Assembly (NCBI RefSeq): GCF_039880525.1
Contig: NZ_CP156989.1
Coordinates: 930,001 to 994,000 of the forward strand
Length of the DNA stretch: 64,000 nt
Reading direction: 5' to 3'
Source: Agrococcus sp. ProA11
Lineage (GTDB): Bacteria; Actinomycetota; Actinomycetes; Actinomycetales; Microbacteriaceae
Below are positions 1-64,000 of this stretch, one piece after another. The position numbers and the translations under genes were made by a program. The notes below the pieces were generated by a model. The model was not told the origin of the DNA. It did not search any database and worked only from the letters and a program-made list of their open reading frames with translations. Position 1 is the first letter of the stretch; each line of letters begins with the position of its first letter.

Positions 1-79
1 AGGGCACGGTCAGGCTGAAGGAGCCGACGGCAACGGTGCCGTCGGGATACTCCTTGTGCACGGCATCGAATTCGATCAC
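1..79 (-). CDS. ABC transporter ATP-binding protein, N-terminus only (osmoprotectant-uptake type?)
   Basis: Only the first 26 codons are inside the window, reading leftward from a GTG at 77-79. A GGAG ribosome-binding site lies about 7 bases upstream. The peptide begins [20 protein letters not shown], the usual first strand of an ABC ATPase. It most resembles the OpuCA/ProV group that energises glycine betaine or choline import. The gene is divergent from murI. No Walker motif is visible, so the substrate is a guess. Confidence 0.6.
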
Positions 80-145
80 CTGGGGCTCCTCGCCTCGCCG
101 GGGTGCCGACGATACCGTGCGAGGCTGGCGCAACGCTGGCCAGAC

Positions 146-151
146 TAGGCT
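146..151 (+). promoter_or_regulatory. -10 element of murI (leaderless)
   Basis: TAGGCT ends 7 bases before the GTG start of murI, and there is no Shine-Dalgarno sequence. Transcription would therefore begin at or next to the start codon. The same hexamer precedes prfB and the MFS gene in this window. Confidence 0.5.
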
Positions 152-158
152 TGCCGTC

Positions 159-995
159 GTGCAGCGCCCGATCGGAGTCTTCGACAGTGGCGTCGGCGGG
201 CTCACCGTGGCCCGCGCCATCATCGACCAGCTGCCGGCCGAGTCCATCACCTACATCGGTGACACCGCCAACGGCCCGTATGGTCCGCGCGAGCAGGATG
301 AGGTGCGCCACCTCGCGCTCAACGTGCTCGACACGCTCGTGGCGCAGGGTGTGAAGATGCTCGTGATCGCGTGCAACACCGCGACCGCCGCCGTGCACGA
401 CCTCGCGGTCGAGCGCTACGAGCGGGGCATGGGCATCCCGGTGGTCGCCGTCATCGAGCCGGCGGTGCGCGCAGCGGTCGCGCAGAGCCGCTCCGGGCGC
501 ATCGGCGTGATCGCGACGTCGGGCACGATCGCATCCGGTGCGTACCAGCGCGCGTTCGGCGACGCGGGCGTGCCCCACATCGCCGCCGCCGCGGCGCCGC
601 GCTTCGTCGAGTTCGTCGAGTCGGGGGTGACGACCGGCGACGAGGTGCTCGAGGCCGCGCACGAGTACCTCGCACCGCTGCTCGCCGAGGATCTCGACAC
701 GCTCGTGCTCGGCTGCACCCACTACCCGCTGCTGGCGGGCGCCATCGGCTACGTCGCCGGCCCCGACGTGCGGCTCGTCTCGAGTGCCGAGGAGACCGCC
801 GCCGACGTCTACCGCATCCTCAGCGACCGGCAGATGCTGGCACCGCCGACCTCGACGCCGGTCTACGCCTTCGAGGCGACCACCGAGGCGCAGGAGCCGT
901 TCCTGCGGCTCGCGCGGCGCTTCCTGGGGCCAGAGGTGACGCACGTGGAGTTCCACCAGACCGGGGTCATCCAGTTGCCCGGTCGCACCGACTGA
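159..995 (+). CDS. murI: Glutamate racemase
   Basis: MurI converts L-glutamate to D-glutamate for peptidoglycan in the cytoplasm. The 278-residue product has the N-terminal [11 protein letters not shown] motif. Both catalytic cysteines are present: Cys72 in ACNTATAA and Cys186 in GCTHYPLL. Length is normal for the family. I chose the GTG at 159 because the conserved PIGVFDSG motif follows at once and a leaderless -10 sits just upstream; a longer in-frame extension to 36 has no support. It is followed 11 bases later by rph and then rdgB, a common actinobacterial order. Confidence 0.95.
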
Positions 996-1006
996 AGGAG
1001 GTCGCG

Positions 1007-1753
1007 ATGGCGACGAACGACAAGGCACGCAAGGACGGCAGGCGCCTCGACGAGCTGCGCGAGGTGACGATCGAGCGCGGCTGGAGCGAGCAGGCAGAGG
1101 GCAGCGCACTCATCTCCTTCGGCCGCACGCGCGTGCTGTGCACGGCATCCGTCATGCCGACCGTGCCGCGCTGGATGGCGGGCAAGGGCAAGGGCTGGGT
1201 GACGGCGGAGTACTCGATGCTGCCGCGCTCGACGAACGAGCGGATGGATCGCGAGAGCGTGCGCGGCAAGGTCGGCGGGCGCACGCACGAGATCTCGCGC
1301 CTGATCGGTCGCTCCCTGCGCGCGGGCGTCGACATGCGGGCGCTCGGCGAGCTCTCGATCGCGGTCGACTGCGACGTGCTGCAGGCGGACGGCGGCACCC
1401 GCACGGCCGCGATCACGGGCGCCTACGTCGCGCTCGCCGACGCGATCACGTGGGCGCAGGGCGAGGGCCGGGTGCCGAAGAGCGCGAAGCCGCTCATCGA
1501 CTCGGTCGCGGCGATCTCGGTCGGCATCGTCGACGGCACGCCGATGCTCGACCTCGCCTACACCGAGGATGTGCGCGCCGAGACCGACATGAACGTCGTG
1601 GCGACCGGCCGCGGCCTGCTCATCGAGGTGCAGGGCACCGCGGAGGGCGCGCCCTTCGACCGCTCGGAGCTCGACCAGCTGCTCGACCTCGCGCTCGCGG
1701 GGACGGCGCGGCTCACCGAGATCCAGCGCGAGGCGCTGGGAGCGGGCGCGTGA
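1007..1753 (+). CDS. rph: Ribonuclease PH
   Basis: RNase PH is a phosphorolytic 3'-to-5' exoribonuclease that trims tRNA 3' ends. The 248-residue product contains the family blocks [22 protein letters not shown], the arginine-rich [14 protein letters not shown], and [20 protein letters not shown] with the phosphate- and metal-binding acidic residues. The ATG has a strong AAGGAGG 5 bases upstream. Its stop overlaps the GTG of rdgB by four bases (GTGA), so the two are translationally coupled. Confidence 0.95.
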
Positions 1754-2376
1754 GCGTCACCGGCTCGACCGGGCTCGACCTGGTCGGCGGCGGGCTGCAG
1801 GTGGTGGTCGCCACCCGCAACCCGCACAAGGTCGAGGAGCTCGGCCGCATCCTCGCGCCCCTGCTGCCGGGCGTCGAGCTGCTGCCCGACGACGGGCCGG
1901 AGCCGGTCGAGGATGGCGACACGTTCGAGGCGAACGCGCTCATCAAGGCGCGCGCGGCGCACGAGCGCACCGGCCTGCCGGCGCTGGCGGACGACTCCGG
2001 CATCGAGGTCGTGGCGCTGGATGGTGCTCCCGGGATCCACTCGGCGCGCTATGCCGGCACGCGCGACGACCGCGACAACGTCGCGCTGCTGCTCGAGCGG
2101 CTCGGAGACCGCACCGACCGGGCTGCGCGGTTCGTCTGCGCCGCGGCGTGGGTGGATGCCGACGGCGAGCTCGTGGCGCGCGGCGAGTGGCGCGGCGAGG
2201 TGGCCGATGCGCCGCGCGGTGACGACGGCTTCGGGTACGACCCGATCTTCGTGCCGCACGACGGCGGCGGCCGCGCGGCTGCCGAGCTGAGCGCCGAGGA
2301 GAAGGACGCCAGGAGCCACCGTCGGCTCGCCTTCACGGCGCTCGCCGAGCGCATCCTCGGTCAGGAAGCGGGCTAG
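1750..2376 (+). CDS. rdgB: XTP/dITP diphosphatase (Ham1/RdgB family)
   Basis: This house-cleaning enzyme hydrolyses non-canonical purine triphosphates such as ITP, dITP and XTP to monophosphates. The 208-residue protein shows [15 protein letters not shown] near the N-terminus, the metal and substrate motif ADDSGIEV, and [13 protein letters not shown] near the C-terminus. It starts at a GTG overlapping the rph stop. About 15 residues before [10 protein letters not shown] are extra relative to E. coli RdgB. Confidence 0.94.
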
Positions 2377-2433
2377 CGTTGCAGGTCGGACCCCCTCGGG
2401 GTGCCGAGGCGCGAGCGACGAGAGCGAGGCGGC

Positions 2434-3087
2434 ATGCAGTCGACAGCTGCTGAGGACTACGTCAAGGCGATCTACCATCACACCGAGTGGCAGGCGGATC
2501 CGGTCACGCCGTCGCAGCTCGCGGCGCGGCTCGGGCTCGCCAACTCGACCGTCACCGAGATGGTGAAGAAGCTGGCGGCCGCCGGTCTCGTGCACCACCG
2601 CCCCTACGGCGCGATCGAGCTGACGCACGCTGGTCTGCAGCTCGCCGTCCGGCAGGTGCGGCGGCACCGCGTGGTCGAGACCTGGCTCGTCGAGCGCCAC
2701 GGCTACGACTGGGACGAGGTGCACGACGAGGCGGAGATCCTCGAGCACGCGCTCAGCGATCGGCTGCTCGACTCCATCGCTCGCTCGCTCGGTGATCCGG
2801 TGCGGGATCCGCACGGCGACCCGATCCCGGCAGCCGACGGCACCACCGTGCGACCCGCGGCGGTGCTGCTCGCCGAGGCCGCGGTCGGCCACGAGGGCGC
2901 GGTGGTGCGCATCGCCGACGATGATCCGGCCATGCTGCGGTTCCTCGCCGAAGCCGGGGTGGCGCTGGATGCGGAGCTCACCGTGCTGGGGCAGAAGCCC
3001 TACTCGGGATCGATCCAGGTGCGCACCGCGACGGGCACGGTCGACCTGGGGCCGGATGTCGCGCGGGCGGTCTGGCTCGCCGCGTAG
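2434..3087 (+). CDS. DtxR/MntR-family metal-dependent transcriptional regulator
   Basis: The 217-residue product has an N-terminal winged helix (STAAEDYVKAIYHH, then SQLAARLGLANSTVTEMVKKLAAAGLV). A central dimerisation and metal-binding helix set follows (RHRVVETWLVERHGYDWDEVHDEAEILEHALS), and a C-terminal SH3/FeoA-like domain begins near residue 150. This is the full three-domain DtxR architecture for repressors that sense Fe(II) or Mn(II). The ATG at 2434 is preceded by a GAGG ribosome-binding site. No metal-uptake gene is adjacent, so the metal and regulon cannot be told here. Confidence 0.88.
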   Translation: MQSTAAEDYVKAIYHHTEWQADPVTPSQLAARLGLANSTVTEMVKKLAAAGLVHHRPYGAIELTHAGLQLAVRQVRRHRVVETWLVERHGYDWDEVHDEAEILEHALSDRLLDSIARSLGDPVRDPHGDPIPAADGTTVRPAAVLLAEAAVGHEGAVVRIADDDPAMLRFLAEAGVALDAELTVLGQKPYSGSIQVRTATGTVDLGPDVARAVWLAA

Positions 3088-3327
3088 CCGCGTAGCCGCG
3101 CCGCGTAGCCGCGCTGCTCCGCCGTCGCGCTGCTGTGCGGCAGCGCCGCGCTGCGCCGCCGCGCGACGCAGCCTTGCTCGCCGCAGAAATGTCGCCAACT
3201 GCTCGCTAGCAGCCTCGTTCCCAGCCGATAGCGACAATTCTGCCCGGCGGGTGCACGCGGGCGCGCGGGCGCGGGGCCGGATGGGCGGGCGCGGCGCGGC
3301 GCGGCGCAGGCGGATGCCGCGGGCGCG
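3088..3327. other. Convergent intergenic region with CGCGTAGC repeats
   Basis: This stretch separates the convergent DtxR-family and DedA genes. It begins with several imperfect copies of CGCGTAGC around 3080-3115, followed by CG-rich low-complexity sequence. The spaced inverted repeat at 3183-3243 is annotated separately. I see no convincing coding sequence. Confidence 0.5.
3183..3243. repeat. Spaced inverted repeat, possible REP-like element or terminator
   Basis: GCAGAAATGTCGC (3183-3195) and GCGACAATTCTGC (3231-3243) are inverted copies matching at 12 of 13 positions, separated by 35 bases. The AT-rich arms contrast with the very GC-rich surroundings. The position between two convergent genes fits a bidirectional terminator or a dispersed palindromic element. 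Confidence 0.5.
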
Positions 3328-4050
3328 TCAGCGGTCGATGCCCTGATCGTTCGTGCCGGAGAGGTCGAGCGTCTCCACCTCGTTCGTCGCGGTGCCCTCG
3401 CGGATCTCCCGCTCCACCTCCCGGCGCGACTGGATCGCGTGCCACACGATGAACGAGATGGCGATCAGCACGACGCCGATGAGCACGAGATCGATGTACT
3501 GGGTGACGACATCCGCGACGCCCGGGATGTGCGCGACGCCCCAGCCCAAGAGCGGCAGGCCGGCGCCCCACAGCAGGCCGCCGATGATGTCGAGGCGGAA
3601 GAACAGCGGCCACGGCATCTTGCCGACGCCCGCAGCGACGGGCATGAAGGTGCGCACGATGCCGATGAACCGGGCGATGATGACCGCCGCGGCGCCGTAC
3701 CGCAGGAAGAAGCGGTTCGTGCGGTCGATCGTCTTGTGCGAGAACAGACCGGAGGACTTCCGCTGGAAGATCGGTGGCCCGGCCTTCTTGCCGATGTAGT
3801 AACCGAGCTGATCGCCGGCAATCGCGCACGCGGCGATGCAGAGCATCACGAGCCAGATGGGCTGGTCGATGTCGCCCGTGAACGACAGGATGCCCGCGAT
3901 CACGAGCAGCGTGTCGCCCGGCAGCAGGAAGCCGACGAGCAGTCCCGTCTCCACGAACACGATCGCGCAGACCACGACGAGCGCCCAGACGCCCGCACCG
4001 GTGATGAGGCCCTCGATGTCGATGAGGAACTCTGATGGCAGCGGATGCAC
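3328..4050 (-). CDS. DedA-family integral membrane protein
   Basis: DedA proteins are multi-pass inner-membrane proteins implicated in lipid-carrier recycling and proton-coupled homeostasis. The 240-residue product shows the signature FVETGLLVGFLLPGDTLL in the first hydrophobic region. It also has GDQLGYYIGKKAG and the conserved RFIGIVRTFMPVAAGVG block, with several further hydrophobic segments and a charged tail. I chose the GTG at 4048-4050 because AAGGAG lies about 9 bases upstream and longer versions would run into the tRNA. Confidence 0.9.
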   Translation of the reverse strand: MHPLPSEFLIDIEGLITGAGVWALVVVCAIVFVETGLLVGFLLPGDTLLVIAGILSFTGDIDQPIWLVMLCIAACAIAGDQLGYYIGKKAGPPIFQRKSSGLFSHKTIDRTNRFFLRYGAAAVIIARFIGIVRTFMPVAAGVGKMPWPLFFRLDIIGGLLWGAGLPLLGWGVAHIPGVADVVTQYIDLVLIGVVLIAISFIVWHAIQSRREVEREIREGTATNEVETLDLSGTNDQGIDR

Positions 4051-4080
4051 GCTCGTGCTCCTTCGCGTCGTGCGTCGAGT

Positions 4081-4162
4081 GCGGGAGAGGGGACTTGAAC
4101 CCCTACGCCACGAGGGCACAAGGACCTAAACCTTGCGTGTCTGCCAATTCCACCACTCCCGC
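4081..4162 (-). tRNA. tRNA-Leu (anticodon TAG)
   Basis: The minus strand folds as a class II tRNA with acceptor stem GCGGGAG/CTCCCGC. The anticodon stem is CAAGG/CCTTG around loop TTTAGGT, giving anticodon TAG. A long variable arm is followed by the T-arm GGTTCAAGTCC. The 82-nt gene does not encode CCA. It lies between DedA (same strand) and the divergent SDR gene. Confidence 0.95.
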
Positions 4163-4226
4163 GTGGGTCCTCTGATGCTACCGGCGGCAACGCACGCCGA
4201 CATCCACGTTCTGCCAGTGTTGGCTC

Positions 4227-4997
4227 ATGGAGATGCGCGCGCTCGTGACCGGTGCCTCGGCTGGACTCGGCGCCGAGTTCGCCCGGCAGCTGGCCGCAGA
4301 CGGCTTCTCGCTCGTGCTCGTCGCCAGGGATGAGGATCGGCTGCATGCGCTGGCGGCGGAGCTGCCCGTCGAGACCGAGGTGCTGGTGGCCGATCTGCTC
4401 ACGGAGGACGGCCTCGAGCGCGTGGCCGCGCGCCTCGCCGCCGACACCCGCGCCGTCGACGTGCTCGTGAACAACGCCGGGTTCGCGGTCGCTGAGCCGT
4501 TCCACGCATCCGCGATCGATGATGAGCGACGCATGCACGCATTGCTCTCGTGGGTGCCGCTGCGGCTCGCGCATGCGGCGCTGCCCGGCATGCGTGCGCG
4601 CGGCCGGGGCGGCATCCTCAACGTCGCGAGCCTCGCCGGGCGCCTGCCGAGCGGCACCTATGCGGCCGCGAAATCTCAGGTGATCACGCTCTCGCGGGCG
4701 CTGCACGCGCGCTACCGCCGCGACGGCGTGACCGTCACCGCCCTGCTGCCCGGCTTCGTGGTCACCGAGTTCCACGAGCGGATGGGCATCTCGCCCGACG
4801 CAGTGCCGCGCGCCGGCTGGGCGGATGCCCGCAGCGTCGTGCGCGACGGCCTGCGTGGGCTGCGCACGCGCCGTGGCATCGTCGTGAGCGACTGGCGATA
4901 CCGGCTCGTCGCGCCGCTGCTGTCGCTCATGCCCGACCGGCTGTTCGCCGACATCGGACTGGGCGCGCGCATCGACGAACGGGAGCCCCAGACGTGA
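4227..4997 (+). CDS. Short-chain dehydrogenase/reductase
   Basis: This is a classical SDR of 256 residues. It has the NAD(P)-binding TGASAGLG motif at residues 8-15, a central NNAG, the catalytic Ser in NVASLAG, and the Tyr145-x3-Lys149 pair in TYAAAKS. It would oxidise or reduce an alcohol/carbonyl substrate that cannot be named from sequence. Its stop overlaps the GTG of the next dehydrogenase (GTGA), so the two are coupled and may act on one pathway. The second ATG at 4233 is also possible. Confidence 0.85.
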   Translation: MEMRALVTGASAGLGAEFARQLAADGFSLVLVARDEDRLHALAAELPVETEVLVADLLTEDGLERVAARLAADTRAVDVLVNNAGFAVAEPFHASAIDDERRMHALLSWVPLRLAHAALPGMRARGRGGILNVASLAGRLPSGTYAAAKSQVITLSRALHARYRRDGVTVTALLPGFVVTEFHERMGISPDAVPRAGWADARSVVRDGLRGLRTRRGIVVSDWRYRLVAPLLSLMPDRLFADIGLGARIDEREPQT

Positions 4998-5842
4998 CCG
5001 AGACCATCGCCGTCCTCGGCGCCGGCATCATGGGGGCCGGCATCGCGCGCGTGCTCGCCCGCGCCGGCCACGAGGTGCGCATCTTCGACCCGCGGCCTGA
5101 GGCTGCGGCGAGCGCCGCGGAGTCGGCGGGCGCATCCGCCTTCGACACGGTCGAGCAGGCCGTCGACGGCGCGACGATCGTGCTCGAGGCGGCGCCCGAG
5201 CGGCTGGAGCTGAAGCGAGCGCTCATCGCCCAGGTGGAGGCGGCCAACGCCCGGGCCGTGATCGCCTCGAACACCTCGTCGATCGCGCCGGACGCGCTCG
5301 CGGCGGGCATGCGGGATCCGGCGCGGCTCGTGATCGCCCACTTCTTCAACCCCGCCGACACCGTGCCGCTCGTGGAGGTCGTGCCGGGTCCGGCGACGCC
5401 GCAGACGACCGTGGATCGGATGGTGGCGCTGCTCGAGCACGCTGGCAAGACCGCCGTGCCGCTCGCGCAGCAGGTGGAGGGCTTCATCGCCAACCGACTG
5501 CAGGCGGCGCTCTACCGCGAGGCGATGCACCTGGTCGAGCTGGGCATCGCCACCGCCGAGCAGGTCGACGCGACCGTGACCGCCGGGCTGGGGCCGCGAT
5601 GGGCGCTCGCCGGGCCATTCGAGATCATGGATCTCGGCGGCCTCGACGTGTGGACGAGCGTGACGGATGGCATCTTCCCGACGCTCGGCGACGCATCCGC
5701 CGCGCCCTCGATGCTGCGGGAGCGTGTGGAGCGCGGCGACCTGGGTGCGAAGACGGGCGCCGGGTTCCTGCCCAGGGGCGAAGATGCGCCGGCCGAGTTC
5801 GCCGCCAGGCTCGCAGCACTCATCGAGGCGCGCGACCGCTGA
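4994..5842 (+). CDS. 3-hydroxyacyl-CoA (3-hydroxybutyryl-CoA) dehydrogenase
   Basis: The 282-residue protein begins with the Rossmann motif VLGAGIMGAGIARVLARAG. It carries EAAPERLELKRAL, SNTSSIAPDALA and HFFNPADTVPLVEVVPG with the catalytic His, then the C-terminal helical domain (GFIANRLQAALYREAM, GPRWALAGPFEIMDLGGLD). That is the normal two-domain layout of NAD-dependent 3-hydroxyacyl-CoA dehydrogenases in fatty-acid or butyrate metabolism. No thiolase or enoyl-CoA hydratase is adjacent, so a different 3-hydroxy acid is possible. It is coupled to the SDR upstream. Confidence 0.85.
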   Translation: MTETIAVLGAGIMGAGIARVLARAGHEVRIFDPRPEAAASAAESAGASAFDTVEQAVDGATIVLEAAPERLELKRALIAQVEAANARAVIASNTSSIAPDALAAGMRDPARLVIAHFFNPADTVPLVEVVPGPATPQTTVDRMVALLEHAGKTAVPLAQQVEGFIANRLQAALYREAMHLVELGIATAEQVDATVTAGLGPRWALAGPFEIMDLGGLDVWTSVTDGIFPTLGDASAAPSMLRERVERGDLGAKTGAGFLPRGEDAPAEFAARLAALIEARDR

Positions 5843-5881
5843 TCATGGCGCGTCCAGCCGGTCCGTGGCACCGTTAGCGAC

Positions 5882-6586
5882 ATGACCGAACCCATTCGCG
5901 CCCTCTACTTCAACACCACGCTCACGCCGTCGCCGGGTGAGAGCCACACCGAGCTGCTCATCGAGGCGAGCGCGAACATCCTGCGCAAGCAGGGCGTGGA
6001 GGTCGACGTCGTGCGCGCGGTCGATCACGCCATCGCGCCCGGCGTGCAGCCCGACATGACCGAGCAGGGCGCGGCCGAGGATGCCTGGCCGGCGCTGTGG
6101 GAGCTGGTGCAGCGCGCCGACATCGTCGTGCTCGCGACGCCGATCTGGCTGGGGCAGCCGTCGAGCATCGCGACGCGCGTGATCGAGCGGCTCTATGCCG
6201 AGTCGGGGCTGCTGAACGACGCCGGGCAGTCGATCTTCTACGGCAAGGTCGGCGGATGCCTCGTCGGCGGCAACGAGGACGGCATGAAGGCGTGCGCATC
6301 GCGGGTGATCTACGCCATGCAGCACCTGGGGATGACGATCCCGCCGCAGGCCGACGCCGGCTGGGTGGGTGAGGCGGGCCCCGGCCCCAGCTACGGCGAC
6401 GAGCTCGACGACGGCTCGCGCGCGGGCGCCGACAACGACTTCACCAAGCGCAACGTCACGATCATGGCGTGGAACCTGCTGCACCTGGCGCGCATGCTGC
6501 GCGGCGGCATCCCCACCGAGGGCAACGACCGGCGCGCGTGGAAGGACGGCGAGCGCTTCGGGTTCCAGAACCCCGAGTACCGCTGA
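5882..6586 (+). CDS. NAD(P)H-dependent FMN reductase-like flavoprotein
   Basis: The 234-residue product has a flavodoxin-like fold. The N-terminal strand ALYFNTTLTPSPGESHTE forms the phosphate-binding loop, followed by ADIVVLATPIWLGQPSSIATRVIERL and a KVGGCLVGGNEDGMKACASRV segment. These features match the NADPH-dependent FMN reductase/flavodoxin superfamily. The electron acceptor is unknown. It stands alone, 39 bases after the preceding dehydrogenase, with no clear Shine-Dalgarno sequence. Confidence 0.8.
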   Translation: MTEPIRALYFNTTLTPSPGESHTELLIEASANILRKQGVEVDVVRAVDHAIAPGVQPDMTEQGAAEDAWPALWELVQRADIVVLATPIWLGQPSSIATRVIERLYAESGLLNDAGQSIFYGKVGGCLVGGNEDGMKACASRVIYAMQHLGMTIPPQADAGWVGEAGPGPSYGDELDDGSRAGADNDFTKRNVTIMAWNLLHLARMLRGGIPTEGNDRRAWKDGERFGFQNPEYR

Positions 6587-6633
6587 CGGATTCGCCGCTC
6601 GCGCGAGCGGGCGGCAGGTGCTTGGGTGAGCGC

Positions 6634-7578
6634 ATGAGCACGATCGACTGGCTGCTGCAGGGCGATCCGGCGATCCGCTGGCAGGTGATGGCCGACCTGC
6701 TCGACGAGGCGCCGGAAGCGGTGGCGCGCGAGCGAGCGCGGGTCGCGGCCGAGGGCTGGGGCGCGGCGCTGCTGGCGGCGCGCGGCGCCGATGGCCAGTG
6801 GGCTGGCGGCGCGAACTTTCCCGCGTCGAAGCCGACGCTGCCGGGCCAGCCCTGGACGTCCACGGCACACGTGCTCACCGAGCTCCGTCTGCTCGGGGCC
6901 GACCCGGCCGATGCCGCGGTGCAGCGCGCGATCGACGACGTGGCGCGCGTGACCCGCTGGGAGTACGACGACGAGCCGTTCTTCGAGGGCGAGGTGGAGC
7001 CGTGCATCAACGCCGCGCTCGTGACGAACGCGATGTACTTCGATCGCGTTGACGCGCGCATCGTCGAGCGGCTGCTGGGGGAGCGGATGGCCGACGGCGG
7101 CTGGAACTGCGACCAGGAGCGCGGGAGTGTGCGCTCGTCGTTCGACACCACCATCGCGGTGCTGGAGGCGCTCGCGGCCTTCGAGCAGGTGGCCGACGCA
7201 CGGTCGGTGTCGATGGCAGCGGTGCGCGAGGCGCGGGCGAGCGGCGAGGCGTACCTGCTGCAGCGCGGTCTGCTGCGTCGAAGGACGACGGGTGAGATCC
7301 CGAAGCCGACGTAAACCCAGTTCGCGTTCCCGCTGCGGCACGAGTACGACGCGCTGCGGGCGCTCGAGCACTTCCGCTCCGTGGGCGCGGAGCCGGATGA
7401 GCGGATGGGCGAGGCGCTCGAGCTGGTGCACGCCAAGCGTGACGAGGATGGCCGCTGGCCGCTAGACGTCAAGCACGGCGGCGACGCCGTCAACGACTAC
7501 GGCGCGGTCGGCGAGCCGAACCGCTGGATCACGCTGCGGGCGCTGCGCGTGCTGCGCTGGGCCGAACGACCGGACTGA
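6634..7578 (+). pseudogene. Prenyltransferase/squalene-cyclase-like (alpha/alpha toroid) protein, interrupted by TAA
   Basis: From ATG 6634 the frame encodes repeated helices (RWQVMADLLDE, GADGQWAGG, PWTSTAHVLTELRLLGAD, ADGGWNCDQERGS) typical of the terpene-cyclase toroid superfamily. Translation stops at TAA 7312-7314 after 226 residues. The same frame then continues without a gap for 87 residues (FAFPLRHEYDALRALEHFR ... DEDGRWPLD ... RWITLRALRVLRW), which is the expected C-terminal half, to TGA 7576-7578. The codon context (PT-stop-TQFAFP) suggests a former TGG changed to TAA. A sequencing error or a functional short form is possible. Confidence 0.7.
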
Positions 7579-7681
7579 ACGCTCAGCGAATCTCCGCCGA
7601 TCGGGACCAGAATGGAGCCCGCCAGCGTTGCATCATGAGACGTCGCACCGCGCGCCGTCAGCAGAGTGAGGAGCACCCACC

Positions 7682-8236
7682 ATGGCCAGTGGCATCAACG
7701 ACCCCGGCACGATCACCAGCGACCCCGGCACCGAGACGGCCGTGCTGGCGGGCGGATGCTTCTGGGGACTCGACGATCTCATCCGTCGGCAGCCGGGCGT
7801 GCTGAGCACCCGCGCCGGCTACACCGGCGGCGACAACGACCACGCCACCTACCGCAACCACCCCGGTCACGCCGAGGCCGTCGAGATCGTCTTCGATCCC
7901 ACGCAGACGACCTATCGCGACATCCTCGCGTTCTTCTTCCAGGTGCACGACCCGTCCACGCGCAATCGGCAGGGCAACGACATCGGCACGAGCTACCGCT
8001 CGGCGATCTTCCCGCTCACGCCCGAGCAGGAGCGGGTCGCCCGCGACACCATCGCCGACGTCGACGCGTCGGGGCTCTGGCCGGGCAAGGTCGTGACCAC
8101 GATCGAGCCCGCCGGTCCGTTCTGGGAGGCCGAGCCCGAGCATCAGGACTACCTGGCGGAGAACCCCAACGGCTACACCTGCCACTTCGTGCGGCCCGGC
8201 TGGGTGCTGCCGGAGCGCGACTCCGCCAGCGCCTGA
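7682..8236 (+). CDS. msrA: Peptide-methionine (S)-S-oxide reductase
   Basis: MsrA reduces methionine-S-sulfoxide in oxidised proteins. The 184-residue product carries the catalytic GGCFWG motif with Cys26, the substrate pocket around [26 protein letters not shown], and the usual C-terminal [16 protein letters not shown] with a candidate resolving cysteine. The ATG at 7682 follows a GAGGAGCACCC ribosome-binding region. A weak SigH-like match lies upstream (GGACC 7604-7608, 18 bases, GTT 7627-7629). That would suit an oxidative-stress gene, but it matches GGAAT at only three of five positions. Confidence 0.95.
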
Positions 8237-8839
8237 TCAGTCGAGGAAGAGGCGTCGACGCCTGGACCAGTCGTTGGTGCCGTAGGTGACGTCGAGGCCG
8301 ATGACGGCCGGGCTCGTGAGCGTGCGCTTGACCACGAGGGGCAGGCCTTCGCCGGGTTCCAGCACCGCCGGGAGGGTTCGGGGCAGGCGGACGTCCTCAC
8401 CGGCGTCCGCCTGGCGGATCTCGAGGACGGCGATCGAGACGTCGAGCACGTTCACGAGCTCGAAGTGGCGCCGGTCGTTCCGTCGGATCTGCAGGGCCGA
8501 GCGGCGCATGCTCGGCTCCACGGGCGGTGCGGCACGTCCCGCGTCACCCCAGCCGTCCAGCTGCGAGAGGCGACGGCGGGTCTCCTCGTCCGGGCCCGGC
8601 TCGGCCGAGGCCGCGGTGGCTCGCTCGGGTGCGATCGGCGGCGCGGGGACGCCCTCCTGCTCGGGGGCGACCGTCTGCCGCAGGCCCTTGTAGGTCTTGC
8701 GCTCGCCGATCAGCGCCCACGCGGCCACTGCGCTCGCGAGGATCGAGCCGATCGCGCCGACCCACGCGGGGATCGCGACGCCCCACAGGTCGGTTCCGGC
8801 CGGCTCGGCTGACGTGCTGGCGATCCAGAGCTCGAACAT
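8237..8839 (-). CDS. Hypothetical membrane-anchored protein
   Basis: This 200-residue protein has an N-terminal hydrophobic segment (LWGVAIPAWVGAIGSILASAVAAWALIG, about residues 18-45). A variable Ala/Pro/Glu-rich linker follows, then a C-terminal region (residues about 115-200) predicted to be mostly strands. I do not recognise the family. The ATG at 8839 is supported by a -10-like TACGAT ending 6 bases upstream, a leaderless arrangement. It is divergent from the tad pilus cluster but nothing else links it to pili. Confidence 0.7.
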   Translation of the reverse strand: MFELWIASTSAEPAGTDLWGVAIPAWVGAIGSILASAVAAWALIGERKTYKGLRQTVAPEQEGVPAPPIAPERATAASAEPGPDEETRRRLSQLDGWGDAGRAAPPVEPSMRRSALQIRRNDRRHFELVNVLDVSIAVLEIRQADAGEDVRLPRTLPAVLEPGEGLPLVVKRTLTSPAVIGLDVTYGTNDWSRRRRLFLD

Positions 8840-8967
8840 GCGCTCATCGTAGGCGCGGGTCGGCGGATGCCCGGGTGGGTTCCGAGTGGACCGTGCGCTG
8901 CCAGCTGTCGTTCGGTGCTGTGGACAACTTCCGCGGCGGGCGGTGCCGTTCGGCTTCACTGGCTCGC

Positions 8968-10200
8968 ATGCGTCAAGCCGTCGCCGAGATCACCGCGAAC
9001 GTGCGGGCGACGGTGCGGCGCGACGGCATCGACCTGACGGGTTCCGGGGATCTTGCCGAGCGCTACGTGCGCGACGCCGTGCGCGCCTACGCGGAACGCT
9101 CACTGGGCGGCACGCAGCCGATGCTCGCCGATGAGCGGCAGGCGGAGCGCGATGTGCTGGCGGCGGTGTCGGGCTACGGGCCGTTGCAGCCGTACCTCGA
9201 CGATCCCGAGATCGAGGAGCTCTGGATCAACCAGGGCTCGCGCGTCTTCTGCGCTCGCAGCGGCGTCAGCGAGCAGCTGCCGCTGCGCCTCACTGAGACC
9301 GAGGTGCGCGACCTGGTCGAGCGGATGCTCTCGACCACCGGCCGCCGGGTCGACCTGAGCACGCCGTTCGTCGATGCATCGCTGCCGGACGGCTCGCGCT
9401 TGCACGTGGCCAGCGGCGACGTCGCTCGGGGTGCGATGAGCCTCAACATTCGCAAGTTCGCGCGTCGCCTCTCCTCGCTTGCGGCACTCGTGGAGCGCGG
9501 CGCGCTCAGCCAGCAGGCGGCGACGTTCCTGGCACAGGCGGTCGTCGCCGGGTGCAACATCCTCGTCTCCGGTCCCACGCACGCAGGCAAGACCACGCTG
9601 CTGAACGCGCTGCTCGCCGGCGTCAGGCCAGGCGAGCGGGTGGTGACGGTGGAGGAGACCTTCGAGCTCGACCCGCCCGTCGACGACCTGGTGGGCCTGC
9701 AGTGCAGGCAGCCGTCGCTGGAGGGCACGGGCGAGATCACGCTGCGCCGACTCGTGAAGGAGTCGCTGCGGATGCGGCCCGACCGGCTCGTCGTGGGGGA
9801 GGTGCGCGAAGCGGAGGCACTCGACCTGCTCGTGGCGCTCAACTGCGGGGTGAGCGGCATGTGCTCGATCCACGCCAACTCCGCACGCGATGCGCTCGCG
9901 AAGCTCACGACGCTGCCGCTGCTCGCGGGCCGCAACATCGACGCCGGCTTCGTCGTGCCGACCGTCGCGCAGTGCATCGATCTCGTGGTGCACCTTGCGA
10001 TCGACGCTCGCGGCAACCGGCAGGTGATCGAGATCCTGGCGCCGACCGGGCAGTCGACGGCGGGCATCATCGAGGCCTCGACGCTGTTCGGAATGCGCGA
10101 CGGGCTGCTCGAGCCGACCGGGTCGCACCCGGCCCGCGTCACCAAGTTCGCAGCCGCAGGCATCGACCCGACCGCACTCCTGCAGGGCGGCAGCGCATGA
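8968..10200 (+). CDS. tadA: Tad pilus assembly ATPase (CpaF/TadA family)
   Basis: TadA is the hexameric secretion ATPase that powers Flp/Tad pilus assembly at the inner membrane. The 410-residue protein has the all-alpha N-domain and a GYGPLQPYLDDPEIEELWIN block. It then shows Walker A GPTHAGKTT near residue 202, an Asp box (VVTVEETFEL), Walker B LVVGEVREAEALDLLVAL near 275, and the His box MCSIHANSARDALAKL. It is the first gene of tadABC, overlapping tadB by four bases. A TadZ/Ssd gene usually precedes it in actinobacteria, but none is visible here. Confidence 0.93.
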   Translation: MRQAVAEITANVRATVRRDGIDLTGSGDLAERYVRDAVRAYAERSLGGTQPMLADERQAERDVLAAVSGYGPLQPYLDDPEIEELWINQGSRVFCARSGVSEQLPLRLTETEVRDLVERMLSTTGRRVDLSTPFVDASLPDGSRLHVASGDVARGAMSLNIRKFARRLSSLAALVERGALSQQAATFLAQAVVAGCNILVSGPTHAGKTTLLNALLAGVRPGERVVTVEETFELDPPVDDLVGLQCRQPSLEGTGEITLRRLVKESLRMRPDRLVVGEVREAEALDLLVALNCGVSGMCSIHANSARDALAKLTTLPLLAGRNIDAGFVVPTVAQCIDLVVHLAIDARGNRQVIEILAPTGQSTAGIIEASTLFGMRDGLLEPTGSHPARVTKFAAAGIDPTALLQGGSA

Positions 10201-11054
10201 GCTGGCTGCTGGGTGCGCTGCTGGGGCTGGGGCTCGTGCTGGCGATCAGTCCCTGGCTCTGGCCCCGGGTCGAGGCTGCCGGCGATCCGCGCCCGCGGGC
10301 TGCGCTGCTCGATCGCCTGACCCAGGCGGGACTCGACGGCATCCCACCCCTGGCGCTGCTGGCCGTGTCCCTCCTGGCAGGGGTGCTGGCCGCCGGGGTC
10401 GCGCTCGCGCTGACACCGGTCATCGCGGTCGCGGGCGCCGCGCTCGTGGCCGCCGGCGCGTCGCCCACGCTTGCCGTCCGCTGGCGCGCGAAGCGGCGTC
10501 GCCGCGCGCAGGCCGCGGTGTGGCCCGACGTCGTCGACCACCTCGTCTCCGCGGTGCGCAGCGGCCTCGCGCTGCCCGATGCGGTGTCGCAGCTCGAGCA
10601 CGCCGGCCCCGCGGTCACTCGGCCGGCGTTCGCCGGCTACGCCGCAGACCTGCGCGCGACAGGCTCCTTCGGCTACGCGCTCGACCGGCTGAAGGATCGA
10701 CTGGCTGACCCGGTCGGCGACCGCATCATCGAGACGCTCCGCATGGCACGAGAGGTCGGCGGCACCGAGGTCACCACGGTGCTGCGGGAGCTCGCCGCCT
10801 ACCTGCGGGCGGATCTCGCCACCCGGGGCGAGCTCGAGGCACGACAGAGCTGGGTGGTCAGCGCAGCCCGGCTGGGGGTCGCCGCGCCGTGGATCGTGCT
10901 GCTGATCCTCTCCACTCGACCGGAGGCCGCGCAGGCGTACAACTCGGGCGGCGGTTTCGCGCTCATCGCCGCGGGCGCGATCGTGACCTTCATCGCCTAT
11001 CGCGTGATGCTCCGCATCGGGGCGCTGCCGACCGAGGCGCGGTCCTTCGCATGA
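10197..11054 (+). CDS. tadB: Tad pilus inner-membrane platform protein TadB
   Basis: The 285-residue protein is a type II secretion F-domain protein forming half of the pilus assembly platform. It has N-terminal transmembrane helices (residues about 3-20, 50-90) and a cytoplasmic F domain (WPDVVDHLVSAVRSGLALPDAVSQLEHAG ... DRIIETLRMAREVGGTEVTTVLRELAAYLRAD). Two C-terminal helices follow (about 225-275). It overlaps tadA and tadC by four bases each (ATGA), so all three are translationally coupled. Confidence 0.9.
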   Translation: MSWLLGALLGLGLVLAISPWLWPRVEAAGDPRPRAALLDRLTQAGLDGIPPLALLAVSLLAGVLAAGVALALTPVIAVAGAALVAAGASPTLAVRWRAKRRRRAQAAVWPDVVDHLVSAVRSGLALPDAVSQLEHAGPAVTRPAFAGYAADLRATGSFGYALDRLKDRLADPVGDRIIETLRMAREVGGTEVTTVLRELAAYLRADLATRGELEARQSWVVSAARLGVAAPWIVLLILSTRPEAAQAYNSGGGFALIAAGAIVTFIAYRVMLRIGALPTEARSFA

Positions 11055-11923
11055 GCGCCGAGATCGGGTGGAGCCTGATCCTGGGGGCAAGCCTCGGGTT
11101 CGGGCTGTGGCTGCTCGTCAGTCTCGTACCGGTGTTCCGGCGGCCGCTGCTGCTGCACCGCGTCGCACCCTACGTGCTCGACGTCTCCGCCGGCGCCCGC
11201 GACCTGGTCGCCCGTCGCCGAGTGAATCCGGCGCGCGTGCTCGGTGTCATGGTGTCGCCGGTCGGCGACCGCGCGGCGCCGGCGATCCACGGCATCCTCG
11301 GCGCACCCGAGAGCATCCAGCGTCGCCTGCGGCAGGCGTCGGCCGCCGAGACCCTCAGTGACTTCCGCGGGCGCCAGCTGCGATGGAGCGTCGTGGGCGG
11401 CGCGCTCGGGGCGACGCTCGGCGTTGCTGGCGCGATGCAGCAGGGCCCGGTCGTGCTGCCCGCTGCCCTCGCGGCATTGGGCGCCGCCATCGGTGCGTTC
11501 GCGATCGACTGGCTGCTGCAGCGGCGCGCGAAGCGCCGACTGGCGCGGATCTCGAGCGAGCTGCCGTCCATCCTCGAGTTCCTGTCGCTCAGCCTCGCGG
11601 CGGGCGAGGGGCTGCAGGACGCCCTGCGGCGTGTCGGCGCGGCCGGCCACAGCGCGCTCGGGCGGGAGCTCGCGGCCGTGGTCGCGGATGCCGCTGCGGG
11701 CACGAGCCTCTCGCGGGCGCTCGGGACGCTCGCCGACGAGCTGGGCCATGCCGGCGTCACGCGCAGCGTCGACCAGATGCGCGGTGCGCTGGAGCGGGGC
11801 ACGCCGTTGGCGCAGACGCTGCAGGCTCAGGCGCTCGACGCCCGGGAGGCCGCGAAGCGTGACCTGCTCGAGGCGGCGGGCCGTAAGGAGATCTCGATGC
11901 TCGTGCCCAACACAAATGGATAA
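11051..11923 (+). pseudogene. tadC: tadC, 5' part, truncated by the integrated element
   Basis: This is the first 285 complete codons of TadC, the partner of TadB in the assembly platform. Two transmembrane segments and the F-domain are present (SSELPSILEFLSLSLAAGEGLQDALRRVG ... SVDQMRGALERGTPLAQTLQAQALDAREAAKRDLLEAAGRKEISM). At codon 286 the sequence crosses into the element and ends after PNTNG. The missing C-terminal membrane helix is encoded at 23963-24041. Joining 11051-11907 to 23963-24041 gives 936 nt, an in-frame 311-residue TadC. The truncated form lacks its last membrane segment and is probably inactive. Confidence 0.92.
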
Positions 11924-11929
11924 AGGTAC
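11886..11929 (+). other. attL: left junction of the integrated element in tadC
   Basis: The left part (to 11905) is tadC coding sequence. CC at 11906-11907 is the proposed crossover dinucleotide. The arm at 11908-11929 (beginning CAACACAAATGG, ending AAAGGTAC) is the inverse of the arm at 23939-23960: 22 bp each with about 15 identical positions. Such an arm pair around a 2-bp core is the normal attP structure of large serine integrases. Confidence 0.75.
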
Positions 11930-11992
11930 TACTCGCCCTTCGGGCTGAGGGACACCCCTTGGGCCTTCCCGCGCGAGGTCTGCGGCCCCCTC

Positions 11993-11998
11993 TAGTCT
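11993..11998 (+). promoter_or_regulatory. -10 element of the methyltransferase operon
   Basis: TAGTCT ends 6 bases before ATG 12005 with no Shine-Dalgarno sequence, giving a leaderless start. The following TAGTCTGTGAGC also resembles half of the C-box found at 21207-21236, but only weakly. Confidence 0.45.
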
Positions 11999-12004
11999 GT
12001 GAGC

Positions 12005-13048
12005 ATGCCAGTCACCCCGATCCGCCCGCCGTACACGCTGCACCGGGGGAACGTGCTCCGTGCCTACAAGGACTGGGAAGCACCCGACACGATCATCAGT
12101 GATGGCGCATACGGCGTGCGCGGGTTCCACGGGGACACGACAGGCGCTGACGGGCTGGTGGACTGGTACCGCCCCCACGTGACGGCCTGGGATCGCGCGG
12201 CGAAGCCCGGATCAACGCTCTGGTTCTGGAACACCGAGGTTGGCTGGGCGACGGTGCACCCGCTGCTAGTCGAGCACGGTTGGGAGTACGTGCAGACGAT
12301 CACCTGGGACAAGGGCGTCTCGCACATCGCCGGTAACGTCAACGGTCGCACGATCCGGCGGTTCCCCGTCGTGAGCGAAGTGTCCGTGCTCTACCAGCGA
12401 CGCTTCATCATCGACACCCCCGACGGCCCTCTCGACGTGAAGCCCTGGCTCCGCTATGAGTGGCAGCGCAGCGGCCTGCCCCTCTACAAGTCGAACGAGG
12501 CGTGCGGAGTCAAGAACGCTGCGACGCGCAAGTACCTGACGGCAGACTGGCTCTGGTATTGGCCCCCCGGCGAGATGGTCGCACGCCTCGCGGCCTATGC
12601 GAACGAGCACGGTGTGGCCCACGAACGTCCGTTCTTCTCCCTCGACGGCGAGCACTCTGTGACGGCTGAGGAGTGGGACACCCTCCGCTACAAGTGGAAC
12701 CACGTCCACGGTCTGACCAACGTGTGGCAGCGGCCTGCCCTGCACGACTCCGAGCGCTTCAAGGGGACGCTGGAGCGTTCCGCGCCGCGCGTACACAACC
12801 CCTCGGTCCAGTCTGCCGCCCACCTGAACCAGAAGCCGCTGGAGTTCATGCGCCGCCAGGTGCAGGCGGTCACCGATCCGGGCGACGTGGTGTGGGAGCC
12901 GTTCGGTGGTCTCGCATCGGCGTCGGTGGCGGCTGTCGAACTCGGGCGGCGCGCTTACGTCGCCGAGTTGAATCCGACCTTCCAAGACATCGCAGCGGGC
13001 CGTCTCGTCGACGCGCAGGTGACCTACTTCGGGGCGGCATCAGCATGA
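12005..13048 (+). CDS. DNA methyltransferase (N4/N6, beta-type motif order)
   Basis: The 347-residue protein carries ISDGAYGVRGF near residues 31-41 in the position of catalytic motif IV, and VWEPFGGLASASVAAVELGRRAYVAELNP near 296-325 as the SAM-binding motif I region. Motif IV before motif I is the beta order of amino-methyltransferases. NQKPLEFMRRQV just before motif I is typical. The usual (D/N/S)PP(Y/F/W) is replaced by DGAYG, a variant. ATG 12005 is preferred over GTG 11999 because of the leaderless -10. It overlaps the nuclease gene by four bases, which suggests a restriction-modification pair. Confidence 0.75.
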   Translation: MPVTPIRPPYTLHRGNVLRAYKDWEAPDTIISDGAYGVRGFHGDTTGADGLVDWYRPHVTAWDRAAKPGSTLWFWNTEVGWATVHPLLVEHGWEYVQTITWDKGVSHIAGNVNGRTIRRFPVVSEVSVLYQRRFIIDTPDGPLDVKPWLRYEWQRSGLPLYKSNEACGVKNAATRKYLTADWLWYWPPGEMVARLAAYANEHGVAHERPFFSLDGEHSVTAEEWDTLRYKWNHVHGLTNVWQRPALHDSERFKGTLERSAPRVHNPSVQSAAHLNQKPLEFMRRQVQAVTDPGDVVWEPFGGLASASVAAVELGRRAYVAELNPTFQDIAAGRLVDAQVTYFGAASA

Positions 13049-14046
13049 GTGATGAGTTCGAGGTCGGTCCCGCTGTGCCCACCGACGAAGATGCCGCTGA
13101 AGCCATCGACCCCGGCCAGGTTGTGGACGCTGATGCCCCCGACGCGCCCAGCGAGCCAGAGCTCGATCCGGACGACCCGCGTACCGCGCTTCAGACGAGA
13201 GTGCGCGCGGCCCTCCTCGCGCTGCCTGGCGAGTTCGAGTTCGGCAACCCCATCAGCGGAGTCGCCGCTACCGACCTGTTCAACCTCAATACGTTGCTCG
13301 GGGCTGGCATCGAGGTGGAGGTCGTCCGGACGCTGAACAAGCTGCGGTCGATGTGGGACCCGGAGGAGGAGTGGCTCGGGTACCGTTTCGAGCGCTCGTC
13401 GCAAGCTTTCCCCGACGTGCGCCTCGTGCGCCGCGATCAGGGCGCGAACGACATCGCTCTAGGCATCGAACTCAAGGGCTGGTGGTTGCTCTCGAAGGAA
13501 GGGGAGCCGTCGCTACGGTTCCAGGTCACGCCCGAGGCATGCGCGCCGCATGACCTGGTTTGCGTAGTGCCCTGGCACCTGTCCGACGCCGTGGCGGGCA
13601 TCCCTCAGGTGATCGAGCCGTGGGTGAAGTCTGCACGCTACGCGGCTGAGTTCCGCGACTACCACTGGCAGCACGTCCGCAACGTGCGCGCGTCGACCAC
13701 GGACGTCGGCATTGACTACCCCGAGAGCGCTGCGCCCTACCCGACGAAGGCTGACCTGGTGGTGGCGAAGCCTCGTCAGGACGGCGGTAACAACTTCGGG
13801 CGTCTGCCCCGAGCGCACCCCTTGATGGACGAGTTCCTCGCCCGCTCGAAGGAGCACGAGGTGCTCGGCATCACGGTTGGCAGTTGGATTACCTTCCTGC
13901 GACGCCACAGCGACACCGCAACCCCCGACGAAGTGGCTGAGTACCTCCAGCGGCAGTTGAGGGCCCACACCAAGAAGATGGCCCCTCAAACGGCTGAGGA
14001 ACTCCTCGCGCTGATGGGGCGCATGAGCGACCTGCTCGCCCCGTAG
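13045..14046 (+). CDS. Putative PD-(D/E)XK restriction endonuclease
   Basis: The 333-residue protein starts with about 50 acidic, Pro/Ala-rich residues. It then has a candidate nuclease core: Pro123-Asp124 in AFPDVRLVRR and Glu142-x-Lys144 in GIELKGWWLLS, the PD-(D/E)XK pattern. LVCVVPWHLSDAV follows as a core strand. The start overlaps the methyltransferase stop (ATGA). Context and motif together suggest the cognate restriction enzyme; recognition site and type are unknown. No close family is recognised from sequence alone. Confidence 0.6.
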   Translation: MSDEFEVGPAVPTDEDAAEAIDPGQVVDADAPDAPSEPELDPDDPRTALQTRVRAALLALPGEFEFGNPISGVAATDLFNLNTLLGAGIEVEVVRTLNKLRSMWDPEEEWLGYRFERSSQAFPDVRLVRRDQGANDIALGIELKGWWLLSKEGEPSLRFQVTPEACAPHDLVCVVPWHLSDAVAGIPQVIEPWVKSARYAAEFRDYHWQHVRNVRASTTDVGIDYPESAAPYPTKADLVVAKPRQDGGNNFGRLPRAHPLMDEFLARSKEHEVLGITVGSWITFLRRHSDTATPDEVAEYLQRQLRAHTKKMAPQTAEELLALMGRMSDLLAP

Positions 14047-14068
14047 CGACGACGGTCAACAGGTGGCG

Positions 14069-14242
14069 CTAGCGCAGCCCGTCGAACGGATCCACGATCG
14101 CCTGCACGCCGTGCTCCGGGCAACTGAAAGCGATGCGCACGCCTTGACCGTCCTCAGCCACCGGCTCCGGCTCGCAGTCGCCGCCGCACGTCGTGCAGGT
14201 GCGGTAGCCCTCGTCGGGTTGGTCGGTGTCCACAGTGCCCAT
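14069..14242 (-). CDS. Small zinc-ribbon-like hypothetical protein
   Basis: The 57-residue reading frame carries CTTCGGDC and SCPEHGVQAIVDPFDGLR, that is two cysteine pairs/Cys-His groups that could bind zinc. The start is uncertain: ATG 14242, the GTG three codons further on, or a TTG at 14302 that overlaps the end of the upstream gene. It is convergent with the nuclease gene. Function unknown. Confidence 0.5.
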   Translation of the reverse strand: MGTVDTDQPDEGYRTCTTCGGDCEPEPVAEDGQGVRIAFSCPEHGVQAIVDPFDGLR

Positions 14243-14289
14243 CCTCGCAGTGCGGTCGAGCGCGCGGTCGGGCGGCAGGGCTGGAAGCG

Positions 14290-14841
14290 TCAGTCGCCCC
14301 AAAGGTCGTCCACCGCTGCGTCGTTGTCTTCCTTGCGGGCCCTCTCGACGTTGGCCGACGCAACGTTGAGCGCGGTCAATGCCTCGCTGAGCTGGGTGAA
14401 CTTGGCCTCGTCGTACAGCGCCTGGGGGATGAACGGGTCACGGTCTTCGAGGTCGTAGCCACTGGCACTGAGCACTTGGCTGAGCGCTCCAGTGCGGCGA
14501 TAGAAGCGCTTGAAGAGCGCGTTGTGGACATGCCGGTTATCGACCTTGGAGTAGGCAATGGTTGCCCAGTCGATGTCGTCGGTCGCTGCAACGAACTCTC
14601 GACCGAGTTCCTCGGCGGCGGATCCAAGTGCCGAGCGCATCTCGGTGACGCCCTCCTTGCCGAGTGCTTTGGTCACTTCAGGCTGATCGACGGCGACACG
14701 CTTCGCGGCATCAGCGGCCCTTGCAGGCAGGTCGGTCGCGATCTGTGCCAGGCAGGCTTGAATCGCGCTGTCGGCCTTAGCGCGCGCGGCGGACATGGCT
14801 TCGGTGGCTTGCTGCAGAGCGGCCTTCGTCTCGTTCGTCAT
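14290..14841 (-). CDS. Hypothetical element protein
   Basis: The 183-residue protein is helical and Ala/Glu-rich in its first half (TKAALQQATEAMSAARAKADSAIQACLAQIATDLPARAADAAKRV), with possible coiled coil. Its second half contains YSKVDNRHVHNALFKRFYRRTGALSQVLSASGYDLEDRDPFIPQALYDEA. I do not recognise the family. ATG 14841 is chosen because a -10-like TACGAT lies 7 bases upstream (14849-14854), so it appears to have its own leaderless promoter separate from the resolvase operon. Confidence 0.7.
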   Translation of the reverse strand: MTNETKAALQQATEAMSAARAKADSAIQACLAQIATDLPARAADAAKRVAVDQPEVTKALGKEGVTEMRSALGSAAEELGREFVAATDDIDWATIAYSKVDNRHVHNALFKRFYRRTGALSQVLSASGYDLEDRDPFIPQALYDEAKFTQLSEALTALNVASANVERARKEDNDAAVDDLWGD

Positions 14842-14848
14842 GATGCTG

Positions 14849-14854
14849 ATCGTA
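14849..14854 (-). promoter_or_regulatory. -10 element of the gene at 14290-14841
   Basis: On the minus strand TACGAT ends 7 bases before ATG 14841, with no Shine-Dalgarno sequence between. Confidence 0.4.
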
Positions 14855-14898
14855 GAGGCGGGGTCTGACATCGAGGCCGCGCGGCAGTCGTGGCCCGC

Positions 14899-15543
14899 TC
14901 AGACGGCGAGCAATCGCCGCTGCACCTTTGCCACGGTGTTGACCGTCCAAGGTGCGCCGGTCGCCGTGGTGAGGCCCTCGGCGTTGAGCGCGGCAGCCGT
15001 GGCGGTCAGGGTGTACGTGGCGCGCAGGGCCAGCAGGCGGTCGCCGGTGCGCTGGGGGAGCGTGGACACCCGGCCCATGTGCCTGCCTTGGCGCTTGGCC
15101 GCTTGCATGGCGGCAGACGTGCGCTCGCCTATTACCTCTCGCTCCCACTCGGCCACCGACATCATGACGTTGGCGACGAGCTTGCCGGTGGGCGTGCTGG
15201 TGTCCACGCCGAGGTCGATAGCCACGACCGACCACTTGCGCGCAGCGGCCAACTTCAGGATGCCCGAGAAGTCGTGCACGCTGCGGCTCAGGCGGTCGAG
15301 TTTGGCCACCACGATGCCGTCAACGTCGCGGCGCTTCGGGATGACGTGCAGCCGGGCGAGCGCGGCCTGCAACTGCGGGCGGTCGAGCGACTTGGCGCTG
15401 AGCCCCTCGTCCACGTACCAGGTCACCTCCCAGCCGTGCGCGTCGGCGTAGCGCTGGATGGTGTCGCGCTGAGCCTCCAGGCCGAGGCCGCTGTTGGCCT
15501 GCTCCTCCGTGGACACGCGCAGGTAGCCGATCATGGTCGTCAT
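14899..15543 (-). CDS. Serine recombinase (resolvase/invertase family)
   Basis: The 214-residue protein has the resolvase catalytic domain: IGYLRVSTEEQ with nucleophile Ser11, then DGIVVAKLDRLSRSVHDF with the conserved Arg residues, and GKLVANVMMSVAEWEREVIGERTSAAM. A C-terminal helix-turn-helix follows (LTATAAALNAEGLTTATGAPWTVNTVAKVQRRL). It is the last of five tightly overlapping genes under the LexA-box promoter. Likely roles are resolution of element multimers, inversion, or helping excision. Integration itself is better assigned to the large integrase at 22558. Confidence 0.9.
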   Translation of the reverse strand: MTTMIGYLRVSTEEQANSGLGLEAQRDTIQRYADAHGWEVTWYVDEGLSAKSLDRPQLQAALARLHVIPKRRDVDGIVVAKLDRLSRSVHDFSGILKLAAARKWSVVAIDLGVDTSTPTGKLVANVMMSVAEWEREVIGERTSAAMQAAKRQGRHMGRVSTLPQRTGDRLLALRATYTLTATAAALNAEGLTTATGAPWTVNTVAKVQRRLLAV

Positions 15544-15842
15544 CGGCTGGACCTCTTCGTCCGGTCGTACAGGTCGCCCTCGACGTGCTGAAGCTTCGCC
15601 CCAGTGCCCGGATGCGTGGCCGTGTAGACGTAGGTGCCCTCGGTGAAGTGGATGTGCCAGCCCGCGTCGTGCAGGGCGTCGGCGAGATCATCGTCCGCGC
15701 CGCCTGGGAACAACGCGTCCGCAGCGCTTGGCGGCTGGAAGCCGTCCAGGATGGCTTTGAGGGCAGCGAAGGTGTCGGGCTTCTCCTGGCGCACGCGGGC
15801 AAGCGTGACGTCGTACATGGCCCAGTAGCCGCCGAGGTTCAT
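15540..15842 (-). CDS. Hypothetical protein of the SOS-type operon
   Basis: The 100-residue product (beginning MNLGGYWAMYDVTLARVRQE) has a helical N-terminal half and a strand-rich C-terminal half (AGWHIHFTEGTYVYTATHPGTGAKLQHVEGDLYDRTKR). No known domain is recognised. The ATG overlaps the stop of the upstream gene, and its own stop overlaps the resolvase start, both as ATGA. It is therefore coupled with the resolvase. Confidence 0.7.
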   Translation of the reverse strand: MNLGGYWAMYDVTLARVRQEKPDTFAALKAILDGFQPPSAADALFPGGADDDLADALHDAGWHIHFTEGTYVYTATHPGTGAKLQHVEGDLYDRTKRSSR

Positions 15843-16048
15843 CGGCTCTGCGCCCGTGTCGCGCCGGTGGCTGTCGCGGCGAGTGTAGCCGCGAGCGCGC
15901 TGGCCTCGTGCGGGAACAGCGCGACCGTGTGGCCAGGGAGCGAGAGCATGACGACAGGGTGCCCGTCGTCCAGATACTCGGTGTCGCGCTCGACGCTGAT
16001 CGCCCCGCCCGCGAAGCGTGCGTCCACCACGGCAGCCTCGGTGCTCAC
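15839..16048 (-). CDS. Small hypothetical protein of the SOS-type operon
   Basis: The 69-residue protein starts at GTG 16048 (VSTEAAVVDARFAGGAISVERDTEYLDDGHPVVMLSLPGHTVALFPHEASALAATL). The strand pattern and the final helix suggest a small folded beta domain. It overlaps both neighbours by four bases. Function unknown. Confidence 0.65.
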   Translation of the reverse strand: MSTEAAVVDARFAGGAISVERDTEYLDDGHPVVMLSLPGHTVALFPHEASALAATLAATATGATRAQSR

Positions 16049-16233
16049 AGTTGCGCTCCGGCAGTAGTGAAGGTGGCAGCGGCGTACTCCCACTCGTCGT
16101 AGGTTGCGGTGGTGGTGCCATCGTCGTTGATCCAGCGGTCGTGCGCCTCAGCCAGATCGGTGAACTCGACCTCGGTCCAGCCGTTGTCCTCGACCAGGAA
16201 CTTGCGTACCTCGTAGATGCTCGGGGTCGCCAC
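16045..16233 (-). CDS. Small hypothetical protein of the SOS-type operon
   Basis: The 62-residue product (MATPSIYEVRKFLVEDNGWTEVEF ... NDDGTTTATYDEWEYAAATF) starts at ATG 16233, four bases after the stop of the first gene of the operon. It overlaps the following GTG start. It is acidic and aromatic-rich; no family recognised. Confidence 0.65.
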   Translation of the reverse strand: MATPSIYEVRKFLVEDNGWTEVEFTDLAEAHDRWINDDGTTTATYDEWEYAAATFTTAGAQL

Positions 16234-16236
16234 GGC

Positions 16237-16440
16237 TCAGGCGCCCATCCGCTTGAGCATGGCGCGCTCCGTGAGCGTGACGTTGGCTGCGTGCTCGAAG
16301 TAGTCATCCGACAGCGGGACTGCTGCCTCCATGCGGGTGATCGAGGAACGGTACTGCTTCAGTAGGTCCTCGGCGCTGGCCTGAGCCAGCCAGTCGATCC
16401 GGCGCTGGGCTTCGGCTTCGGCTTCGGTAATAGTGCTCAT
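16237..16440 (-). CDS. First gene of the SOS-type operon, small helical protein
   Basis: The 67-residue protein (MSTITEAEAEAQRRIDWLAQASAEDLLKQYRSSITRMEAAVP ... ERAMLKRMGA) is predicted to be almost entirely helical. ATG 16440 has AGGAGG about 6 bases upstream, and the LexA box lies 20 bases upstream. A longer reading to 16485 would cover the operator and is rejected. Function unknown. Confidence 0.7.
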   Translation of the reverse strand: MSTITEAEAEAQRRIDWLAQASAEDLLKQYRSSITRMEAAVPLSDDYFEHAANVTLTERAMLKRMGA

Positions 16441-16459
16441 GGGCTGCCTCCTCATGCAT

Positions 16460-16475
16460 TCGAACGTTTGTTCGA
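16460..16475. promoter_or_regulatory. LexA (SOS) box
   Basis: TCGAACGTTTGTTCGA matches the actinobacterial LexA consensus TCGAAC-N4-GTTCGA at every fixed position. It sits just downstream of a good -10 element on the minus strand, over the expected transcription start, so bound LexA should block the five-gene operon at 14899-16440. Confidence 0.85.
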
Positions 16476-16484
16476 ACACGAGCA

Positions 16485-16513
16485 ACTATGCCTCAAGGGT
16501 CCCCTTCTGGCAA
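16485..16513 (-). promoter_or_regulatory. Promoter of the LexA-controlled operon
   Basis: On the minus strand TTGCCA (16508-16513) and CATAGT (16485-16490) are separated by 17 bases, a good housekeeping-sigma promoter. The transcription start would fall at about 16476-16478, at the edge of the LexA box. Confidence 0.65.
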
Positions 16514-16533
16514 ACACTGTGATGAAACAGTGT
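16514..16533. promoter_or_regulatory. Perfect inverted repeat abutting the -35 element
   Basis: ACACTGT and ACAGTGT are perfect inverted 7-mers with a 6-base spacer, directly next to the -35 hexamer of the LexA-controlled promoter. TGTGATGA also occurs twice (16518-16525 and 16531-16538). This is a candidate second regulator site. Confidence 0.45.
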
Positions 16534-16674
16534 GATGATGGATCGCGGCGTGCTGGCGCGTGGTGCTGACGGTCCGGAGCGCGGGGCGGGCGTGGCCCGG
16601 TCGCAAGTCATGCTCAGGCGCGCTCAGACGTCCGAGGGCGTCCTAACGGGGCCAGCCTGCACACACGCACGCCA

Positions 16675-16701
16675 GAGGCCCCCAGCAGCGCCAGGGGCCT
16701 C
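16675..16701 (-). terminator. Hairpin terminator
   Basis: GAGGCCCC (16675-16682) and GGGGCCTC (16694-16701) form a perfect 8-bp stem with an 11-base loop. It starts 18 bases past the stop of the leftward gene at 16719. It would isolate that gene from the LexA-controlled operon. Confidence 0.55.
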
Positions 16702-16718
16702 CGACGGCGGGGCGGTGC

Positions 16719-17309
16719 TCAGGCAGCGCCGACGCTCTCCGAGAAGGGTGCCGAGTAGGTGATCTGGTTCGCCAGGTTGTAGCCGGTGTCGCGCTCCAGG
16801 CCCTCGACCACGGCCAGCGCGGCAGCGGCGTCCGCGGACTGCGGCTGCGCCAGCCGGTAGGCGTCGAGGGCGTCGACCCAGCCCGACTGACGCGCACGGT
16901 AGCCGACCGCGTGCGCCAGGCTGTCGTCACCGCTGCGGACGGCGTCACCGAGTACGGCCAGCGCCTCGGCCTCGTCGTCGATGCGCCGAGCACGGTCGGC
17001 GGCGTCACGGCGCAGCAGCACGCTGTTGGCGTCGGTGGGCTGGTGGCCGAGCAGCTCGCGCTCGACGCTGGTGCGCAGGCCGGACACGTAGGCCTCCTGC
17101 TCACCCCTGATCGCGTCGAGCTTGCCCCTGGTTTGCTTGTCCAGAGCCTCCAGGTGCTCCTGCTTGGCGAGATCGGACGTCATGACATCGTTTAGGATGC
17201 TCTGCCGCTCCGATCGGTGGGCCTCCTTGGTGACGGTTGCGCGTGCCTTGAAGCCAGCGATCGACGACTGGATGCTCTTCTCGACGCCGCTTGCGGTGTA
17301 CTTGCTCAT
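16719..17309 (-). CDS. Coiled-coil hypothetical protein
   Basis: The 196-residue protein is largely charged helix (KARATVTKEAHRSERQSILNDVMTSDLAKQEHLEALDKQTRGKLDAIRGEQEAYVSGLRTSVEREL), followed by an Ala-rich helical half. ATG 17309 has GGAAGGAA upstream. It has its own terminator. Such profiles are seen in phage scaffold-like or structural helper proteins, but that is only a resemblance in composition. Function unknown. Confidence 0.7.
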   Translation of the reverse strand: MSKYTASGVEKSIQSSIAGFKARATVTKEAHRSERQSILNDVMTSDLAKQEHLEALDKQTRGKLDAIRGEQEAYVSGLRTSVERELLGHQPTDANSVLLRRDAADRARRIDDEAEALAVLGDAVRSGDDSLAHAVGYRARQSGWVDALDAYRLAQPQSADAAAALAVVEGLERDTGYNLANQITYSAPFSESVGAA

Positions 17310-17376
17310 GGTGTGGTTCCTTCCATTGGTTGCCGGGGACCGCCCGGCGCGGTGGTTGATGGGGCTGCCCTTGGGG

Positions 17377-17676
17377 TCACTGCTTCCCTCCCAGGGAGTA
17401 GGCGTGCCCGGCCCAGAAGCCGAACGTCGGCCCGGATGCGACCGCGTAGGCATTGCACAGGTCCAGTACGGGGCAGCTCGCACAGATGGATGCGCACAGT
17501 GCGCGCTCTTCTTCGGACAGCCGGTCAGCGGTGAACAGCGCGCGACCGTCGCACGGCGGCGCGTTGTCCTCCAGTGCGGCGTTCAGGGCGGACCACGCAA
17601 CTGCGGGCGTCATGGGGGCCTTCACCGGCGGTACGAGTGACATGTCCACACAACCGGGCGAGTTTGTGGGCCTCAC
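17377..17676 (-). CDS. WhiB-like iron-sulfur regulator
   Basis: The 99-residue protein has Cys42, Cys65, Cys68 and Cys74. The last three are spaced C-x2-C-x5-C (CASCPVLDLC), matching the [4Fe-4S] ligand pattern of Wbl proteins. GFWAG follows in place of the usual G(I/V)WGG turn. Wbl proteins bind the primary sigma factor and reprogram promoters, and phages and plasmids often carry them. The GTG at 17676 overlaps the primase stop (GTGA), so it is coupled to replication gene expression. ATG 17643 is the alternative start. Confidence 0.75.
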   Translation of the reverse strand: MRPTNSPGCVDMSLVPPVKAPMTPAVAWSALNAALEDNAPPCDGRALFTADRLSEEERALCASICASCPVLDLCNAYAVASGPTFGFWAGHAYSLGGKQ

Positions 17677-19718
17677 GGGGTCCTCCCCACGCGAGGCTTC
17701 CGCTTCTGCCCGCCAGCGGCCCTAGTGGGCTTGCGCGCGCGTGGTGCCCCACCGACCGCACCGACTGCACCAACTGCACCGACTGTGGCTTCCGACATCC
17801 CTAGTCGGGTACTAGTTGGTGTGGTTGGTGTAGTTAGTTGCTCTCCCCTAAGCGGTTGCGCCGACTGTGCGCCCACTGGCAGGTCCCAGTAGGTGCGCCG
17901 GGGGTAGCCAGCCGAGGTCACGATGACGTCGAGCCGCTTGCAGGCCCGCTTGAGAGCGTCGACGCTGATTGCCACCCGCTTGGCCCGCTCCTTGACGGCG
18001 GAAGACGCCATGATTCCCTCGGAGAGCACGTCCTGTAGCCACTCGGCGGCTTCGGTTGTCGCAGACCTGTCGGTCTCGGTACCGGTGCGGCCCATCACCG
18101 AACCGATGGACTCGTGCAGGTCCTCGCCCCATACGACCCGACCTGTCCAGGCGGTGCCCTCGGCAGTGCGGACACCCGTCGAGGCAATCGTGAACGTGAG
18201 CGTCGGCAGGTCGGTGCGACCGAGGTTGTTCTTCGGGGTGCCGAACAGCTTGCGTTGCTCGGTGTCGTCGTCGGGGTCGATCACCACCGTGTGGACAGAT
18301 CGCGCGACTGCCGTGAACGCCTTGGACCCCATGACCAGCTGCAGCGGGTCGGTCGACCCGGACTTGTTGTGGTGCATGATGCCGAGCACTGCCATGCCGG
18401 TGGTGTCAGCCACGGCCACGAGCGGCTCCAGCGCGATGCGCACGTCGGAGTCCTTGTGCGTGTCCTGCTCGCCGAGCCTGCTCATGAGCGGGTCCAGCAG
18501 CAGCAGCCCGGCGTCGGTCTGTTGCGCGGCCTGCTCCAGTGCGTGGATGTCATGGGGGAGGGACAGCCCGACGTGGATGTCCTCGGCGGTGCGCACTTCA
18601 ACGCGGAACACCCTGTCGAGGTCGGCCTTGGCAGCGATGAGTCTCGGAACGATGGTGTGCTCCCAGGAGTCCTCCGTAGCGGCGATCAGCACACCACGCG
18701 GCTTGCCGAGGGACTCGCCCGGCAACTCGCCACGGGTGACCCGTGCGGCGATCCAGTAGGCGGTGGTCGACTTGCCTATACCCTCGCGGCCTGCGAGCAG
18801 TGCCAGAGTGCCGAGCGCGAGCCTGCCGTCCCACAACCACACCACCGGACGCGGCCTGATGGCCGATGCCGGCGTGAGCTGTAGCGTGCGGGCGCGCGGC
18901 CTCGCCTCGGCGCGGGTCGGCGCGATGCGCTCGGTCGGCGGCGCGTGCATCACCGCCTGCCAGTCGGCCTCCACCCGAGCGACGGCCTTAATCCACGCTT
19001 GGTCGAACGCCTCGCCAGCGTCCGGGTAATTGCGCGTGTAGCGCTCGCGGGCGACATCGTACGCCTGCCGCCGACCCTGGCCCCACACCAGCGCGTCCAC
19101 GATGGGCGTTAGTAGGGGCAGCAGCTTGGCGTTGCTGACGCCGTCGAGCGGCACGGCTTCGGCCAGCGTGCGCGCCTTGGTGTTCGGCTCCGGCGTGCGT
19201 TCCTCGGCCAGCCATGCCTCCAGAGACACCGTGGACGAGTAGCCGCGCTCCTTGCGGTGGACGATGGCCCACGCCGGGGCCGGGGCGAGGCTCGGGGCCT
19301 CGGTGAGCGCTGGCCCGTTGTAGATGACCATGCCGACGCCCGCGCGAATGTCCACGCCCGCCATGCCGTGCACGTCGGTAGCGATGGTGCAGTCCATGCC
19401 AGCCGGGGCCGCATACAGGTCGTGCCTGCCGCGCCCACTGCGGCTCGTGTAGTGCATCGTCGCTGGCAACTTGATGCCCGCCGCCTTCAGACTCGCGAAG
19501 CCGTCTCGGTCGTCCTTGCGGTCCCGGTCGACCACCAGCAGCCCGGACTTGCCACAGTGGATGCCGATGCGCTCGCCCCGGCGGAACCCCCGCTTGATGG
19601 TTGCCGGGTCGGTGGTGGCCTCGTCGCCCCAGCGGACCAGCGGCTTGCCCTCTGCGGTGCACGGGAACACATGCCAGCCGACCGCCGCGAGACTGAGTGC
19701 GATGTCGACGGCGCTCAC
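17673..19718 (-). CDS. Replication protein: primase-polymerase N-domain with RepA-like ATPase/helicase
   Basis: The 681-residue protein begins with a bifunctional primase/polymerase (Prim-Pol) domain, about residues 1-160: ALSLAAVGWHVFPC, VVDRDRKDDRDGF, YTSRSGRGRHDLY, GVDIRAGVGMVIYNGP. A RepA/RecA-like ATPase follows at about 285-540, with Walker A AGREGIGKSTTAYW, AATEDSWE and Walker B LLLLDPLMSRLGE, then GIMHHNK. A C-terminal winged-helix-like segment and a basic Thr/Val/Gly-rich tail end it. This layout primes and unwinds plasmid or phage-satellite replicons. Its start overlaps the upstream gene by four bases. Confidence 0.88.
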   Translation of the reverse strand: MSAVDIALSLAAVGWHVFPCTAEGKPLVRWGDEATTDPATIKRGFRRGERIGIHCGKSGLLVVDRDRKDDRDGFASLKAAGIKLPATMHYTSRSGRGRHDLYAAPAGMDCTIATDVHGMAGVDIRAGVGMVIYNGPALTEAPSLAPAPAWAIVHRKERGYSSTVSLEAWLAEERTPEPNTKARTLAEAVPLDGVSNAKLLPLLTPIVDALVWGQGRRQAYDVARERYTRNYPDAGEAFDQAWIKAVARVEADWQAVMHAPPTERIAPTRAEARPRARTLQLTPASAIRPRPVVWLWDGRLALGTLALLAGREGIGKSTTAYWIAARVTRGELPGESLGKPRGVLIAATEDSWEHTIVPRLIAAKADLDRVFRVEVRTAEDIHVGLSLPHDIHALEQAAQQTDAGLLLLDPLMSRLGEQDTHKDSDVRIALEPLVAVADTTGMAVLGIMHHNKSGSTDPLQLVMGSKAFTAVARSVHTVVIDPDDDTEQRKLFGTPKNNLGRTDLPTLTFTIASTGVRTAEGTAWTGRVVWGEDLHESIGSVMGRTGTETDRSATTEAAEWLQDVLSEGIMASSAVKERAKRVAISVDALKRACKRLDVIVTSAGYPRRTYWDLPVGAQSAQPLRGEQLTTPTTPTSTRLGMSEATVGAVGAVGAVGGAPRARKPTRAAGGQKRKPRVGRTP
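17752..17787. repeat. Four 9-bp tandem repeats inside the replication gene
   Basis: Four copies of a unit like CCGACTGCA lie in tandem (17752-17787) and encode the VGAVGAVGAVG tail of the replication protein. Iteron-type origins can lie inside replication genes, so this is a candidate origin; it may equally be simple low-complexity coding sequence. Confidence 0.4.
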
Positions 19719-20122
19719 TCGTCGCCCTCGTCTTCGTCATCGTCGAAGTCGCCGACCTCAACCACCAACCGCAGGCGCAGCGGCTCGTCCGCGGTGAAGA
19801 AGAACACGTCGTAGGGTAGGCGAGGCTCACCCTGACGAGCGTTCGGGACGAGGCCGCTCCACTGAGCCTCGAGTGCCCAGGACAGCCCCTCCCGATCCCA
19901 GAACCACTGGACGTCGTACGCCTCAGGTGCGGCGGAGTCGCCGTACACGCGGATGAGTCCGTACCTGTACGGACGATCGGCCCGGTGAGGGATAATGACC
20001 GCGCGCTGATATGCAGGCTCGAACCACGCAGGATCGGCACCGCGGCGCAGCACGTTCATCGCCTCGGCCTCGGACAGCCAGGTCCTGGACGGGTAATCGG
20101 CCCGCAGACGACGGCGGTTCAC
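19715..20122 (-). CDS. Hypothetical protein of the replication operon
   Basis: The 135-residue protein starts MNRRRLRADYPSRTWLSEAEAMNVLRR and ends in a very acidic tail (VGDFDDDEDEGDE). The middle is rich in Trp and Tyr (PYRYGLIRVYGDSAAPEAYDVQWFWDREGLSWALEAQW). No family is recognised. Four-base overlaps with both neighbours place it firmly in the replication operon. Confidence 0.7.
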   Translation of the reverse strand: MNRRRLRADYPSRTWLSEAEAMNVLRRGADPAWFEPAYQRAVIIPHRADRPYRYGLIRVYGDSAAPEAYDVQWFWDREGLSWALEAQWSGLVPNARQGEPRLPYDVFFFTADEPLRLRLVVEVGDFDDDEDEGDE

Positions 20123-20337
20123 TTCGAGCCCCCCGTGCGCAGCAGGCCCGACAGTCGCTTGATCTGCGACGTGGTTAGCGGCGGCGCGACGGCAAGCGCA
20201 CGCTCGATCGCATCGGCAATCTTGGCCTCGGCCAGGTTGCGGCGCGCTACCTTCTCGGCCTCGGCATCACCGATGCGTGCGTTGTAGGCAACGAGGCCCA
20301 CTGCCTGATGCGGAGTGAGTGGTTGGGATGTAGACAA
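20119..20337 (-). CDS. Small hypothetical protein, first gene of the replication operon
   Basis: The 72-residue product (MSTSQPLTPHQAVGLVAYNARIGDAEAEKVARRNLAEAKIADAIERAL ... LTTSQIKRLSGLLRTGG) is helical. The start is TTG at 20337, supported by GAGGAG about 9 bases upstream and no better start nearby. The ribosome-binding site is at the edge of a leader hairpin (20349-20394). Function unknown. Confidence 0.65.
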   Translation of the reverse strand: MSTSQPLTPHQAVGLVAYNARIGDAEAEKVARRNLAEAKIADAIERALAVAPPLTTSQIKRLSGLLRTGGSK

Positions 20338-20348
20338 CGGAAAAGCTC

Positions 20349-20394
20349 CTCAACGGAACGGCACGCGAGGTGCCGGTGTTGAACTCCCGTTGAG
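20349..20394 (-). promoter_or_regulatory. Leader hairpin before the replication operon
   Basis: CTCAACGG (20349-20356) and CCGTTGAG (20387-20394) are a perfect 8-bp inverted repeat. On the minus strand the promoter-proximal arm is followed by the second arm, which runs into the GAGGAG ribosome-binding site of the TTG-started gene. AGGAGCTT occurs beside both arms. This could tune replication gene translation. Confidence 0.4.
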
Positions 20395-20470
20395 AAGCTC
20401 CTGAGTAGACCCCCATTCACGTCAGGCGTGGCGTGAGAACCCGTGTTGTGCAGTTGTAGAGCGCGTGGCG

Positions 20471-20746
20471 TTAGCGCGGGGCTGGCATCCAGCCGCGAGC
20501 GCGTGCCGCGTCAAGTTGAGGGTACAGCGTCTCCGGCTTGAAGTACCCCTTGTACGGACAGCGATCGCAGTCGAGAGTGTGTCTGATGGAGACTTCCCCG
20601 CTCGGCTCCCACAGGATCGGGTCCGAGTCGCCCTCATTGTGGACGCGTGCCCAGCCGTCGCCGTCATCGCGGAACAGCGCCAGGGTGAGGGGGTCGTGGC
20701 TGGTGTGCCCGACGCCTTCGCAGAATACCTTGACGACTGATTCCAT
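20471..20746 (-). CDS. Small hypothetical protein with Cys pair
   Basis: The 91-residue product begins MESVVKVFCEGVGHTSHDPLTLALFRDD, contains LDCDRCPYKGYF and ends ARARGWMPAPR. The cysteines could bind zinc. ATG 20746 is supported by a -35/-10 promoter whose -10 ends 7 bases upstream, a leaderless start. Upstream in-frame codons lie before the promoter and are not used. Function unknown. Confidence 0.65.
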   Translation of the reverse strand: MESVVKVFCEGVGHTSHDPLTLALFRDDGDGWARVHNEGDSDPILWEPSGEVSIRHTLDCDRCPYKGYFKPETLYPQLDAARARGWMPAPR

Positions 20747-20753
20747 GTGCACT

Positions 20754-20782
20754 ATTATGCCGCAACCCGCCCTTTTGGCTAA
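20754..20782 (-). promoter_or_regulatory. Promoter of the gene at 20471-20746
   Basis: On the minus strand TTAGCC (20777-20782) and CATAAT (20754-20759) are 17 bases apart, and the -10 ends 7 bases before the ATG. Confidence 0.5.
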
Positions 20783-20964
20783 TTCTCGCGGCCCCTCGGC
20801 GCGTCGCCTACCGGGGCTAGGAGCGGCGCTTGCGCGCCTGACAGCGTTCGCCGGGGCCGTTGGTGTGTGGGGTAAGTGGTTGGGGTAGGCCGGTAGCCGC
20901 CAAGGCACCAGCGGATCGCTGAGAGCTGCTGGTGGGGACCGCGCGTGCGGGCCGCAGGGTGTGG

Positions 20965-21186
20965 CTAGGCGCGCTCCGAGAGGAGATCGGCAGCTGGCAC
21001 GTCGAGCGTCTCGGCGAGGCGGTAGATGATGTCGAGCGTTGGGTTCCTCCGGCCGCGCTCGATGCCGGAGACGTAGGTGCGGTCGAGGTTCGCACGGTGG
21101 GCGAAGTCCTCTTGTGACCAGCCGTGCTGGTTTCTGAGCTCCCGCACGCGCGTGCCGAAAGCGGCGCGGTGAGATGGAGCAGGCAC
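20965..21186 (-). CDS. Restriction-controller-type (C protein) HTH regulator
   Basis: The 73-residue protein is a single XRE helix-turn-helix domain: FGTRVRELRNQHGWSQEDFAHRANLDRTYVSGIERGRRNPTLDIIYRLAETLDVPAADLL. Its size and the LDRTYVSGIERGRRNPT recognition segment are typical of C proteins, which time expression of restriction-modification genes. The tandem C-box at 21207-21236 lies 21 bases upstream of its GTG start and supports autoregulation. The restriction-modification genes of this element are 7 kb away, which is unusual. A Cro/CI-like element repressor is the alternative. Confidence 0.8.
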   Translation of the reverse strand: MPAPSHRAAFGTRVRELRNQHGWSQEDFAHRANLDRTYVSGIERGRRNPTLDIIYRLAETLDVPAADLLSERA

Positions 21187-21206
21187 CCGCCAACCGTTTC
21201 GCTAAG

Positions 21207-21236
21207 GTGACAATGAGTCCACGGACTATGAGTCAC
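21207..21236. promoter_or_regulatory. Tandem C-box operator
   Basis: Two direct 11-bp sites, GACAATGAGTC (21209-21219) and GACTATGAGTC (21224-21234), are separated by CACG. The second is a perfect GACT-N3-AGTC palindrome, and together they form a larger palindrome flanked by GTGAC/GTCAC. Read on the minus strand this is the classic AGTC-CGTG-GACT arrangement of controller-protein operators (AhdI, Esp1396I, PvuII type). It lies between the controller gene and the divergent gene at 21257. Confidence 0.8.
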
Positions 21237-21256
21237 ATTTCAGAGGAGCGCCACGC

Positions 21257-21757
21257 ATGCCCACCCGATCCCCTCAGCCTTCAGATGTACCGAAGAGGCC
21301 TTGGTCCCTGAGGTGGTGGGTCTGGCTTGTCGCGGCGCTTGTGGTCGTCGGCGGTGTCAGTGCGGTTGTCAATCCGCCGGACGACAGCACTCCTTCGCAG
21401 CCGGCCCAGCCGACGCAGTCGGGTCCGGTTGAGCCAACCGTGTCCGAGCCTGCGGCCGAGACTGCCCCACTCGACTTGGAGGCCTTCCTGAGCGAGTCAG
21501 GCGTCGTCTTCGACAGTGCGCGATTCTCCGGCAGGAAGGCCACGATCTATGTGCCGACCGAAACGACCAATGAGCAGGCGCAGCGGATCGCCGCGGACGC
21601 AATGCTCTACATCTGCGATCATGCGAACCAAGCGGGCGATGGAGCGCCTGCGGCAAACCGCGTCGAAGTATCTGACGACGTCAACCGTTACTCGCCGGGA
21701 TATGACGCGGCCGACCATCCGTCAGGATTTGCTACTGCAGACATTTGCGAGGGCTAG
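21257..21757 (+). CDS. Single-pass membrane protein, unknown
   Basis: The 166-residue protein has a cytoplasmic Pro/Arg-rich start and one membrane helix (WWVWLVAALVVVGGVSAVV, about residues 20-39). A Pro/Thr/Glu-rich stalk follows, then a C-terminal outside domain with two cysteines (YICDHANQ and the final DICEG). ATG 21257 has GAGGAG upstream and sits directly downstream of the C-box, so the controller may regulate it. Function unknown. Confidence 0.75.
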   Translation: MPTRSPQPSDVPKRPWSLRWWVWLVAALVVVGGVSAVVNPPDDSTPSQPAQPTQSGPVEPTVSEPAAETAPLDLEAFLSESGVVFDSARFSGRKATIYVPTETTNEQAQRIAADAMLYICDHANQAGDGAPAANRVEVSDDVNRYSPGYDAADHPSGFATADICEG

Positions 21758-21813
21758 GCGCGCGGCGCGGCTGGTAGCGAGCCGTGTCGGTGCGCGCCAC
21801 TAGATTGCTCAGC

Positions 21814-22542
21814 ATGACTGAGATGCTGGCAGCGCTACTGGGTGCGCTCGTTGGTGGCCTCCTTTCCGCTTGGGTGGGCTCGCGGCAAACCGCCAAGGTC
21901 TTGAAGCACGAGACGGATCTGGCTGCGACGGAGCGAAGAGAAGCGCAACGCGTCGATGAAGAGCAGCGGCGAACGTATGCAGCCGATCAGCTGATCGCAG
22001 CGCTCGCCAATTTCACGACAATCGAAAGAGGCGATGAGGACTTAGGCTCTTTCGTTCGAGTCATGGCGACACCTGACGTTCATCGAGAAAGGAACGATCG
22101 TGCCGCAGCGCTGTTGCAAGCGGGGTCCAGCCATGCGCACGCTCTACCGGCGGAGCTGCGCGAACGATGGGAGGCCCTGGTATGGATGGTTCGCTTTAAC
22201 CAGTCCAAACAGCCTGAGCGTTCGGATTCATTGCGGTGGCGCGACGTAAGTGACCTGCGGAACTACATCGAGTACGTTCGGCGGTCCCTGTACTCGGTCA
22301 GTGGGGATCACCCCGTGCCCCCAAGTTTTCCCGCGCCGGATGTGCGCCGTGAAGACCGCCGTATCTGGGGATTCAAGCCCGAGGACGGGGCCAACGAGCC
22401 CGACCTCACTGATTGGCAGCTCAGGGATCGGCTCGTAGGCAAGGTGCGCTTCTCGTCCGGGGAGGTCCGTTGGCACGGGCCGAACGGTCTCGTCGTGAAC
22501 CTGCCGAACGAGGAGATTGACTCGGGGCCACCCGCGACGTAG
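21814..22542 (+). CDS. Membrane-anchored coiled-coil protein, unknown
   Basis: The 242-residue protein has an N-terminal hydrophobic helix (MLAALLGALVGGLLSAWVGS) and a charged coiled coil (KHETDLAATERREAQRVDEEQRRTYAADQLIAAL). A helical domain and a C-terminal strand-rich part follow. ATG 21814 is chosen over GTG 21784 because a -10-like TAGATT (21801-21806) ends 7 bases upstream, giving a leaderless start. Similar one-helix/coiled-coil layouts occur in accessory proteins of defence islands, but no family is recognised. Confidence 0.7.
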   Translation: MTEMLAALLGALVGGLLSAWVGSRQTAKVLKHETDLAATERREAQRVDEEQRRTYAADQLIAALANFTTIERGDEDLGSFVRVMATPDVHRERNDRAAALLQAGSSHAHALPAELRERWEALVWMVRFNQSKQPERSDSLRWRDVSDLRNYIEYVRRSLYSVSGDHPVPPSFPAPDVRREDRRIWGFKPEDGANEPDLTDWQLRDRLVGKVRFSSGEVRWHGPNGLVVNLPNEEIDSGPPAT

Positions 22543-22557
22543 GTCGCTCCGTACCGC

Positions 22558-23934
22558 TCAGCCCTTCCACTCGATCCGCACCAGGTCTGGATCGAAGGAC
22601 CTGCCCGACCCTGACGGCATGATGGTCACCGTCACCAGCGTCGCAAGGACGGCGCGCTTGCTGTCCATGCTGAGTGCGGCCCATGTGGCGGGGGCAGTGC
22701 TGCCCATCAGCTCAGCAGGCACGGCAGCGGGCAGCGAAGCTTCCAAGTCGGCAGCAGCCTGAGTGCGGTCCACTCGCAATCGCTCGGTGATACGAGCCAA
22801 CTGCGCAGCGTCGATGTCGCCAGTGGCAAACAGGTCGGCAGCGTTGGCCAGCCTGGCGTCGATGGCCTCGATGGAGTCCCGCGCCGCTTGCAGGGCAGCC
22901 GGGTCGCCCTGGGTGAACAACTGCGCTGCATCTGGCATCTGCAGTCTGCCCACCACGACGCCCTCCACCAGTGCGTCCACCAGGTCTTGCTTGCGACGCA
23001 CGCCGTAGCATTCAAGGCACGAGTAACTCGGCGGCTGACGCTTCTTGCCGGTCTTGGTGGTCGTCAGCCTGCCGGGCGCGCGCTTCATCTTCGCGCCGCA
23101 CTTCCCGCAGCGCGCGATCCCCGCCAGCAGGTGCTTCGGTGCTCGACCAACGTGCTGGCGCTTGCGGCTGGGGTCGTTCAGCAGGGCGACGATCCTGTCG
23201 TGCTCGTCGCGGCTGATGATCGGCTGCCAGTTGCCCTCTCCGATGACTTGGCCACGGTAGCGACGAAGACCGGCAAGCGACTCCCGCAGGATCATCTGTC
23301 GCAGCGTGGTGCCGTTCCACAGGCCCGCGCCAGCCGTGCGCCTGGGCGGCTCAACCCCGCGACGGTTCAGGTCAGTGGCGATGCTGCGCAGCGACTCGCC
23401 ATCGAGCAACCGGGCTGCGATCTCGCGCACGGTCTTAGCCTCGTCTGCAACGACCTCCAGCCCGTCCGTTCCGCGACGGTAGCCGTACCCCACCGACCCG
23501 GAGGGTTCGCCCTTGGCTGCGCGCTGCCGGTTGGCTGCCCGCTGTCGTGTGGCCTTCTGTTCGCCCTCGTACTGGCTCCACGCGGCCACGGTGCGCGCAA
23601 CGGCTCGGCCCGCTGGCGTGGTCAGGTCGAGAGTGCCTGCCGTCACGGTGTACACGGGCACGTTCAGTGCGATGACGCGCTCCAGGTCACGGGTCAGGCG
23701 CAGCAGCCGGTCCTGATGCCAGGCGACGATGGCCGTGGGCTGAGCGTCGAGCATGGCCTCGAAGCCGGGGCGCGCCTTGCCGCTGGTGGCGCTGATGTCG
23801 TTGTCGGTGTAGACCTTCGTCACCGTCAGCCCGAGGCGCTCAGCCAGCTCGCGACACTCCTGCTCCTGCCGCTCGACTCCAGCGCCTTCGCCGGTGCGGT
23901 CGAGGCTGATGCGGGTGTAGATGACGCAATCCAT
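22558..23934 (-). CDS. int: Large serine recombinase, element integrase
   Basis: The 458-residue protein has a resolvase-type catalytic domain (MDCVIYTRISLDRTGEGAG with Ser10, WHQDRLLRLTRDLERV, TPAGRAVARTVAAWSQYEGEQKATRQ) and a recombinase domain (GSVGYGYRRGTDGLEV ... TTLRQMILRESLAGLRRYRG). A zinc beta-ribbon (CGKCGAKMKR ... SCLECYG) and a coiled-coil C-terminal region follow. This is the integrase architecture of phiC31/Bxb1-like elements. The start codon lies 4 bases from the attP arm. No separate recombination directionality factor is identifiable. Confidence 0.93.
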   Translation of the reverse strand: MDCVIYTRISLDRTGEGAGVERQEQECRELAERLGLTVTKVYTDNDISATSGKARPGFEAMLDAQPTAIVAWHQDRLLRLTRDLERVIALNVPVYTVTAGTLDLTTPAGRAVARTVAAWSQYEGEQKATRQRAANRQRAAKGEPSGSVGYGYRRGTDGLEVVADEAKTVREIAARLLDGESLRSIATDLNRRGVEPPRRTAGAGLWNGTTLRQMILRESLAGLRRYRGQVIGEGNWQPIISRDEHDRIVALLNDPSRKRQHVGRAPKHLLAGIARCGKCGAKMKRAPGRLTTTKTGKKRQPPSYSCLECYGVRRKQDLVDALVEGVVVGRLQMPDAAQLFTQGDPAALQAARDSIEAIDARLANAADLFATGDIDAAQLARITERLRVDRTQAAADLEASLPAAVPAELMGSTAPATWAALSMDSKRAVLATLVTVTIMPSGSGRSFDPDLVRIEWKG

Positions 23935-23938
23935 GAAG

Positions 23939-23982
23939 GTACCTTAACGCCATGTTGTTGCCACTGGTGTTCGGCCTGCTGC
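23939..23982 (+). other. attR with integrase -10 embedded
   Basis: The arm at 23939-23960 (beginning GTACCTTAACGCC, ending GTTGTTG) and CC at 23961-23962 adjoin tadC sequence from 23963. On the minus strand TAAGGT (23941-23946) lies 6 bases before the integrase ATG. The integrase promoter therefore overlaps its own attachment site, and its -35 region lies in whichever DNA is joined beyond the core. Confidence 0.7.
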
Positions 23983-24041
23983 CGACCACCGTCGCGTTCG
24001 CGCTGTGGCCGGGTGTCTACGTGCTGCAGGTCGGATTCTGA
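23963..24041 (+). pseudogene. tadC: tadC, 3' remnant
   Basis: Together with the CC core, this encodes the C-terminal membrane segment of TadC (PLVFGLLPTTVAFALWPGVY, then VLQVGF). In the integrated state it could be read only from ATG 23952 as a 29-residue peptide. The next gene's AAGGAGG begins right at the stop, so downstream tad genes would rely on this junction for transcription. Confidence 0.9.
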
Positions 24042-24055
24042 AGGAGGAGGAGACC

Positions 24056-24244
24056 ATGTCGACGATCAGCCGACGATTCCAGCGCCTCGTCGGGCGCATC
24101 CACGACGAAGAGCGCGGCGACGTACCCGGGTGGGTGCTCGTCACCCTGATGACGGCCGGACTCGTCATCGTCATCTGGACGGTTGCGGGCCCGGCGCTCA
24201 CGGGCGTCTTCGAGCAGGCGATCGCGCGCGTCACGAGCTTCTGA
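24056..24244 (+). CDS. DUF4244-type small pilin-like protein
   Basis: The 62-residue protein has a short basic start and ERGDVPGWVLVTLMTAGLVIVIWTVAGPALTGVFEQAI, one hydrophobic helix after a Glu-rich processing-like region. This matches the DUF4244/Flp-like proteins found just after tadC in actinobacteria (the place of Rv3656c). It is the likely structural pilin. ATG 24056 has AAGGAGGAGG upstream, and its stop overlaps the next start. Confidence 0.8.
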   Translation: MSTISRRFQRLVGRIHDEERGDVPGWVLVTLMTAGLVIVIWTVAGPALTGVFEQAIARVTSF

Positions 24245-24624
24245 TGCGGCTGGCCGACGAGCGCGGCTCGGCGGTCGCCGAGTTCACCATGGTGGCTGGG
24301 CTGCTCGTCGTGCTCGTGCTCGCTGTCATGCAGCTGGCCCTCGCGATGCACGTGCGGGCGACGCTCTCGGATGCGGCGCGCGAGGGTGCGCGCCACGCAT
24401 CGCTGGTCGGTTCCGATCCGGCGGCGGGCATCGCACGAACCCGGGCGCTGATCACCACGGCGATCGGGCCGCGATACACGGAGCAGATCACCGCGGCGAC
24501 CGCGACCGTCGCCGGCCTCGAGACGATCGAGATCCGCGTCGCGGCACCGTTGCCGCTGTTCGGCCTGCTCGGGCCCACCGCCCTGGAGGTGACGGGCCAT
24601 GCGCCGGTCGAGTCGGTCGGCTGA
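24244..24624 (+). CDS. tadE: TadE-like minor pseudopilin
   Basis: The 126-residue protein begins LADERGSAVAEFTMVAGLLVVLVLAVMQLALAMHVRATLSDAAREGARHASL, the TadE signature: a Glu five residues into a hydrophobic helix, followed by the AAREGAR motif. A small outside domain follows. It overlaps the upstream gene by one base (TGATG) and the next gene by 26 bases. Confidence 0.88.
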   Translation: MRLADERGSAVAEFTMVAGLLVVLVLAVMQLALAMHVRATLSDAAREGARHASLVGSDPAAGIARTRALITTAIGPRYTEQITAATATVAGLETIEIRVAAPLPLFGLLGPTALEVTGHAPVESVG

Positions 24625-25093
24625 GGCGCGCACGGTGCTGGCCCGCTCGGCTCGACGCCTTGGCGACGAGGGCGGATCCGCCTCGCTCGAATTCCTCACC
24701 GTGGGCGTGGTGCTGCTGGTGCCGCTCGTCTACCTCGTGCTTGCGCTCGGTCAGATCCAGCACGCGGTGCTGGGCGTCGAAGGCGCCGCGCGGCACGCTG
24801 CGCGCGTCATCGCGCAGGCTGACGCGCACGGCGCCGGGATCGCCGCTGCCGATCGGGCCATCAGCGTGGCGATGGCGGATGCGGGCGTCGCCCGCGACGC
24901 GGTGTCCGTAGCGATCTCCTGCACGCCGGTGGCGAGCGACTGCACCACGCGCCGTGGGTCTGTGACCGTGCGGATCGCCACCACGGTGCAGCTGCCGCTG
25001 GCACCGCCGGTGCTCGAGCTCGGCACCGGCCTCGGCGTGCCCGTGTCCGCGCGTGCGATGCACCCGGTCTCTGCCTTCGGCGGCGTTCCGTGA
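24599..25093 (+). CDS. TadE/TadF-like minor pseudopilin
   Basis: The 164-residue protein has a cytoplasmic basic start, then GGSASLEFLTVGVVLLVPLVYLVLALGQIQHAVLGVEGAARHAARV, again a Glu within the start of a hydrophobic helix as in TadE/TadF pseudopilins. The outside domain holds a CTPVASDC pair that could form a disulfide. The position after tadE corresponds to Rv3655c-like genes. Confidence 0.82.
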   Translation: MRRSSRSAEARTVLARSARRLGDEGGSASLEFLTVGVVLLVPLVYLVLALGQIQHAVLGVEGAARHAARVIAQADAHGAGIAAADRAISVAMADAGVARDAVSVAISCTPVASDCTTRRGSVTVRIATTVQLPLAPPVLELGTGLGVPVSARAMHPVSAFGGVP

Positions 25094-25536
25094 GCGGCAC
25101 GCTGCGGCGACTCGCGAGGGAGGACGCGGGATCGACGCTCGTGCTCACGATCGGCTTCGCGGCGCTCGCGCTCGCGCTGATCCTGGCCGTGACGGCGGCG
25201 ACGAGCCTGCTGATCGAGCGGCGACGCCTGTTCACGGTGGCCGACGGAGCGGCGCTCGCGGCCGCCGAGGCCTTCGCGCTCGAGCAGGTGCGCTTCGACG
25301 GCGGCGCCGCGACGCCGGCGCTCGCCGATGCCGCCGTCGATCGCGCCGCAGCCGAGTGGACAGCGCGCGCCGCGGGCGAGCTCACGGCGATCCGCGTCGA
25401 TGGCGCGAGCGCCGATGCCCGCAGCGCCTCCGTCAGCGTCTCGAGCGTGTGGCACGCCCCGGTGGTCTCGATCCTGCTGCCGGAGGGCATCCGACTCGAT
25501 GTCACCTCGACGGCCCGGGCAGTCTTCGTCGATTGA
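25090..25536 (+). CDS. TadG-like/Rv3654c-like pilus-associated protein
   Basis: The 148-residue protein begins with AREDAGSTLVLTIGFAALALALILAVTAATSLLIERRRLFTVADGAALAAAEAFAL, matching the short actinobacterial TadG/helicase-secretion-neighbourhood TadE-like proteins. The membrane helix is followed by an Ala-rich outside part. It closes the tad cluster, overlapping the upstream gene by four bases. Confidence 0.8.
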   Translation: MSGTLRRLAREDAGSTLVLTIGFAALALALILAVTAATSLLIERRRLFTVADGAALAAAEAFALEQVRFDGGAATPALADAAVDRAAAEWTARAAGELTAIRVDGASADARSASVSVSSVWHAPVVSILLPEGIRLDVTSTARAVFVD

Positions 25537-25570
25537 CCGGCGTGCTGGCCCGCGACCGGCCGGGTCGCCT

Positions 25571-25598
25571 CGCCCCGCCGTGCTGCAGCTACGGGGCG
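25571..25598. terminator. Hairpin between convergent genes
   Basis: CGCCCCG (25571-25577) and CGGGGCG (25592-25598) form a 7-bp GC stem that spans the stop codon of the leftward phosphoesterase and follows the tad cluster. It may terminate both. Confidence 0.4.
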
Positions 25599-28180
25599 GC
25601 GGGCGCGGTGATGCGCAGATCGTCGAAGACGAGCCGCGTGGAGGCGACCGAGGACGACGAGCTCACCGAGCCCTTGATCGTGACCGAGCCCGCGCTCTGC
25701 AGCGCGCCGGCACTGTCGGTGGCGACGAGCTGCCAGTCGGCGGGCTCGGTGCCGCCGGTCGGCCAGATCTTCGCCGCGAGCTGCGTCGGGCTCGTGCCGG
25801 TGACGGAGAGCCTGGCGGTGAGGTCCTCGCCCGGCGTCCAGGTGCCGGTGTAGGCGCCGAGCGCCGTGTTGTCGCGCAGCAGGTAGACGCGCAGCTGCCC
25901 GCCGGGTTCGAAGCGCACGTTGAGGCCGTAGGACGAGCCGCCGACCTGGCGGCCGATGAGCGTCGTGTGCGCGGCGCCACCGCTGGAGGCGACCTCCGAG
26001 CGCAGCCGCACCTCCACCACGGCCTCCGTCGTCGACACCGACGCGAGGCTCGCGAACCGGGTCTGGCTCGGGATGAGCGTCATGCGACCCGCGCCATCGG
26101 CGACCGACAGCGGCGAGCTGGTGCCGGCGCTGACCGTCCACGCACCGCCGACATCGGCGGTGCCCCAACCGGAGCCGACCGTGCGCGCGAAGCCGTCGGC
26201 CGCGAGCACGTCATCGCCGGGCGGCGGTGGGGGAGGCGGGGGAGGCGGCGGCGCGCTGCTGACCGTGACGGCGCGCGTCGCGCTCGCGGTCGCCCCCGCG
26301 TCGTCGGTGACCGTGAGGGTGATCGTGTAGCTGCCGGCGGCGCCGTAGGTGTGCGTCGTGGTGGGACCCGCGGCACCCGTGCCGTCGCCGAACAGCCAGG
26401 CGTGGCTGACGACGGTGCCGTCGGGGTCGGATGAGGCGGCACCGGTGAGCGAGACCGTCAGGTCGTCGATCGTCGGCGTCCCGATGACCGCAGCAGGAGG
26501 CTCGTTCGCGGGCGGCGGTGGCGGTGGGGGCGGCGCGGTTGCGGAGACGACCTGGAGGTCGTCGAAGCTCAGCACGGTCGAGGGCACGCTGGATGAGGAG
26601 CTCACCGACGAGCGGATCGCGACGCTGCCGGGGGACTGCAGCGCCGCCGCGGCATCCGTCGCCTGCAGCTGCCAGCCGGTCGGCTCGCTGCCGCCGGCGG
26701 GCCACACCTTCGCGGCCAGCTGCGTCGGGCTGGTACCGCTGACGGAGAGCCGGATCGACAGCGGCACGCCGGCTGTCCAGCTCTGGTCCGCGACGTCCAG
26801 CGCGGTGTTGCCGCGCAGCAGGTAGAGGCGCAGCCGTCCGCCCGGTTCGAAGCGCACGTTCAGCCCGTAGGTCGAGCTGCCGACCTGTCTGCCGATGATG
26901 GTCGTGTGGGCGGCTCCGCCGCTCGACGCCGAGCCCGACGCGACCTTAAGGTCGACGACCGCGTCGGTCGTGGCGATGGAGTCGAGCCCCGCCATGCGCG
27001 TCTGCCCGGGGATGAGCGACATCCGGCCGACGCCGCCGCTCACCGACAGTGGGCCGGTGCTGCCGAGGCTCACCGTCCACGGCCCGCCGACATCCGCCGT
27101 GCCCCAGCCCGATGCCGTCGAGCGGCCGAAGGCGTCGGCGGCGATCGCCGTCTGCGGTGTGGGTGGCGTCTCGCTGAGCTCGAACGGGACCGTGAACGCG
27201 GAGTTCGCATCGGTCTCGAACTGATCGAGCGTGGGGGAGTAGGTCGTCGCCCGCATCGTGTTCGCTGCCGGGTCGAAGGTGTAGTACCGCAGCCAGCCGT
27301 TGCCGCCGTTCGCGCGCGACTGGTAGTCGGTGAGGATCTGCTGCACCGGCTGGCCGCAGCTGTTGAGATCGGTGCGATTCGCCTCGCCGAGATCGCCGAC
27401 GTTCGAATGGCCGGCGACCACCAGGCGGATCTGGCAGTGCGTGCTGACGAACTGCTCCCACAGCGCGGCCGTCGAGGTGCCGCCGGGCCGCTGCGGCGTG
27501 GTCATGCGTAGGCCGTTGACGGTGAGGAAGCTGTGGGTGGCCATGATGACCGTGCGATTCGGGTGCGCGTCGAGCACGCGATCTGCCCAGTCGAGCGCGT
27601 AGCCGGGCGCCTCCCACTCCAGGTTGAGCACCAGGAAGTCGGTGCCGCCCGCGGTGAAGAGCGCGTAGTTGTCGGCGTTCCCGCGGTCGATCGGATCGGG
27701 GCCGAACTGGCTCTGACCGAGGTAGCCGCCGTAGCGGCGCTCGGCGGTGTTCCAGGCGGCGTCGGCGTGCCGGCTCGGCGGGAAGTGGCTGTTGAAGACG
27801 CTCACATCGCCCGTGGCCTCGTCGAAGTCGTGGTTGCCCGGCAGCACGGTGTACGGCACGTCGGCGTCATCGAGGATCTCGAACGCGCCCGACACGTTCT
27901 CCCAGTGCCGCGGGTTGTCCCAGTCGCTCACGAGATCGCCCACTTGCATCACGAACGCAGCGTCGAGGTCGGCCATCGAGTCGCGCACCCAGGTCAGCTG
28001 CGCATCCAGCACCGCCTGGTTCGCGTAGCTGTAGTTCTGGGTGTCCGGCAGCACGACGAGCGTGAACGGGGCATCGTCATCGGCCGCAGTGGCGGGCGCC
28101 GGCAGCGCGAGGCTCAGGACGAGCGCGGCGATGACGCCCCCGATGACGGGTGCCCTCCGAGACTCTTGACGTCGTTCCAC
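25589..28180 (-). CDS. Secreted metallophosphoesterase with PKD and repeated C-terminal modules
   Basis: The 863-residue protein starts at GTG 28180, with GGAGG about 6 bases upstream. A signal peptide (to about ATAADDD) precedes a calcineurin-type phosphoesterase with PDTQNYSY, QVGDLVSDWDNPRHW, LPGNHDFDEATGD, THSF and AGHSNVGD. It then has a module starting AADAFGRSTASGWGTADVGG, a PKD domain (SSDPDGTVVSHAWLFGDG), a poly-Pro linker, and a second copy of the module (FARTVGSGWGTADVGG). The enzyme probably cleaves extracellular phosphoesters, with the modules binding wall or glycan. The same module recurs at 62.6 and 63.8 kb. Confidence 0.88.
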   Translation of the reverse strand: MERRQESRRAPVIGGVIAALVLSLALPAPATAADDDAPFTLVVLPDTQNYSYANQAVLDAQLTWVRDSMADLDAAFVMQVGDLVSDWDNPRHWENVSGAFEILDDADVPYTVLPGNHDFDEATGDVSVFNSHFPPSRHADAAWNTAERRYGGYLGQSQFGPDPIDRGNADNYALFTAGGTDFLVLNLEWEAPGYALDWADRVLDAHPNRTVIMATHSFLTVNGLRMTTPQRPGGTSTAALWEQFVSTHCQIRLVVAGHSNVGDLGEANRTDLNSCGQPVQQILTDYQSRANGGNGWLRYYTFDPAANTMRATTYSPTLDQFETDANSAFTVPFELSETPPTPQTAIAADAFGRSTASGWGTADVGGPWTVSLGSTGPLSVSGGVGRMSLIPGQTRMAGLDSIATTDAVVDLKVASGSASSGGAAHTTIIGRQVGSSTYGLNVRFEPGGRLRLYLLRGNTALDVADQSWTAGVPLSIRLSVSGTSPTQLAAKVWPAGGSEPTGWQLQATDAAAALQSPGSVAIRSSVSSSSSVPSTVLSFDDLQVVSATAPPPPPPPPANEPPAAVIGTPTIDDLTVSLTGAASSDPDGTVVSHAWLFGDGTGAAGPTTTHTYGAAGSYTITLTVTDDAGATASATRAVTVSSAPPPPPPPPPPPGDDVLAADGFARTVGSGWGTADVGGAWTVSAGTSSPLSVADGAGRMTLIPSQTRFASLASVSTTEAVVEVRLRSEVASSGGAAHTTLIGRQVGGSSYGLNVRFEPGGQLRVYLLRDNTALGAYTGTWTPGEDLTARLSVTGTSPTQLAAKIWPTGGTEPADWQLVATDSAGALQSAGSVTIKGSVSSSSSVASTRLVFDDLRITAPAAP

Positions 28181-28336
28181 GGGATCCTCCACACGTTGGC
28201 CCGTGACGCCGTCGACGGCGCAGCGCCGATGCTGCGACCTGCCCCGAATGATCCCACCGTGCGGCCGGTGCGACAACGCAGGATTCAGTCAGGCCAGCCT
28301 CATCGGCGGCCGCGACGGCAGCCGCGCGGCGGGTCG

Positions 28337-29566
28337 CTACGCGCGTGGCTTGCGCGGCAGCCAGCGCAGCAGCATCGCCGCGCCGAGCACGCACAGCGCG
28401 GTCAGACCGCCAGCGGCCCAGGCGATCGACGCCACCGAGATCAGCAGCGAGATCAGCAGCGGCGCGGCGGCGCCACCGGCATCCGTCGTCAGTCGCCACG
28501 CACCCAGGAACGGGGCGGGGTTGCGCGGATCGGCGAGGTCGGCGCCGAGGGTCATGAGGATGCCGGAGCCCAGCCCGTTGCCGAGCGCCATCACCATCGC
28601 GGCGATCCAGAACCACAGCACGGCGGCGTCCACATCGTGCGTGAGCGCCAGCAGCAGGAACGACAGGGCCATGAGCGCGAGCGACGGCACCACGCTCCAC
28701 AGCCGGCCGAACCGATCCATCACCCAGCCGGAGATGAAGAACAGCGCGAAGTCGACGCCGCCTGCGATGCCGATGACGAGGCCGGTGGTGACGCCGTCGA
28801 GGCCGATCGAGATGGCCCACAGCGGCAGCAGCACGTTGCGGGCCTGCCGCGCGAGCGACAGCATCGCGGCGCCGACCCCGACCGTCAGCAGCACCGTCGC
28901 GTGCTGCCGCACGACCGTCCAGATGCCCGACCGCTCCTGCCGCAGCTCGATCACGCCGGTCGTCGGCCGCGTGCGCTCGAACACCGACGAGGGATCGGGC
29001 AGCACGAACAGCACGACGATCGCGATGACCGTGCCGAGCGCGCAGACGATCCACACGGCGCTCAGGCCGAAGCCGAGCCCCAGCACCGCCGAGCCGAGCA
29101 GCGGGCCGACGAACATGCCCATGCGGAAGATGCCGCCGAGGGTCGACAGCGCTCTGGCCCGGTAGCGCAGCGGCACGTAGGTGGTCATGAACGCGTGCCG
29201 TGCGAGCGCGAACACCGCGTGGCCGAGTCCCAGGATGAAGATCGCCGCGCCCAGCATCCACACCGTCGTCGAGACGAAGGCGAGCGCCACGGCGGCGAGC
29301 ACGAGCAGTCCGGCGCCGATCATGGTCGGTCGTTCGCCGAACCGCGCGACGACGCTGCCGCCCGGCACATCGCCCGCCAGCTGGCCGACGGTGAGCATGG
29401 CCGCCACGACGGCGGCGACCGCGAGCGATGCGCCCAGGTCGCCGGCGATGAGCGGGATGTAGGGGATGACGGCGCCCTCGCCGATCGCGAAGGCCGCGGT
29501 CGGCACGTAGGCGGCGCCCGCGATCCTGCGCCAGGGAAACCGTTCGGACTGATCGAGACCGCTCAC
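28337..29566 (-). CDS. MFS transporter
   Basis: The 409-residue protein has about 12 hydrophobic segments. It shows the MFS loop 2-3 pattern ([25 protein letters not shown]) and its second-half relative ([20 protein letters not shown]). The substrate cannot be inferred. The GTG at 29566 is supported by TAGGCT ending 6 bases upstream, a leaderless start. It is divergent from prfB. Confidence 0.85.
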
Positions 29567-29572
29567 CGTCCG

Positions 29573-29626
29573 AGCCTACGTCGGGCGGGTCACCGGTGCC
29601 GGCGGTCGGGCTCGCGTCGGTAGGCT
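29573..29626. promoter_or_regulatory. Divergent leaderless -10 elements (MFS and prfB)
   Basis: TAGGCT on the minus strand (29573-29578) precedes the MFS start by 6 bases. TAGGCT on the plus strand (29621-29626) precedes the prfB ATG by 8. Neither gene has a Shine-Dalgarno sequence. Confidence 0.55.
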
Positions 29627-29634
29627 GGATGATC

Positions 29635-30753
29635 ATGGCCGATATCGACATCGCCGGCGAGATCGCCGAGCTGCGCTCCACCTTCTTCGACATCAAGTCG
29701 GTGCTCGACGCCGACCGTCTGCGAGCCGACATCGACCGGCTCTCGGCGGCTGCCGGTGCCCCCGACCTCTGGGACGACCCGGATGCCGCGCAGAAGGTCA
29801 CGAGCGAGCTCAGCCACGCGCAGGCAGACCTGAAGCGCATCAGCGAGACCGAGTCGCGCATCGACGACCTCGAGGTGCTCGTCGAGATGGCGAACGAAGA
29901 GGCCGACGAGGCGACGCAGGCCGAGGCCAAGAAGGAGCTCAAGAGCCTGCAGAAGCTGATCTCCGAGCTGGAGGTGCGGACGCTGCTCGACGGCGAGTTC
30001 GACCAGCTACCGGCCGTCGTCACGATCCGCGCCGGCGCCGGCGGCGTCGACGCCTCCGACTTCGCCGAGATGCTGCTGCGCATGTACCTGCGGTACGCCG
30101 AGCAGCACGGCATGCCCGTCTCGGTGTACGAGACGAGCTACGCGGAGGAGGCGGGCATCAAGTCCGCCTCGTTCGAGATCGACGCCCCCTATGCCTTCGG
30201 CAACATGGCGGTCGAGGCTGGCACGCACCGGCTGGTGCGCATGAGCCCCTTCGGCGCCGCGGGCAAGCGCCAGACCTCGTTCGCGGCGGTGGAGGTAGTG
30301 CCGCTGTTCGAGCAGGTCGATCAGGTCGAGGTGCCCGAGAACGACATCCGGGTCGACGTCTTCCGCTCGTCCGGTCCGGGTGGTCAGAGCGTCAACACCA
30401 CCGACTCGGCGGTGCGCATCACGCACATCCCCACGGGTGTCGTCGTCTCGATGCAGAACGAGAAGAGCCAGATCCAGAACCGCGCCGCCGCGATGCGTGT
30501 GCTGCAGAGCCGCCTCATGCTGCTCAAGCGCGAGGAGGAGGCTGCGCGCAAGAAGGACCTCGCGGGCAACATCTCGGCCAGCTGGGGCGACCAGATGCGC
30601 TCCTACGTGCTCGCGCCGTACCAGATGGTGAAGGACCTGCGCACGCTGCACGAGGTCAACAACCCGTCGGCGGTCTTCGACGGCGACCTCGACGGGTTCA
30701 TCGCCGCCGGTATCCGCTGGCGCAAGCGCCAGCAGCAGGAGACGGACGACTAG
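29635..30753 (+). CDS. prfB: Peptide chain release factor 2
   Basis: RF2 reads UGA and UAA stop codons and triggers peptide release. The 372-residue product has the SPF codon-recognition tripeptide at 204-206 and the GGQ catalytic loop at 249-251 ([18 protein letters not shown]). The frame is continuous from ATG 29635, so there is no programmed +1 frameshift of the E. coli type. It is followed 10 bases later by the HpaB-family gene. Confidence 0.96.
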
Positions 30754-30763
30754 GGCGAGCAGC

Positions 30764-32188
30764 ATGACGGTGCCAGAGGTGGATCCCGCCCAGCCGAGCA
30801 GGCCGCAGACCGGCGACGAGTACATCGAGAGCCTCGACGACGGGCGCGCGGTCATCCACGACGGCATCCCGGTCGAGCGCGTCGCCGACCACCCCGCCTT
30901 CGCCGGCGTCGCCCGCACGATCGCCTCGCTCTACGACACGCTGCACGGCGAGGGGTCGGATGCGCTGCTCGTGCCCACCGATGACGGCGCCGGTGTGACG
31001 CATCCGTTCTGGGTGCTGCCGCAGTCGCGGGACGATCTGCGCGTGCAGCGCGATGCGATCCGCGCCTGGCAGCACCAGACGCACGGCTGGGTCGGTCGCA
31101 CACCGGAGTTCATGGCCAGCGTGATCACGTCGATGGCGGCGCACGCACCCTTCTTCGGGAGGTTCGAGGGCCAGGTGCGCAACGCGCTCGCGCGTGACCA
31201 GCGCGACGTCACCCACTACGCGCAGGCGCTCGTCAATCCGCCCGTCGATCGCGACCTGCCGCCGGACGAGGTGGGGGACGTCTTCCTGCACGTGGTGCGC
31301 GAGACCGATGCGGGGGTCGTCATCCGCGGCGCGAAGGCGGTCGTCACCGGCGCCGCGACCGCGCAGCGACTGCTCGTGTCGCACTTCGGCGGCGAGGTGC
31401 AGACCGAGGCGTTCGCGATCGCGGCCTCCGTGCCCGTCGCGTCGCCCGGCGTCCGCATCTACACGCGCGGCACGCCCGCTCGGGATGATCAGCCGCTCGC
31501 GCATCGCTTCGCGGAGCACGACGCGCTCGTGGTCTTCGACGATGTGCTCGTGCCGTGGGATGACGTCTTCATCCGCGATCCGGAGACGATGCTCGCCTTC
31601 AATCAGGGGGCGGTCGGGTGGAGCGCGAGGCTGGTCTTCCAGGCGACGACCAGGCTCGAGGCGAAACTCGAGCGCATCGCTGGGCTCGCCGTGCGGGCTG
31701 CGGAGATCATGGGCACGAGCGAGCTGCGCGGCGTGCAGGCCGCGCTCGGCGAGCTCGTCGCCTACCGAGACACGGTCGCCGCGCTGCGCGATGCGATGAT
31801 CGAGCAGAGCGAGCCATCGGGCGACTCGATCGGGCCCGGGGCGCAGGCCGCGATGGCGTTCGCCGCCTACGGTCCGGATGCCTACAGCCGCATGCGCGTC
31901 AACCTGCAGACGATGCTCGCCTCCGCGTTCGCGCATCTGCCGGTGCCGCTCGACAGCCTCGGCAGCGAGCACGTCGCGCCCATCGAGCCGCTGCTGCGCG
32001 GATCGGGCGGCGCGGATGCGCGCGAGCGGCTCGAGGTCATGGGCGAGCTGTGGGATGCGGTCGGCACCGGCTTCGGCGCCAGGCACGAGCTCTATGAGCG
32101 CAGCTACTTCGGCCAGCCGGAGCGCATGCAGCTGGGCATCCTGGCCGCCGCGAAGGCGACGGGGCGCGTCTCCGGTTGGCAGTCATGA
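30764..32188 (+). CDS. 4-hydroxyphenylacetate 3-hydroxylase (HpaB) family monooxygenase
   Basis: The 474-residue protein starts with TGDEYIESLDDGRAVIHDG, the HpaB N-terminal signature. It continues with FWVLPQSRDDLRVQRDAIRAW, VVIRGAKAVVTGAATA and FDDVLVPWDDVFI, giving the acyl-CoA dehydrogenase-like fold of FADH2-dependent aromatic hydroxylases. A flavin reductase partner (HpaC) is not adjacent, so the substrate and reductant are unknown. It probably shares transcription with prfB and ends at a strong terminator. Confidence 0.85.
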   Translation: MTVPEVDPAQPSRPQTGDEYIESLDDGRAVIHDGIPVERVADHPAFAGVARTIASLYDTLHGEGSDALLVPTDDGAGVTHPFWVLPQSRDDLRVQRDAIRAWQHQTHGWVGRTPEFMASVITSMAAHAPFFGRFEGQVRNALARDQRDVTHYAQALVNPPVDRDLPPDEVGDVFLHVVRETDAGVVIRGAKAVVTGAATAQRLLVSHFGGEVQTEAFAIAASVPVASPGVRIYTRGTPARDDQPLAHRFAEHDALVVFDDVLVPWDDVFIRDPETMLAFNQGAVGWSARLVFQATTRLEAKLERIAGLAVRAAEIMGTSELRGVQAALGELVAYRDTVAALRDAMIEQSEPSGDSIGPGAQAAMAFAAYGPDAYSRMRVNLQTMLASAFAHLPVPLDSLGSEHVAPIEPLLRGSGGADARERLEVMGELWDAVGTGFGARHELYERSYFGQPERMQLGILAAAKATGRVSGWQS

Positions 32189-32220
32189 CGCGCCAGCACC
32201 GCCGCAGCTGACGCGCACGA

Positions 32221-32254
32221 CGAGGGCCCCGCCGCGATTGCGACGGGGCCCTCG
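32221..32254. terminator. Bidirectional terminator
   Basis: CGAGGGCCCCG (32221-32231) and CGGGGCCCTCG (32244-32254) form a perfect 11-bp stem with a 12-base loop between the convergent HpaB-family and FG-GAP genes. Confidence 0.75.
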
Positions 32255-32271
32255 TGCACTGCGTGGAGCTG

Positions 32272-33891
32272 TCAGCGCTTGACGTACTTCAGCGCGCCGC
32301 CGTTGGCCGTCCGGTTGCCGTCGAGCGAGATGCTGCTCGAGGGCGGGTAGATGACGTGGCAGTTGTGCTGCGAGTTCTCGCCGAACGTGTTGTTGTCGAT
32401 GACGATGCCTCGCAGCGGGCCGTGCGACTTCTCGGAGATGTTGATCGTGCAGGCGCCACCGTCGAGGAAGTTGTCGGTGATCCGCACGTTCGAGATCGGG
32501 CCGGCGTCCTGCGTGAGGATGATGCCCGCGTTGTACGCGCCCTCGATGCGGTTGCCGGTGAGCGTGATGTTCGAGCCGCTCTGGATCTGCACGGTGTCGT
32601 CGTGGCTCGGTCCGCCGTTCCAACCCGGGTCGTTCTCGAAGTGCAGGATGTCGTGCACCCACGAGTTGCGCATCGTGACGTTGCCGGAGCCCCACAGGTG
32701 CACGCCGTCGAGGACGTGGTGGATGTCGAGACGCTCGGCCGTGATGTTCCAGCCACGCAGGCCGTCGATCTTGGGCGATGCGACGGATGCGACGAGCTCG
32801 CTGTCGGTGATGGTCAGGCTCGCGCTGTTGGACGCGCTGCGGACGAGCGAGTCCTGGCCGCCCTCCGCGCCTCCGCGGATGATCGAGTTGCGGATCGTCA
32901 CGTTCGCTGCTCGGACATCGACGAAGCCGCGGATGTCGAGGCCGTCGATGACGGTGCCGGCGCGGGTGATGACCATGTTGCCGTTGTGCACGCGCAGGTT
33001 CACGCCCGCCGGAACACCGGTGTTGTTGGGGCCGGGCATCCCGCCGGTGCCGGGTGCGGGCACGGGGTCGGGTGCGGGCGTGGCGGCCGCGGTCGCGCGC
33101 CGCACGCCGAGGGTCTCGACGCCGTCGCCGTTCCAGTCGCCGACGAACGAGGTGTCGCCCGGACGGCCGTAGATGACCGTGATGTCGGCTGCGCCCTCAC
33201 GGATCGTGTTCGAGATGAAGTAGGTCGAGCTGCGCCGCACGGCGAAGGTGTCGCGACCATTGCCGTTCCAGTCACCCACGAGCACGGCGTCGCTGGCACG
33301 GCCGTAGCCGATCACCCGGTCGGCCCGCCCGCTGGTCATCGTATTGCGGACGTGGTAGATCGAACCGCGTCGAACCGCGAGGCTGTCCTTGCCGTCGCCG
33401 TTCCAGTCGCCGACCAGGATGGTGTCTCCGGCACGTCCATAGGCGACGACGAACTCTGCCGGTCCGGCGGAGAGCGAGTTGCGCACGTAGAACTGCGAGC
33501 CGCGTCGCACCGCGAGGGTGTCGCGGCCGTCGCCGTCCCAATCGCCGACGAAGACCTCATCGCCAGCGCTGCCGATGGTCACGGCCTGGCCGGTGGAGGG
33601 CGAGTCGTTGTTCGATGTGGTGAGGTACTGCGCGCCGCGGCGCAGCATGGCGGTGTCGACGCCATCGCCGTTCCAGTCACCGAAGTAGGCGCGGTCGTCC
33701 GCGCGTCCGAGCTCGAACTCGTGGTTCGCCTTCGGCGTGAACTGGTCGTTGAGGTAGTAGCTGGTGCCGGACCCGCCGGTCTCCAGGCCATAGGCCTCGA
33801 CGACGCTCGGGTTTGCGAGCACGGTGGCGCTGGCGACCGCAAGGGTCAGGGTGGCCGCGCCGATGCTGACGAGGGATGTGCGCTGGGGCAA
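32272..33891 (-). CDS. Secreted FG-GAP/VCBS repeat protein with right-handed beta-helix domain
   Basis: The 539-residue protein has a signal peptide (PQRTSLVSIGAATLTLAVASA). Five repeats of about 52 residues follow, each ending in a calcium-binding-like GDWNGDGxDTLAVRRG segment (a half FG-GAP/VCBS blade). A Pro-rich linker leads to a C-terminal parallel beta-helix (TIRNSIIRGG, ITDSELVAS, TMRNSWVHD, LTGNRIEGAYNAG, RITDNFLDGGAC). The helix resembles pectate lyase/Ig-like carbohydrate-active folds. The start is taken as TTG 33891 with GAGAG upstream; this is uncertain. Confidence 0.8.
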   Translation of the reverse strand: MPQRTSLVSIGAATLTLAVASATVLANPSVVEAYGLETGGSGTSYYLNDQFTPKANHEFELGRADDRAYFGDWNGDGVDTAMLRRGAQYLTTSNNDSPSTGQAVTIGSAGDEVFVGDWDGDGRDTLAVRRGSQFYVRNSLSAGPAEFVVAYGRAGDTILVGDWNGDGKDSLAVRRGSIYHVRNTMTSGRADRVIGYGRASDAVLVGDWNGNGRDTFAVRRSSTYFISNTIREGAADITVIYGRPGDTSFVGDWNGDGVETLGVRRATAAATPAPDPVPAPGTGGMPGPNNTGVPAGVNLRVHNGNMVITRAGTVIDGLDIRGFVDVRAANVTIRNSIIRGGAEGGQDSLVRSASNSASLTITDSELVASVASPKIDGLRGWNITAERLDIHHVLDGVHLWGSGNVTMRNSWVHDILHFENDPGWNGGPSHDDTVQIQSGSNITLTGNRIEGAYNAGIILTQDAGPISNVRITDNFLDGGACTINISEKSHGPLRGIVIDNNTFGENSQHNCHVIYPPSSSISLDGNRTANGGALKYVKR

Positions 33892-34259
33892 GGCGCTCTC
33901 ACAATCTGCTGAGTAGTCACGAGGTCTCGCGCAGGGCGCGAGAGGGCATGGCGGCGCCAAGCCCGATCGTTGGATAGGGTTGTCGCGCGGTGATCGAAGG
34001 CATTCCGCGACCCAGCGACGAGCTCGTGACCCTCGTCGGGGTGTGCAGCGTGAATGCGGATCGTGCGCCGGGGAGGCACGATCGCTGCGCGACTCAGCCA
34101 ACGTAACAGAACGATAACGCTCAGTAAAGCCTGAGGCTTTCTCCGGCGTGGCGTTCGGCTCGCTCCCAGGTTCATGAGCGTGGGTCTCTGCGGTCGGCTT
34201 CATGACCCGCCGCGTCAGTGCACGCCGTTGCCCCCGACGCCCCGTAGCCTCAGCAGGCC
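33892..34259. other. Intergenic region between FG-GAP gene and ftsE
   Basis: No gene is seen. It contains a perfect 7-bp hairpin TCTCGCG/CGCGAGA (33925-33943) in the FG-GAP leader, an AAAGCC/GGCTTT hairpin (34126-34140), and AACA/ATAAC direct-repeat-like sequence at 34100-34118. A -10-like TAGCCT (34245-34250) lies 9 bases before ftsE, which lacks a Shine-Dalgarno sequence. Confidence 0.45.
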
Positions 34260-34991
34260 ATGATTCGCTTCGACGAGGTCTCGAAGACCTACTCCCGCAA
34301 AGCGCGCCCCGCTCTCGACAGCATCTCCCTGGAGATACTCAAGGGCGAGTTCGTGTTCCTCGTCGGCGCCTCCGGCTCCGGCAAATCGACCCTCATCCGC
34401 ATGGTGCTCCGCGAGGAGACGCCAACCGCCGGCGAGGTGCACGTGCTCGGGCAGCGCCTGAAGGCGTTGCCCAGTCGGCGCGTGCCGTTCTTCCGCCGCA
34501 ACCTCGGGGTGGTGTTCCAGGACTTCCGGCTGCTGAACAACAAGACGGTCTACGAGAACGTCGCGTTCACGCTGCAGGTGATCGGCAAGAGCCGAGGCTT
34601 CATCTCCGAGGCTGTGCCGGACGTGCTCAAGATCGTCGGCCTCGCAGGCAAGGCCAGCCGACTGCCGCACGAGCTCTCGGGTGGTGAGCAGCAGCGCGTG
34701 GCGATCGCGCGAGCGGTGGTGAACCGGCCGCCGATCCTGTTGGCGGATGAGCCCACCGGCAACCTGGATCCCTCGACCAGTGCCGGCATCATGGCGCTGC
34801 TCGCACGCATCAACGAGGGCGGCACGACGGTCGTGATGGCCACGCACGAGGCCTCGATCGTCGACGAGCTGCAGAAGCGCGTCGTCGAGCTCGACGCGGG
34901 CGTGATCATGCGCGACGAGACGCACGGCAGCTATCGACGGCACCTCGCCGACTTCGACCTCGGCCTCGACCACGAGGCGGAGCTCGCATGA
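34260..34991 (+). CDS. ftsE: Cell-division ATP-binding protein FtsE
   Basis: FtsE is the cytoplasmic ATPase of the FtsEX complex that activates peptidoglycan hydrolases at the septum. The 243-residue product has Walker [10 protein letters not shown], the Q-loop [19 protein letters not shown], signature [14 protein letters not shown], Walker [15 protein letters not shown] and the His switch. It overlaps ftsX by four bases. The order ftsE-ftsX-smpB downstream of prfB is conserved in actinobacteria, here with two genes inserted after prfB. Confidence 0.96.
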
Positions 34992-35902
34992 GGCTGCAGC
35001 TGATCGCGCAGGAAGTCTGGAACGGCCTTCGCCGCAACCTTTCGGTCGTGGTGTCGGTCGTCCTGGTGACCTTCATCTCGCTCTCGTTCGTCGGCGCAGC
35101 GATTCTCCTGCAGCTGCAGATCAACCAGATGAAGGGCTTCTGGTACGACCGCGCGCAGGTGGGCATCTACTTCTGCGGACCGGTCGATGCCACCGAGACC
35201 TGCACGCAGACGGCCGCGAACGAGGAGCAGATCGCCGCGGTGCGCGACGTGCTCGACAGCGGTGCGATCGCGCCCTACGTGAGCAACGTGGAGTTCGAGG
35301 ATCGGGAACTGGCTTATCAGCACTTCATCGAGCAGTTCGGGGGCACGGCGAGCGCGGAGTTTGCGAGCCCGGAGACCATGAACGAGGCGCTCTGGGTGCG
35401 GCCCACGACGCCAGCCGACGCCGACCTGATCCGGGAGGCGACCTCGGCGCTGCCTGGAGTGCTGGAGGTGCGCGATCAACGGGCGCTGCTCGAACCGATC
35501 TTCCAGGTCCTCAACACCGCCAGCCTCGCCGCCATCGGCGTGGCCGTGCTGATGCTCGTGGCGGCCGTACTGCTGATCTCGACCACGATTCGGCTCTCGG
35601 CCTTCTCGCGGAAGCGAGAGCTCGGCATCATGCGGCTCGTGGGCGCGTCGAATCGCTTCATCCAAACCCCTTTCATCATCGAGGGTGTCGTCGCGGCACT
35701 CATCGGTGCGGTGTTGGCGGCCGGCTCGATGGTCGCGGTGGTGCACTTCGTGCTGCAGGGCTATGTGGCGCCGATGCTGCAGACGATCGCGATCGTGGCG
35801 GTGGATGATGCGCTCGTGGTGGTGCCCATCCTGCTGGGCATCGGCGTGCTGTTCGCGGGCGTCGCCGCGGCCGTTGCGATCCGTCGCTACCTGAAGGTCT
35901 GA
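34988..35902 (+). CDS. ftsX: Cell-division permease-like protein FtsX
   Basis: The 304-residue protein has a first membrane helix ([23 protein letters not shown]) and an extracellular domain of about 120 residues with a Cys pair ([14 protein letters not shown]). Three C-terminal membrane helices follow, with the conserved [34 protein letters not shown] loop. The outer domain contacts a wall hydrolase. It is coupled to ftsE. Confidence 0.95.
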
Positions 35903-36003
35903 TCGCGCCGTCGTCGACGGCCGCTGCCGGCCGACAGGGGCTAGACTGAACGGCTGCCCGTCATTCGGGCACCACGATCCGCCACCGAACTCAGGAGTCA
36001 GCC

Positions 36004-36480
36004 ATGCCTCGCGAACAGGGTCACAGGGTCGTGGCGCAGAACCGCAAGGCTCGCCACGACTACACGATCGAGGACCGCGTCGAGGCCGGACTGGTGCTGC
36101 GCGGCACGGAGGTCAAGTCGCTGCGCGCGGGTCGGGCCTCGTTGGTGGACGGCTATGCCTTCATCGACGGCGGAGAGGCATGGCTCGACGCCGTGCACAT
36201 CCCCGAGTACGGCCAGGGCACCTGGACCAATCACCCGCCGCGCCGCAAGCGCAAGCTGCTGCTGCACCGGGATGAGATCGAGAAGCTCTCGGTGAAGGTC
36301 TCGCAGGGCGGCTACACGCTCGTGCCCCTCTCGCTCTACTTCTCCGACGGGCGCGCGAAGGTCGAGCTCGCGGTCGCGAAGGGCAAGCGCGAGTACGACA
36401 AGCGTCACGCGTTGCGCGAGCGGCAGGACAAGCGCGAGGCGGATCGCGCCATGCGCACGCGCAACCGCATGGGCGACTAG
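36004..36480 (+). CDS. smpB: SsrA-binding protein SmpB
   Basis: SmpB delivers tmRNA to stalled ribosomes. The 158-residue product has [45 protein letters not shown] and the basic C-terminal tail [25 protein letters not shown] that reads the empty A site. Its RNA partner, ssrA, is 3 kb downstream. Confidence 0.96.
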
Positions 36481-36565
36481 CTCCGGGCGTTCGACAAACC
36501 CCCTCGCAGTCGATTGGATGGAGTGTCGGCAGCGTTCACCCAGGGCCTTCCGACGGGAAGGTGAA

Positions 36566-37594
36566 ATGCGAGTCGGCATCCTCACGTCCGGCGGCGACTG
36601 CCCCGGACTCAACGCAGTCATCCGCGCAGCCGTGCTCACCGGCATGGTGCACCACGGCCTCGAATTCGTCGGCATCCGCGATGGCTATCGCGGCCTCGTC
36701 GACGGCGACGTGCGCGTGCTCAACCGCTCGGCAGTGCGCGGCACGAGCCGCATCGGCGGCACGATCCTCGGCACCAGCCGCACGAACCCGTACGAGGGAC
36801 CCAACGGCGGCGCGGAGAAGATCGCCGAGACGCTCGGGCGGCTCGGCATCGACGCGGTCATCGCGATCGGCGGCGAAGGCACGCTCGCGGCGGCCAATCG
36901 CCTCGCCAACGATGGGCTGCCCGTCGTCGGCGTCCCCAAGACGATCGACAACGACCTCGACGCCACCGACTACACCTTCGGCTTCGACACCGCGGTGCAG
37001 ATCGCGACCGAGGCCGGCGATCGGCTGCGCACCACCGGAGACTCCCACATGCGCTGCATGGTGCTCGAGGTCATGGGCCGCCACGTGGGCTGGATCGCGC
37101 TGCACACCGGGATCGCGACCGGCGCGCACGTCACGCTGATCCCCGAGCAGCCGCGCTCCATCGAGTGGATCTCCGAGTACGTGCAGTCGGTCTACGACCG
37201 GCGCCGCGCGCCGCTCGTGGTCGTCTCCGAGGGATTCAAGCTGGAGGGCATGGAGGAGGCGCACTCGCACAAGGGCCTGGACGCCTTCAACCGCCCGCGG
37301 CTGGGCGGCATCGGCGAGCTGCTGGCACCGATGATCGAGGAGCGCACCGGCATCGAGTCACGATCGACGGTGCTCGGTCACATCCAGCGCGGCGGTGCGC
37401 CCAGCGGCGCAGACCGCGTGCTCGCGACCCGATTCGGGCTCGCCGCCATCGACGCCATCGTCGATCGCGCATGGGGGACGATGGTCTCGCTGCGCGGCAC
37501 CGACATCGTGCGCGTGCCGATGGCGGACGCGTTGGGCGATCTCAAGCGCGTGCCCCCGCACCGGTACCGCGAAGCGGAGATGCTCTTCGGCTGA
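36566..37594 (+). CDS. pfkA: 6-phosphofructokinase
   Basis: The 342-residue protein has LTSGGDCPGLNAVIR, IAIGGEGTLAAANRL, the VPKTIDNDLDATDYTFGF catalytic loop and GGAPSGADRVLATRFG. The Gly in GGEGT (rather than Asp) fits ATP-dependent rather than PPi-dependent enzymes. The pattern matches the actinobacterial ATP-PFK group. ATG 36566 follows GGAAGGTGAA; a longer in-frame start at 36518 is rejected. Confidence 0.93.
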   Translation: MRVGILTSGGDCPGLNAVIRAAVLTGMVHHGLEFVGIRDGYRGLVDGDVRVLNRSAVRGTSRIGGTILGTSRTNPYEGPNGGAEKIAETLGRLGIDAVIAIGGEGTLAAANRLANDGLPVVGVPKTIDNDLDATDYTFGFDTAVQIATEAGDRLRTTGDSHMRCMVLEVMGRHVGWIALHTGIATGAHVTLIPEQPRSIEWISEYVQSVYDRRRAPLVVVSEGFKLEGMEEAHSHKGLDAFNRPRLGGIGELLAPMIEERTGIESRSTVLGHIQRGGAPSGADRVLATRFGLAAIDAIVDRAWGTMVSLRGTDIVRVPMADALGDLKRVPPHRYREAEMLFG

Positions 37595-37642
37595 TCGGCC
37601 GAGCTGCCCATCGCCAGGCGGAATGCTCGGCGGACCGGCCCA

Positions 37643-39352
37643 TCATCTGCGCAGCACGAGCTCTGGCAGTCGAAGGTCGACGGCGACAGCGCGCGGACCG
37701 CGTCGCGTGGAGCGTCGACCCCGCGCGTCGCGCTCGCGACCGAGGGCGCGCATGCGCACGCCGGCTCGATGCTCCACGGCACTCGACGCGGCGCCGCCGC
37801 GGGTGCGGGCCGCAGAGGGACCCGGGCGTCGCAACCGCCCGAGTTCGACCGCGGGTACGGGGATGGCGAGCGGCCGTGGAGCATCGGCTGCGATGCCGGA
37901 GCTGCCGCTCGCGGTGCTCGTCCCCGTCGCGTGCACGGTGCTCGTCGGCGTCGCCGCGTTGCGCCCGCGGGCCTCGCCGCGTCGGGGCGGTCGCAGCACC
38001 GACACGACCCTCCAGCTGCCCGGCGTCGGCCCGCTGCGCTCGATGCGAAGGCGACCGGCATGCACCTCGTGGTGATGGTGGCTGCAGAGCAGCATGCCGT
38101 TCGCGATGTCGGTGGGACCACCGGCGAGCCAAGAGATCACGTGGTGCGCCTCGCACCAGGCGGGCGGCATGCGGCAGCCAGGAGCGCGGCAGCCGCCGTC
38201 ACGCGTCGCGAGCGCTCGTCGCTGCGCGCGAGAGAAGAGTCGCTGCGAGCGGCCGAGCGCCAGGGCGTGGTGGCAGTCATTGACGACCACCGGCTGCAGG
38301 CGCGCGTCGCAGAGCAGGCGATCGATGGCCTCGATGGGGAGCAGATCGCCGGTGTGCTCGATGCGCAGGGTGCGGTCGGTGTTGTCGAGCCCGTCACGGT
38401 AGGCGGACCACGCCTCGATGGTGCCGCTGATCACGAGCACCGGCGCGTCGCCGCCGACCGTGGGTGCGTCGCCGGAGGCCGCGTGCGCCTGCACGAGCCC
38501 GACCAGCACATCGTGCCGCCGCTGCTCGGGGGTGCGGTCGTCGACCGCCTCGGCCTCCGCCTGCGCTTCGTCGGCCGGCTGCGCACGACCGTCGCCGCCG
38601 TCGTCATCGTCGCGGAACGCGACGTGCACGCGCGGGCCCGTGTAGGCATCCAGCAGCGCCTTGATGGCGGAACCCGCCTCGGGGGTGGCGACCATCGAGA
38701 TGATCCACATGCCGTCGTCGCGCTGGCCGATCCGCAGCGAGCGCATCGCGCGGTGGCGCTCCGCGGTCGGCAGCACGCCGTCGGGGTCGAGCATCGCGGC
38801 GTAGGTGCGCGCCTGCACGAGGATCAGCTCGGGCACGAGCGGTGCCGCGGGGTCGGTCGCCGCGTCGACCAGCGCGCGCTCCGCCCAGGCGAGCTGCTCG
38901 AGATCGGCGCGCGGTGCCACCGGGTCGAGCGTCTGCACGATCGCCTGCACCTGCGCGAGCGAGAGCTCGCCCGCCTGCAGCGCCGCGGCCAGGTGCGGGT
39001 AGCGGGCCGGCACCGTCCCGCCGGAGACGCCGACGGAGGCGGTCGTGCGCGCCGCCATGGTCAGCAGCTCGGTCGCCTGTCGACCCCGGATGCCGAACGC
39101 CGACGCGAGGGCCTCCTTGGCGCTTCTGTGGCCCAGGCGGCGGCAGAGCGAGCCGTCGACGGGGCCGGCGGAGCGCTCGGCGACCGCGGCCGCGAGCAGC
39201 ACGCTCTGGGCATCGACGATGCGGGCGAGCTCTGCGGTGCGCGCCAGCAGCTCGGCCACCTCGTCGTTCGGCTCCAGCGCCAGCGAGCGGCACACCTCGA
39301 GCAGGGCGCGCGCCGACTCGAGCGTTGCTCCCGCCTGCTCGCTGCCGCGCAT
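37643..39352 (-). CDS. DUF222 domain HNH endonuclease
   Basis: The 569-residue protein has the helical DUF222 region (residues about 15-330: ARTAELARIVDAQSVLLAAAVAERS ... GRQATELLTMAART) and an HNH nuclease domain (RDGGCRAPGCRMPPAWCEAHHVISWLAGGPTDIANGMLLCSHHHHEVH) with Cys pairs for zinc. It ends in a long basic tail. Such proteins are numerous in actinobacteria and are suspected to belong to mobile, intron-like or defence elements. ATG 39352 has GAGGGAG upstream. It lies between smpB-pfkA and ssrA on the opposite strand. Confidence 0.85.
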   Translation of the reverse strand: MRGSEQAGATLESARALLEVCRSLALEPNDEVAELLARTAELARIVDAQSVLLAAAVAERSAGPVDGSLCRRLGHRSAKEALASAFGIRGRQATELLTMAARTTASVGVSGGTVPARYPHLAAALQAGELSLAQVQAIVQTLDPVAPRADLEQLAWAERALVDAATDPAAPLVPELILVQARTYAAMLDPDGVLPTAERHRAMRSLRIGQRDDGMWIISMVATPEAGSAIKALLDAYTGPRVHVAFRDDDDGGDGRAQPADEAQAEAEAVDDRTPEQRRHDVLVGLVQAHAASGDAPTVGGDAPVLVISGTIEAWSAYRDGLDNTDRTLRIEHTGDLLPIEAIDRLLCDARLQPVVVNDCHHALALGRSQRLFSRAQRRALATRDGGCRAPGCRMPPAWCEAHHVISWLAGGPTDIANGMLLCSHHHHEVHAGRLRIERSGPTPGSWRVVSVLRPPRRGEARGRNAATPTSTVHATGTSTASGSSGIAADAPRPLAIPVPAVELGRLRRPGPSAARTRGGAASSAVEHRAGVRMRALGRERDARGRRSTRRGPRAVAVDLRLPELVLRR

Positions 39353-39424
39353 CCCGACTCCCTCGTCGCGAGGAAGGTAGCTCGAGCCACCCACATGCAC
39401 CGATCGAGGACGGGCTTCGAGCGC

Positions 39425-39454
39425 TTGCCCGCGATGCCGACGGCGCGATATGAT
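39425..39454 (+). promoter_or_regulatory. Promoter of ssrA
   Basis: TTGCCC (39425-39430) and TATGAT (39449-39454) are 18 bases apart. Transcription would start about 70 bases before mature tmRNA, leaving a leader for RNase P to remove. Confidence 0.5.
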
Positions 39455-39530
39455 GACGGGCTGGCCCAGCCAGCGTGCCGGATGCGTCCGGCTTTGGAAA
39501 CTCAACAGCGTGCGACTCGCACCACTCCAT

Positions 39531-39901
39531 GGGGATGATCGGTTTCGACAGCGCCTCAGTCGGAGCGGGAAGCGGGTAGAGGACGCAGGGTTATCTCTTG
39601 AACGCCCCCTGCAAACCAATAGGTGCCAATGCAAAGCGCACCGACTTCGCCCTCGCTGCATAAGCGAGCCTGAAGTCCGTCAGACCGGGGTTGCTCTCGC
39701 CCCGGATCCTGGCGTCGTTTTGAGAGCTTGCTGCGATCCTGCGTCACAGGGGATCGCGGGACTTTCACTGTGACTGGGCTCGTCGACCTAGGTGCTCAGG
39801 ACAAAGGTCGGAGCCGAGCAGAACGCCATCCCTGAGCTGCACCCGGAGAAGCCGCACGGTCCGAGCGTTGGACGGGGGTTCGATTCCCCCCATCTCCACC
39901 A
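39531..39901 (+). ncRNA. ssrA: tmRNA (SsrA), tag ANAKRTDFALAA
   Basis: The 371-nt RNA starts GGGGATGATCGGTTTCGACA and ends CCCCCATCTCCACCA. GGGGATG pairs with CATCTCC as the acceptor stem, and the T-arm GGGGGTTCGATTCCCCC is present. The resume codon is GCC at 39625, and the reading frame to TAA 39661-39663 encodes ANAKRTDFALAA, a degradation tag. CCA is encoded. With SmpB it rescues stalled ribosomes. Confidence 0.95.
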
Positions 39902-39920
39902 TCGGTCGAGTCGCACGCTG

Positions 39921-39951
39921 TTGACCACCAGATCATCAACGCCGATACGCT
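39921..39951 (+). promoter_or_regulatory. Promoter of the aldehyde dehydrogenase gene
   Basis: TTGACC (39921-39926) is followed after 17-19 bases by GATACGCT, giving a -10 of GATACG or TACGCT. A GAGGAGG ribosome-binding site follows at about 39975. Confidence 0.45.
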
Positions 39952-39985
39952 GGAGTCATACCCGACCCCTGCGAGGAGGCAGTTC

Positions 39986-41356
39986 GTGAGCGAGTACCGA
40001 GTCACTGACCCGTACACCGGCAAGACCGTCAAGGAGTACCCGACGGCGACCGATGATGAGGTGCGTGGCGCGATCGAGCGGGCGCACACCGCGTACCCCA
40101 CCTGGTCGGCGACGCCCCTGCCGGAGCGTGTCGCGATCATCACCAAGGCCGCGGATGCGTTCAAGGCGCGGTCGCGCGAGCTGGCGGAGATCATCCGCAC
40201 CGAGATGGGCAAGCCCATCGACCAGGGTGTGTTCGAGGCGGAGTTCTCGAGCGACATCATCCGCTACTACGCGGACAATGCCGAGCGGTTCCTGGCCGAC
40301 GAGGTGCTGGAGGTCGACTCCGGCGTCGACGCGCGCGTGCGCAAGGCATCGCAGGGCGTGATCCTCGGGATCATGCCCTGGAACTTCCCGTACTACCAGG
40401 TCGCACGCTTCGCGTTCCCGAACCTCGTGCTCGGCAACACCATCGTGCTCAAGCACGCGCCGCAGTGCCCGTGGTCGGCGACCGTCATCGCCGAGATCCT
40501 GGAAGAGGCGGGACTCCCGGCCGGCGCGTACGAGAACGTCTTCGCGACCAACGACCAGATCGGCGAGATCATCATCCCCGACCCGCGCGTGCGCGGCGTC
40601 TCGCTCACCGGCTCCGAGCGGGCGGGCGCGGCCGTGGCCGAGATCGCCGGACGTCACCTCAAGAAGGTCGTGCTCGAGCTGGGCGGTTCCGACCCGTTCA
40701 TCGTGCTCTCCGCCGACGACATGGACGCCGTGGTCGAGGCCGCGATCGCGACCCGGATGGACAACTCCGGTCAGGCCTGCAACGCCTCGAAGCGCTTCAT
40801 CGTGCTCGACGAGCACTACGACGAGTTCACCGCGAAGCTCAGCGACGCGATGAGGGCGCTCGAGGTGGGCGGACCCGAGGACGAGGATGCGCTCGTCGGG
40901 CCGCTCTCCTCCCAGGCAGCAGCGGACCGACTGCGCGAGCAGGTCGCCTCGGCGGTCGACGAGGGCGCGAAGGTGCTCGTGGGCGATGTCGCGGCGTCGG
41001 AGGGCACGCGGGTCGCTCCCGCACTGCTCGGCGGCGTGACGAGCGACATGGACGCCTACCGCGAGGAGCTGTTCGGCCCCGTCGGCACTGTCTACCGTGC
41101 GAAGGATGTCGACGATGCGGTGCACATCGCCAACGACACGCCCTTCGGCCTCGGCTCGAGCATCTGGTGCAACGACCCCGAGCTCGCGCTCGCGGTCGCC
41201 GACCGGATCGACGCGGGCATGGTGGCGATCAACGGCGCGGGCGCCGAGGACTACGACATGCCCTTCGGTGGCACGAAGCGCTCCGGCTTCGGCCGTGAGC
41301 TCGGCCCCCACGGCATGGAGGAGTTCATGAACAAGAAGCTCATCGTCTCCAGCTGA
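39986..41356 (+). CDS. NAD(P)-dependent aldehyde dehydrogenase (succinate-semialdehyde type)
   Basis: The 456-residue protein has the aldehyde dehydrogenase core: GVILGIMPWNFPYYQVAR, NTIVLKHAPQCP, SLTGSERAGAAVAEIAG, the general base Glu in VLELGGSDPF, and the catalytic Cys in NSGQACNASKRFIV. PFGGTKRSGFGRELG lies near the C-terminus. It most resembles GabD/SSADH enzymes that oxidise succinate semialdehyde, but other aldehydes are possible. GTG 39986 has GAGGAGG upstream. Confidence 0.88.
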   Translation: MSEYRVTDPYTGKTVKEYPTATDDEVRGAIERAHTAYPTWSATPLPERVAIITKAADAFKARSRELAEIIRTEMGKPIDQGVFEAEFSSDIIRYYADNAERFLADEVLEVDSGVDARVRKASQGVILGIMPWNFPYYQVARFAFPNLVLGNTIVLKHAPQCPWSATVIAEILEEAGLPAGAYENVFATNDQIGEIIIPDPRVRGVSLTGSERAGAAVAEIAGRHLKKVVLELGGSDPFIVLSADDMDAVVEAAIATRMDNSGQACNASKRFIVLDEHYDEFTAKLSDAMRALEVGGPEDEDALVGPLSSQAAADRLREQVASAVDEGAKVLVGDVAASEGTRVAPALLGGVTSDMDAYREELFGPVGTVYRAKDVDDAVHIANDTPFGLGSSIWCNDPELALAVADRIDAGMVAINGAGAEDYDMPFGGTKRSGFGRELGPHGMEEFMNKKLIVSS

Positions 41357-41451
41357 TCCGAAGGCACCCTCACCGCAGCTCGGGGCTCTGCGTCCGCGTC
41401 GTCACGGCGCGGGGCGCAGGGCCCCGAGCCGTGTGCGGATGGGGTGTGCCG

Positions 41452-41742
41452 TCAGCCGACGGTGCCCGTCATGGGGCGCCCGTCGGCGGCCCAGGCGATG
41501 GTGCCACCGGCGACGTTCACCGCGTTGAGACCCTGCTGCTCCAGGAAGGCGACGACCCGGGCGCTGCGGGCGCCCGACCGGCAGACGATCGCCGCGCCGT
41601 CCGGCACCTCCGGGAGCCGCTCGACGATCTCGCCCATGGGGATGTGGATGGCACCTACCGCGTGGCCCTGCTGCCACTCGTGCGCCTCGCGCACGTCGAT
41701 GAGCGGGCGGTCGGCGACCTCGTTCGGGGTGATCTCCTGCAT
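41452..41742 (-). CDS. Rhodanese-like sulfurtransferase
   Basis: The 96-residue single-domain rhodanese has LIDVREAHEWQQGHAVGAIHIPMGEI and the active-site loop VCRSGARSARV with catalytic Cys. A TAGCCT (41749-41754) ends 6 bases before the ATG, so the gene is probably leaderless. Role: sulfur transfer or thiosulfate/persulfide handling; partner unknown. Confidence 0.9.
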   Translation of the reverse strand: MQEITPNEVADRPLIDVREAHEWQQGHAVGAIHIPMGEIVERLPEVPDGAAIVCRSGARSARVVAFLEQQGLNAVNVAGGTIAWAADGRPMTGTVG

Positions 41743-41788
41743 ACGCCGAGGCTAGCGGGCTGGGCCTGCGGGGAGCATGATGTCGGCC

Positions 41789-42268
41789 ATGGCGACGGTG
41801 CGCACAGTGCTCTGGTTCGACGGACACATCGAGGAGGCCGCTGCGTTCTACGTGACGCTGCTGCCGGACTCGGAGGTCACGGCCGTCATGCGTCGCCCGG
41901 AGCGCGACGATCCGTGGCCCGGCGAGGCGGCGGCGGGCGAGGCGATCGTCGTCGACCTGACGATCGGCGGCGTGCCCTATCAGCTGTTGGATGGCGGCCC
42001 GCGGTTTCCGCAGACGGAGGCGGTGTCGATCGCGGTGACGGTCGACGGTCAGGCGGAGGTCGATCGGCTCTGGGACGCGATCGTCGCCGACGGCGGCGCC
42101 GAGTCGATGTGCGGCTGGTGCCGCGATCGCTGGGGAGCGTCGTGGCAGGTGATCCCGAAGCAGTTGGGCGAGCTCATGCAGGGCGAGCGCGCTGCCGATG
42201 TGACACGGGCGATGCTCGGGATGCGGAAGCTCGACGTCGCGGGCCTCGCGGCGGCCTCCGCGGGCTGA
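41789..42268 (+). CDS. VOC superfamily (PhnB-like) protein
   Basis: The 159-residue protein shows the PhnB/3-demethylubiquinone methyltransferase-like glyoxalase fold: VRTVLWFDGHIEEAAAFYVTLLPDSEVTAVMR, PYQLLDGGPRFPQTEAVSIAVTVDGQAEVDRLWDAI, CGWCRDRWGASWQVIPKQLGEL. Function within the VOC superfamily is not defined. ATG 41789 fits the family start; ATG 41777 is possible. Confidence 0.8.
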   Translation: MATVRTVLWFDGHIEEAAAFYVTLLPDSEVTAVMRRPERDDPWPGEAAAGEAIVVDLTIGGVPYQLLDGGPRFPQTEAVSIAVTVDGQAEVDRLWDAIVADGGAESMCGWCRDRWGASWQVIPKQLGELMQGERAADVTRAMLGMRKLDVAGLAAASAG

Positions 42269-42270
42269 GA

Positions 42271-43056
42271 TCAGCGCGCGAAGCGCTCCAGCAGCGCGTC
42301 GTGCAGGAGGCCGTTGGTCGCCAGCGCGGTGCCGTGCCACGGGCCGGGCTGCCCATCCATCGATGAGAAGCGCCCACCGGCCTCCTCGATCACCGGCACG
42401 AGCGCGGCCAGGTCGTAGGGCTGCAGATCGAATTCGCCGACGGCGTCGAGCTTGCCTTCGGCGAGCAGCATGTAGCTCCAGGCATCGCCGTAGGAGCGCG
42501 CTCGCCACACGTCGCGCTGCCAGGCGATGAGCTCGTCGACGCGGCCGGCACCGTCCCAGCCCTGGATCGAGTTATACGAGATCGCGGCGTCCGACATGGC
42601 TGCCACGCCCGACACGCGCAGGCGCTCTGGCGCGCCCCCGCCGGCCGACAGCTTCCAGGCACCCTGCCCCTGCGCCGCCCACCAGCGAGCGCCGAGCGCG
42701 GGGGAGGAGACGACACCGACGACCGGCACGCCGTCCACCGCGAGCGCGATGAGCGTCGCCCAGATCGGCGCTCCGCGCAGGAAGTGCGCCGTGCCGTCGA
42801 TCGGGTCGATGATCCATTGCCGCCGCGCGTCGCCGTCGCGGCCGAACTCCTCGCCCAGGATCGCGTCGTCCGGCCGCTCGGCCGCCAGCACTTCGCGGAT
42901 GCGCTGCTCGACGGCTCGGTCGGCATCCGTCACGAACGTCGAGTCGGGCTTCGTGTCGATCGTGAGGTCGCGGGCACCGAAGCGATCGCTGGCGATGCGA
43001 TCGGCGGCATCTGCGAGCCGCAGCGCGAGCGCGAGGTCGTCGTCGTAGTCGGTCAC
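42271..43056 (-). CDS. Inositol-phosphatase-family phosphatase (histidinol-phosphatase HisN-like)
   Basis: The 261-residue protein has the Mg-binding motifs of the inositol monophosphatase family: ILGEEFG, WIIDPIDGTAHFLRG and DLQPYDLAALVPVIEEAGG. The actinobacterial HisN group has the same length and motifs, so histidinol phosphate is a likely substrate, with inositol phosphate as the alternative. GTG 43056 has GGAG upstream. It is the third gene of aroA-rsgA-phosphatase, 19 bases after rsgA. Confidence 0.85.
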   Translation of the reverse strand: MTDYDDDLALALRLADAADRIASDRFGARDLTIDTKPDSTFVTDADRAVEQRIREVLAAERPDDAILGEEFGRDGDARRQWIIDPIDGTAHFLRGAPIWATLIALAVDGVPVVGVVSSPALGARWWAAQGQGAWKLSAGGGAPERLRVSGVAAMSDAAISYNSIQGWDGAGRVDELIAWQRDVWRARSYGDAWSYMLLAEGKLDAVGEFDLQPYDLAALVPVIEEAGGRFSSMDGQPGPWHGTALATNGLLHDALLERFAR

Positions 43057-43075
43057 GCCTCCAGGGTATGCCCGC

Positions 43076-44116
43076 CTACTCCTGGTGCCGCAGCCCGCGC
43101 GCCGCGACGAGGGTGCCGAGCAGGCGCTGCATCGAATCGACGCGGCGCTGCTCCAGCCGGCCGTCGGCGGCCGCGACCGCGAGCTCGCAGTACTCCTCGT
43201 CGACGAGGTGCGTGCAGCCGCGCGGGCAGTCCTCGGCAACCGCCGCGAGGTCCGGGAAGCCGCGCAGCACGTTCGCGGTGGCGACGTGGCCGAGTCCGAA
43301 GGAGCGGACGCCGGGGGTGTCGATGATCCAGCCGTCGCCGAGCTTGAACGACACCGTCGACGAGGAGGTGTGGCGGCCGCGCCCGGTGACCGTGTTGACG
43401 TGGCCGACGGCGCGGTGCGCGCTCGGCACAATCGCGTTCACGAGCGTCGACTTGCCGACGCCCGAGTGGCCGACCGCGACGGTGGTGTGCCCAGCGAGCC
43501 GCTCCCGCAGCGCCTCCGCGGGCGGGTCGTCGATCGACGACGTCCACACCTCGATGTCGAGGCCGGCGAAGTTCGCCAGGAAGGGCGCGGGATCGGCGAC
43601 ATCCGTCTTCGTCATCACGAGCACCGGCGCGATGCCCGCGTCGAAGGCCGCGACCAGGAAGCGATCGACCATGCCCGCGCGGGGCGGCGGGTCGGCCGAT
43701 GCCACGACCATGAGCATGACGTCGGCGTTGGCGACGATGACGCGCTCGACCAGATCCGCGTCGTCGGCGGAGCGGCGCAGCACGGTCGTGCGCGGCTGGA
43801 TGCGCACGATGCGCGCGAGCGAGCCGGTCTCGCCGGAGGTGTCGCCCACGACATCGACCCGGTCGCCAGCGACGATCGACTGCTTGCGCAGCTCGCGAGC
43901 GCGCGCGGCCGTGACGACCGCCTCGTCGGGCTCGCCGACCCTGACCGCGAGCCGGTAGCGGCCACGGTCGACGCCGGTGACGATGCCGGTGACGGCGTCG
44001 TCGTGCTCGGGCCGGTGCTTCGAGCGCGGCCGATTCGCCTTCGGGTTGGGGCGCTCGCGCACGCTCGACTCGTCGTACTCCTCGTACGGATCGTCGAACT
44101 CCTGCATCCAGCTCAT
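43076..44116 (-). CDS. rsgA: Small-ribosomal-subunit GTPase RsgA
   Basis: RsgA is a late 30S assembly checkpoint GTPase. The 346-residue protein has an acidic then basic N-terminal stretch and an OB fold (residues about 40-105). A circularly permuted GTPase domain follows (TKTD before GHSGVGKST and DTPGVRSFGL), with a C-terminal zinc site CPRGCTHLVDEEYCEL. ATG 44116 overlaps the aroA stop (ATGA). Confidence 0.93.
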   Translation of the reverse strand: MSWMQEFDDPYEEYDESSVRERPNPKANRPRSKHRPEHDDAVTGIVTGVDRGRYRLAVRVGEPDEAVVTAARARELRKQSIVAGDRVDVVGDTSGETGSLARIVRIQPRTTVLRRSADDADLVERVIVANADVMLMVVASADPPPRAGMVDRFLVAAFDAGIAPVLVMTKTDVADPAPFLANFAGLDIEVWTSSIDDPPAEALRERLAGHTTVAVGHSGVGKSTLVNAIVPSAHRAVGHVNTVTGRGRHTSSSTVSFKLGDGWIIDTPGVRSFGLGHVATANVLRGFPDLAAVAEDCPRGCTHLVDEEYCELAVAAADGRLEQRRVDSMQRLLGTLVAARGLRHQE

Positions 44117-45444
44117 GCTGCGGGATCCTGCCCCGCGAGCATCGCCGCCCACAGCTCCGGGAACTCCGGGATCGTCTTCGCCGTCGCTCCGATGTCGTCG
44201 ACCTCGATGCCCGGCACGCGCAGCCCGACCACGGCGCCGGCCGTCGCGATGCGGTGGTCGTCGAAGGCGCCCCACTCGCCGCCCGCGAGCGGCGCCGGCT
44301 CGACCCGGATGCCGTCCGGCAGCTCCACGACCGTGCCGCCGAGCGCCGTGATGTTCTCGAGCATCGCCTGGATGCGGTCGGTCTCGTGCCCGCGGGTGTG
44401 GCCGATGCCGGTGACCTCGACGGGGCCCGACGCGAGCGCGCCGAGCGCGATCACGGTGGGGGAGAGCTCGCCCGCGGCGTGCATGTCGAGCGCGGCCCCT
44501 GGGATGTCGCCGCCGACGGCCTCGACCGTCAGCGACCCGTCGGACGTCGAGCTCTCGGCGCCGAACGCGGCGAGCAGCTCCGGGAGCATGGCACCCACCT
44601 GCGTGGTGTGCGCGGGCCAGCCGTCGAGCACGACGCGCCCGCCGACAGCGACGACCGCGGCGAGGAAGGGCGCCGCGTTCGAGAGGTCGGGTTCGATCTG
44701 CTCGTCGAAGGGTGCGATGGATCCTGGTTCGACCCGCCAGGTGGCCTCGCCCACCGCGTGCGCATTGACACCGCGCTGCCGCAGGGCCGCGAGGGTCATC
44801 TCGATGTGCGGGAGCGATGGCAGCCGGTGCCCGCGGTGGTGCAGCGTGAGCCCGCGCTCGAAGCGGGGCGCGGCGAGCAGCAGCGCCGAGACGAACTGGC
44901 TGGACGCGCTCGCGTCGATCTCGAGCTCGCCACCGGTGACGCCGCCTCCGCCGTGCACGGTGAAGGGCAGGCGCGCATCGTCGGCGTCGACGCGCACGCC
45001 GAGGCCGCGCAGCGCCGCGATGGTCTGATCCATGGGGCGCTTGCGCGCATGCGGGTCGCCGTCGAACGAGACCGCGCCATCGCCGAGCGCTGCGACGATC
45101 GGCAGGAACCGCATGGCGGTGCCCGCGAGCCCGCAGTCGATGTGGCCGCCGCCCGAGATGGGCCGCGGGGTGACCGCGAGGTCGGGCCCGAACGCGCCGT
45201 CGCCGACGACCTCGTCGATGACCGCGCCCAGCACCCGCAGTCCCTCGGCCATGATCGTCGCGTCCCGGCTGCGCAGCGGCCGGTGCAGGGTCGACGGCCC
45301 GTCGGCCAGCGCCGCCAGCAGCAGCGCGCGGTTCGTGAGGCTCTTGGAGCCCGGCAGCTGCACGCGAGCGTCGATCCTCGTCGACGCGGTCGGGGCGGGC
45401 CAGCGGCGCGCGCTGGTCTGTCGGGAATGCTCTGGGTGGCTCAT
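44113..45444 (-). CDS. aroA: 3-phosphoshikimate 1-carboxyvinyltransferase (EPSP synthase)
   Basis: EPSP synthase joins shikimate-3-phosphate and PEP in chorismate synthesis. The 443-residue protein has [59 protein letters not shown] and the [13 protein letters not shown] block. ATG 45444 is supported by TAGATT (45452-45457) ending 7 bases upstream, a leaderless start. The start codon region overlaps the divergent sigH promoter. Confidence 0.94.
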
Positions 45445-45449
45445 CGGTT
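45424..45449 (+). promoter_or_regulatory. SigH/SigR-type autoregulatory promoter of sigH
   Basis: GGAAT (45424-45428) and GTT (45447-45449) are exactly 18 bases apart, matching the actinobacterial SigR/SigH consensus GGAAT-N18-GTT. It lies 38 bases upstream of the sigH GTG and runs across the aroA start codon (45442-45444), so activity of one promoter may hinder the other. Confidence 0.75.
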
Positions 45450-45451
45450 GC

Positions 45452-45457
45452 AATCTA
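45452..45457 (-). promoter_or_regulatory. -10 element of aroA (leaderless)
   Basis: TAGATT on the minus strand ends 7 bases before the aroA ATG and lies just beyond the GTT of the divergent SigH-type promoter. Confidence 0.5.
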
Positions 45458-45487
45458 TCGGTCAGCAAGTGTCTGGAGGAGGAAGCT

Positions 45488-46144
45488 GTGACGACTGCAA
45501 CGCTCGATGCAGGGCCCGCGACACTAGACTCGCCCGCGATGACAAGCGAACAGGCCGAAGCCAGCAAGCGCGACGACTTCGTCGATCAGGCGATGCAGTA
45601 CGCCGACCAGCTCTATGCGGCCGCCATGCGCATGACGCGCAATCCGGCGGACGCGGCAGACCTGGTGCAGGAGACGCTGCTGAAGGCATACGCCGCCTAC
45701 GGCTCCTTCCAGCAGGGCACGAACCTGCGCGCGTGGCTCTACCGCATCCAGACCAACACCTACATCAACACCTATCGCAAGCAGCAGCGCCGGCCGTTCG
45801 AAGCGGCCCTCGATGACATGGAGGAGTGGCAGATCGGCGACGCCGAGTCCTTCACCGCCAGCACATCGCGCAGCGCCGAGGCCGAGGCCATCCATCGGAT
45901 GCCCTCCGGCATCGTGAAGGACGCGCTGCAGCAGGTGCCGACCGACTTCCGCATGGCTGTCTACTGGGTGGACGTCGAGGGCCTCACCTACGCCGAGACG
46001 GCGGAGGTCATGGAGACGCCGGTGGGCACCGTGATGAGCCGACTGCACCGCGGCCGCAGGCTGCTGCGCGGGCTGCTGGCCGACTACGCCCGCGAGCAGG
46101 GCATCGCAGTGCCGGAGAGCACCGACAAGGAGAAGAAGCAGTGA
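45488..46144 (+). CDS. sigH: ECF sigma factor SigH (SigR group)
   Basis: The 218-residue protein has region 2 ([62 protein letters not shown]) and region 4 ([47 protein letters not shown]), typical of the SigH/SigR thiol-oxidative stress sigma factors. GTG 45488 has AGGAGGAAG upstream. Its stop overlaps the GTG of the anti-sigma gene. The upstream promoter matches its own consensus, so it is probably autoregulated. Confidence 0.93.
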
Positions 46145-46398
46145 GCACCCTGGAGGAGAAGACGGACTGCGCCGAGGCGCGCGCGGCCTTGGAGGAGTAC
46201 CTCCACAAGGAGCTCTGCGCCGAGGACGCCGCTGACGTGCGTGCGCACCTCGAGCAGTGCGAGGAGTGCTCAGCGGAGCACCACGTGGGGGAGACCCTCA
46301 CGAGCGCGCTCCAGGGCGCATGCAAGGACCGCGCCCCGGAAGAGCTGCGCGAGCGGCTGCTGGAGAGCCTGCGCGCTGCCCAGGCGCAGCACGGCTGA
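46141..46398 (+). CDS. rsrA: Redox-sensing zinc anti-sigma factor RsrA
   Basis: The 85-residue protein has the ZAS motif His36-x3-Cys40-x2-Cys43 (HLEQCEEC) plus Cys10. These bind zinc, and on oxidation a disulfide forms and SigH is released. The GTG overlaps the sigH stop, ensuring balanced synthesis. Confidence 0.92.
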
Positions 46399-46412
46399 GC
46401 GACCGACGACGA

Positions 46413-46449
46413 CAGGAAGGCGGGGCCCGATCGGGGCCCCGCCTTCCTG
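46413..46449. terminator. Bidirectional terminator
   Basis: A perfect 16-bp inverted repeat, CAGGAAGGCGGGGCCC (46413-46428) and its complement (46434-46449), with a 5-base loop. It separates the convergent rsrA and aceB genes. Confidence 0.85.
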
Positions 46450-46473
46450 CATCCGCAGTGCGCTTCGGCCGGA

Positions 46474-48189
46474 TCAGGCGGCCTCGCGCTCGCGCGCCTC
46501 GTCGTCCGTGCCGGCCGACGAGAGCGGCATCGACGCGGCCGCCTCGGCAGTGACCGCTTCGGGCTCGGACTGCACCGGGATGGAACCGGTGCTCGTGCGC
46601 TCCACACCCTCGGCGAGGTAGCGCTCGGTGCCCGCGAGCGTGAGGAAGGCGGGATAGGTCGGTTCCAGCGCGATCTCGCGGAAGAGTGCGATCGCCTCAC
46701 GGAATCGGTTGCCGGGAGCACGGTCGAAGTCCTGTGAGAGCTCGGCGACGATGCCCTCGCATCGGGCGGTGGTGATGCTGCGACCGTCGTCGGTGGCCGA
46801 CTCGGTGTAGATCCACTGCCACACCTGTGAGCGCGAGATCTCGGCCGTCGCGGCATCCTCCATCAGCGAGTGGATCGCGACGGCGCCGTGCCCGCGCAGC
46901 CACGCCTCGAGGTAGCGGATGCCGATCTCGATGTTGGAGCGCAGGCCCGCGTCGGTGATCTCGCCGCGCGTGATCGACAGATCGATGAGCGCATCGCCAT
47001 CCACCGGCACGTCCTCGCGGCTGCGATCGAGCTGGTTCGGGCGCGCTCCCAGCACCGCGTCGAAGGCCTCGCGGCAGGTCGCCACGAGCCCGGGGTGCGC
47101 GACCCAGGAGCCGTCGAAGCCGTCGCCGGCCTCGCGGGACTTGTCGCTCGCGACGGCCGCCAGCGCGCGCTCGGTGGCCTCCGGGTCGGAGGCGCTCGGC
47201 ACGAACGCCGCCATGCCGCCGATCGCGTGCGCGCCACGACGGTGGCAGGCGCGCACCAGCTGCTCGGTGTAGGCGCGCATGAACGGGGCCGTCATCGTCA
47301 GCTGTGAGCGGTCCGGCAGCACGAACGCCTCGCCCCGCAGCCGGAACGCCTTGATGATTGAGAACAGGTAGTCCCAGCGTCCGGCGTTCAGGCCGGCCGA
47401 GTGCTCCCGCAGCTCGTAGAGGATCTCCTCCATCTCGAAGGCGGCGGTGATCGTCTCGATCAGCACGGTCGCGCGGATCGTGCCCTGCGGCAGCACGAGC
47501 AACTGCTGCGCCATCACGAAGACCTCGTTCCAGAGCCGAGCCTCGCGGTGGTTCTCGATCTTCGGCAGGTAGAAGTACGGTCCTGCGCCCCTCGCGATGA
47601 GCTCCTCGGCGTTGTGGAAGCAGTGCAGGCCGAAGTCGACCAGCGAGCCCGACATGGGGGTGCCGTCGACGAGGATCCGGTGCTCGTCGAGGTGCCAGCC
47701 GCGGGGGCGCACGACGATGGTCGGCGTGCGCTCCGCTGTGACCCGATACTCCTTGCCCGCGGGGCTCGTGAACTCGATCTGCCCCCGGATCGCGTCCTGC
47801 AGGTTGACCTGGCTCGCGATGACATTGCGCCAGAGCGGGCTCGAGGCATCCTCGCAGTCGGCCAGCCAGACCTTCGCGCCCGAGTTCAGCGCATTGATGG
47901 TCATCTTGCGCTCGATCGGGCCGGTGATCTCCACTCGGCGATCCTCCAGGCCGGGAGCCGGCGGGGCGACCCGCCAGCCGGCGTCGTCGCGGATGTGCGC
48001 GGTCGCGGCCAGGAAGCGCGGGGTGTCGCCGTCGGCGAACGCGGCGCGGCGCGCGCGGCGATCCTGCAGCAGCTGGCGCCGCGTGCACTCGAACGCGTCG
48101 TGCAGCTGGAGCAGGAACTCCAGCGCATCGTCGGTCAGGACTCGGTCCTGGCCCGAGGCGGTGGCGGTGATGCGGATGCGGTCATGCAT
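46474..48189 (-). CDS. aceB: Malate synthase A
   Basis: Malate synthase condenses glyoxylate and acetyl-CoA in the glyoxylate shunt. The 571-residue protein has KMTINALNSGAKVWLADCEDASSPLW, PYFYLPKIENHREARLWNEVF, RATVLIETITAAFEMEEILYELREHSAGLNAGRWDYLFSIIK and the C-terminal SRSQVWQWIYTES block. The last 40 residues are an Ala/Glu-rich tail. It lies 33 bases downstream of aceA on the same strand. Confidence 0.96.
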   Translation of the reverse strand: MHDRIRITATASGQDRVLTDDALEFLLQLHDAFECTRRQLLQDRRARRAAFADGDTPRFLAATAHIRDDAGWRVAPPAPGLEDRRVEITGPIERKMTINALNSGAKVWLADCEDASSPLWRNVIASQVNLQDAIRGQIEFTSPAGKEYRVTAERTPTIVVRPRGWHLDEHRILVDGTPMSGSLVDFGLHCFHNAEELIARGAGPYFYLPKIENHREARLWNEVFVMAQQLLVLPQGTIRATVLIETITAAFEMEEILYELREHSAGLNAGRWDYLFSIIKAFRLRGEAFVLPDRSQLTMTAPFMRAYTEQLVRACHRRGAHAIGGMAAFVPSASDPEATERALAAVASDKSREAGDGFDGSWVAHPGLVATCREAFDAVLGARPNQLDRSREDVPVDGDALIDLSITRGEITDAGLRSNIEIGIRYLEAWLRGHGAVAIHSLMEDAATAEISRSQVWQWIYTESATDDGRSITTARCEGIVAELSQDFDRAPGNRFREAIALFREIALEPTYPAFLTLAGTERYLAEGVERTSTGSIPVQSEPEAVTAEAAASMPLSSAGTDDEAREREAA

Positions 48190-48222
48190 GATGGTCGTCC
48201 TCCTGCGTCGATCGGTGCGTGC

Positions 48223-49536
48223 TCAGTCGAACTGCTCGGACTCGGTGGAACCGGCGAGCGCCAGCGTTCCCGAGTTGGGGTTGAGTGCGGTGGCGACCTG
48301 GTCGAACCAGCCCGTGCCGACCTCGCGCTGGTGCTTGGTCGCGGTGTACCCCTGCGCCTCGGCGGCGAACTCGCGCTCCTGCAGGTCGACGTAGGCGGTC
48401 ATGTGGTTGTCGGCGTAGCCCTTCGCCAGGTCGAACATGGAGTGGTTCAGGGCGTGGAAGCCAGCCAGGGTGATGAACTGGAAGCGGAAGCCCATCGCAC
48501 CCAGCTCGCGCTGGAACGCCGAGATCTGGTCGTCGTCGAGGTGCTGCTTCCAGTTGAAGGACGGCGAGCAGTTGTAGGCGAGCAGCTGGTCGGGGAACTC
48601 GCTCTTGATGCCCTCGGCGAAGGCGCGCGCGATCTCCAGATCCGGCTTGCCGGTCTCCATCCAGAGCAGGTCGGCGTACGGGGCGTAGGCCCGGCCGCGG
48701 GCGATGCAGGGCTCGATGCCGTTCGCCACCTCGTAGAAGCCCTCGCTCGTGCGGCCGCCGGTGAGGAAGCGGCGGTCGCGCTCGTCGACGTCGCTCGTGA
48801 GCAGCGTCGCCGCCTCGGCGTCGGTGCGGGCGATGATGATGCTCGGCACCCGCTCCACGTCGGAGGCGAGGCGCGCGGCGTTCAGGGTGCGCACGTGCTG
48901 CTGCGTGGGGATGAGCACCTTGCCGCCCAGGTGGCCGCACTTCTTCTCGCTCGCGAGCTGATCCTCCCAGTGGACGCCGGCCGCGCCGGCGACGATCATG
49001 CTGCGCATGAGCTCGAAGGCGTTGAGCGGGCCGCCGAATCCGGCTTCGGCATCGGCCACGATGGGCGCGAACCAGTCGTCGACGGTCGAGGTGCCCTCGC
49101 CGCGCTCGATCTGATCGGCACGCTGCAGCGCGTTGTTGATGCGGCGGACGACCGCGGGCACCGAGTTGGCGGGGTAGAGCGACTGGTCGGGGTAGGTCTG
49201 GCCCGACAGGTTCGCATCCGCGGCCACCTGCCACCCCGAGAGGTAGATCGCCTCGAGGCCGGCGCGCACCTGCTGCACGGCCTGGTTGCCGGTCAGGGCG
49301 CCCAGGGCGCGGATCGGCGTGGGGTCGGCGTGCAGGCGCTCGAACAGGCGCTCCGCACCGCGGCGCGCCAGCGTGTGCTCCTCGGTCACGGAGCCGCGCA
49401 GTCGGACGACGTCCGCAGCGGTGTAGTCCCGGACGATGCCGTTCCAGCGGGCGTCCGCCGCCCATTCCAGCTCCAGCTCAGCGGCTTCGGTCGCCAGCGT
49501 GCTCCGGGTGTCCGGTGTCCGGTCCTGCTCGGTCAT
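48223..49536 (-). CDS. aceA: Isocitrate lyase
   Basis: Isocitrate lyase splits isocitrate to glyoxylate and succinate. The 437-residue protein has ARDDFERTV-free standard core: [45 protein letters not shown], the catalytic [14 protein letters not shown] loop with its Cys, and [16 protein letters not shown] 49536 has AAGGAG upstream; in-frame sequence to 49692 crosses the divergent regulator start and is not coding. It forms an operon with aceB. Confidence 0.96.
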
Positions 49537-49633
49537 GATGCGCTCCTTGGATTGGATCGGTCCTCGTGCGAGGGATGGTGATGACCACTCTGTGGGCAGA
49601 TCTGAAGCACGAGGTGGCGACTCAGGATTGAAG

Positions 49634-49665
49634 TTCTGCATTTCTGCCACCCTGCGCAGTTCTGC
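49634..49665. promoter_or_regulatory. Repeated TTCTGC motifs between aceA and the ramB-like gene
   Basis: TTCTGC occurs at 49634-49639, 49642-49647 and 49660-49665. The set lies between the divergent aceA and ramB-like genes and just upstream of a -10-like TATGGT (49668-49673), which ends 6 bases before the regulator ATG. This is a candidate operator for acetate control and autoregulation. Confidence 0.5.
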
Positions 49666-49679
49666 CGTATGGTGCTCGC

Positions 49680-51167
49680 ATGACCCGCGCATCGTCGACC
49701 ACTGGCACCTGGAACCGACCCGCGCGATCGGCCCCGGAGCCCGAGCCCGTCGACGCGCTGCAGCTGGGGAAGTCCCTGCGCCACGCTCGGAAGCAGGCGG
49801 GGCTCACGCTCGACGGCGTGCACGACGCCATCGGGCTCGCACCATCGCAGCTGTCGGGCTTCGAGCTCGGCAAGCGCGAGGCGCGCTTCTCGCAGCTGCA
49901 GCAGCTCGCGTCGCTCTACGGGGTCACGCTCGCGCAGCTCACCGGCACGGCACCGCCGTCGAAGCGTGCGGCCATGGAGCTGCGCCTCGAGCGCGCCATG
50001 CAGTCATCCACGTGGCAGCAGAAGCGGCTGCCGACGATGCGCATCGGTCCGCGCACGCCCGACGACGTGCTGGAGACGATGCTGGCGCTCGTGGACGAGC
50101 TGGATCGGGTCGCCGAGGAGCGCGTGGCGACGCCGGAGGAGGCGCGCAGAGCGAACACGCAGCTGCGCAGCGAGATGCGCTCGCGCGACAACCACTTCCC
50201 GGAGATCGAGGCGGAGGCCGCGGCGATGCTCGCGAAGGTCGGCTACCAGTCGGGGCCGCTGTCGCAGCACCTGATCGCCGCGATCACGGAGCGGCTGGGC
50301 TTCTCGCTCCACCACGTCGGCGACCTGCCGCACTCGACGCGCTCGGTGATGGACTACAAGCGCAAGCGCATCTACCTCTCGCGCTCGACGCGCACTGGCC
50401 ACGACCCGCGTTCGGTGCTGCTGCAGGCGCTCGGCCATCACGTGCTGGGGCACTCCGTGCCCGCGGATTTCGGCGCGTTCCTGCGGCAGCGCATCGAGAC
50501 GAACTACTTCGCGGCAGCACTGCTGATGCCCGAGCGCACCGCTGCCGAGTTCCTCGCGAACGCGAAGCGGGAGCGGCAGCTCGCGGTCGAGGATCTCCGC
50601 GACGCGTACGCGGTCTCGTACGAAGCCGCCGCGCATCGCCTGACGAACCTGGCGACCGTGCACCTGGGGATACCGCTGCACTTCCAGAAGGTGCACGAGT
50701 CGGGCATCATCTACAAGGCCTACGAGAACGACGGTGTGACGTTCCCCGCCGACCACACCGGCGCCATCGAGGGGCAGCCGGTCTGCAGGCGGTGGACGAG
50801 CCGGGAGGTCTTCGACGTCGCCGACAAGGTGAACCCGTTCGAGCAGTACACCGAGACCCCGTCCGGCACCTTCTGGTGCACGGCGGTGACCGAGCGCAGC
50901 CAGAGCGGCGAGTTCTCGCTCTCGATCGGCGTGCCGTTCTCGGAGGCGAAGTGGTTCCGGGGCCGGGCGACCAAGGAGCGATCGGTGTCGCGCTGCCCGG
51001 ATCCCACCTGCTGCCGACAGCCGCCGCCCGACCTCGCCGAGGAGTGGGCGGGCCAGGCCTGGCCGAGCGCGCGGGCGCACTCGCACCTGCTGGCGGCGCT
51101 GCCGCCGGGCGCGTTCCCCGGCGTCGACGAGACCGAGGTCTACAGCTTCCTGGCTGCGCGCGACTAG
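49680..51167 (+). CDS. ramB: RamB-like acetate-metabolism regulator (XRE/IrrE-type)
   Basis: The 495-residue protein has an N-terminal XRE helix-turn-helix ([39 protein letters not shown], residues about 30-85). A central IrrE/ImmA-like region follows in which HExxH reads GHHVLGH ([44 protein letters not shown]). The C-terminal domain has several Cys (CRRW, WCTAV, CPDPTCC). This is the ScfR/RamB architecture; RamB represses aceA/aceB in Corynebacterium. Its divergent position next to aceA supports that role. It appears leaderless. Confidence 0.88.
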
Positions 51168-51631
51168 AAGGCGGCAGCGCGGCGAGGAGACCGGCGCCTC
51201 GTCGCATCCGCCATCTCGTCCAGCTGCGAGAGGGCGCGCCGGAGCACGCTGCTCGACGTGTGCGCCGTGTAGGGGAAGTAGACGATCTCGACGCCGACCT
51301 CGGCGAACTCGCGCTCGAGCCGCAGCCCGCGCTCGGTGCCTCGCCAGTCGTCGCCCTTGAAGAAGTGCGTGAAGCCGACCTCTCGCCAGGTGTCGAGCTT
51401 GTCGGGCACCGTCTCGACGTGCACGCGATCGACCCAGCGGATGGAGCGAACGATCTCGACGCGCTCCAGCGTGGGGATCACCGCCTCGACGCCCTTGACC
51501 TCGTGCAGCATCTCGTCGCTCACGACGCCGGCGACGAGCTCGTCGCAGTGCTCGCGTGCCTGGCGGAGCAGGTTGAGGTGGCCGACGTGGAAGAGGTCGA
51601 ACCCTCCCGCTGCATACCCGATGCGTGTCAT
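51164..51631 (-). CDS. Cytidylyltransferase-like nucleotidyltransferase (TagD-type)
   Basis: The 155-residue protein has GYAAGGFDLFHVGHLNLLRQA with the HxGH motif and a TERVEIVRSIRWVDRV block, typical of glycerol-3-phosphate or choline-phosphate cytidylyltransferases. The usual ISTT-like final motif is replaced by YTAHTSSSVLR. It would make a CDP-activated alcohol for the CDP-alcohol transferase at 55214. ATG 51631 has AAAGGAGG upstream. Its stop overlaps that of ramB at CTAG. Confidence 0.82.
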   Translation of the reverse strand: MTRIGYAAGGFDLFHVGHLNLLRQAREHCDELVAGVVSDEMLHEVKGVEAVIPTLERVEIVRSIRWVDRVHVETVPDKLDTWREVGFTHFFKGDDWRGTERGLRLEREFAEVGVEIVYFPYTAHTSSSVLRRALSQLDEMADATRRRSPRRAAAF

Positions 51632-51645
51632 GCGCCCTCCTTTGC

Positions 51646-51658
51646 GTAACAGTGTTAC
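51646..51658. promoter_or_regulatory. Palindromic site upstream of the cytidylyltransferase gene
   Basis: GTAACAGTGTTAC has perfect 5-bp arms with a 3-base centre. It lies 14 bases before the start codon. A relative, GTAACAGCGTTAT, lies at 58653-58665 in the same locus. Confidence 0.45.
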
Positions 51659-51714
51659 ACGACGGAGCGTACTGCATCCTCGGGAGGCGCGGGAGAGCGG
51701 CTGGCGGCGAGACC

Positions 51715-53046
51715 TCAGCTCCGAGGCACGTCACTGATGACGTACTTCGTCTTGCCGCCCGTGTAGGGCAGTGCGGTGACCTTCTCCAGGCGCACCGGCA
51801 CCTCGCCCGCGACCCGGTCGCGCAAGCCGGCGAGCGCGGCGTCGATGTGGCGGGCCGCATCGGCGCCATCGCCTTGGACGACGCGCACGACGATGGAGGC
51901 GTCACGCTGCTGGTGGATCTGGAACTGGCGCACCGCTTCGGGGTGCGCACCGAACATGGCCATGAGCCGGTGCGCCAGCACGACCCCGCTCGGCAGTCGG
52001 ATCATGTCGGTGTCACGACCCTTCGGCTGCTCCATGAGCGGCAGTGCACGCCCGCACGGGCACAGCCCCTCCCGGAGCGCCCCCTGGTCGCCGGTGCGAT
52101 AGCGGATGAGCGGGAAGACGCGGTTGCGCAGATCGGTGATCGCGATGTCACCGACCTCTCCCGCGGGCAGGCTGCGTCCATCGGCCCCGACGACTTCGAT
52201 GCGATGCACGTCGGAGAAGATGTGCAGCCCGTCGCGCTCAGCGCACTCTCCTGCGAGCCAACCGAACTCCGAGCCTCGGTACTCGTCGTACACGGGAGCG
52301 CCGAACACGGCCTCGAGCCGGGCGCGCGCCGGGGCAGGGAGAGGCGCCGCGGTGGTCGCGACCGCGGTGAGGGGAGGCATGCGCAACCCTTGCTGCTCGA
52401 CGAAGTCGGCGAACTCGAGCAGAGCGCCGACATAGCCCTCCAGCAGCTTCGGGCGCTGACGGACGATCGTGCGATGGAACCTGGCCATCGAGTCCTCGGA
52501 GATGTGTGCGGCGTCGAGGTAGGTCTGCCGAGTGGGCCACCAGGCGAGCGCATTCTGCACGGCCTCGCGACGACCGAAGCTCCACCTCCCGATCCGCGCC
52601 AGGTCATCGTGCGGTCCGACGCCCCACCAGGAGTACATCCGCCACGCCAGCGCCAAGGTGGGCACGCGTGCATCGTGCATCGTCCGCAGCGGTTCTCCGG
52701 TGCTGCCGCCCGTCAGTGCGGTTCGCGTGGTCGACCTGCTCGCCTCGCGCGTCGTCAGGTCGCCGCTGCGCGCCTTCACCATGGCTCGGTCGAGCAACGG
52801 GAGGCGCTGCCACTCGGACGGATCGCGGATGTCCTGGGCGCGGATGCCCATGTCGCCGTACAGGTCTCGGTAGAGCGGTGACTCGCGCATCGCGAAGGCG
52901 ACGATCGACTCGGCGAGCCGGTTCTCCTCAGCTCGCAGCGCGGAGGGCGCCATGCGCTCGTTGGCGAGGAGCTCGTCGAGGAAGCGACCTGACGAGGCGC
53001 GCACCGTCCTGACCTTCGCGTTGAACACCGCGCTCCGCAGGGACAT
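51715..53046 (-). CDS. CapK/phenylacetate-CoA ligase-like adenylate-forming protein
   Basis: The 443-residue protein has the AMP-binding P-loop TALTGGSTGEPLRT, YDEYRGSEFGWLAGEC, YRTGDQG and a cysteine cluster LCPCGRALPL, followed by a C-terminal lid. This matches the PaaK/CapK family. CapK-like members in polysaccharide loci probably activate an acid for glycan or lipid decoration; the substrate is unknown. ATG 53046 is the likely start; the in-frame extension to 53250 reads through another gene's end. Confidence 0.8.
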   Translation of the reverse strand: MSLRSAVFNAKVRTVRASSGRFLDELLANERMAPSALRAEENRLAESIVAFAMRESPLYRDLYGDMGIRAQDIRDPSEWQRLPLLDRAMVKARSGDLTTREASRSTTRTALTGGSTGEPLRTMHDARVPTLALAWRMYSWWGVGPHDDLARIGRWSFGRREAVQNALAWWPTRQTYLDAAHISEDSMARFHRTIVRQRPKLLEGYVGALLEFADFVEQQGLRMPPLTAVATTAAPLPAPARARLEAVFGAPVYDEYRGSEFGWLAGECAERDGLHIFSDVHRIEVVGADGRSLPAGEVGDIAITDLRNRVFPLIRYRTGDQGALREGLCPCGRALPLMEQPKGRDTDMIRLPSGVVLAHRLMAMFGAHPEAVRQFQIHQQRDASIVVRVVQGDGADAARHIDAALAGLRDRVAGEVPVRLEKVTALPYTGGKTKYVISDVPRS

Positions 53047-53122
53047 GCTGATCACCGTACGCCGCGCGAAGAGCGAGTGCGAGCAGGAGGCTCGACGCGA
53101 GCGCGATGCAGGATGGGCACGA

Positions 53123-54070
53123 TCAGGGCAGCGCCGGTGCCGGAGTGGCGCGCGCGTACTCGAACTCGTCGCGACCGACCGCGCCCAGGATTCGCCCCTG
53201 CGCGAACCAGATCCGCCGCCGGTAGCCAGCGCTGCCGGCCAGATCCCCACGCGCCCTGGCGGTCAGCTCGGCGACTGCGAACGCGGGCAGGCGGACGATT
53301 CCGCCGACCAGGAATCCGGCGCGCTTGGCCAGATTGCTGGCGCGGGTGTCGGCTCTCGTGAAGAGGCGCGCTCGCACTTGACCCTGGCAGATCGTGCGTC
53401 GGCGCACGAATGCGCGCGTCGTGCGTGCCGCTTCGATGTCGTCCCGCGCCACGGAATCGGCTGACGCGACGATCACACCGCCGCTCGCGAGCAGGTCGCG
53501 CCCGAACTGCACGTCCGAGCCGCCGGAGAGCCCGAGCGAGACATCGAATCGGACGCCGAGGGCGCGCACCTTCGCTGCGTCGATGAGCACGTTGCCGGTC
53601 ACGAACGTCGACAGTCGCTGCCCGGTCGGGAACTCGGTGCGCCGCACGAAGCCTCCGGCCGCGATCCAGGGGTCGGTGCCCTCCGGCCACACGTAGCGGA
53701 CGTAGCCCATCACGGCTGCCGGCTGATATCGCAGCCACGCGTCGACGAGGCCCTGGAGCCAGCCGGGCTCGGGCATGAGGTCGTCGTCGATCATGACGAC
53801 CAGTTCGTCGTCTGCCGCCGCATCCAGCGCTGCTTGGCGATTGGCCGCGATGCCGGGGATCGGCTCGGCGAGATAGTCGACGCCGAGCGTGGCTGCCGTC
53901 TGCTCAGCGGACCGGTCGGGATCGTTGTCCACGACGAGGAGCCGGAGGTCGGCCTCCACGGTCTGCGCGTCCTGCCGGATCGCGCGCACGAGCGCAGGCA
54001 GCTGTGGAACACGGCAGTACGTCGGCACGGCGACCAAGACCGGCCGGTGCACCGCGGCGTCGCTCCTCAC
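53123..54070 (-). CDS. Family 2 glycosyltransferase
   Basis: The 315-residue protein has the GT-A start VLVAVPTYCRVPQLPALVRAIRQ, LLVVDNDPDRSAE and the DxD-type metal site VVMIDDDLMPEPGWLQGLVDAW. A C-terminal helical region with a hydrophobic stretch (AGFLVGGIVRLPAFAVAEL) may contact the membrane. It starts at GTG 54070, overlapping the stop of the upstream glycosyltransferase (GTGA). Sugar donor and acceptor unknown. Confidence 0.85.
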   Translation of the reverse strand: MRSDAAVHRPVLVAVPTYCRVPQLPALVRAIRQDAQTVEADLRLLVVDNDPDRSAEQTAATLGVDYLAEPIPGIAANRQAALDAAADDELVVMIDDDLMPEPGWLQGLVDAWLRYQPAAVMGYVRYVWPEGTDPWIAAGGFVRRTEFPTGQRLSTFVTGNVLIDAAKVRALGVRFDVSLGLSGGSDVQFGRDLLASGGVIVASADSVARDDIEAARTTRAFVRRRTICQGQVRARLFTRADTRASNLAKRAGFLVGGIVRLPAFAVAELTARARGDLAGSAGYRRRIWFAQGRILGAVGRDEFEYARATPAPALP

Positions 54071-55104
54071 GGCCGCCGCCGAGCGTCGCGGTGCGCGACC
54101 GCCTGCGAGAACGCGGTGCGATGCAGCGGGCCTGCGCGGTCCCAGTCGCGCAGCGAGAGATCCGGCGCCGCAGTGCGCGGGGCGTCGAGCGAGGCAGCGA
54201 AGTGCGCGACATGCTCGCCGGTGAGGGCGCCGTCGAACATCGTGATCCAGTCTGGCCCGACTTCGCGCGCCAGTGCCTCGTTGATCTCCGTGCGCGGCAC
54301 GAGGACGGGGCGCTGCAAGGAGAGCGCCGCGAGCACCGTGCCGGAGTTGAGCATGAATCGGTACGGTAGCACCAATCCCGAGACTTGCGTAACAGCGTCC
54401 ACGAACTCCTCCTCGGACAGATAGCGGAGGTCGAGGGAGACCCTGGCATCGAGCGCGGCGCGCCGACGGACCTCGCGCGCGACCTGCTCGGACGAAGGAT
54501 TGCCGGCGATGCGCAGCCGGAGCTCCGGGTGCCGCGAGGCCGTGGTGCCGAAGGCGTCGAGCAGCTCTTCGACCCCCTTGTAGGGGCGCACGAGGCCGAC
54601 GAATCCGAGCAGGTTCCGAGACGGCTCGGCCGCAGGCATCGCGGCGAACCAGTCGCGGTAGTGCCCGTGACGGATCAGCGTCGACGGCACGTCCGCGGGG
54701 ATCCCGGTCAGCTCGTGCAGCAGGATGCGATGGTCGGTCCTGCGCTCGAGCCATGCGAGATAGCGTCGCTCCCACGGCGTCGAGCTGGCGTGCGGCTCGA
54801 GGTTGTGCACGGTGCGAAGCACGGCGATGCGCGAGAGCGCGAGCCGGATCCGGAGCGCCTCAGCGAAGATGCGGCGCGCGGCGACGCGGACCGGGCTCGA
54901 CCCACCGAAGAGCGTGTCTGGCCAATGGAACTGGATCGCGTCGTAGCGACCGAGGAGCGCGCGGCGGCGATCGAACCGGAGGTGCTCGACCCCGGGGGTG
55001 GCTGCCAGCGCGGCATCCAGCATGTGCACGTAGGGGTTGGAGGTCGGCCGAGGCGGGCCGAAGGACTGCATGACCCTGATGGGCCGACGACTCCCGGTGC
55101 GCAT
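54067..55104 (-). CDS. GT-B glycosyltransferase (GT4-like)
   Basis: The 345-residue protein begins RPIRVMQSFGPPRPTSNPYVHMLDAAL and contains the acceptor-side VLRTVHNLEPHAS. Its C-terminal Rossmann half has LLGFVGLVRPYKGVEELLDAFG and the nucleotide-sugar motif around LPYRFMLNSGTVLAALSLQRPVLVP, where SGT takes the place of the E-x7-E region. It is coupled to the GT2 gene and divergent from the CDP-alcohol transferase. Specific linkage unknown. Confidence 0.82.
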   Translation of the reverse strand: MRTGSRRPIRVMQSFGPPRPTSNPYVHMLDAALAATPGVEHLRFDRRRALLGRYDAIQFHWPDTLFGGSSPVRVAARRIFAEALRIRLALSRIAVLRTVHNLEPHASSTPWERRYLAWLERRTDHRILLHELTGIPADVPSTLIRHGHYRDWFAAMPAAEPSRNLLGFVGLVRPYKGVEELLDAFGTTASRHPELRLRIAGNPSSEQVAREVRRRAALDARVSLDLRYLSEEEFVDAVTQVSGLVLPYRFMLNSGTVLAALSLQRPVLVPRTEINEALAREVGPDWITMFDGALTGEHVAHFAASLDAPRTAAPDLSLRDWDRAGPLHRTAFSQAVAHRDARRRP

Positions 55105-55213
55105 GGCGCCAGTGTGCCACCTTGCCCCGCGGCGCGGGCCTGGGCCTAGACTCGGCGCCAGTCGCCTCGCGCGCAGCGGGGTCCGGCTCTGGCAAGCAGG
55201 CGGGGGTGTGAGG

Positions 55214-55948
55214 ATGACCGAGGCGTTCGCCGACACGTACCGCAGGCTGGCCAGCACGCAGAAGGGTCACGCGCGGGGCGCACCGGGCTATTCGGTCTAC
55301 GTCAATCGCCGCATCGGCCGAGTGCTCGCCGCTGCGGCATTCCGGTGGGGCTGGACGCCCAACGGAGCGACCGCGTTCAGTGCGCTGCACACCTTCGTCG
55401 GCATCGGCCTGCTCCTCGCGCTGCCCACCCAGTGGTGGTCGGGCGTGCTCATCGCCGTGCTGCTGGCGCTCGGCTACGCCTGGGATTCCGCCGACGGGCA
55501 GCTCGCGCGGCTGCGCGGGGGAGGAAGCCTCTCGGGGGAGTGGCTCGACCACTTCGTCGATGCGCTCAAGATCGCCTCGCTGCACCTCGCGGTGCTGCTC
55601 GCGCTGTGGCTGCACACGCCCTACCGCGACACAGCGTGGCTGCTGGTGCCGCTCGTGTTCTCGATCGTCGGCGTCGTCACCTTCTTCGGCATGCTGCTGA
55701 ACGACCTGCTGAAGGGCAAGGCCGGCGTGCGATCCACGCACGCCCGCGGCGGCGGCACGTTCGCCCGCTCGATGCTGCTGATCCCCACCGACTTCGGGCT
55801 GCTCTGCCTCGTCTTCCTGCTCTGGGGATGGACGACCGGCTTCCTCTGGATCTACACCGCGCTGGCGCTCGCGAACGCCGCCTTCCTGATGCTCGCCGCG
55901 GTCAAGTGGTTCACGGAGATGCAGCAGCTGGACCGGGACTCGCAGTGA
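55214..55948 (+). CDS. CDP-alcohol phosphatidyltransferase family protein
   Basis: The 244-residue protein carries the CDP-alcohol transferase motif DG-x2-AR-x8-G-x3-D-x3-D (DGQLARLRGGGSLSGEWLDHFVD) starting near residue 94, and about six membrane helices. It would transfer a phospho-alcohol from CDP, possibly one made by the cytidylyltransferase at 51164, to a lipid or polymer. ATG 55214 or GTG 55208 may be used. It overlaps the next gene by four bases. Confidence 0.86.
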   Translation: MTEAFADTYRRLASTQKGHARGAPGYSVYVNRRIGRVLAAAAFRWGWTPNGATAFSALHTFVGIGLLLALPTQWWSGVLIAVLLALGYAWDSADGQLARLRGGGSLSGEWLDHFVDALKIASLHLAVLLALWLHTPYRDTAWLLVPLVFSIVGVVTFFGMLLNDLLKGKAGVRSTHARGGGTFARSMLLIPTDFGLLCLVFLLWGWTTGFLWIYTALALANAAFLMLAAVKWFTEMQQLDRDSQ

Positions 55949-56898
55949 CGGGCGAGGTGGCCGCGCCGCTGCCCGCGTTCGCGGTCGTGATCGTGAACTT
56001 CGGCTCGAGCACGCTGCTGCGGGAGCACGCCGCGTCGATCGAGCTGCCCGCCGGTGGCCGGATCATCGTGGTCGACTGCTTCAGCGGCAGCCGGGAGCAG
56101 GCGCGCGTGCGCGAGCTCGCGGAGGAGCACGGCTGGACGGCGGTGCTGCTGGAGGAGAACCTCGGCTTCGGCGGCGGCACGAACGCCGGCGTGGCACGAG
56201 CGGACGAGCTGGGCGCCCGAGTCGTCGTGGCGCTGAACCCCGATGCGCGCATCGACGCAGCATCGCTGAGGGCGCTCGTGACGGCGGTGCAGCGCGATCC
56301 CATGCTGCTCGCGTCGCCGACGATCGTCGGACCTGGCGGCGAGCCGTGGTTCGCCGGCGCCGACCTGTACCTCGCGGACGGCGCCGTGCGCGGCGCCCGA
56401 GCGCGGCCGCGCTTCCCCGGCGCCGACCGGCGCGAGTGGGCCACCGGGGCGTGCTTCGCGATCTCGCTCGAGCTCTGGCATGCCACGGGGGGCTTCGACG
56501 AGGAGTACTTCCTCTACTGGGAGGACGTCGATCTCTCGCATCGCGTGCTCGACCGGGGAGGGCGCTGGGCGCTCGTGGACGCGACGGTCGTGCACGATGC
56601 CGGCGGCACGCAGGAGGTGGTGCCCGGCCGCGCCAAGTCGGACATCTACTACTACTACAACATCCGGAATCGGCTGCTCTACGCGGCGAAGCACCTGGAT
56701 GAGGAGCACGTGCGTGGATGGCTGCGCACCGCGCCGAGGGTCGGGCTGGATGTGCTGCTGCGGGGAGGACGGCGCCAGCTCGTGGTGTCGATCCGGCCCT
56801 GGCGGGCATACCTGCGCGCGCTGCGGGACGGGCGCCGGCTCGTCCGCGAGCATCGCACTGCCCGGCAGCCGCACACGACTCGCGGGGCCGTCCGATGA
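55945..56898 (+). CDS. Family 2 glycosyltransferase (rhamnosyltransferase-like)
   Basis: The 317-residue protein has FAVVIVNFGSSTLLREHAASIE, ENLGFGGGTNAGVARA, VVALNPDARIDAASLRALV, then ATGACFAISLELWHATGGFDEEYFLYWEDVDLSHRVLDRGGRW. This is the GT2 pattern of wall rhamnosyl- and related transferases. GTG 55945 overlaps the preceding stop (GTGA), and the next gene overlaps it too. Confidence 0.88.
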   Translation: MTGEVAAPLPAFAVVIVNFGSSTLLREHAASIELPAGGRIIVVDCFSGSREQARVRELAEEHGWTAVLLEENLGFGGGTNAGVARADELGARVVVALNPDARIDAASLRALVTAVQRDPMLLASPTIVGPGGEPWFAGADLYLADGAVRGARARPRFPGADRREWATGACFAISLELWHATGGFDEEYFLYWEDVDLSHRVLDRGGRWALVDATVVHDAGGTQEVVPGRAKSDIYYYYNIRNRLLYAAKHLDEEHVRGWLRTAPRVGLDVLLRGGRRQLVVSIRPWRAYLRALRDGRRLVREHRTARQPHTTRGAVR

Positions 56899-57512
56899 GC
56901 GCACCCGATGGCGGCATCCTGGTCGTCTGCACGGCGAACGTCTGCCGCTCGCCCATGGCCGAGTTCGCACTGCGACGAGGCTTCGGGCAGCGCGCCGGGC
57001 TGGACGGTGTCGCGGTCGCGAGCGCCGGCGTGCGCGTGGCGGAGGAGCGGTCGGCGTGCGCGGAGGTGATCGCCTTCCGCGATGAGCCCGCGTGGGCCCA
57101 GATGGGGTCAAAGCACCGGGCCCGCGCGCTCGAGCCCTCGATGATCCGAGCCGCGGCGCTGGTCGTGACGGCCACGCGCGAGCAGCGCTCCTCGGTCGTG
57201 GCGGCCGCCCCGGAGATGCGAGGCGTCGTGTTCACGCTGCGCGAGGCCCTCTGGCTCGGCAACGACTACGAGCGCGGCGACAGTACGCCTGCGCCGCGCG
57301 CCGTGGCGGCCTTCCGCGAGCACATCCACGGCATGCGCGGCCTGCGTCCGCTGCCGACGCAGGCGCGGCGCCGCTTCTGGCGGGCGGGCCCCGACCCCCT
57401 CGACATCCCGGACGGTCACGGCGGCGGCGCCCGGGACCACCACGCGGCGATGCGTGCGGCACTCGCCGCCGGCAACCAGCTCGCCGAGCTCATCGGCGGG
57501 CGCGGCAGCTAG
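56895..57512 (+). CDS. Low-molecular-weight protein tyrosine phosphatase
   Basis: The 205-residue protein has the phosphatase loop VVCTANVCRSPMAEFAL with Cys12 and Arg18 (C-x5-R), and a late acidic motif DPLDIPD that supplies the general acid. In polysaccharide loci such enzymes reset tyrosine kinases that control chain length or export; no kinase is seen within the window. It overlaps the upstream glycosyltransferase by four bases. Its stop overlaps that of the convergent gene at CTAG. Confidence 0.88.
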   Translation: MSAPDGGILVVCTANVCRSPMAEFALRRGFGQRAGLDGVAVASAGVRVAEERSACAEVIAFRDEPAWAQMGSKHRARALEPSMIRAAALVVTATREQRSSVVAAAPEMRGVVFTLREALWLGNDYERGDSTPAPRAVAAFREHIHGMRGLRPLPTQARRRFWRAGPDPLDIPDGHGGGARDHHAAMRAALAAGNQLAELIGGRGS

Positions 57513-58579
57513 TCGGCCAGCCGCGCCGACCGGATCGCGCCGCGCAGCCTGCGCACCGCGGCGTCCCAGGTGTAGTCGGCGATGGCGCGCTCGCGTGCCG
57601 CTGCGCTCGGCCGAGCACCCCACGTCGCGTCGAGCTGCGCCGCGGCAGCCGCCTCGTCGAGCGGCGGCACGAACGCCGCGTAGTCGCCGACCGTCTCTCG
57701 GAACACCGGGATGTCACTCACGAGCAGGGGCGACCCGAAGCTCGCCGCCTCGACCGATGGCATGCCGAAGCCCTCGTCGAGGCTGAGCGAGATCGTCAGC
57801 GCCGCGTGCGCGTAGAGCCAGGCGAGCTGCTCATCGGGCACCGGCCCGAGCATCACGATCCTGCCGTCTTGCAGCAGCGGCCGCGCGCGCTCCGGCACGG
57901 TCGATCCGCGACCGGAGTGCTCGACGCCGCCGACGACGACGAGCGGGCTGGTCGGCGTGATGCGCCTGGAGCGGGCAGCCGCGTTCATCACGGTCTCCAG
58001 GTTCTTCCGCACGTTCAGCCGTCCGACCGTGACGGCGAACTCGGCATCGGCGGCGATCGCCGGCGGCCGCTGCATCGCGCCCTGCAGGCCCGGCGGCACG
58101 CCGAGGCCCGTGACGACCGGCGGTCGCAGGCGCGGCGCATGCCGCAGCACCCGGGCCGCCTCGGTCTCGGTGGAGACCGCCACGATCGACGCCCGTCGCG
58201 CCCAGGGGAGCATCGGCGCGAAGTAGGCGCGCTCTGCGCGCGAGAACCACTGCGGCTGCTCGAGGAACATCACGTCGTGGATGAACACGAGCGAGGGGCC
58301 GGACGCGGGCGTGTAGTTGTGGCAGACGACGATGTCGGCGCTCGTGCGGGAGGCGATCCGGGGCAGCTCCCAGCGATTCGACAGCGCATGCGGCCACAGG
58401 CTCGTCCTGGCAGTGCCCGCGCCATCCGGGAGTCCGGCCGCCTCCGCGTCCCGTCGCAGCGCGACGATCAGCTCGTCGTGCGGGAATGCCCTCGTCCAGG
58501 CCAGCAGCAGCTCTCGCTGCACCGTCCGATTGGCGCCTGGTCCACGCTGCCACCAGTAGGCGTCGAACAGGACTCGCAT
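57509..58579 (-). CDS. GT-B glycosyltransferase (GT4, mannosyltransferase-like)
   Basis: The 356-residue protein has SLVFIHDVMFLEQPQWFSRAERAYF and VVTGLGVPPGL. Its C-terminal donor domain is FAVTVGRLNVRKNLETVMNAA ... VVVGGVEHSG ... IVMLGPVPDEQLAWLYAHAALTISLSLDEGFGMPSVEAASFGSPLLVSDIPVFRE, containing the E-x7-E nucleotide-sugar motif. ATG 58579 has AGGAGG upstream, and this site can pair in a hairpin (58581-58628). Confidence 0.88.
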   Translation of the reverse strand: MRVLFDAYWWQRGPGANRTVQRELLLAWTRAFPHDELIVALRRDAEAAGLPDGAGTARTSLWPHALSNRWELPRIASRTSADIVVCHNYTPASGPSLVFIHDVMFLEQPQWFSRAERAYFAPMLPWARRASIVAVSTETEAARVLRHAPRLRPPVVTGLGVPPGLQGAMQRPPAIAADAEFAVTVGRLNVRKNLETVMNAAARSRRITPTSPLVVVGGVEHSGRGSTVPERARPLLQDGRIVMLGPVPDEQLAWLYAHAALTISLSLDEGFGMPSVEAASFGSPLLVSDIPVFRETVGDYAAFVPPLDEAAAAAQLDATWGARPSAAARERAIADYTWDAAVRRLRGAIRSARLAD

Positions 58580-58580
58580 C

Positions 58581-58628
58581 TGACCTCCTCAGGCGGGGCC
58601 CCGGTGGGTGTGCCTGCTCCTGAGGTCA
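58581..58628 (-). promoter_or_regulatory. Leader hairpin that can mask the glycosyltransferase ribosome-binding site
   Basis: On the minus strand TGACCTCAGG (58619-58628) is complementary to CCTGAGGAGGTCA (58581-58593) apart from a 3-base bulge. The second arm contains the AGGAGG of the gene at 57509-58579. A GGGGCCCC palindrome lies in the loop. Confidence 0.4.
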
Positions 58629-58652
58629 TCCTAAGCCAGGGCTCGTAGATAG

Positions 58653-58665
58653 GTAACAGCGTTAT
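58653..58665. promoter_or_regulatory. Second GTAAC-type palindrome
   Basis: GTAACAGCGTTAT differs from the 51646-51658 site at 2 of 13 positions. It lies between the divergent glycosyltransferase and lipoprotein genes. Confidence 0.35.
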
Positions 58666-58757
58666 GGCTACGCTCCGAACAGGCGGTACCCCAAAGCGAG
58701 GTTGCGAAGGATGTGGAACCGGTCGGGGAGCCGCAGGTCACGACAGTCTGGAGAGAC

Positions 58758-59453
58758 GTGGACGCCCAACGACGCGCTCGTCGAATGCATCGCTCGACGA
58801 CAGCAGTCCTGGCAGCGGGGTTCGCTGCCGCGATCGCGCTCGGGCTCACGGCCTGCGGAGGCTCTTCCGCGACGCCCGCCTCCAGCACCACGCCCGGCCC
58901 GCAGCCCGCTGCCTCGCCGTCGGCGGCGCCGAGCGCCTCCGCCGCCCCGAACGCCGCGGCACCGACGCCGAGCGCATCGCCTCGCCCGGCCCGCATTCCT
59001 CCGCCCGGTGCTGAGGACGTCGACGCGTCGACGCCCGACGGCCCGCTCATGGCCGCGCCGCTGCCGACCACCGCGGCCGCCATCGACGAGGCGGTGTCGT
59101 TCGACACCGGCATGGTGATCGAGATCGTGGCGGTCGATGCGATCACCGTGACCGCCGAGACGCCCGGAGAGGTCGACGGGCCCGCGGTCCGCGTCACCGT
59201 CTCCGCTCGCAACACCTCGAGCGAGACGCAACCGGTCGACTCCGCCCTGGTGACCGTCGTCGCCGGCGACGAGCTCGGGATCGGCACAACGGCCGGCAAC
59301 CCGTCGCCGCTGTCGGGGGATGTCGCGCCGGGCGGCGCCGTCAACGGCACCTACATCTTCATGCTCGACCCGGCAGCTGATCGCGAGATCACCGTGTCGG
59401 TCAACTATGCCGCAGGCGAACCCGTCGCGGTCTTCACGGGAACCACCTCCTGA
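58758..59453 (+). CDS. Lipoprotein of unknown function
   Basis: The 231-residue product has a basic start and a hydrophobic segment (TTAVLAAGFAAAIALG) ending in lipobox LTAC, so it should be anchored to the membrane outer face. A Pro/Ala/Ser linker of about 60 residues leads to a beta-sandwich-like domain (VRVTVSARNTSSETQPVDSALVTV ... GGAVNGTYIFMLD ... ITVSVNY) resembling DUF4352-type domains. GTG 58758 has GGAGAG just upstream; ATG 58785 is the alternative. It is followed 15 bases later by the giant secreted protein. Confidence 0.78.
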   Translation: MDAQRRARRMHRSTTAVLAAGFAAAIALGLTACGGSSATPASSTTPGPQPAASPSAAPSASAAPNAAAPTPSASPRPARIPPPGAEDVDASTPDGPLMAAPLPTTAAAIDEAVSFDTGMVIEIVAVDAITVTAETPGEVDGPAVRVTVSARNTSSETQPVDSALVTVVAGDELGIGTTAGNPSPLSGDVAPGGAVNGTYIFMLDPAADREITVSVNYAAGEPVAVFTGTTS

Positions 59454-59468
59454 CAGATGGAGCACACC

Positions 59469-62400
59469 ATGCCCGCTCACCGTCGCCCTCTGCGGGCAGC
59501 GCTGGTCAGCACCGCGGCAATGATCGCCGCAGGTGCGATGCTGCTCACCGGAGTCACCGCGGTCTCCGCCGCAGACGGTGACGTGCCACCGGGACCGGTG
59601 ACGCTCCAGCAGCGCACCGACGGGGTGGTCACTGCCGATCCGCTGCCGACGGTGCAGATCGACAACGGCTACGTCTGGGCGCAGGCGATGATCGGCAACA
59701 CCGTCTACGCAGTGGGCGGCTTCGAGAACGCGCGCGCGCCGCTCGCCTCGCCGGGCACGAACCTCACCCCGCGCAGCAACATCCTCGCGTACGACATCAC
59801 CAACGGAAACCTGCTGCCGTTCGCGCCCCAGGTCAATGGCGTCATCCGCGCGGTCGCGGCCTCGCCCGATGGCTCGCGCATCTACATCGGCGGCTCGTTC
59901 AACACGGTCAACGGCGAGACCCGCTGGAACTTCGCGGCGCTGAACGCCGCGACCGGCCAGCTGGTCCCCGGCTTCAACCCGGCGATCGGCGGCTCCGGCG
60001 TCTACGCCATGGCCGTTATGGGCGACACCGTCTACATGACCGGTCTCTTCTCGCAGGCGAACGGCGTCGCGCGCACCAACCTCGCCGCATTCGACACGAC
60101 GAACGGCGCCCTCCGGCCGTGGGCGCCGACCACGGATCGACAGGGCGACGCCATGGTCATCGATCCCGGTGGCGCGCACGTCATCGCAGCCGGACGCTTC
60201 TACCTCGTCAACGGCGTGGTGCAGCGTGGCCTCGTCGCGCTCGACCCGATCACGGGAGCCATCGACACCGAGTGGGCTGCCTCCGACACCGTCATCAACG
60301 GCTGGAGCTCGGGCTCGGCTGCAGGCAAGGCCGGCATCTTCGCGCTCGCGGTCGACGACTCCGGGGTCTACGGGACCGGCTGGGTGTACGCGAACACGAC
60401 GGTGGGCAACCTCGAGGGCGTCTTCGCCGCTGAGGCGGGCACGGGCGAGATCCGCTGGATCGCCGACTGCCACGGCGATCACTACGGCGTCTGGTCGACC
60501 GGCGAGATCGTCTACGCCACCAGCCACACGCACGAGTGCGACACCGTCGGTCTCGCGCCCGAGCTGAGCCCCCGCACCTATCGCTACGTCGAGGCGTTCA
60601 GCGCGACGGCAGAGGGCACGCTCACGCGCAGCCCGTCCGTGAGCAGCATCTACAAGGACTGGAGCGGCACGCCGGCGCCGCAGCCCTACGCGTGGTACCC
60701 GGACTTCCTGATCGGCCACACGTCCGGCCTCAACCAGGCGGGGCTCTCCATGACGGGCACCGGGCAGTACCTCGCGGTCGCCGGTGAGTTCGTTGGCGTG
60801 AACAACCAGCGCTACGAGGGCATCGTGCGCTTCTCGACCGCCCCTCCCGGCGGGCCCAAGCAGGGACCGCGCATCGCGAGCTCCGCGTGGGGCGCGCCCA
60901 CCGCCTCGTCCACGGTCGCGGGCCGGGTACGCATCTCCATGCCCTCGAACTGGGATCGGGATGACCGTGATCTCACCTACGAGCTGCGCCGCACCGGCAC
61001 GCCCGGCGTCGTGCAGTCGCAGGTCGTCGGCTCCGGATGGTGGCCGCAGTCCCAGCCTCGCGTGCTGTTCAACGACACCGGACTGACACCGGGGGCGACC
61101 TACACGTACACGGTGCGTGCCGTGGATGGCGACGGCAACGCCGTCACGAGCCAACCGGTCACCGTGACGGTCGGCAACGGCACCCCGTCCGACTATGTCA
61201 ACACCGTGCTCGATGACGGCGCGTCCATCTACTATCCGCTCGGCACTATCGGCATCGACTACGCCGGCGGCGGAAACCCGGTGTTCGGCAGCAATACGAG
61301 CAGCATCACCCCTGGCGCGGTCGCGGGCGTGACCGGCGAGACCGCCACCAACTTCGGCGGCAACAGCAACGGTCGTGTCTCGTCGCCCTCGAGCGGCGCC
61401 GTCACCTCCGAGTTCTCCGCCGAGGCCTGGTTCCGCACGTCCACCAACCAGGGTGGCAAGATCATCGGCTTCGGCAACTCGCAGACGGGTTCGTCTGCCA
61501 GCTACGACCGGCACGTCTACATGCAGAACAACGGCCGGCTGACGTTCGGCGTCTACCCGGGCGGCGTGCGCACGGTGAACTCGACACAGTCCTACAACGA
61601 CGGACAGTGGCATCACGCGGTGGCGACGCAGAGCGCCGAGGGCATGCGGCTCTACGTCGACGGCGCACTGGTCGGCAGTGATCCCTCGACCGTCGCGGCC
61701 CAGGCCTACAACGGCTACTGGCGCATCGGCGGCGACAACCTGAACGGCTGGCCCAACCGGCCGTCGTCGAACTTCTTCAACGGACGCATCGATGAGGTCG
61801 CGGTCTACCCCACGGCGCTCACGAGCGGGCAGGTCATGAGCCACTACACGACGGGGCTCGGCCAGGAGGCGCCCACGGCAGCCTTCATCTCGTCGACGGA
61901 CGACCTGACGGCGACCTTCGACGGCACCGCCTCCACGGCGGACACCGGCGCCACCATCGCGTCGTACTCCTGGAACTACGGCGATGGCACGCCGACGGGA
62001 TCCGGTGCGGCGCCGACGCACACCTACGCGACGGCGGGCACCTATGCGGTGACGCTCACGGTGACCGACAGCAGGGGGGTGAGCGGAGCGGTGACGCACG
62101 ACGTCACGGTGCTCGCCGCCAACCAGTCGCCCACGGCCTCCTTCACCACCTCGGCGGATGGCATGGCCGTGGCCGTGAACGGCGTCGGATCCTCCGACCC
62201 GGACGGCTCGATCGCCTCCTACTCGTGGAACTGGGGCGACGGCACGGCCGACGGCAGCGGCACCACGGCATCGCACGCGTACGCGACACCGGGGGAGCGC
62301 ACGATCACGCTGACGGTCACGGATAACCGTGGAGCGACCGGGACGACGACCCGACAGGTCACGGCATCCCATGCCGACCCGACCGCTTCCTTCACCGCGA

Positions 62401-64000
62401 CCGCGTCCGGTCTGCGTGTCGATGTCGATGCCGCGGCGTCATCGGCGAGCGACGGCGCAACGCTGAGCTACGCGTGGAACTGGGGCGATGGGGCGACCGG
62501 CAGCGGGATGACCGCCAATCACACCTACGCGGCTGGCGGCACCTACACGATCACGGTGACCGTCACGGACAGTCTCGGCGGCACGGCGACGACGACGAGG
62601 GAGCTGACGGTCTCCCAGATCGCCTTCGCCGCGAGGGACGACTTCGAGCGCACGGTCAGCGCGGGCTGGGGTGACGCCGACACCGGCGGCACTTGGACAC
62701 CGATGCATGGCTCGGCGGCGGTGGCCACGGTCGCTGGCGGCGACGGCATCCTGACGCTCTCGGCCAACCAGACGCGCAACATGGCGCTGCAGGGCCTCTC
62801 GGTCGCCGACAGCTCGACCACGGTGACGTACGCGATCGACCAGGCGCCGGCCACCGGCAGCTCGTACGTCGGCATCGCCGCACGGCAGTCGGCATCGCAG
62901 AACTACACGGTGCGAGCATGGATGCGCAGCAACGGCACCGTCTGGCTCGTCGCGCAGCGCTCCGGCAGCTCCACGGTGCTGTCTGCGGTGCCGCTCGGCC
63001 TCAACTGGACCGCGGGCGAGGAGCTGCAGCTGCGCGTGCAGGTGAGCGGTTCGAGCCCGACCACGATCCAGGCCAAGGCCTGGCCCGCGAGCGGCGCTGA
63101 GCCGGCCGACTGGCAGCTGTCGACGACGGACTCGACGGCGGGGCTGCAGGGCTCCGGTTGGGTGAGCCTGCACGCGAATCGCGCAGGATCCGCCACCTCG
63201 ACCGCGGCCTTCTCGTTCGACGGCCTGCGCGTCACCGACCCGAACACGGGTGGCGGACCGGTGAATGCCGATCCGACCGCGTCGTTCACCTCCACCGTCT
63301 CCGACCTGCAGGTCGCGGTCGACGGCGGGGCCTCCAGCGATGCCGACGGCTCGATCGCCTCCTACAGCTGGAGCTGGGGAGACGGCACGCCGAACGGATC
63401 CGGCGAGACGGCCAACCACAGCTATGCGGCGGCCGGCACCTACACCGTCGCGCTGACGGTGACGGATGACGACGGCGCGACCGCGACCACGAGCAGCCCG
63501 GTGACGGTCACCGCAGCGCCCGGGGGCAACGCCGCGCCGACGGCGTCCTTCACCGCAGCGATGACCGACCTCGATCTGTCCGTCGATGCTGCGGCATCGG
63601 CGGATTCCGACGGCACCATCACCTCGTACAGCTGGAACTGGGGCGACGGCACGACGGCCGGCACGGGTGCCACGGCGATCCACAGCTATGCGGCGGCCGG
63701 CACCTACACCGTGACCCTCACCGTGACCGACGATGACGGCGCGACCGCGACCACGACCAGGAGCGTAGAGGCGACGGATCCGGTCGTACCGCCCGGCGAC
63801 TTCGCGGCCTCGGACGACTTCGGTCGCACCGTCGCGCAGGGCTGGGGCACGGCAGACGTCGGCGGCGCCTGGGGCGTCGAGAGCGGCAGCTCGGCGCCGC
63901 TGTCGGTGTCGGGCGGAACGGGTGTGCTCACGCTCGGTGCCGGCTCCACGCGCAATGTGCTGCTGAGCGATGCCGACCTGCAGGACGTGCGGGTCTCGGT
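59469..64000 (+). CDS. Very large secreted protein: beta-propeller, LamG, PKD repeats and repeated C-terminal modules (partial)
   Basis: From ATG 59469 (GGAG 6 bases upstream) the frame is open to the window end, over 1,500 residues. A signal peptide (about 1-35) is followed by propeller-like repeats (GGSFNTVNGETRWNFAALNAATG; residues about 60-460) and a fibronectin-like domain (about 480-575). A LamG/concanavalin-type domain (about 575-795; DGQWHHAVATQSAEGMRLYVDG) and three PKD domains (about 800-1050) come next. Then come a module (DDFERTVSAGWGDADTGG), two more PKD domains, and a second module that runs off the end. It is probably a surface adhesin or glycan-binding scaffold. Confidence 0.85.
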   Translation, partial: MPAHRRPLRAALVSTAAMIAAGAMLLTGVTAVSAADGDVPPGPVTLQQRTDGVVTADPLPTVQIDNGYVWAQAMIGNTVYAVGGFENARAPLASPGTNLTPRSNILAYDITNGNLLPFAPQVNGVIRAVAASPDGSRIYIGGSFNTVNGETRWNFAALNAATGQLVPGFNPAIGGSGVYAMAVMGDTVYMTGLFSQANGVARTNLAAFDTTNGALRPWAPTTDRQGDAMVIDPGGAHVIAAGRFYLVNGVVQRGLVALDPITGAIDTEWAASDTVINGWSSGSAAGKAGIFALAVDDSGVYGTGWVYANTTVGNLEGVFAAEAGTGEIRWIADCHGDHYGVWSTGEIVYATSHTHECDTVGLAPELSPRTYRYVEAFSATAEGTLTRSPSVSSIYKDWSGTPAPQPYAWYPDFLIGHTSGLNQAGLSMTGTGQYLAVAGEFVGVNNQRYEGIVRFSTAPPGGPKQGPRIASSAWGAPTASSTVAGRVRISMPSNWDRDDRDLTYELRRTGTPGVVQSQVVGSGWWPQSQPRVLFNDTGLTPGATYTYTVRAVDGDGNAVTSQPVTVTVGNGTPSDYVNTVLDDGASIYYPLGTIGIDYAGGGNPVFGSNTSSITPGAVAGVTGETATNFGGNSNGRVSSPSSGAVTSEFSAEAWFRTSTNQGGKIIGFGNSQTGSSASYDRHVYMQNNGRLTFGVYPGGVRTVNSTQSYNDGQWHHAVATQSAEGMRLYVDGALVGSDPSTVAAQAYNGYWRIGGDNLNGWPNRPSSNFFNGRIDEVAVYPTALTSGQVMSHYTTGLGQEAPTAAFISSTDDLTATFDGTASTADTGATIASYSWNYGDGTPTGSGAAPTHTYATAGTYAVTLTVTDSRGVSGAVTHDVTVLAANQSPTASFTTSADGMAVAVNGVGSSDPDGSIASYSWNWGDGTADGSGTTASHAYATPGERTITLTVTDNRGATGTTTRQVTASHADPTASFTATASGLRVDVDAAASSASDGATLSYAWNWGDGATGSGMTANHTYAAGGTYTITVTVTDSLGGTATTTRELTVSQIAFAARDDFERTVSAGWGDADTGGTWTPMHGSAAVATVAGGDGILTLSANQTRNMALQGLSVADSSTTVTYAIDQAPATGSSYVGIAARQSASQNYTVRAWMRSNGTVWLVAQRSGSSTVLSAVPLGLNWTAGEELQLRVQVSGSSPTTIQAKAWPASGAEPADWQLSTTDSTAGLQGSGWVSLHANRAGSATSTAAFSFDGLRVTDPNTGGGPVNADPTASFTSTVSDLQVAVDGGASSDADGSIASYSWSWGDGTPNGSGETANHSYAAAGTYTVALTVTDDDGATATTSSPVTVTAAPGGNAAPTASFTAAMTDLDLSVDAAASADSDGTITSYSWNWGDGTTAGTGATAIHSYAAAGTYTVTLTVTDDDGATATTTRSVEATDPVVPPGDFAASDDFGRTVAQGWGTADVGGAWGVESGSSAPLSVSGGTGVLTLGAGSTRNVLLSDADLQDVRVS

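Follow-up and report, generated by a model that had tools for sequence, protein, structure and literature searches.

A controller (C) protein encoded on an integrative element of Agrococcus sp. ProA11 is, on balance, probably a complete C switch that operates without a restriction enzyme and has been redeployed to envelope genes. According to this reading, which is built on sequence comparison, C would repress a divergent membrane protein gene, here called memb, and the restriction-modification (R-M) pair that travels on the same element would be separate cargo. The known role of C proteins is to time type II restriction, and C genes outside R-M loci are known as well; the C family, its operators, and leaderless starts are likewise established. 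The window, meaning the whole stretch of DNA that was analyzed, is 64,000 nucleotides long.

The element spans approximately 11908 to 23954 (~12 kb, as judged from the tadC frames) and splits tadC, a pilus assembly gene, whose left reading frame stops at 11920 and whose last 28 codons resume at 23955. It contains the R-M pair, a resolvase, a prim-pol gene, C, memb, and a large serine integrase (22558-23934, minus strand; Pfam Resolvase, 5.7e-22, and Recombinase, 2.4e-14). Flanking tadC sequence was found on both sides of the related locus L150, to the left of L153, and weakly (E 0.026) beside the IMG/VR contig L114. The relatives in L150 and L153 thus sit in tadC, and that in L114 probably does too.

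The C protein, its operator, and its promoter

The C-protein gene (20965-21186, minus strand) is an open reading frame (ORF) of 73 aa with a GTG start. Its product matches the PADLOC Control_protein model (9.5e-18) and, among PDB sequences, C.AhdI (7.6e-13), C.BclI (1.4e-11), and the Esp1396I controller (4.5e-10), which are also its closest solved structures. These matches bear out the 73-residue C-protein-like regulator described in the initial annotation. The major base-binding residues of C.Esp1396I are R35, T36, and R46 in an excerpt of PMC4041747, and their equivalents (R, T, R) are kept in the window protein according to our own alignment mapping, with a numbering offset of 3. Features of C proteins of the AhdI/Esp1396I type, with the GACT motif, are present, namely, a short single-domain helix-turn-helix (HTH) protein, the base-contacting residues, and a tandem C-box upstream of its own gene. 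Relatives at E 1e-14 occurred in 11 of the 398 sampled family genomes, and 13 of 366 Microbacterium genomes held one at E 1e-14 or better. An OL-like site lies within the 130 upstream bases in 70 of 80 relatives, these being the best 80 of 129 confirmed.

On the strand of the C gene, operator OL (GACTCATAGTC; 21224-21234, minus strand), which is preceded by TG (TGTGAC), is followed by a CGTG spacer (21220-21223, minus strand) and by operator OR (GACTCATTGTC; 21209-21219, minus strand), so that the full C-box at 21209-21234 reads GACTCATAGTC-CGTG-GACTCATTGTC. On the plus strand the order is GACAATGAGTC (21209-21219), CACG (21220-21223), and GACTATGAGTC (21224-21234). Two 11-bp operators with a CACG spacer had been noted earlier as a tandem C-box, and this observation is confirmed both by the sequence and by a weight-matrix score of 40.2 bits (possible maximum, 44.2), obtained with a matrix of 52 distinct boxes upstream of C relatives that is not fully independent of the window site, as relative L006 in the matrix has an identical box. 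The score is far above chance, since 100 dinucleotide shuffles of the window gave a top score of 16.5 bits and a mean maximum of 9.8 bits. With up to 3 mismatches allowed, a pattern derived from the site matched once in the window and never in 100 shuffles, and a looser pattern had a single match in the 2.67-Mb genome, revealing no second C-box there; within the window's element the matrix scan gave no other significant C-box. A C-box-like match before the gene at 20746 was dropped, as its 7.7 bits fell below the mean maximum of the shuffles. An 18-nt core of the C-box, with 1 mismatch allowed, occurred five times in the 398 sampled family genomes, and all five occurrences adjoin C genes that were detected independently by protein search. 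The window, L006, and L114 share 39 identical nt around the C-box, and in all seven close elements OL, the spacer, and the outer ATGT are invariant, with OR altered in L151.

The gap between the C-box and the GTG start of C is 22 nt in the window. Among 59 distinct leaders, which were chosen for a clear OL and come from Actinobacteria, Proteobacteria, and other groups, with L148-L160 kept out of the tally, 51 have an in-frame start 23-25 nt downstream of OR; redundant loci were excluded from the leader, promoter-hexamer, and half-site counts. Because this start-codon spacing is as in the relatives, the C transcript is probably leaderless or nearly so. A putative -35 element of the C promoter, TGGACT (21216-21221, minus strand), overlaps OR and was assigned from spacing and the -35 consensus. 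The putative -10 element, AACGGT (21193-21198, minus strand), corresponds to a recurrent NAnnnT hexamer at OR+11 to OR+16. Its A at OR+12 and T at OR+16 are each found in 23 of 29 actinobacterial loci, and the two occur together in 30 of the 59 distinct leaders, at a position that shifts with the start codon. TTAGCG, which is kept in the close elements, was dropped as a -10 candidate because NAnnnT, ~6 nt downstream, recurs across phyla. As published, the -35 of Esp1396I overlaps OR (PMC3758141), and leaderless mRNA is common for such C operons (PMC4824078).

The membrane gene memb and the C-memb pair

Divergent from C lies memb (21257-21757, plus strand), which was delineated by its ORF, by alignment, and by a structure model. 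It encodes 166 aa, laid out as a hydrophobic helix near residues 21-31, a proline-rich linker, and an alpha/beta domain at about residues 70-166; the helix agrees with the earlier description of the divergent neighbor as a membrane protein. A Shine-Dalgarno-like GAGGAG is present at 21243-21248 (plus strand). OL stands 22 nt from the start codon of memb in the window, and the divergent start is 21-26 nt from OL in six of seven elements, L150 being ambiguous at 13 or 22 nt. Downstream of memb by 26 nt, an ORF of 252 aa (21784-22542, plus strand), whose start codon is uncertain and whose product has a hydrophobic stretch at its N terminus, is a possible operon partner, and its 73% homologue in L148 stands apart from memb.

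Searches with memb gave no match in Pfam, matches below the cutoff only in NCBIfam, nothing at E 1 among PDB sequences, and a weak PHROG membrane-protein match for the first 53 residues; it had no match in the phage records or viral contigs searched. A structure model from two sequences was discarded (pLDDT 51.6), and one from five sequences is confident in about residues 70-166 and has a low-confidence linker. Its fold matches were weak (PDB best E, 0.31; viral best E, 0.019; VIA best Z, 6.6 over 72 residues), and as they are within the range of common small folds, we claim no function for memb. Compared with three of its four homologues (L152 left out), memb has dN values of 0.28-0.30 and dS values of 1.25-1.38, and dN/dS is near 0.2 against the window and 0.23-0.31 among the three homologues. 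A ratio near 0.2 indicates that memb is under purifying selection and that the protein is maintained.

The pairing of C with a membrane gene, which the initial annotation had proposed to look for elsewhere, recurs in four Microbacterium elements. The five closest Microbacterium C relatives (80-86% identical) are those of G398, G517, G438, G481, and G661, and in four of them (L148, L151, L152, and L153) a memb homologue of 42-62% identity is divergent from C. In the fifth, G438 (L150), an 85-aa hydrophobic protein is divergent from C in place of memb. Full-length memb was found in 4 of 13 C-bearing and in 0 of 20 other Microbacterium genomes searched, with two weak matches to its hydrophobic part set aside. 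Among the 398 sampled family genomes it was found in the window's genome alone; five family genomes gave weak matches to part of memb, the best at E 2.7e-8 and one of them covering residues 24-141. All five full-length memb genes in the genomes searched adjoin C. Locus L149 had no match and was not used. In the five Microbacterium elements C lies beyond the resolvase, at the opposite end of the element from its position on the integrase side in the window (the tadC-left flank itself was observed for L150 and L153 only). Since the pair occupies two element positions, C seems to have traveled together with the C-box and memb.

Additional operators were found away from C in two of the seven close elements, the window not being one of them. 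In L153 (9303-9313) and L150 (10405-10415), a scan with the half-site (TG plus OL) revealed second operators scoring at or near the maximum, placed 20 and 19 nt, respectively, ahead of the start codons of lipoprotein genes, which were called by their lipobox. Together with the recurrent pair, these operators support the suggestion that C was recruited to serve other genes of the element. In L157 (M. stercoris, on the same contig as L008), a second full C-box (L157:6836-6918) about 3 kb from C lies 54 nt before an ABC-type ATPase gene, which was assigned by its Walker A and signature motifs, not by HMM. In an alphaproteobacterial MAG, a full C-box (L080:17105) lies 7 kb from C and 70 nt from a divergent lipoprotein gene whose product opens with the lipobox signal (M)RSLLLVLCSVLLTAC, and the frames displayed contain no C gene beside this second box. 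In enterobacterial loci a second operator faces a gene that we take to be Ner-like, and in Serratia it faces a gene with a signal peptide.

Half-site matches of at least 19 bits numbered 117, C's own boxes included, versus a mean of 0.4 after two-base-block shuffles. The script left 39 of the 117 unassigned to a C gene; at least 6 of these are still C-type, as L031, L039, L041, and L054 precede a second C-like gene and L026 and L151 represent C's own box, and L015, L045, and L046 were placed in neither class. In Xenorhabdus loci among L014-L040, as well as in L031, L039, L041, and L054, a DNA-binding protein of Ner-like type is encoded divergently, facing a second C operator. L039 was the only one of these loci in which the motif scan for methyltransferases gave a hit, and the arrangement looks like a chromosomal solitary C switch.

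An alternative is that the C gene and its box are the remnant of a lost R-M system and regulate C alone. Sorokin in 2009 reportedly described leaderless C genes on mobile elements and explained C proteins beside mobile-element genes as possible vestiges, and the sister element L153 carries a different methyltransferase ~2.1 kb from C (PADLOC, 1.8e-108). The latter arrangement implies that C and a methyltransferase can be neighbors through shared cargo space. We regard a remnant as unlikely, given that a homologous divergent gene is kept in five elements at two positions, that memb is under purifying selection, and that separate operators stand before lipoprotein genes in two elements.

Other partners of C and the R-M pair

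It is also important to consider what lies divergent from C more generally. We compared 24 loci (the window, L148, L150-L160, L114, L102-L110, and L026), comprising 23 from Microbacteriaceae and L114. A clear envelope partner, as judged by hydropathy, lipobox, or Pfam, was present at 10 of the 24. Four had HTH_17-type divergent proteins: those of L103 and L156 were above the Pfam cutoff, that of L155 was below it, and that of L154, with no Pfam match, was counted for its resemblance by eye to L155. The remaining loci had uracil-DNA-glycosylase-like partners (three loci, L026 being the one examined with Pfam), a PH/SHOCT protein (L160), a weak, below-cutoff DUF2510 protein (L114, where the C-box is as in the window), or nothing clear (five loci: L102, L104, L108, L110, and L159). 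Envelope genes are a frequent, not the sole, partner of C. Membrane proteins accounted for 13 of 33 families of divergent genes versus 21 of 171 control families (p 5e-4, 1.7 hydropathy threshold), but the control includes spurious ORFs that lowered its rate, and at an assumed true rate near 25%, which is an estimate, the excess would be marginal, so we use this enrichment as a hint only. The hydropathy rule mis-called some loci, such as L044, where a spurious ORF was picked.

Other gene neighborhoods were seen farther afield. On a Tsukamurella plasmid (L122:6001-12204), a C-like gene adjoins nucleotidyltransferase, ThiF, Mov34, and SAVED genes, presumably a CBASS-type defense operon. In Shewanella and Veronia (L037, L048, L049, L055, and L056), a gene of ~650 aa lies directly 3' of C on the same strand.

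Excisionases often carry an HTH_17 domain, and C may time excision at L103 and L156, as well as at L155, where the match is weak, and L154, where it was made by eye. C could be regarded as the mode switch of the element, comparable to an immunity repressor, that times excision or replication and has memb as a passenger. Such a role would suit the location of C in the window and L114, between the integrase and a small-gene block (gene g20119 in both), and the HTH_17 divergent genes of L103 and L156 (L155 being below the cutoff). The small-gene block next to C leads on to prim-pol in the window, and no prim-pol homologue was matched in L114. Against this role, C is on the other side, beyond the resolvase, in five elements, and the window's element has no further significant C-box; we consider it improbable.

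The R-M cargo consists of a DNA methyltransferase gene (11999-13048, plus strand; Pfam N6_N4_Mtase, 3e-16) and a probable restriction endonuclease gene (13045-14046, plus strand; PADLOC REase_II, 4.1e-6), the latter having a G395 homologue that lies beside a methyltransferase homologue. The two genes overlap, and the methyltransferase has an unusual DGAY sequence that we take to be its motif IV. The pair is ~7 kb from C, the distance given in the initial annotation, and on the opposite strand, so C does not stand beside a restriction gene. In the cargo end of L153 (6202-8617), another methyltransferase accompanies a Hypoth_Ymh protein.

The initial annotation had also raised the possibility that C acts in trans on this R-M operon, through a sequence at 11993-12004 that was thought to resemble half a C-box. 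C and the R-M pair do share one element, but we now find this action very hard to credit. In a sequence scan of the R-M promoter (11970-12020), no C site was found; the best half-site had -4.1 bits, and 829 window positions, this one among them, score as high or higher; the best full box scored -7.0 bits. TAGTCT before the R-M pair is presumably an ordinary actinobacterial -10 (TANNNT) with a leaderless start. Besides the absence of a site nearby or elsewhere in the genome, homologues of the R-M pair occur apart from C: both genes are present in G395 (79% and 44% identical) and the nuclease in G216, and the 19.9 kb read at each locus contain no C gene. Conversely, L148-L160 have no homologue of either R-M gene at E 1e-3, the L148 contig ending 1.3 kb beyond memb. 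For this subfamily, the assumption that C proteins are usually neighbors of R-M genes is weak: a motif scan found a methyltransferase-like ORF within about 6 kb of C at 19 of 97 loci. This count is a lower bound, because the window's own methyltransferase escaped the scan, and the loci are partly redundant (many of them Xenorhabdus).

Proposed regulation and known systems

We therefore return to the reading of a complete C switch redeployed to envelope genes. As expected from the family, a C dimer would bind OL and then, cooperatively, OR. With OL placed ahead of the C promoter and OR overlapped by its putative -35, occupancy of OL would lead to autoactivation and the filling of OR to autorepression, again as the family suggests, and the mRNA from which C is made would have no leader or almost none. 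RNA polymerase serving memb would have to start inside the C-box or cross it. Because only 22 nt, which include the Shine-Dalgarno sequence, separate OL from the memb start, a promoter hardly fits, and this spacing suggests that C should repress memb. C.Esp1396I represses at its methylase operator, and in some R-M systems a divergent methylase gene occupies the position that memb holds here. By analogy with methylase genes, memb would probably be made early upon entry of the element and then be shut down by C as it accumulates; the R-M pair would be separate cargo with its own start.

Alternatively, C could activate memb instead of repressing it, as C proteins are activators at low concentrations and become repressors at high ones, according to an excerpt of PMC4824078. 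The OL-to-start distances (21-26 nt in six of seven elements, 13 or 22 nt in L150) leave little room for a promoter, and activation seems to us quite unlikely.

If this reading of the pair, and of the separate operators before lipoprotein and transporter genes in relatives, is correct, a mobile element can time cell-surface changes after its entry, and solitary C proteins gain concrete candidate targets. A more tentative extension, which we consider possible though doubtful, would see restriction timing as only one use of C proteins. They would then form a wide class of stand-alone delay switches, found on mobile elements and chromosomes in several phyla, that control envelope-gene regulons of their own, including membrane proteins, lipoproteins, and transporters.

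The arrangement may be compared with several known systems. As in the C proteins outside R-M that Sorokin reportedly described in 2009, the C gene is on a mobile element and probably leaderless; unlike the possible vestiges of that account, it has a kept partner gene and extra operators in related elements, which point to dedicated targets. The window C resembles C.AhdI, C.BclI, and C.Esp1396I in sequence, as a small single-domain HTH protein, and in its GAC/GTC tandem operators, which have a short spacer and a TG on the outside (as described for operators in an excerpt of PMC3758141), whereas it adjoins a membrane gene and not a restriction or methyltransferase gene. The same excerpt describes O_M of Esp1396I as a C operator that regulates the methyltransferase gene (PMC3758141). 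In L150 and L153, the lone operators of the lipoprotein genes likewise stand before a second gene, but the target is an envelope gene, and the operator beside memb is OL of the C-box itself.

In the literature searched, as far as the portions of it at hand extend, we recognized no paper on C proteins dedicated to envelope genes. Prophage TF-smORF modules, in the available part of PMC10432266, have an R-M-controller-like factor outside R-M, and it similarly acts on a non-R-M gene; their target, however, is a small ORF of the lysis pathway, and no GACT C-box was seen in that part of the paper. HsdC of Mollicutes (PMC5282649) and C.Csp231I (PMC11014345), in excerpts of both reports, have extra or off-target sites outside their own R-M operons and thus also exemplify C proteins that bind elsewhere. 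Unlike the switch proposed here, theirs are described in those excerpts as additions to an R-M role or as cross-talk in a foreign host (PMC5282649, PMC11014345).
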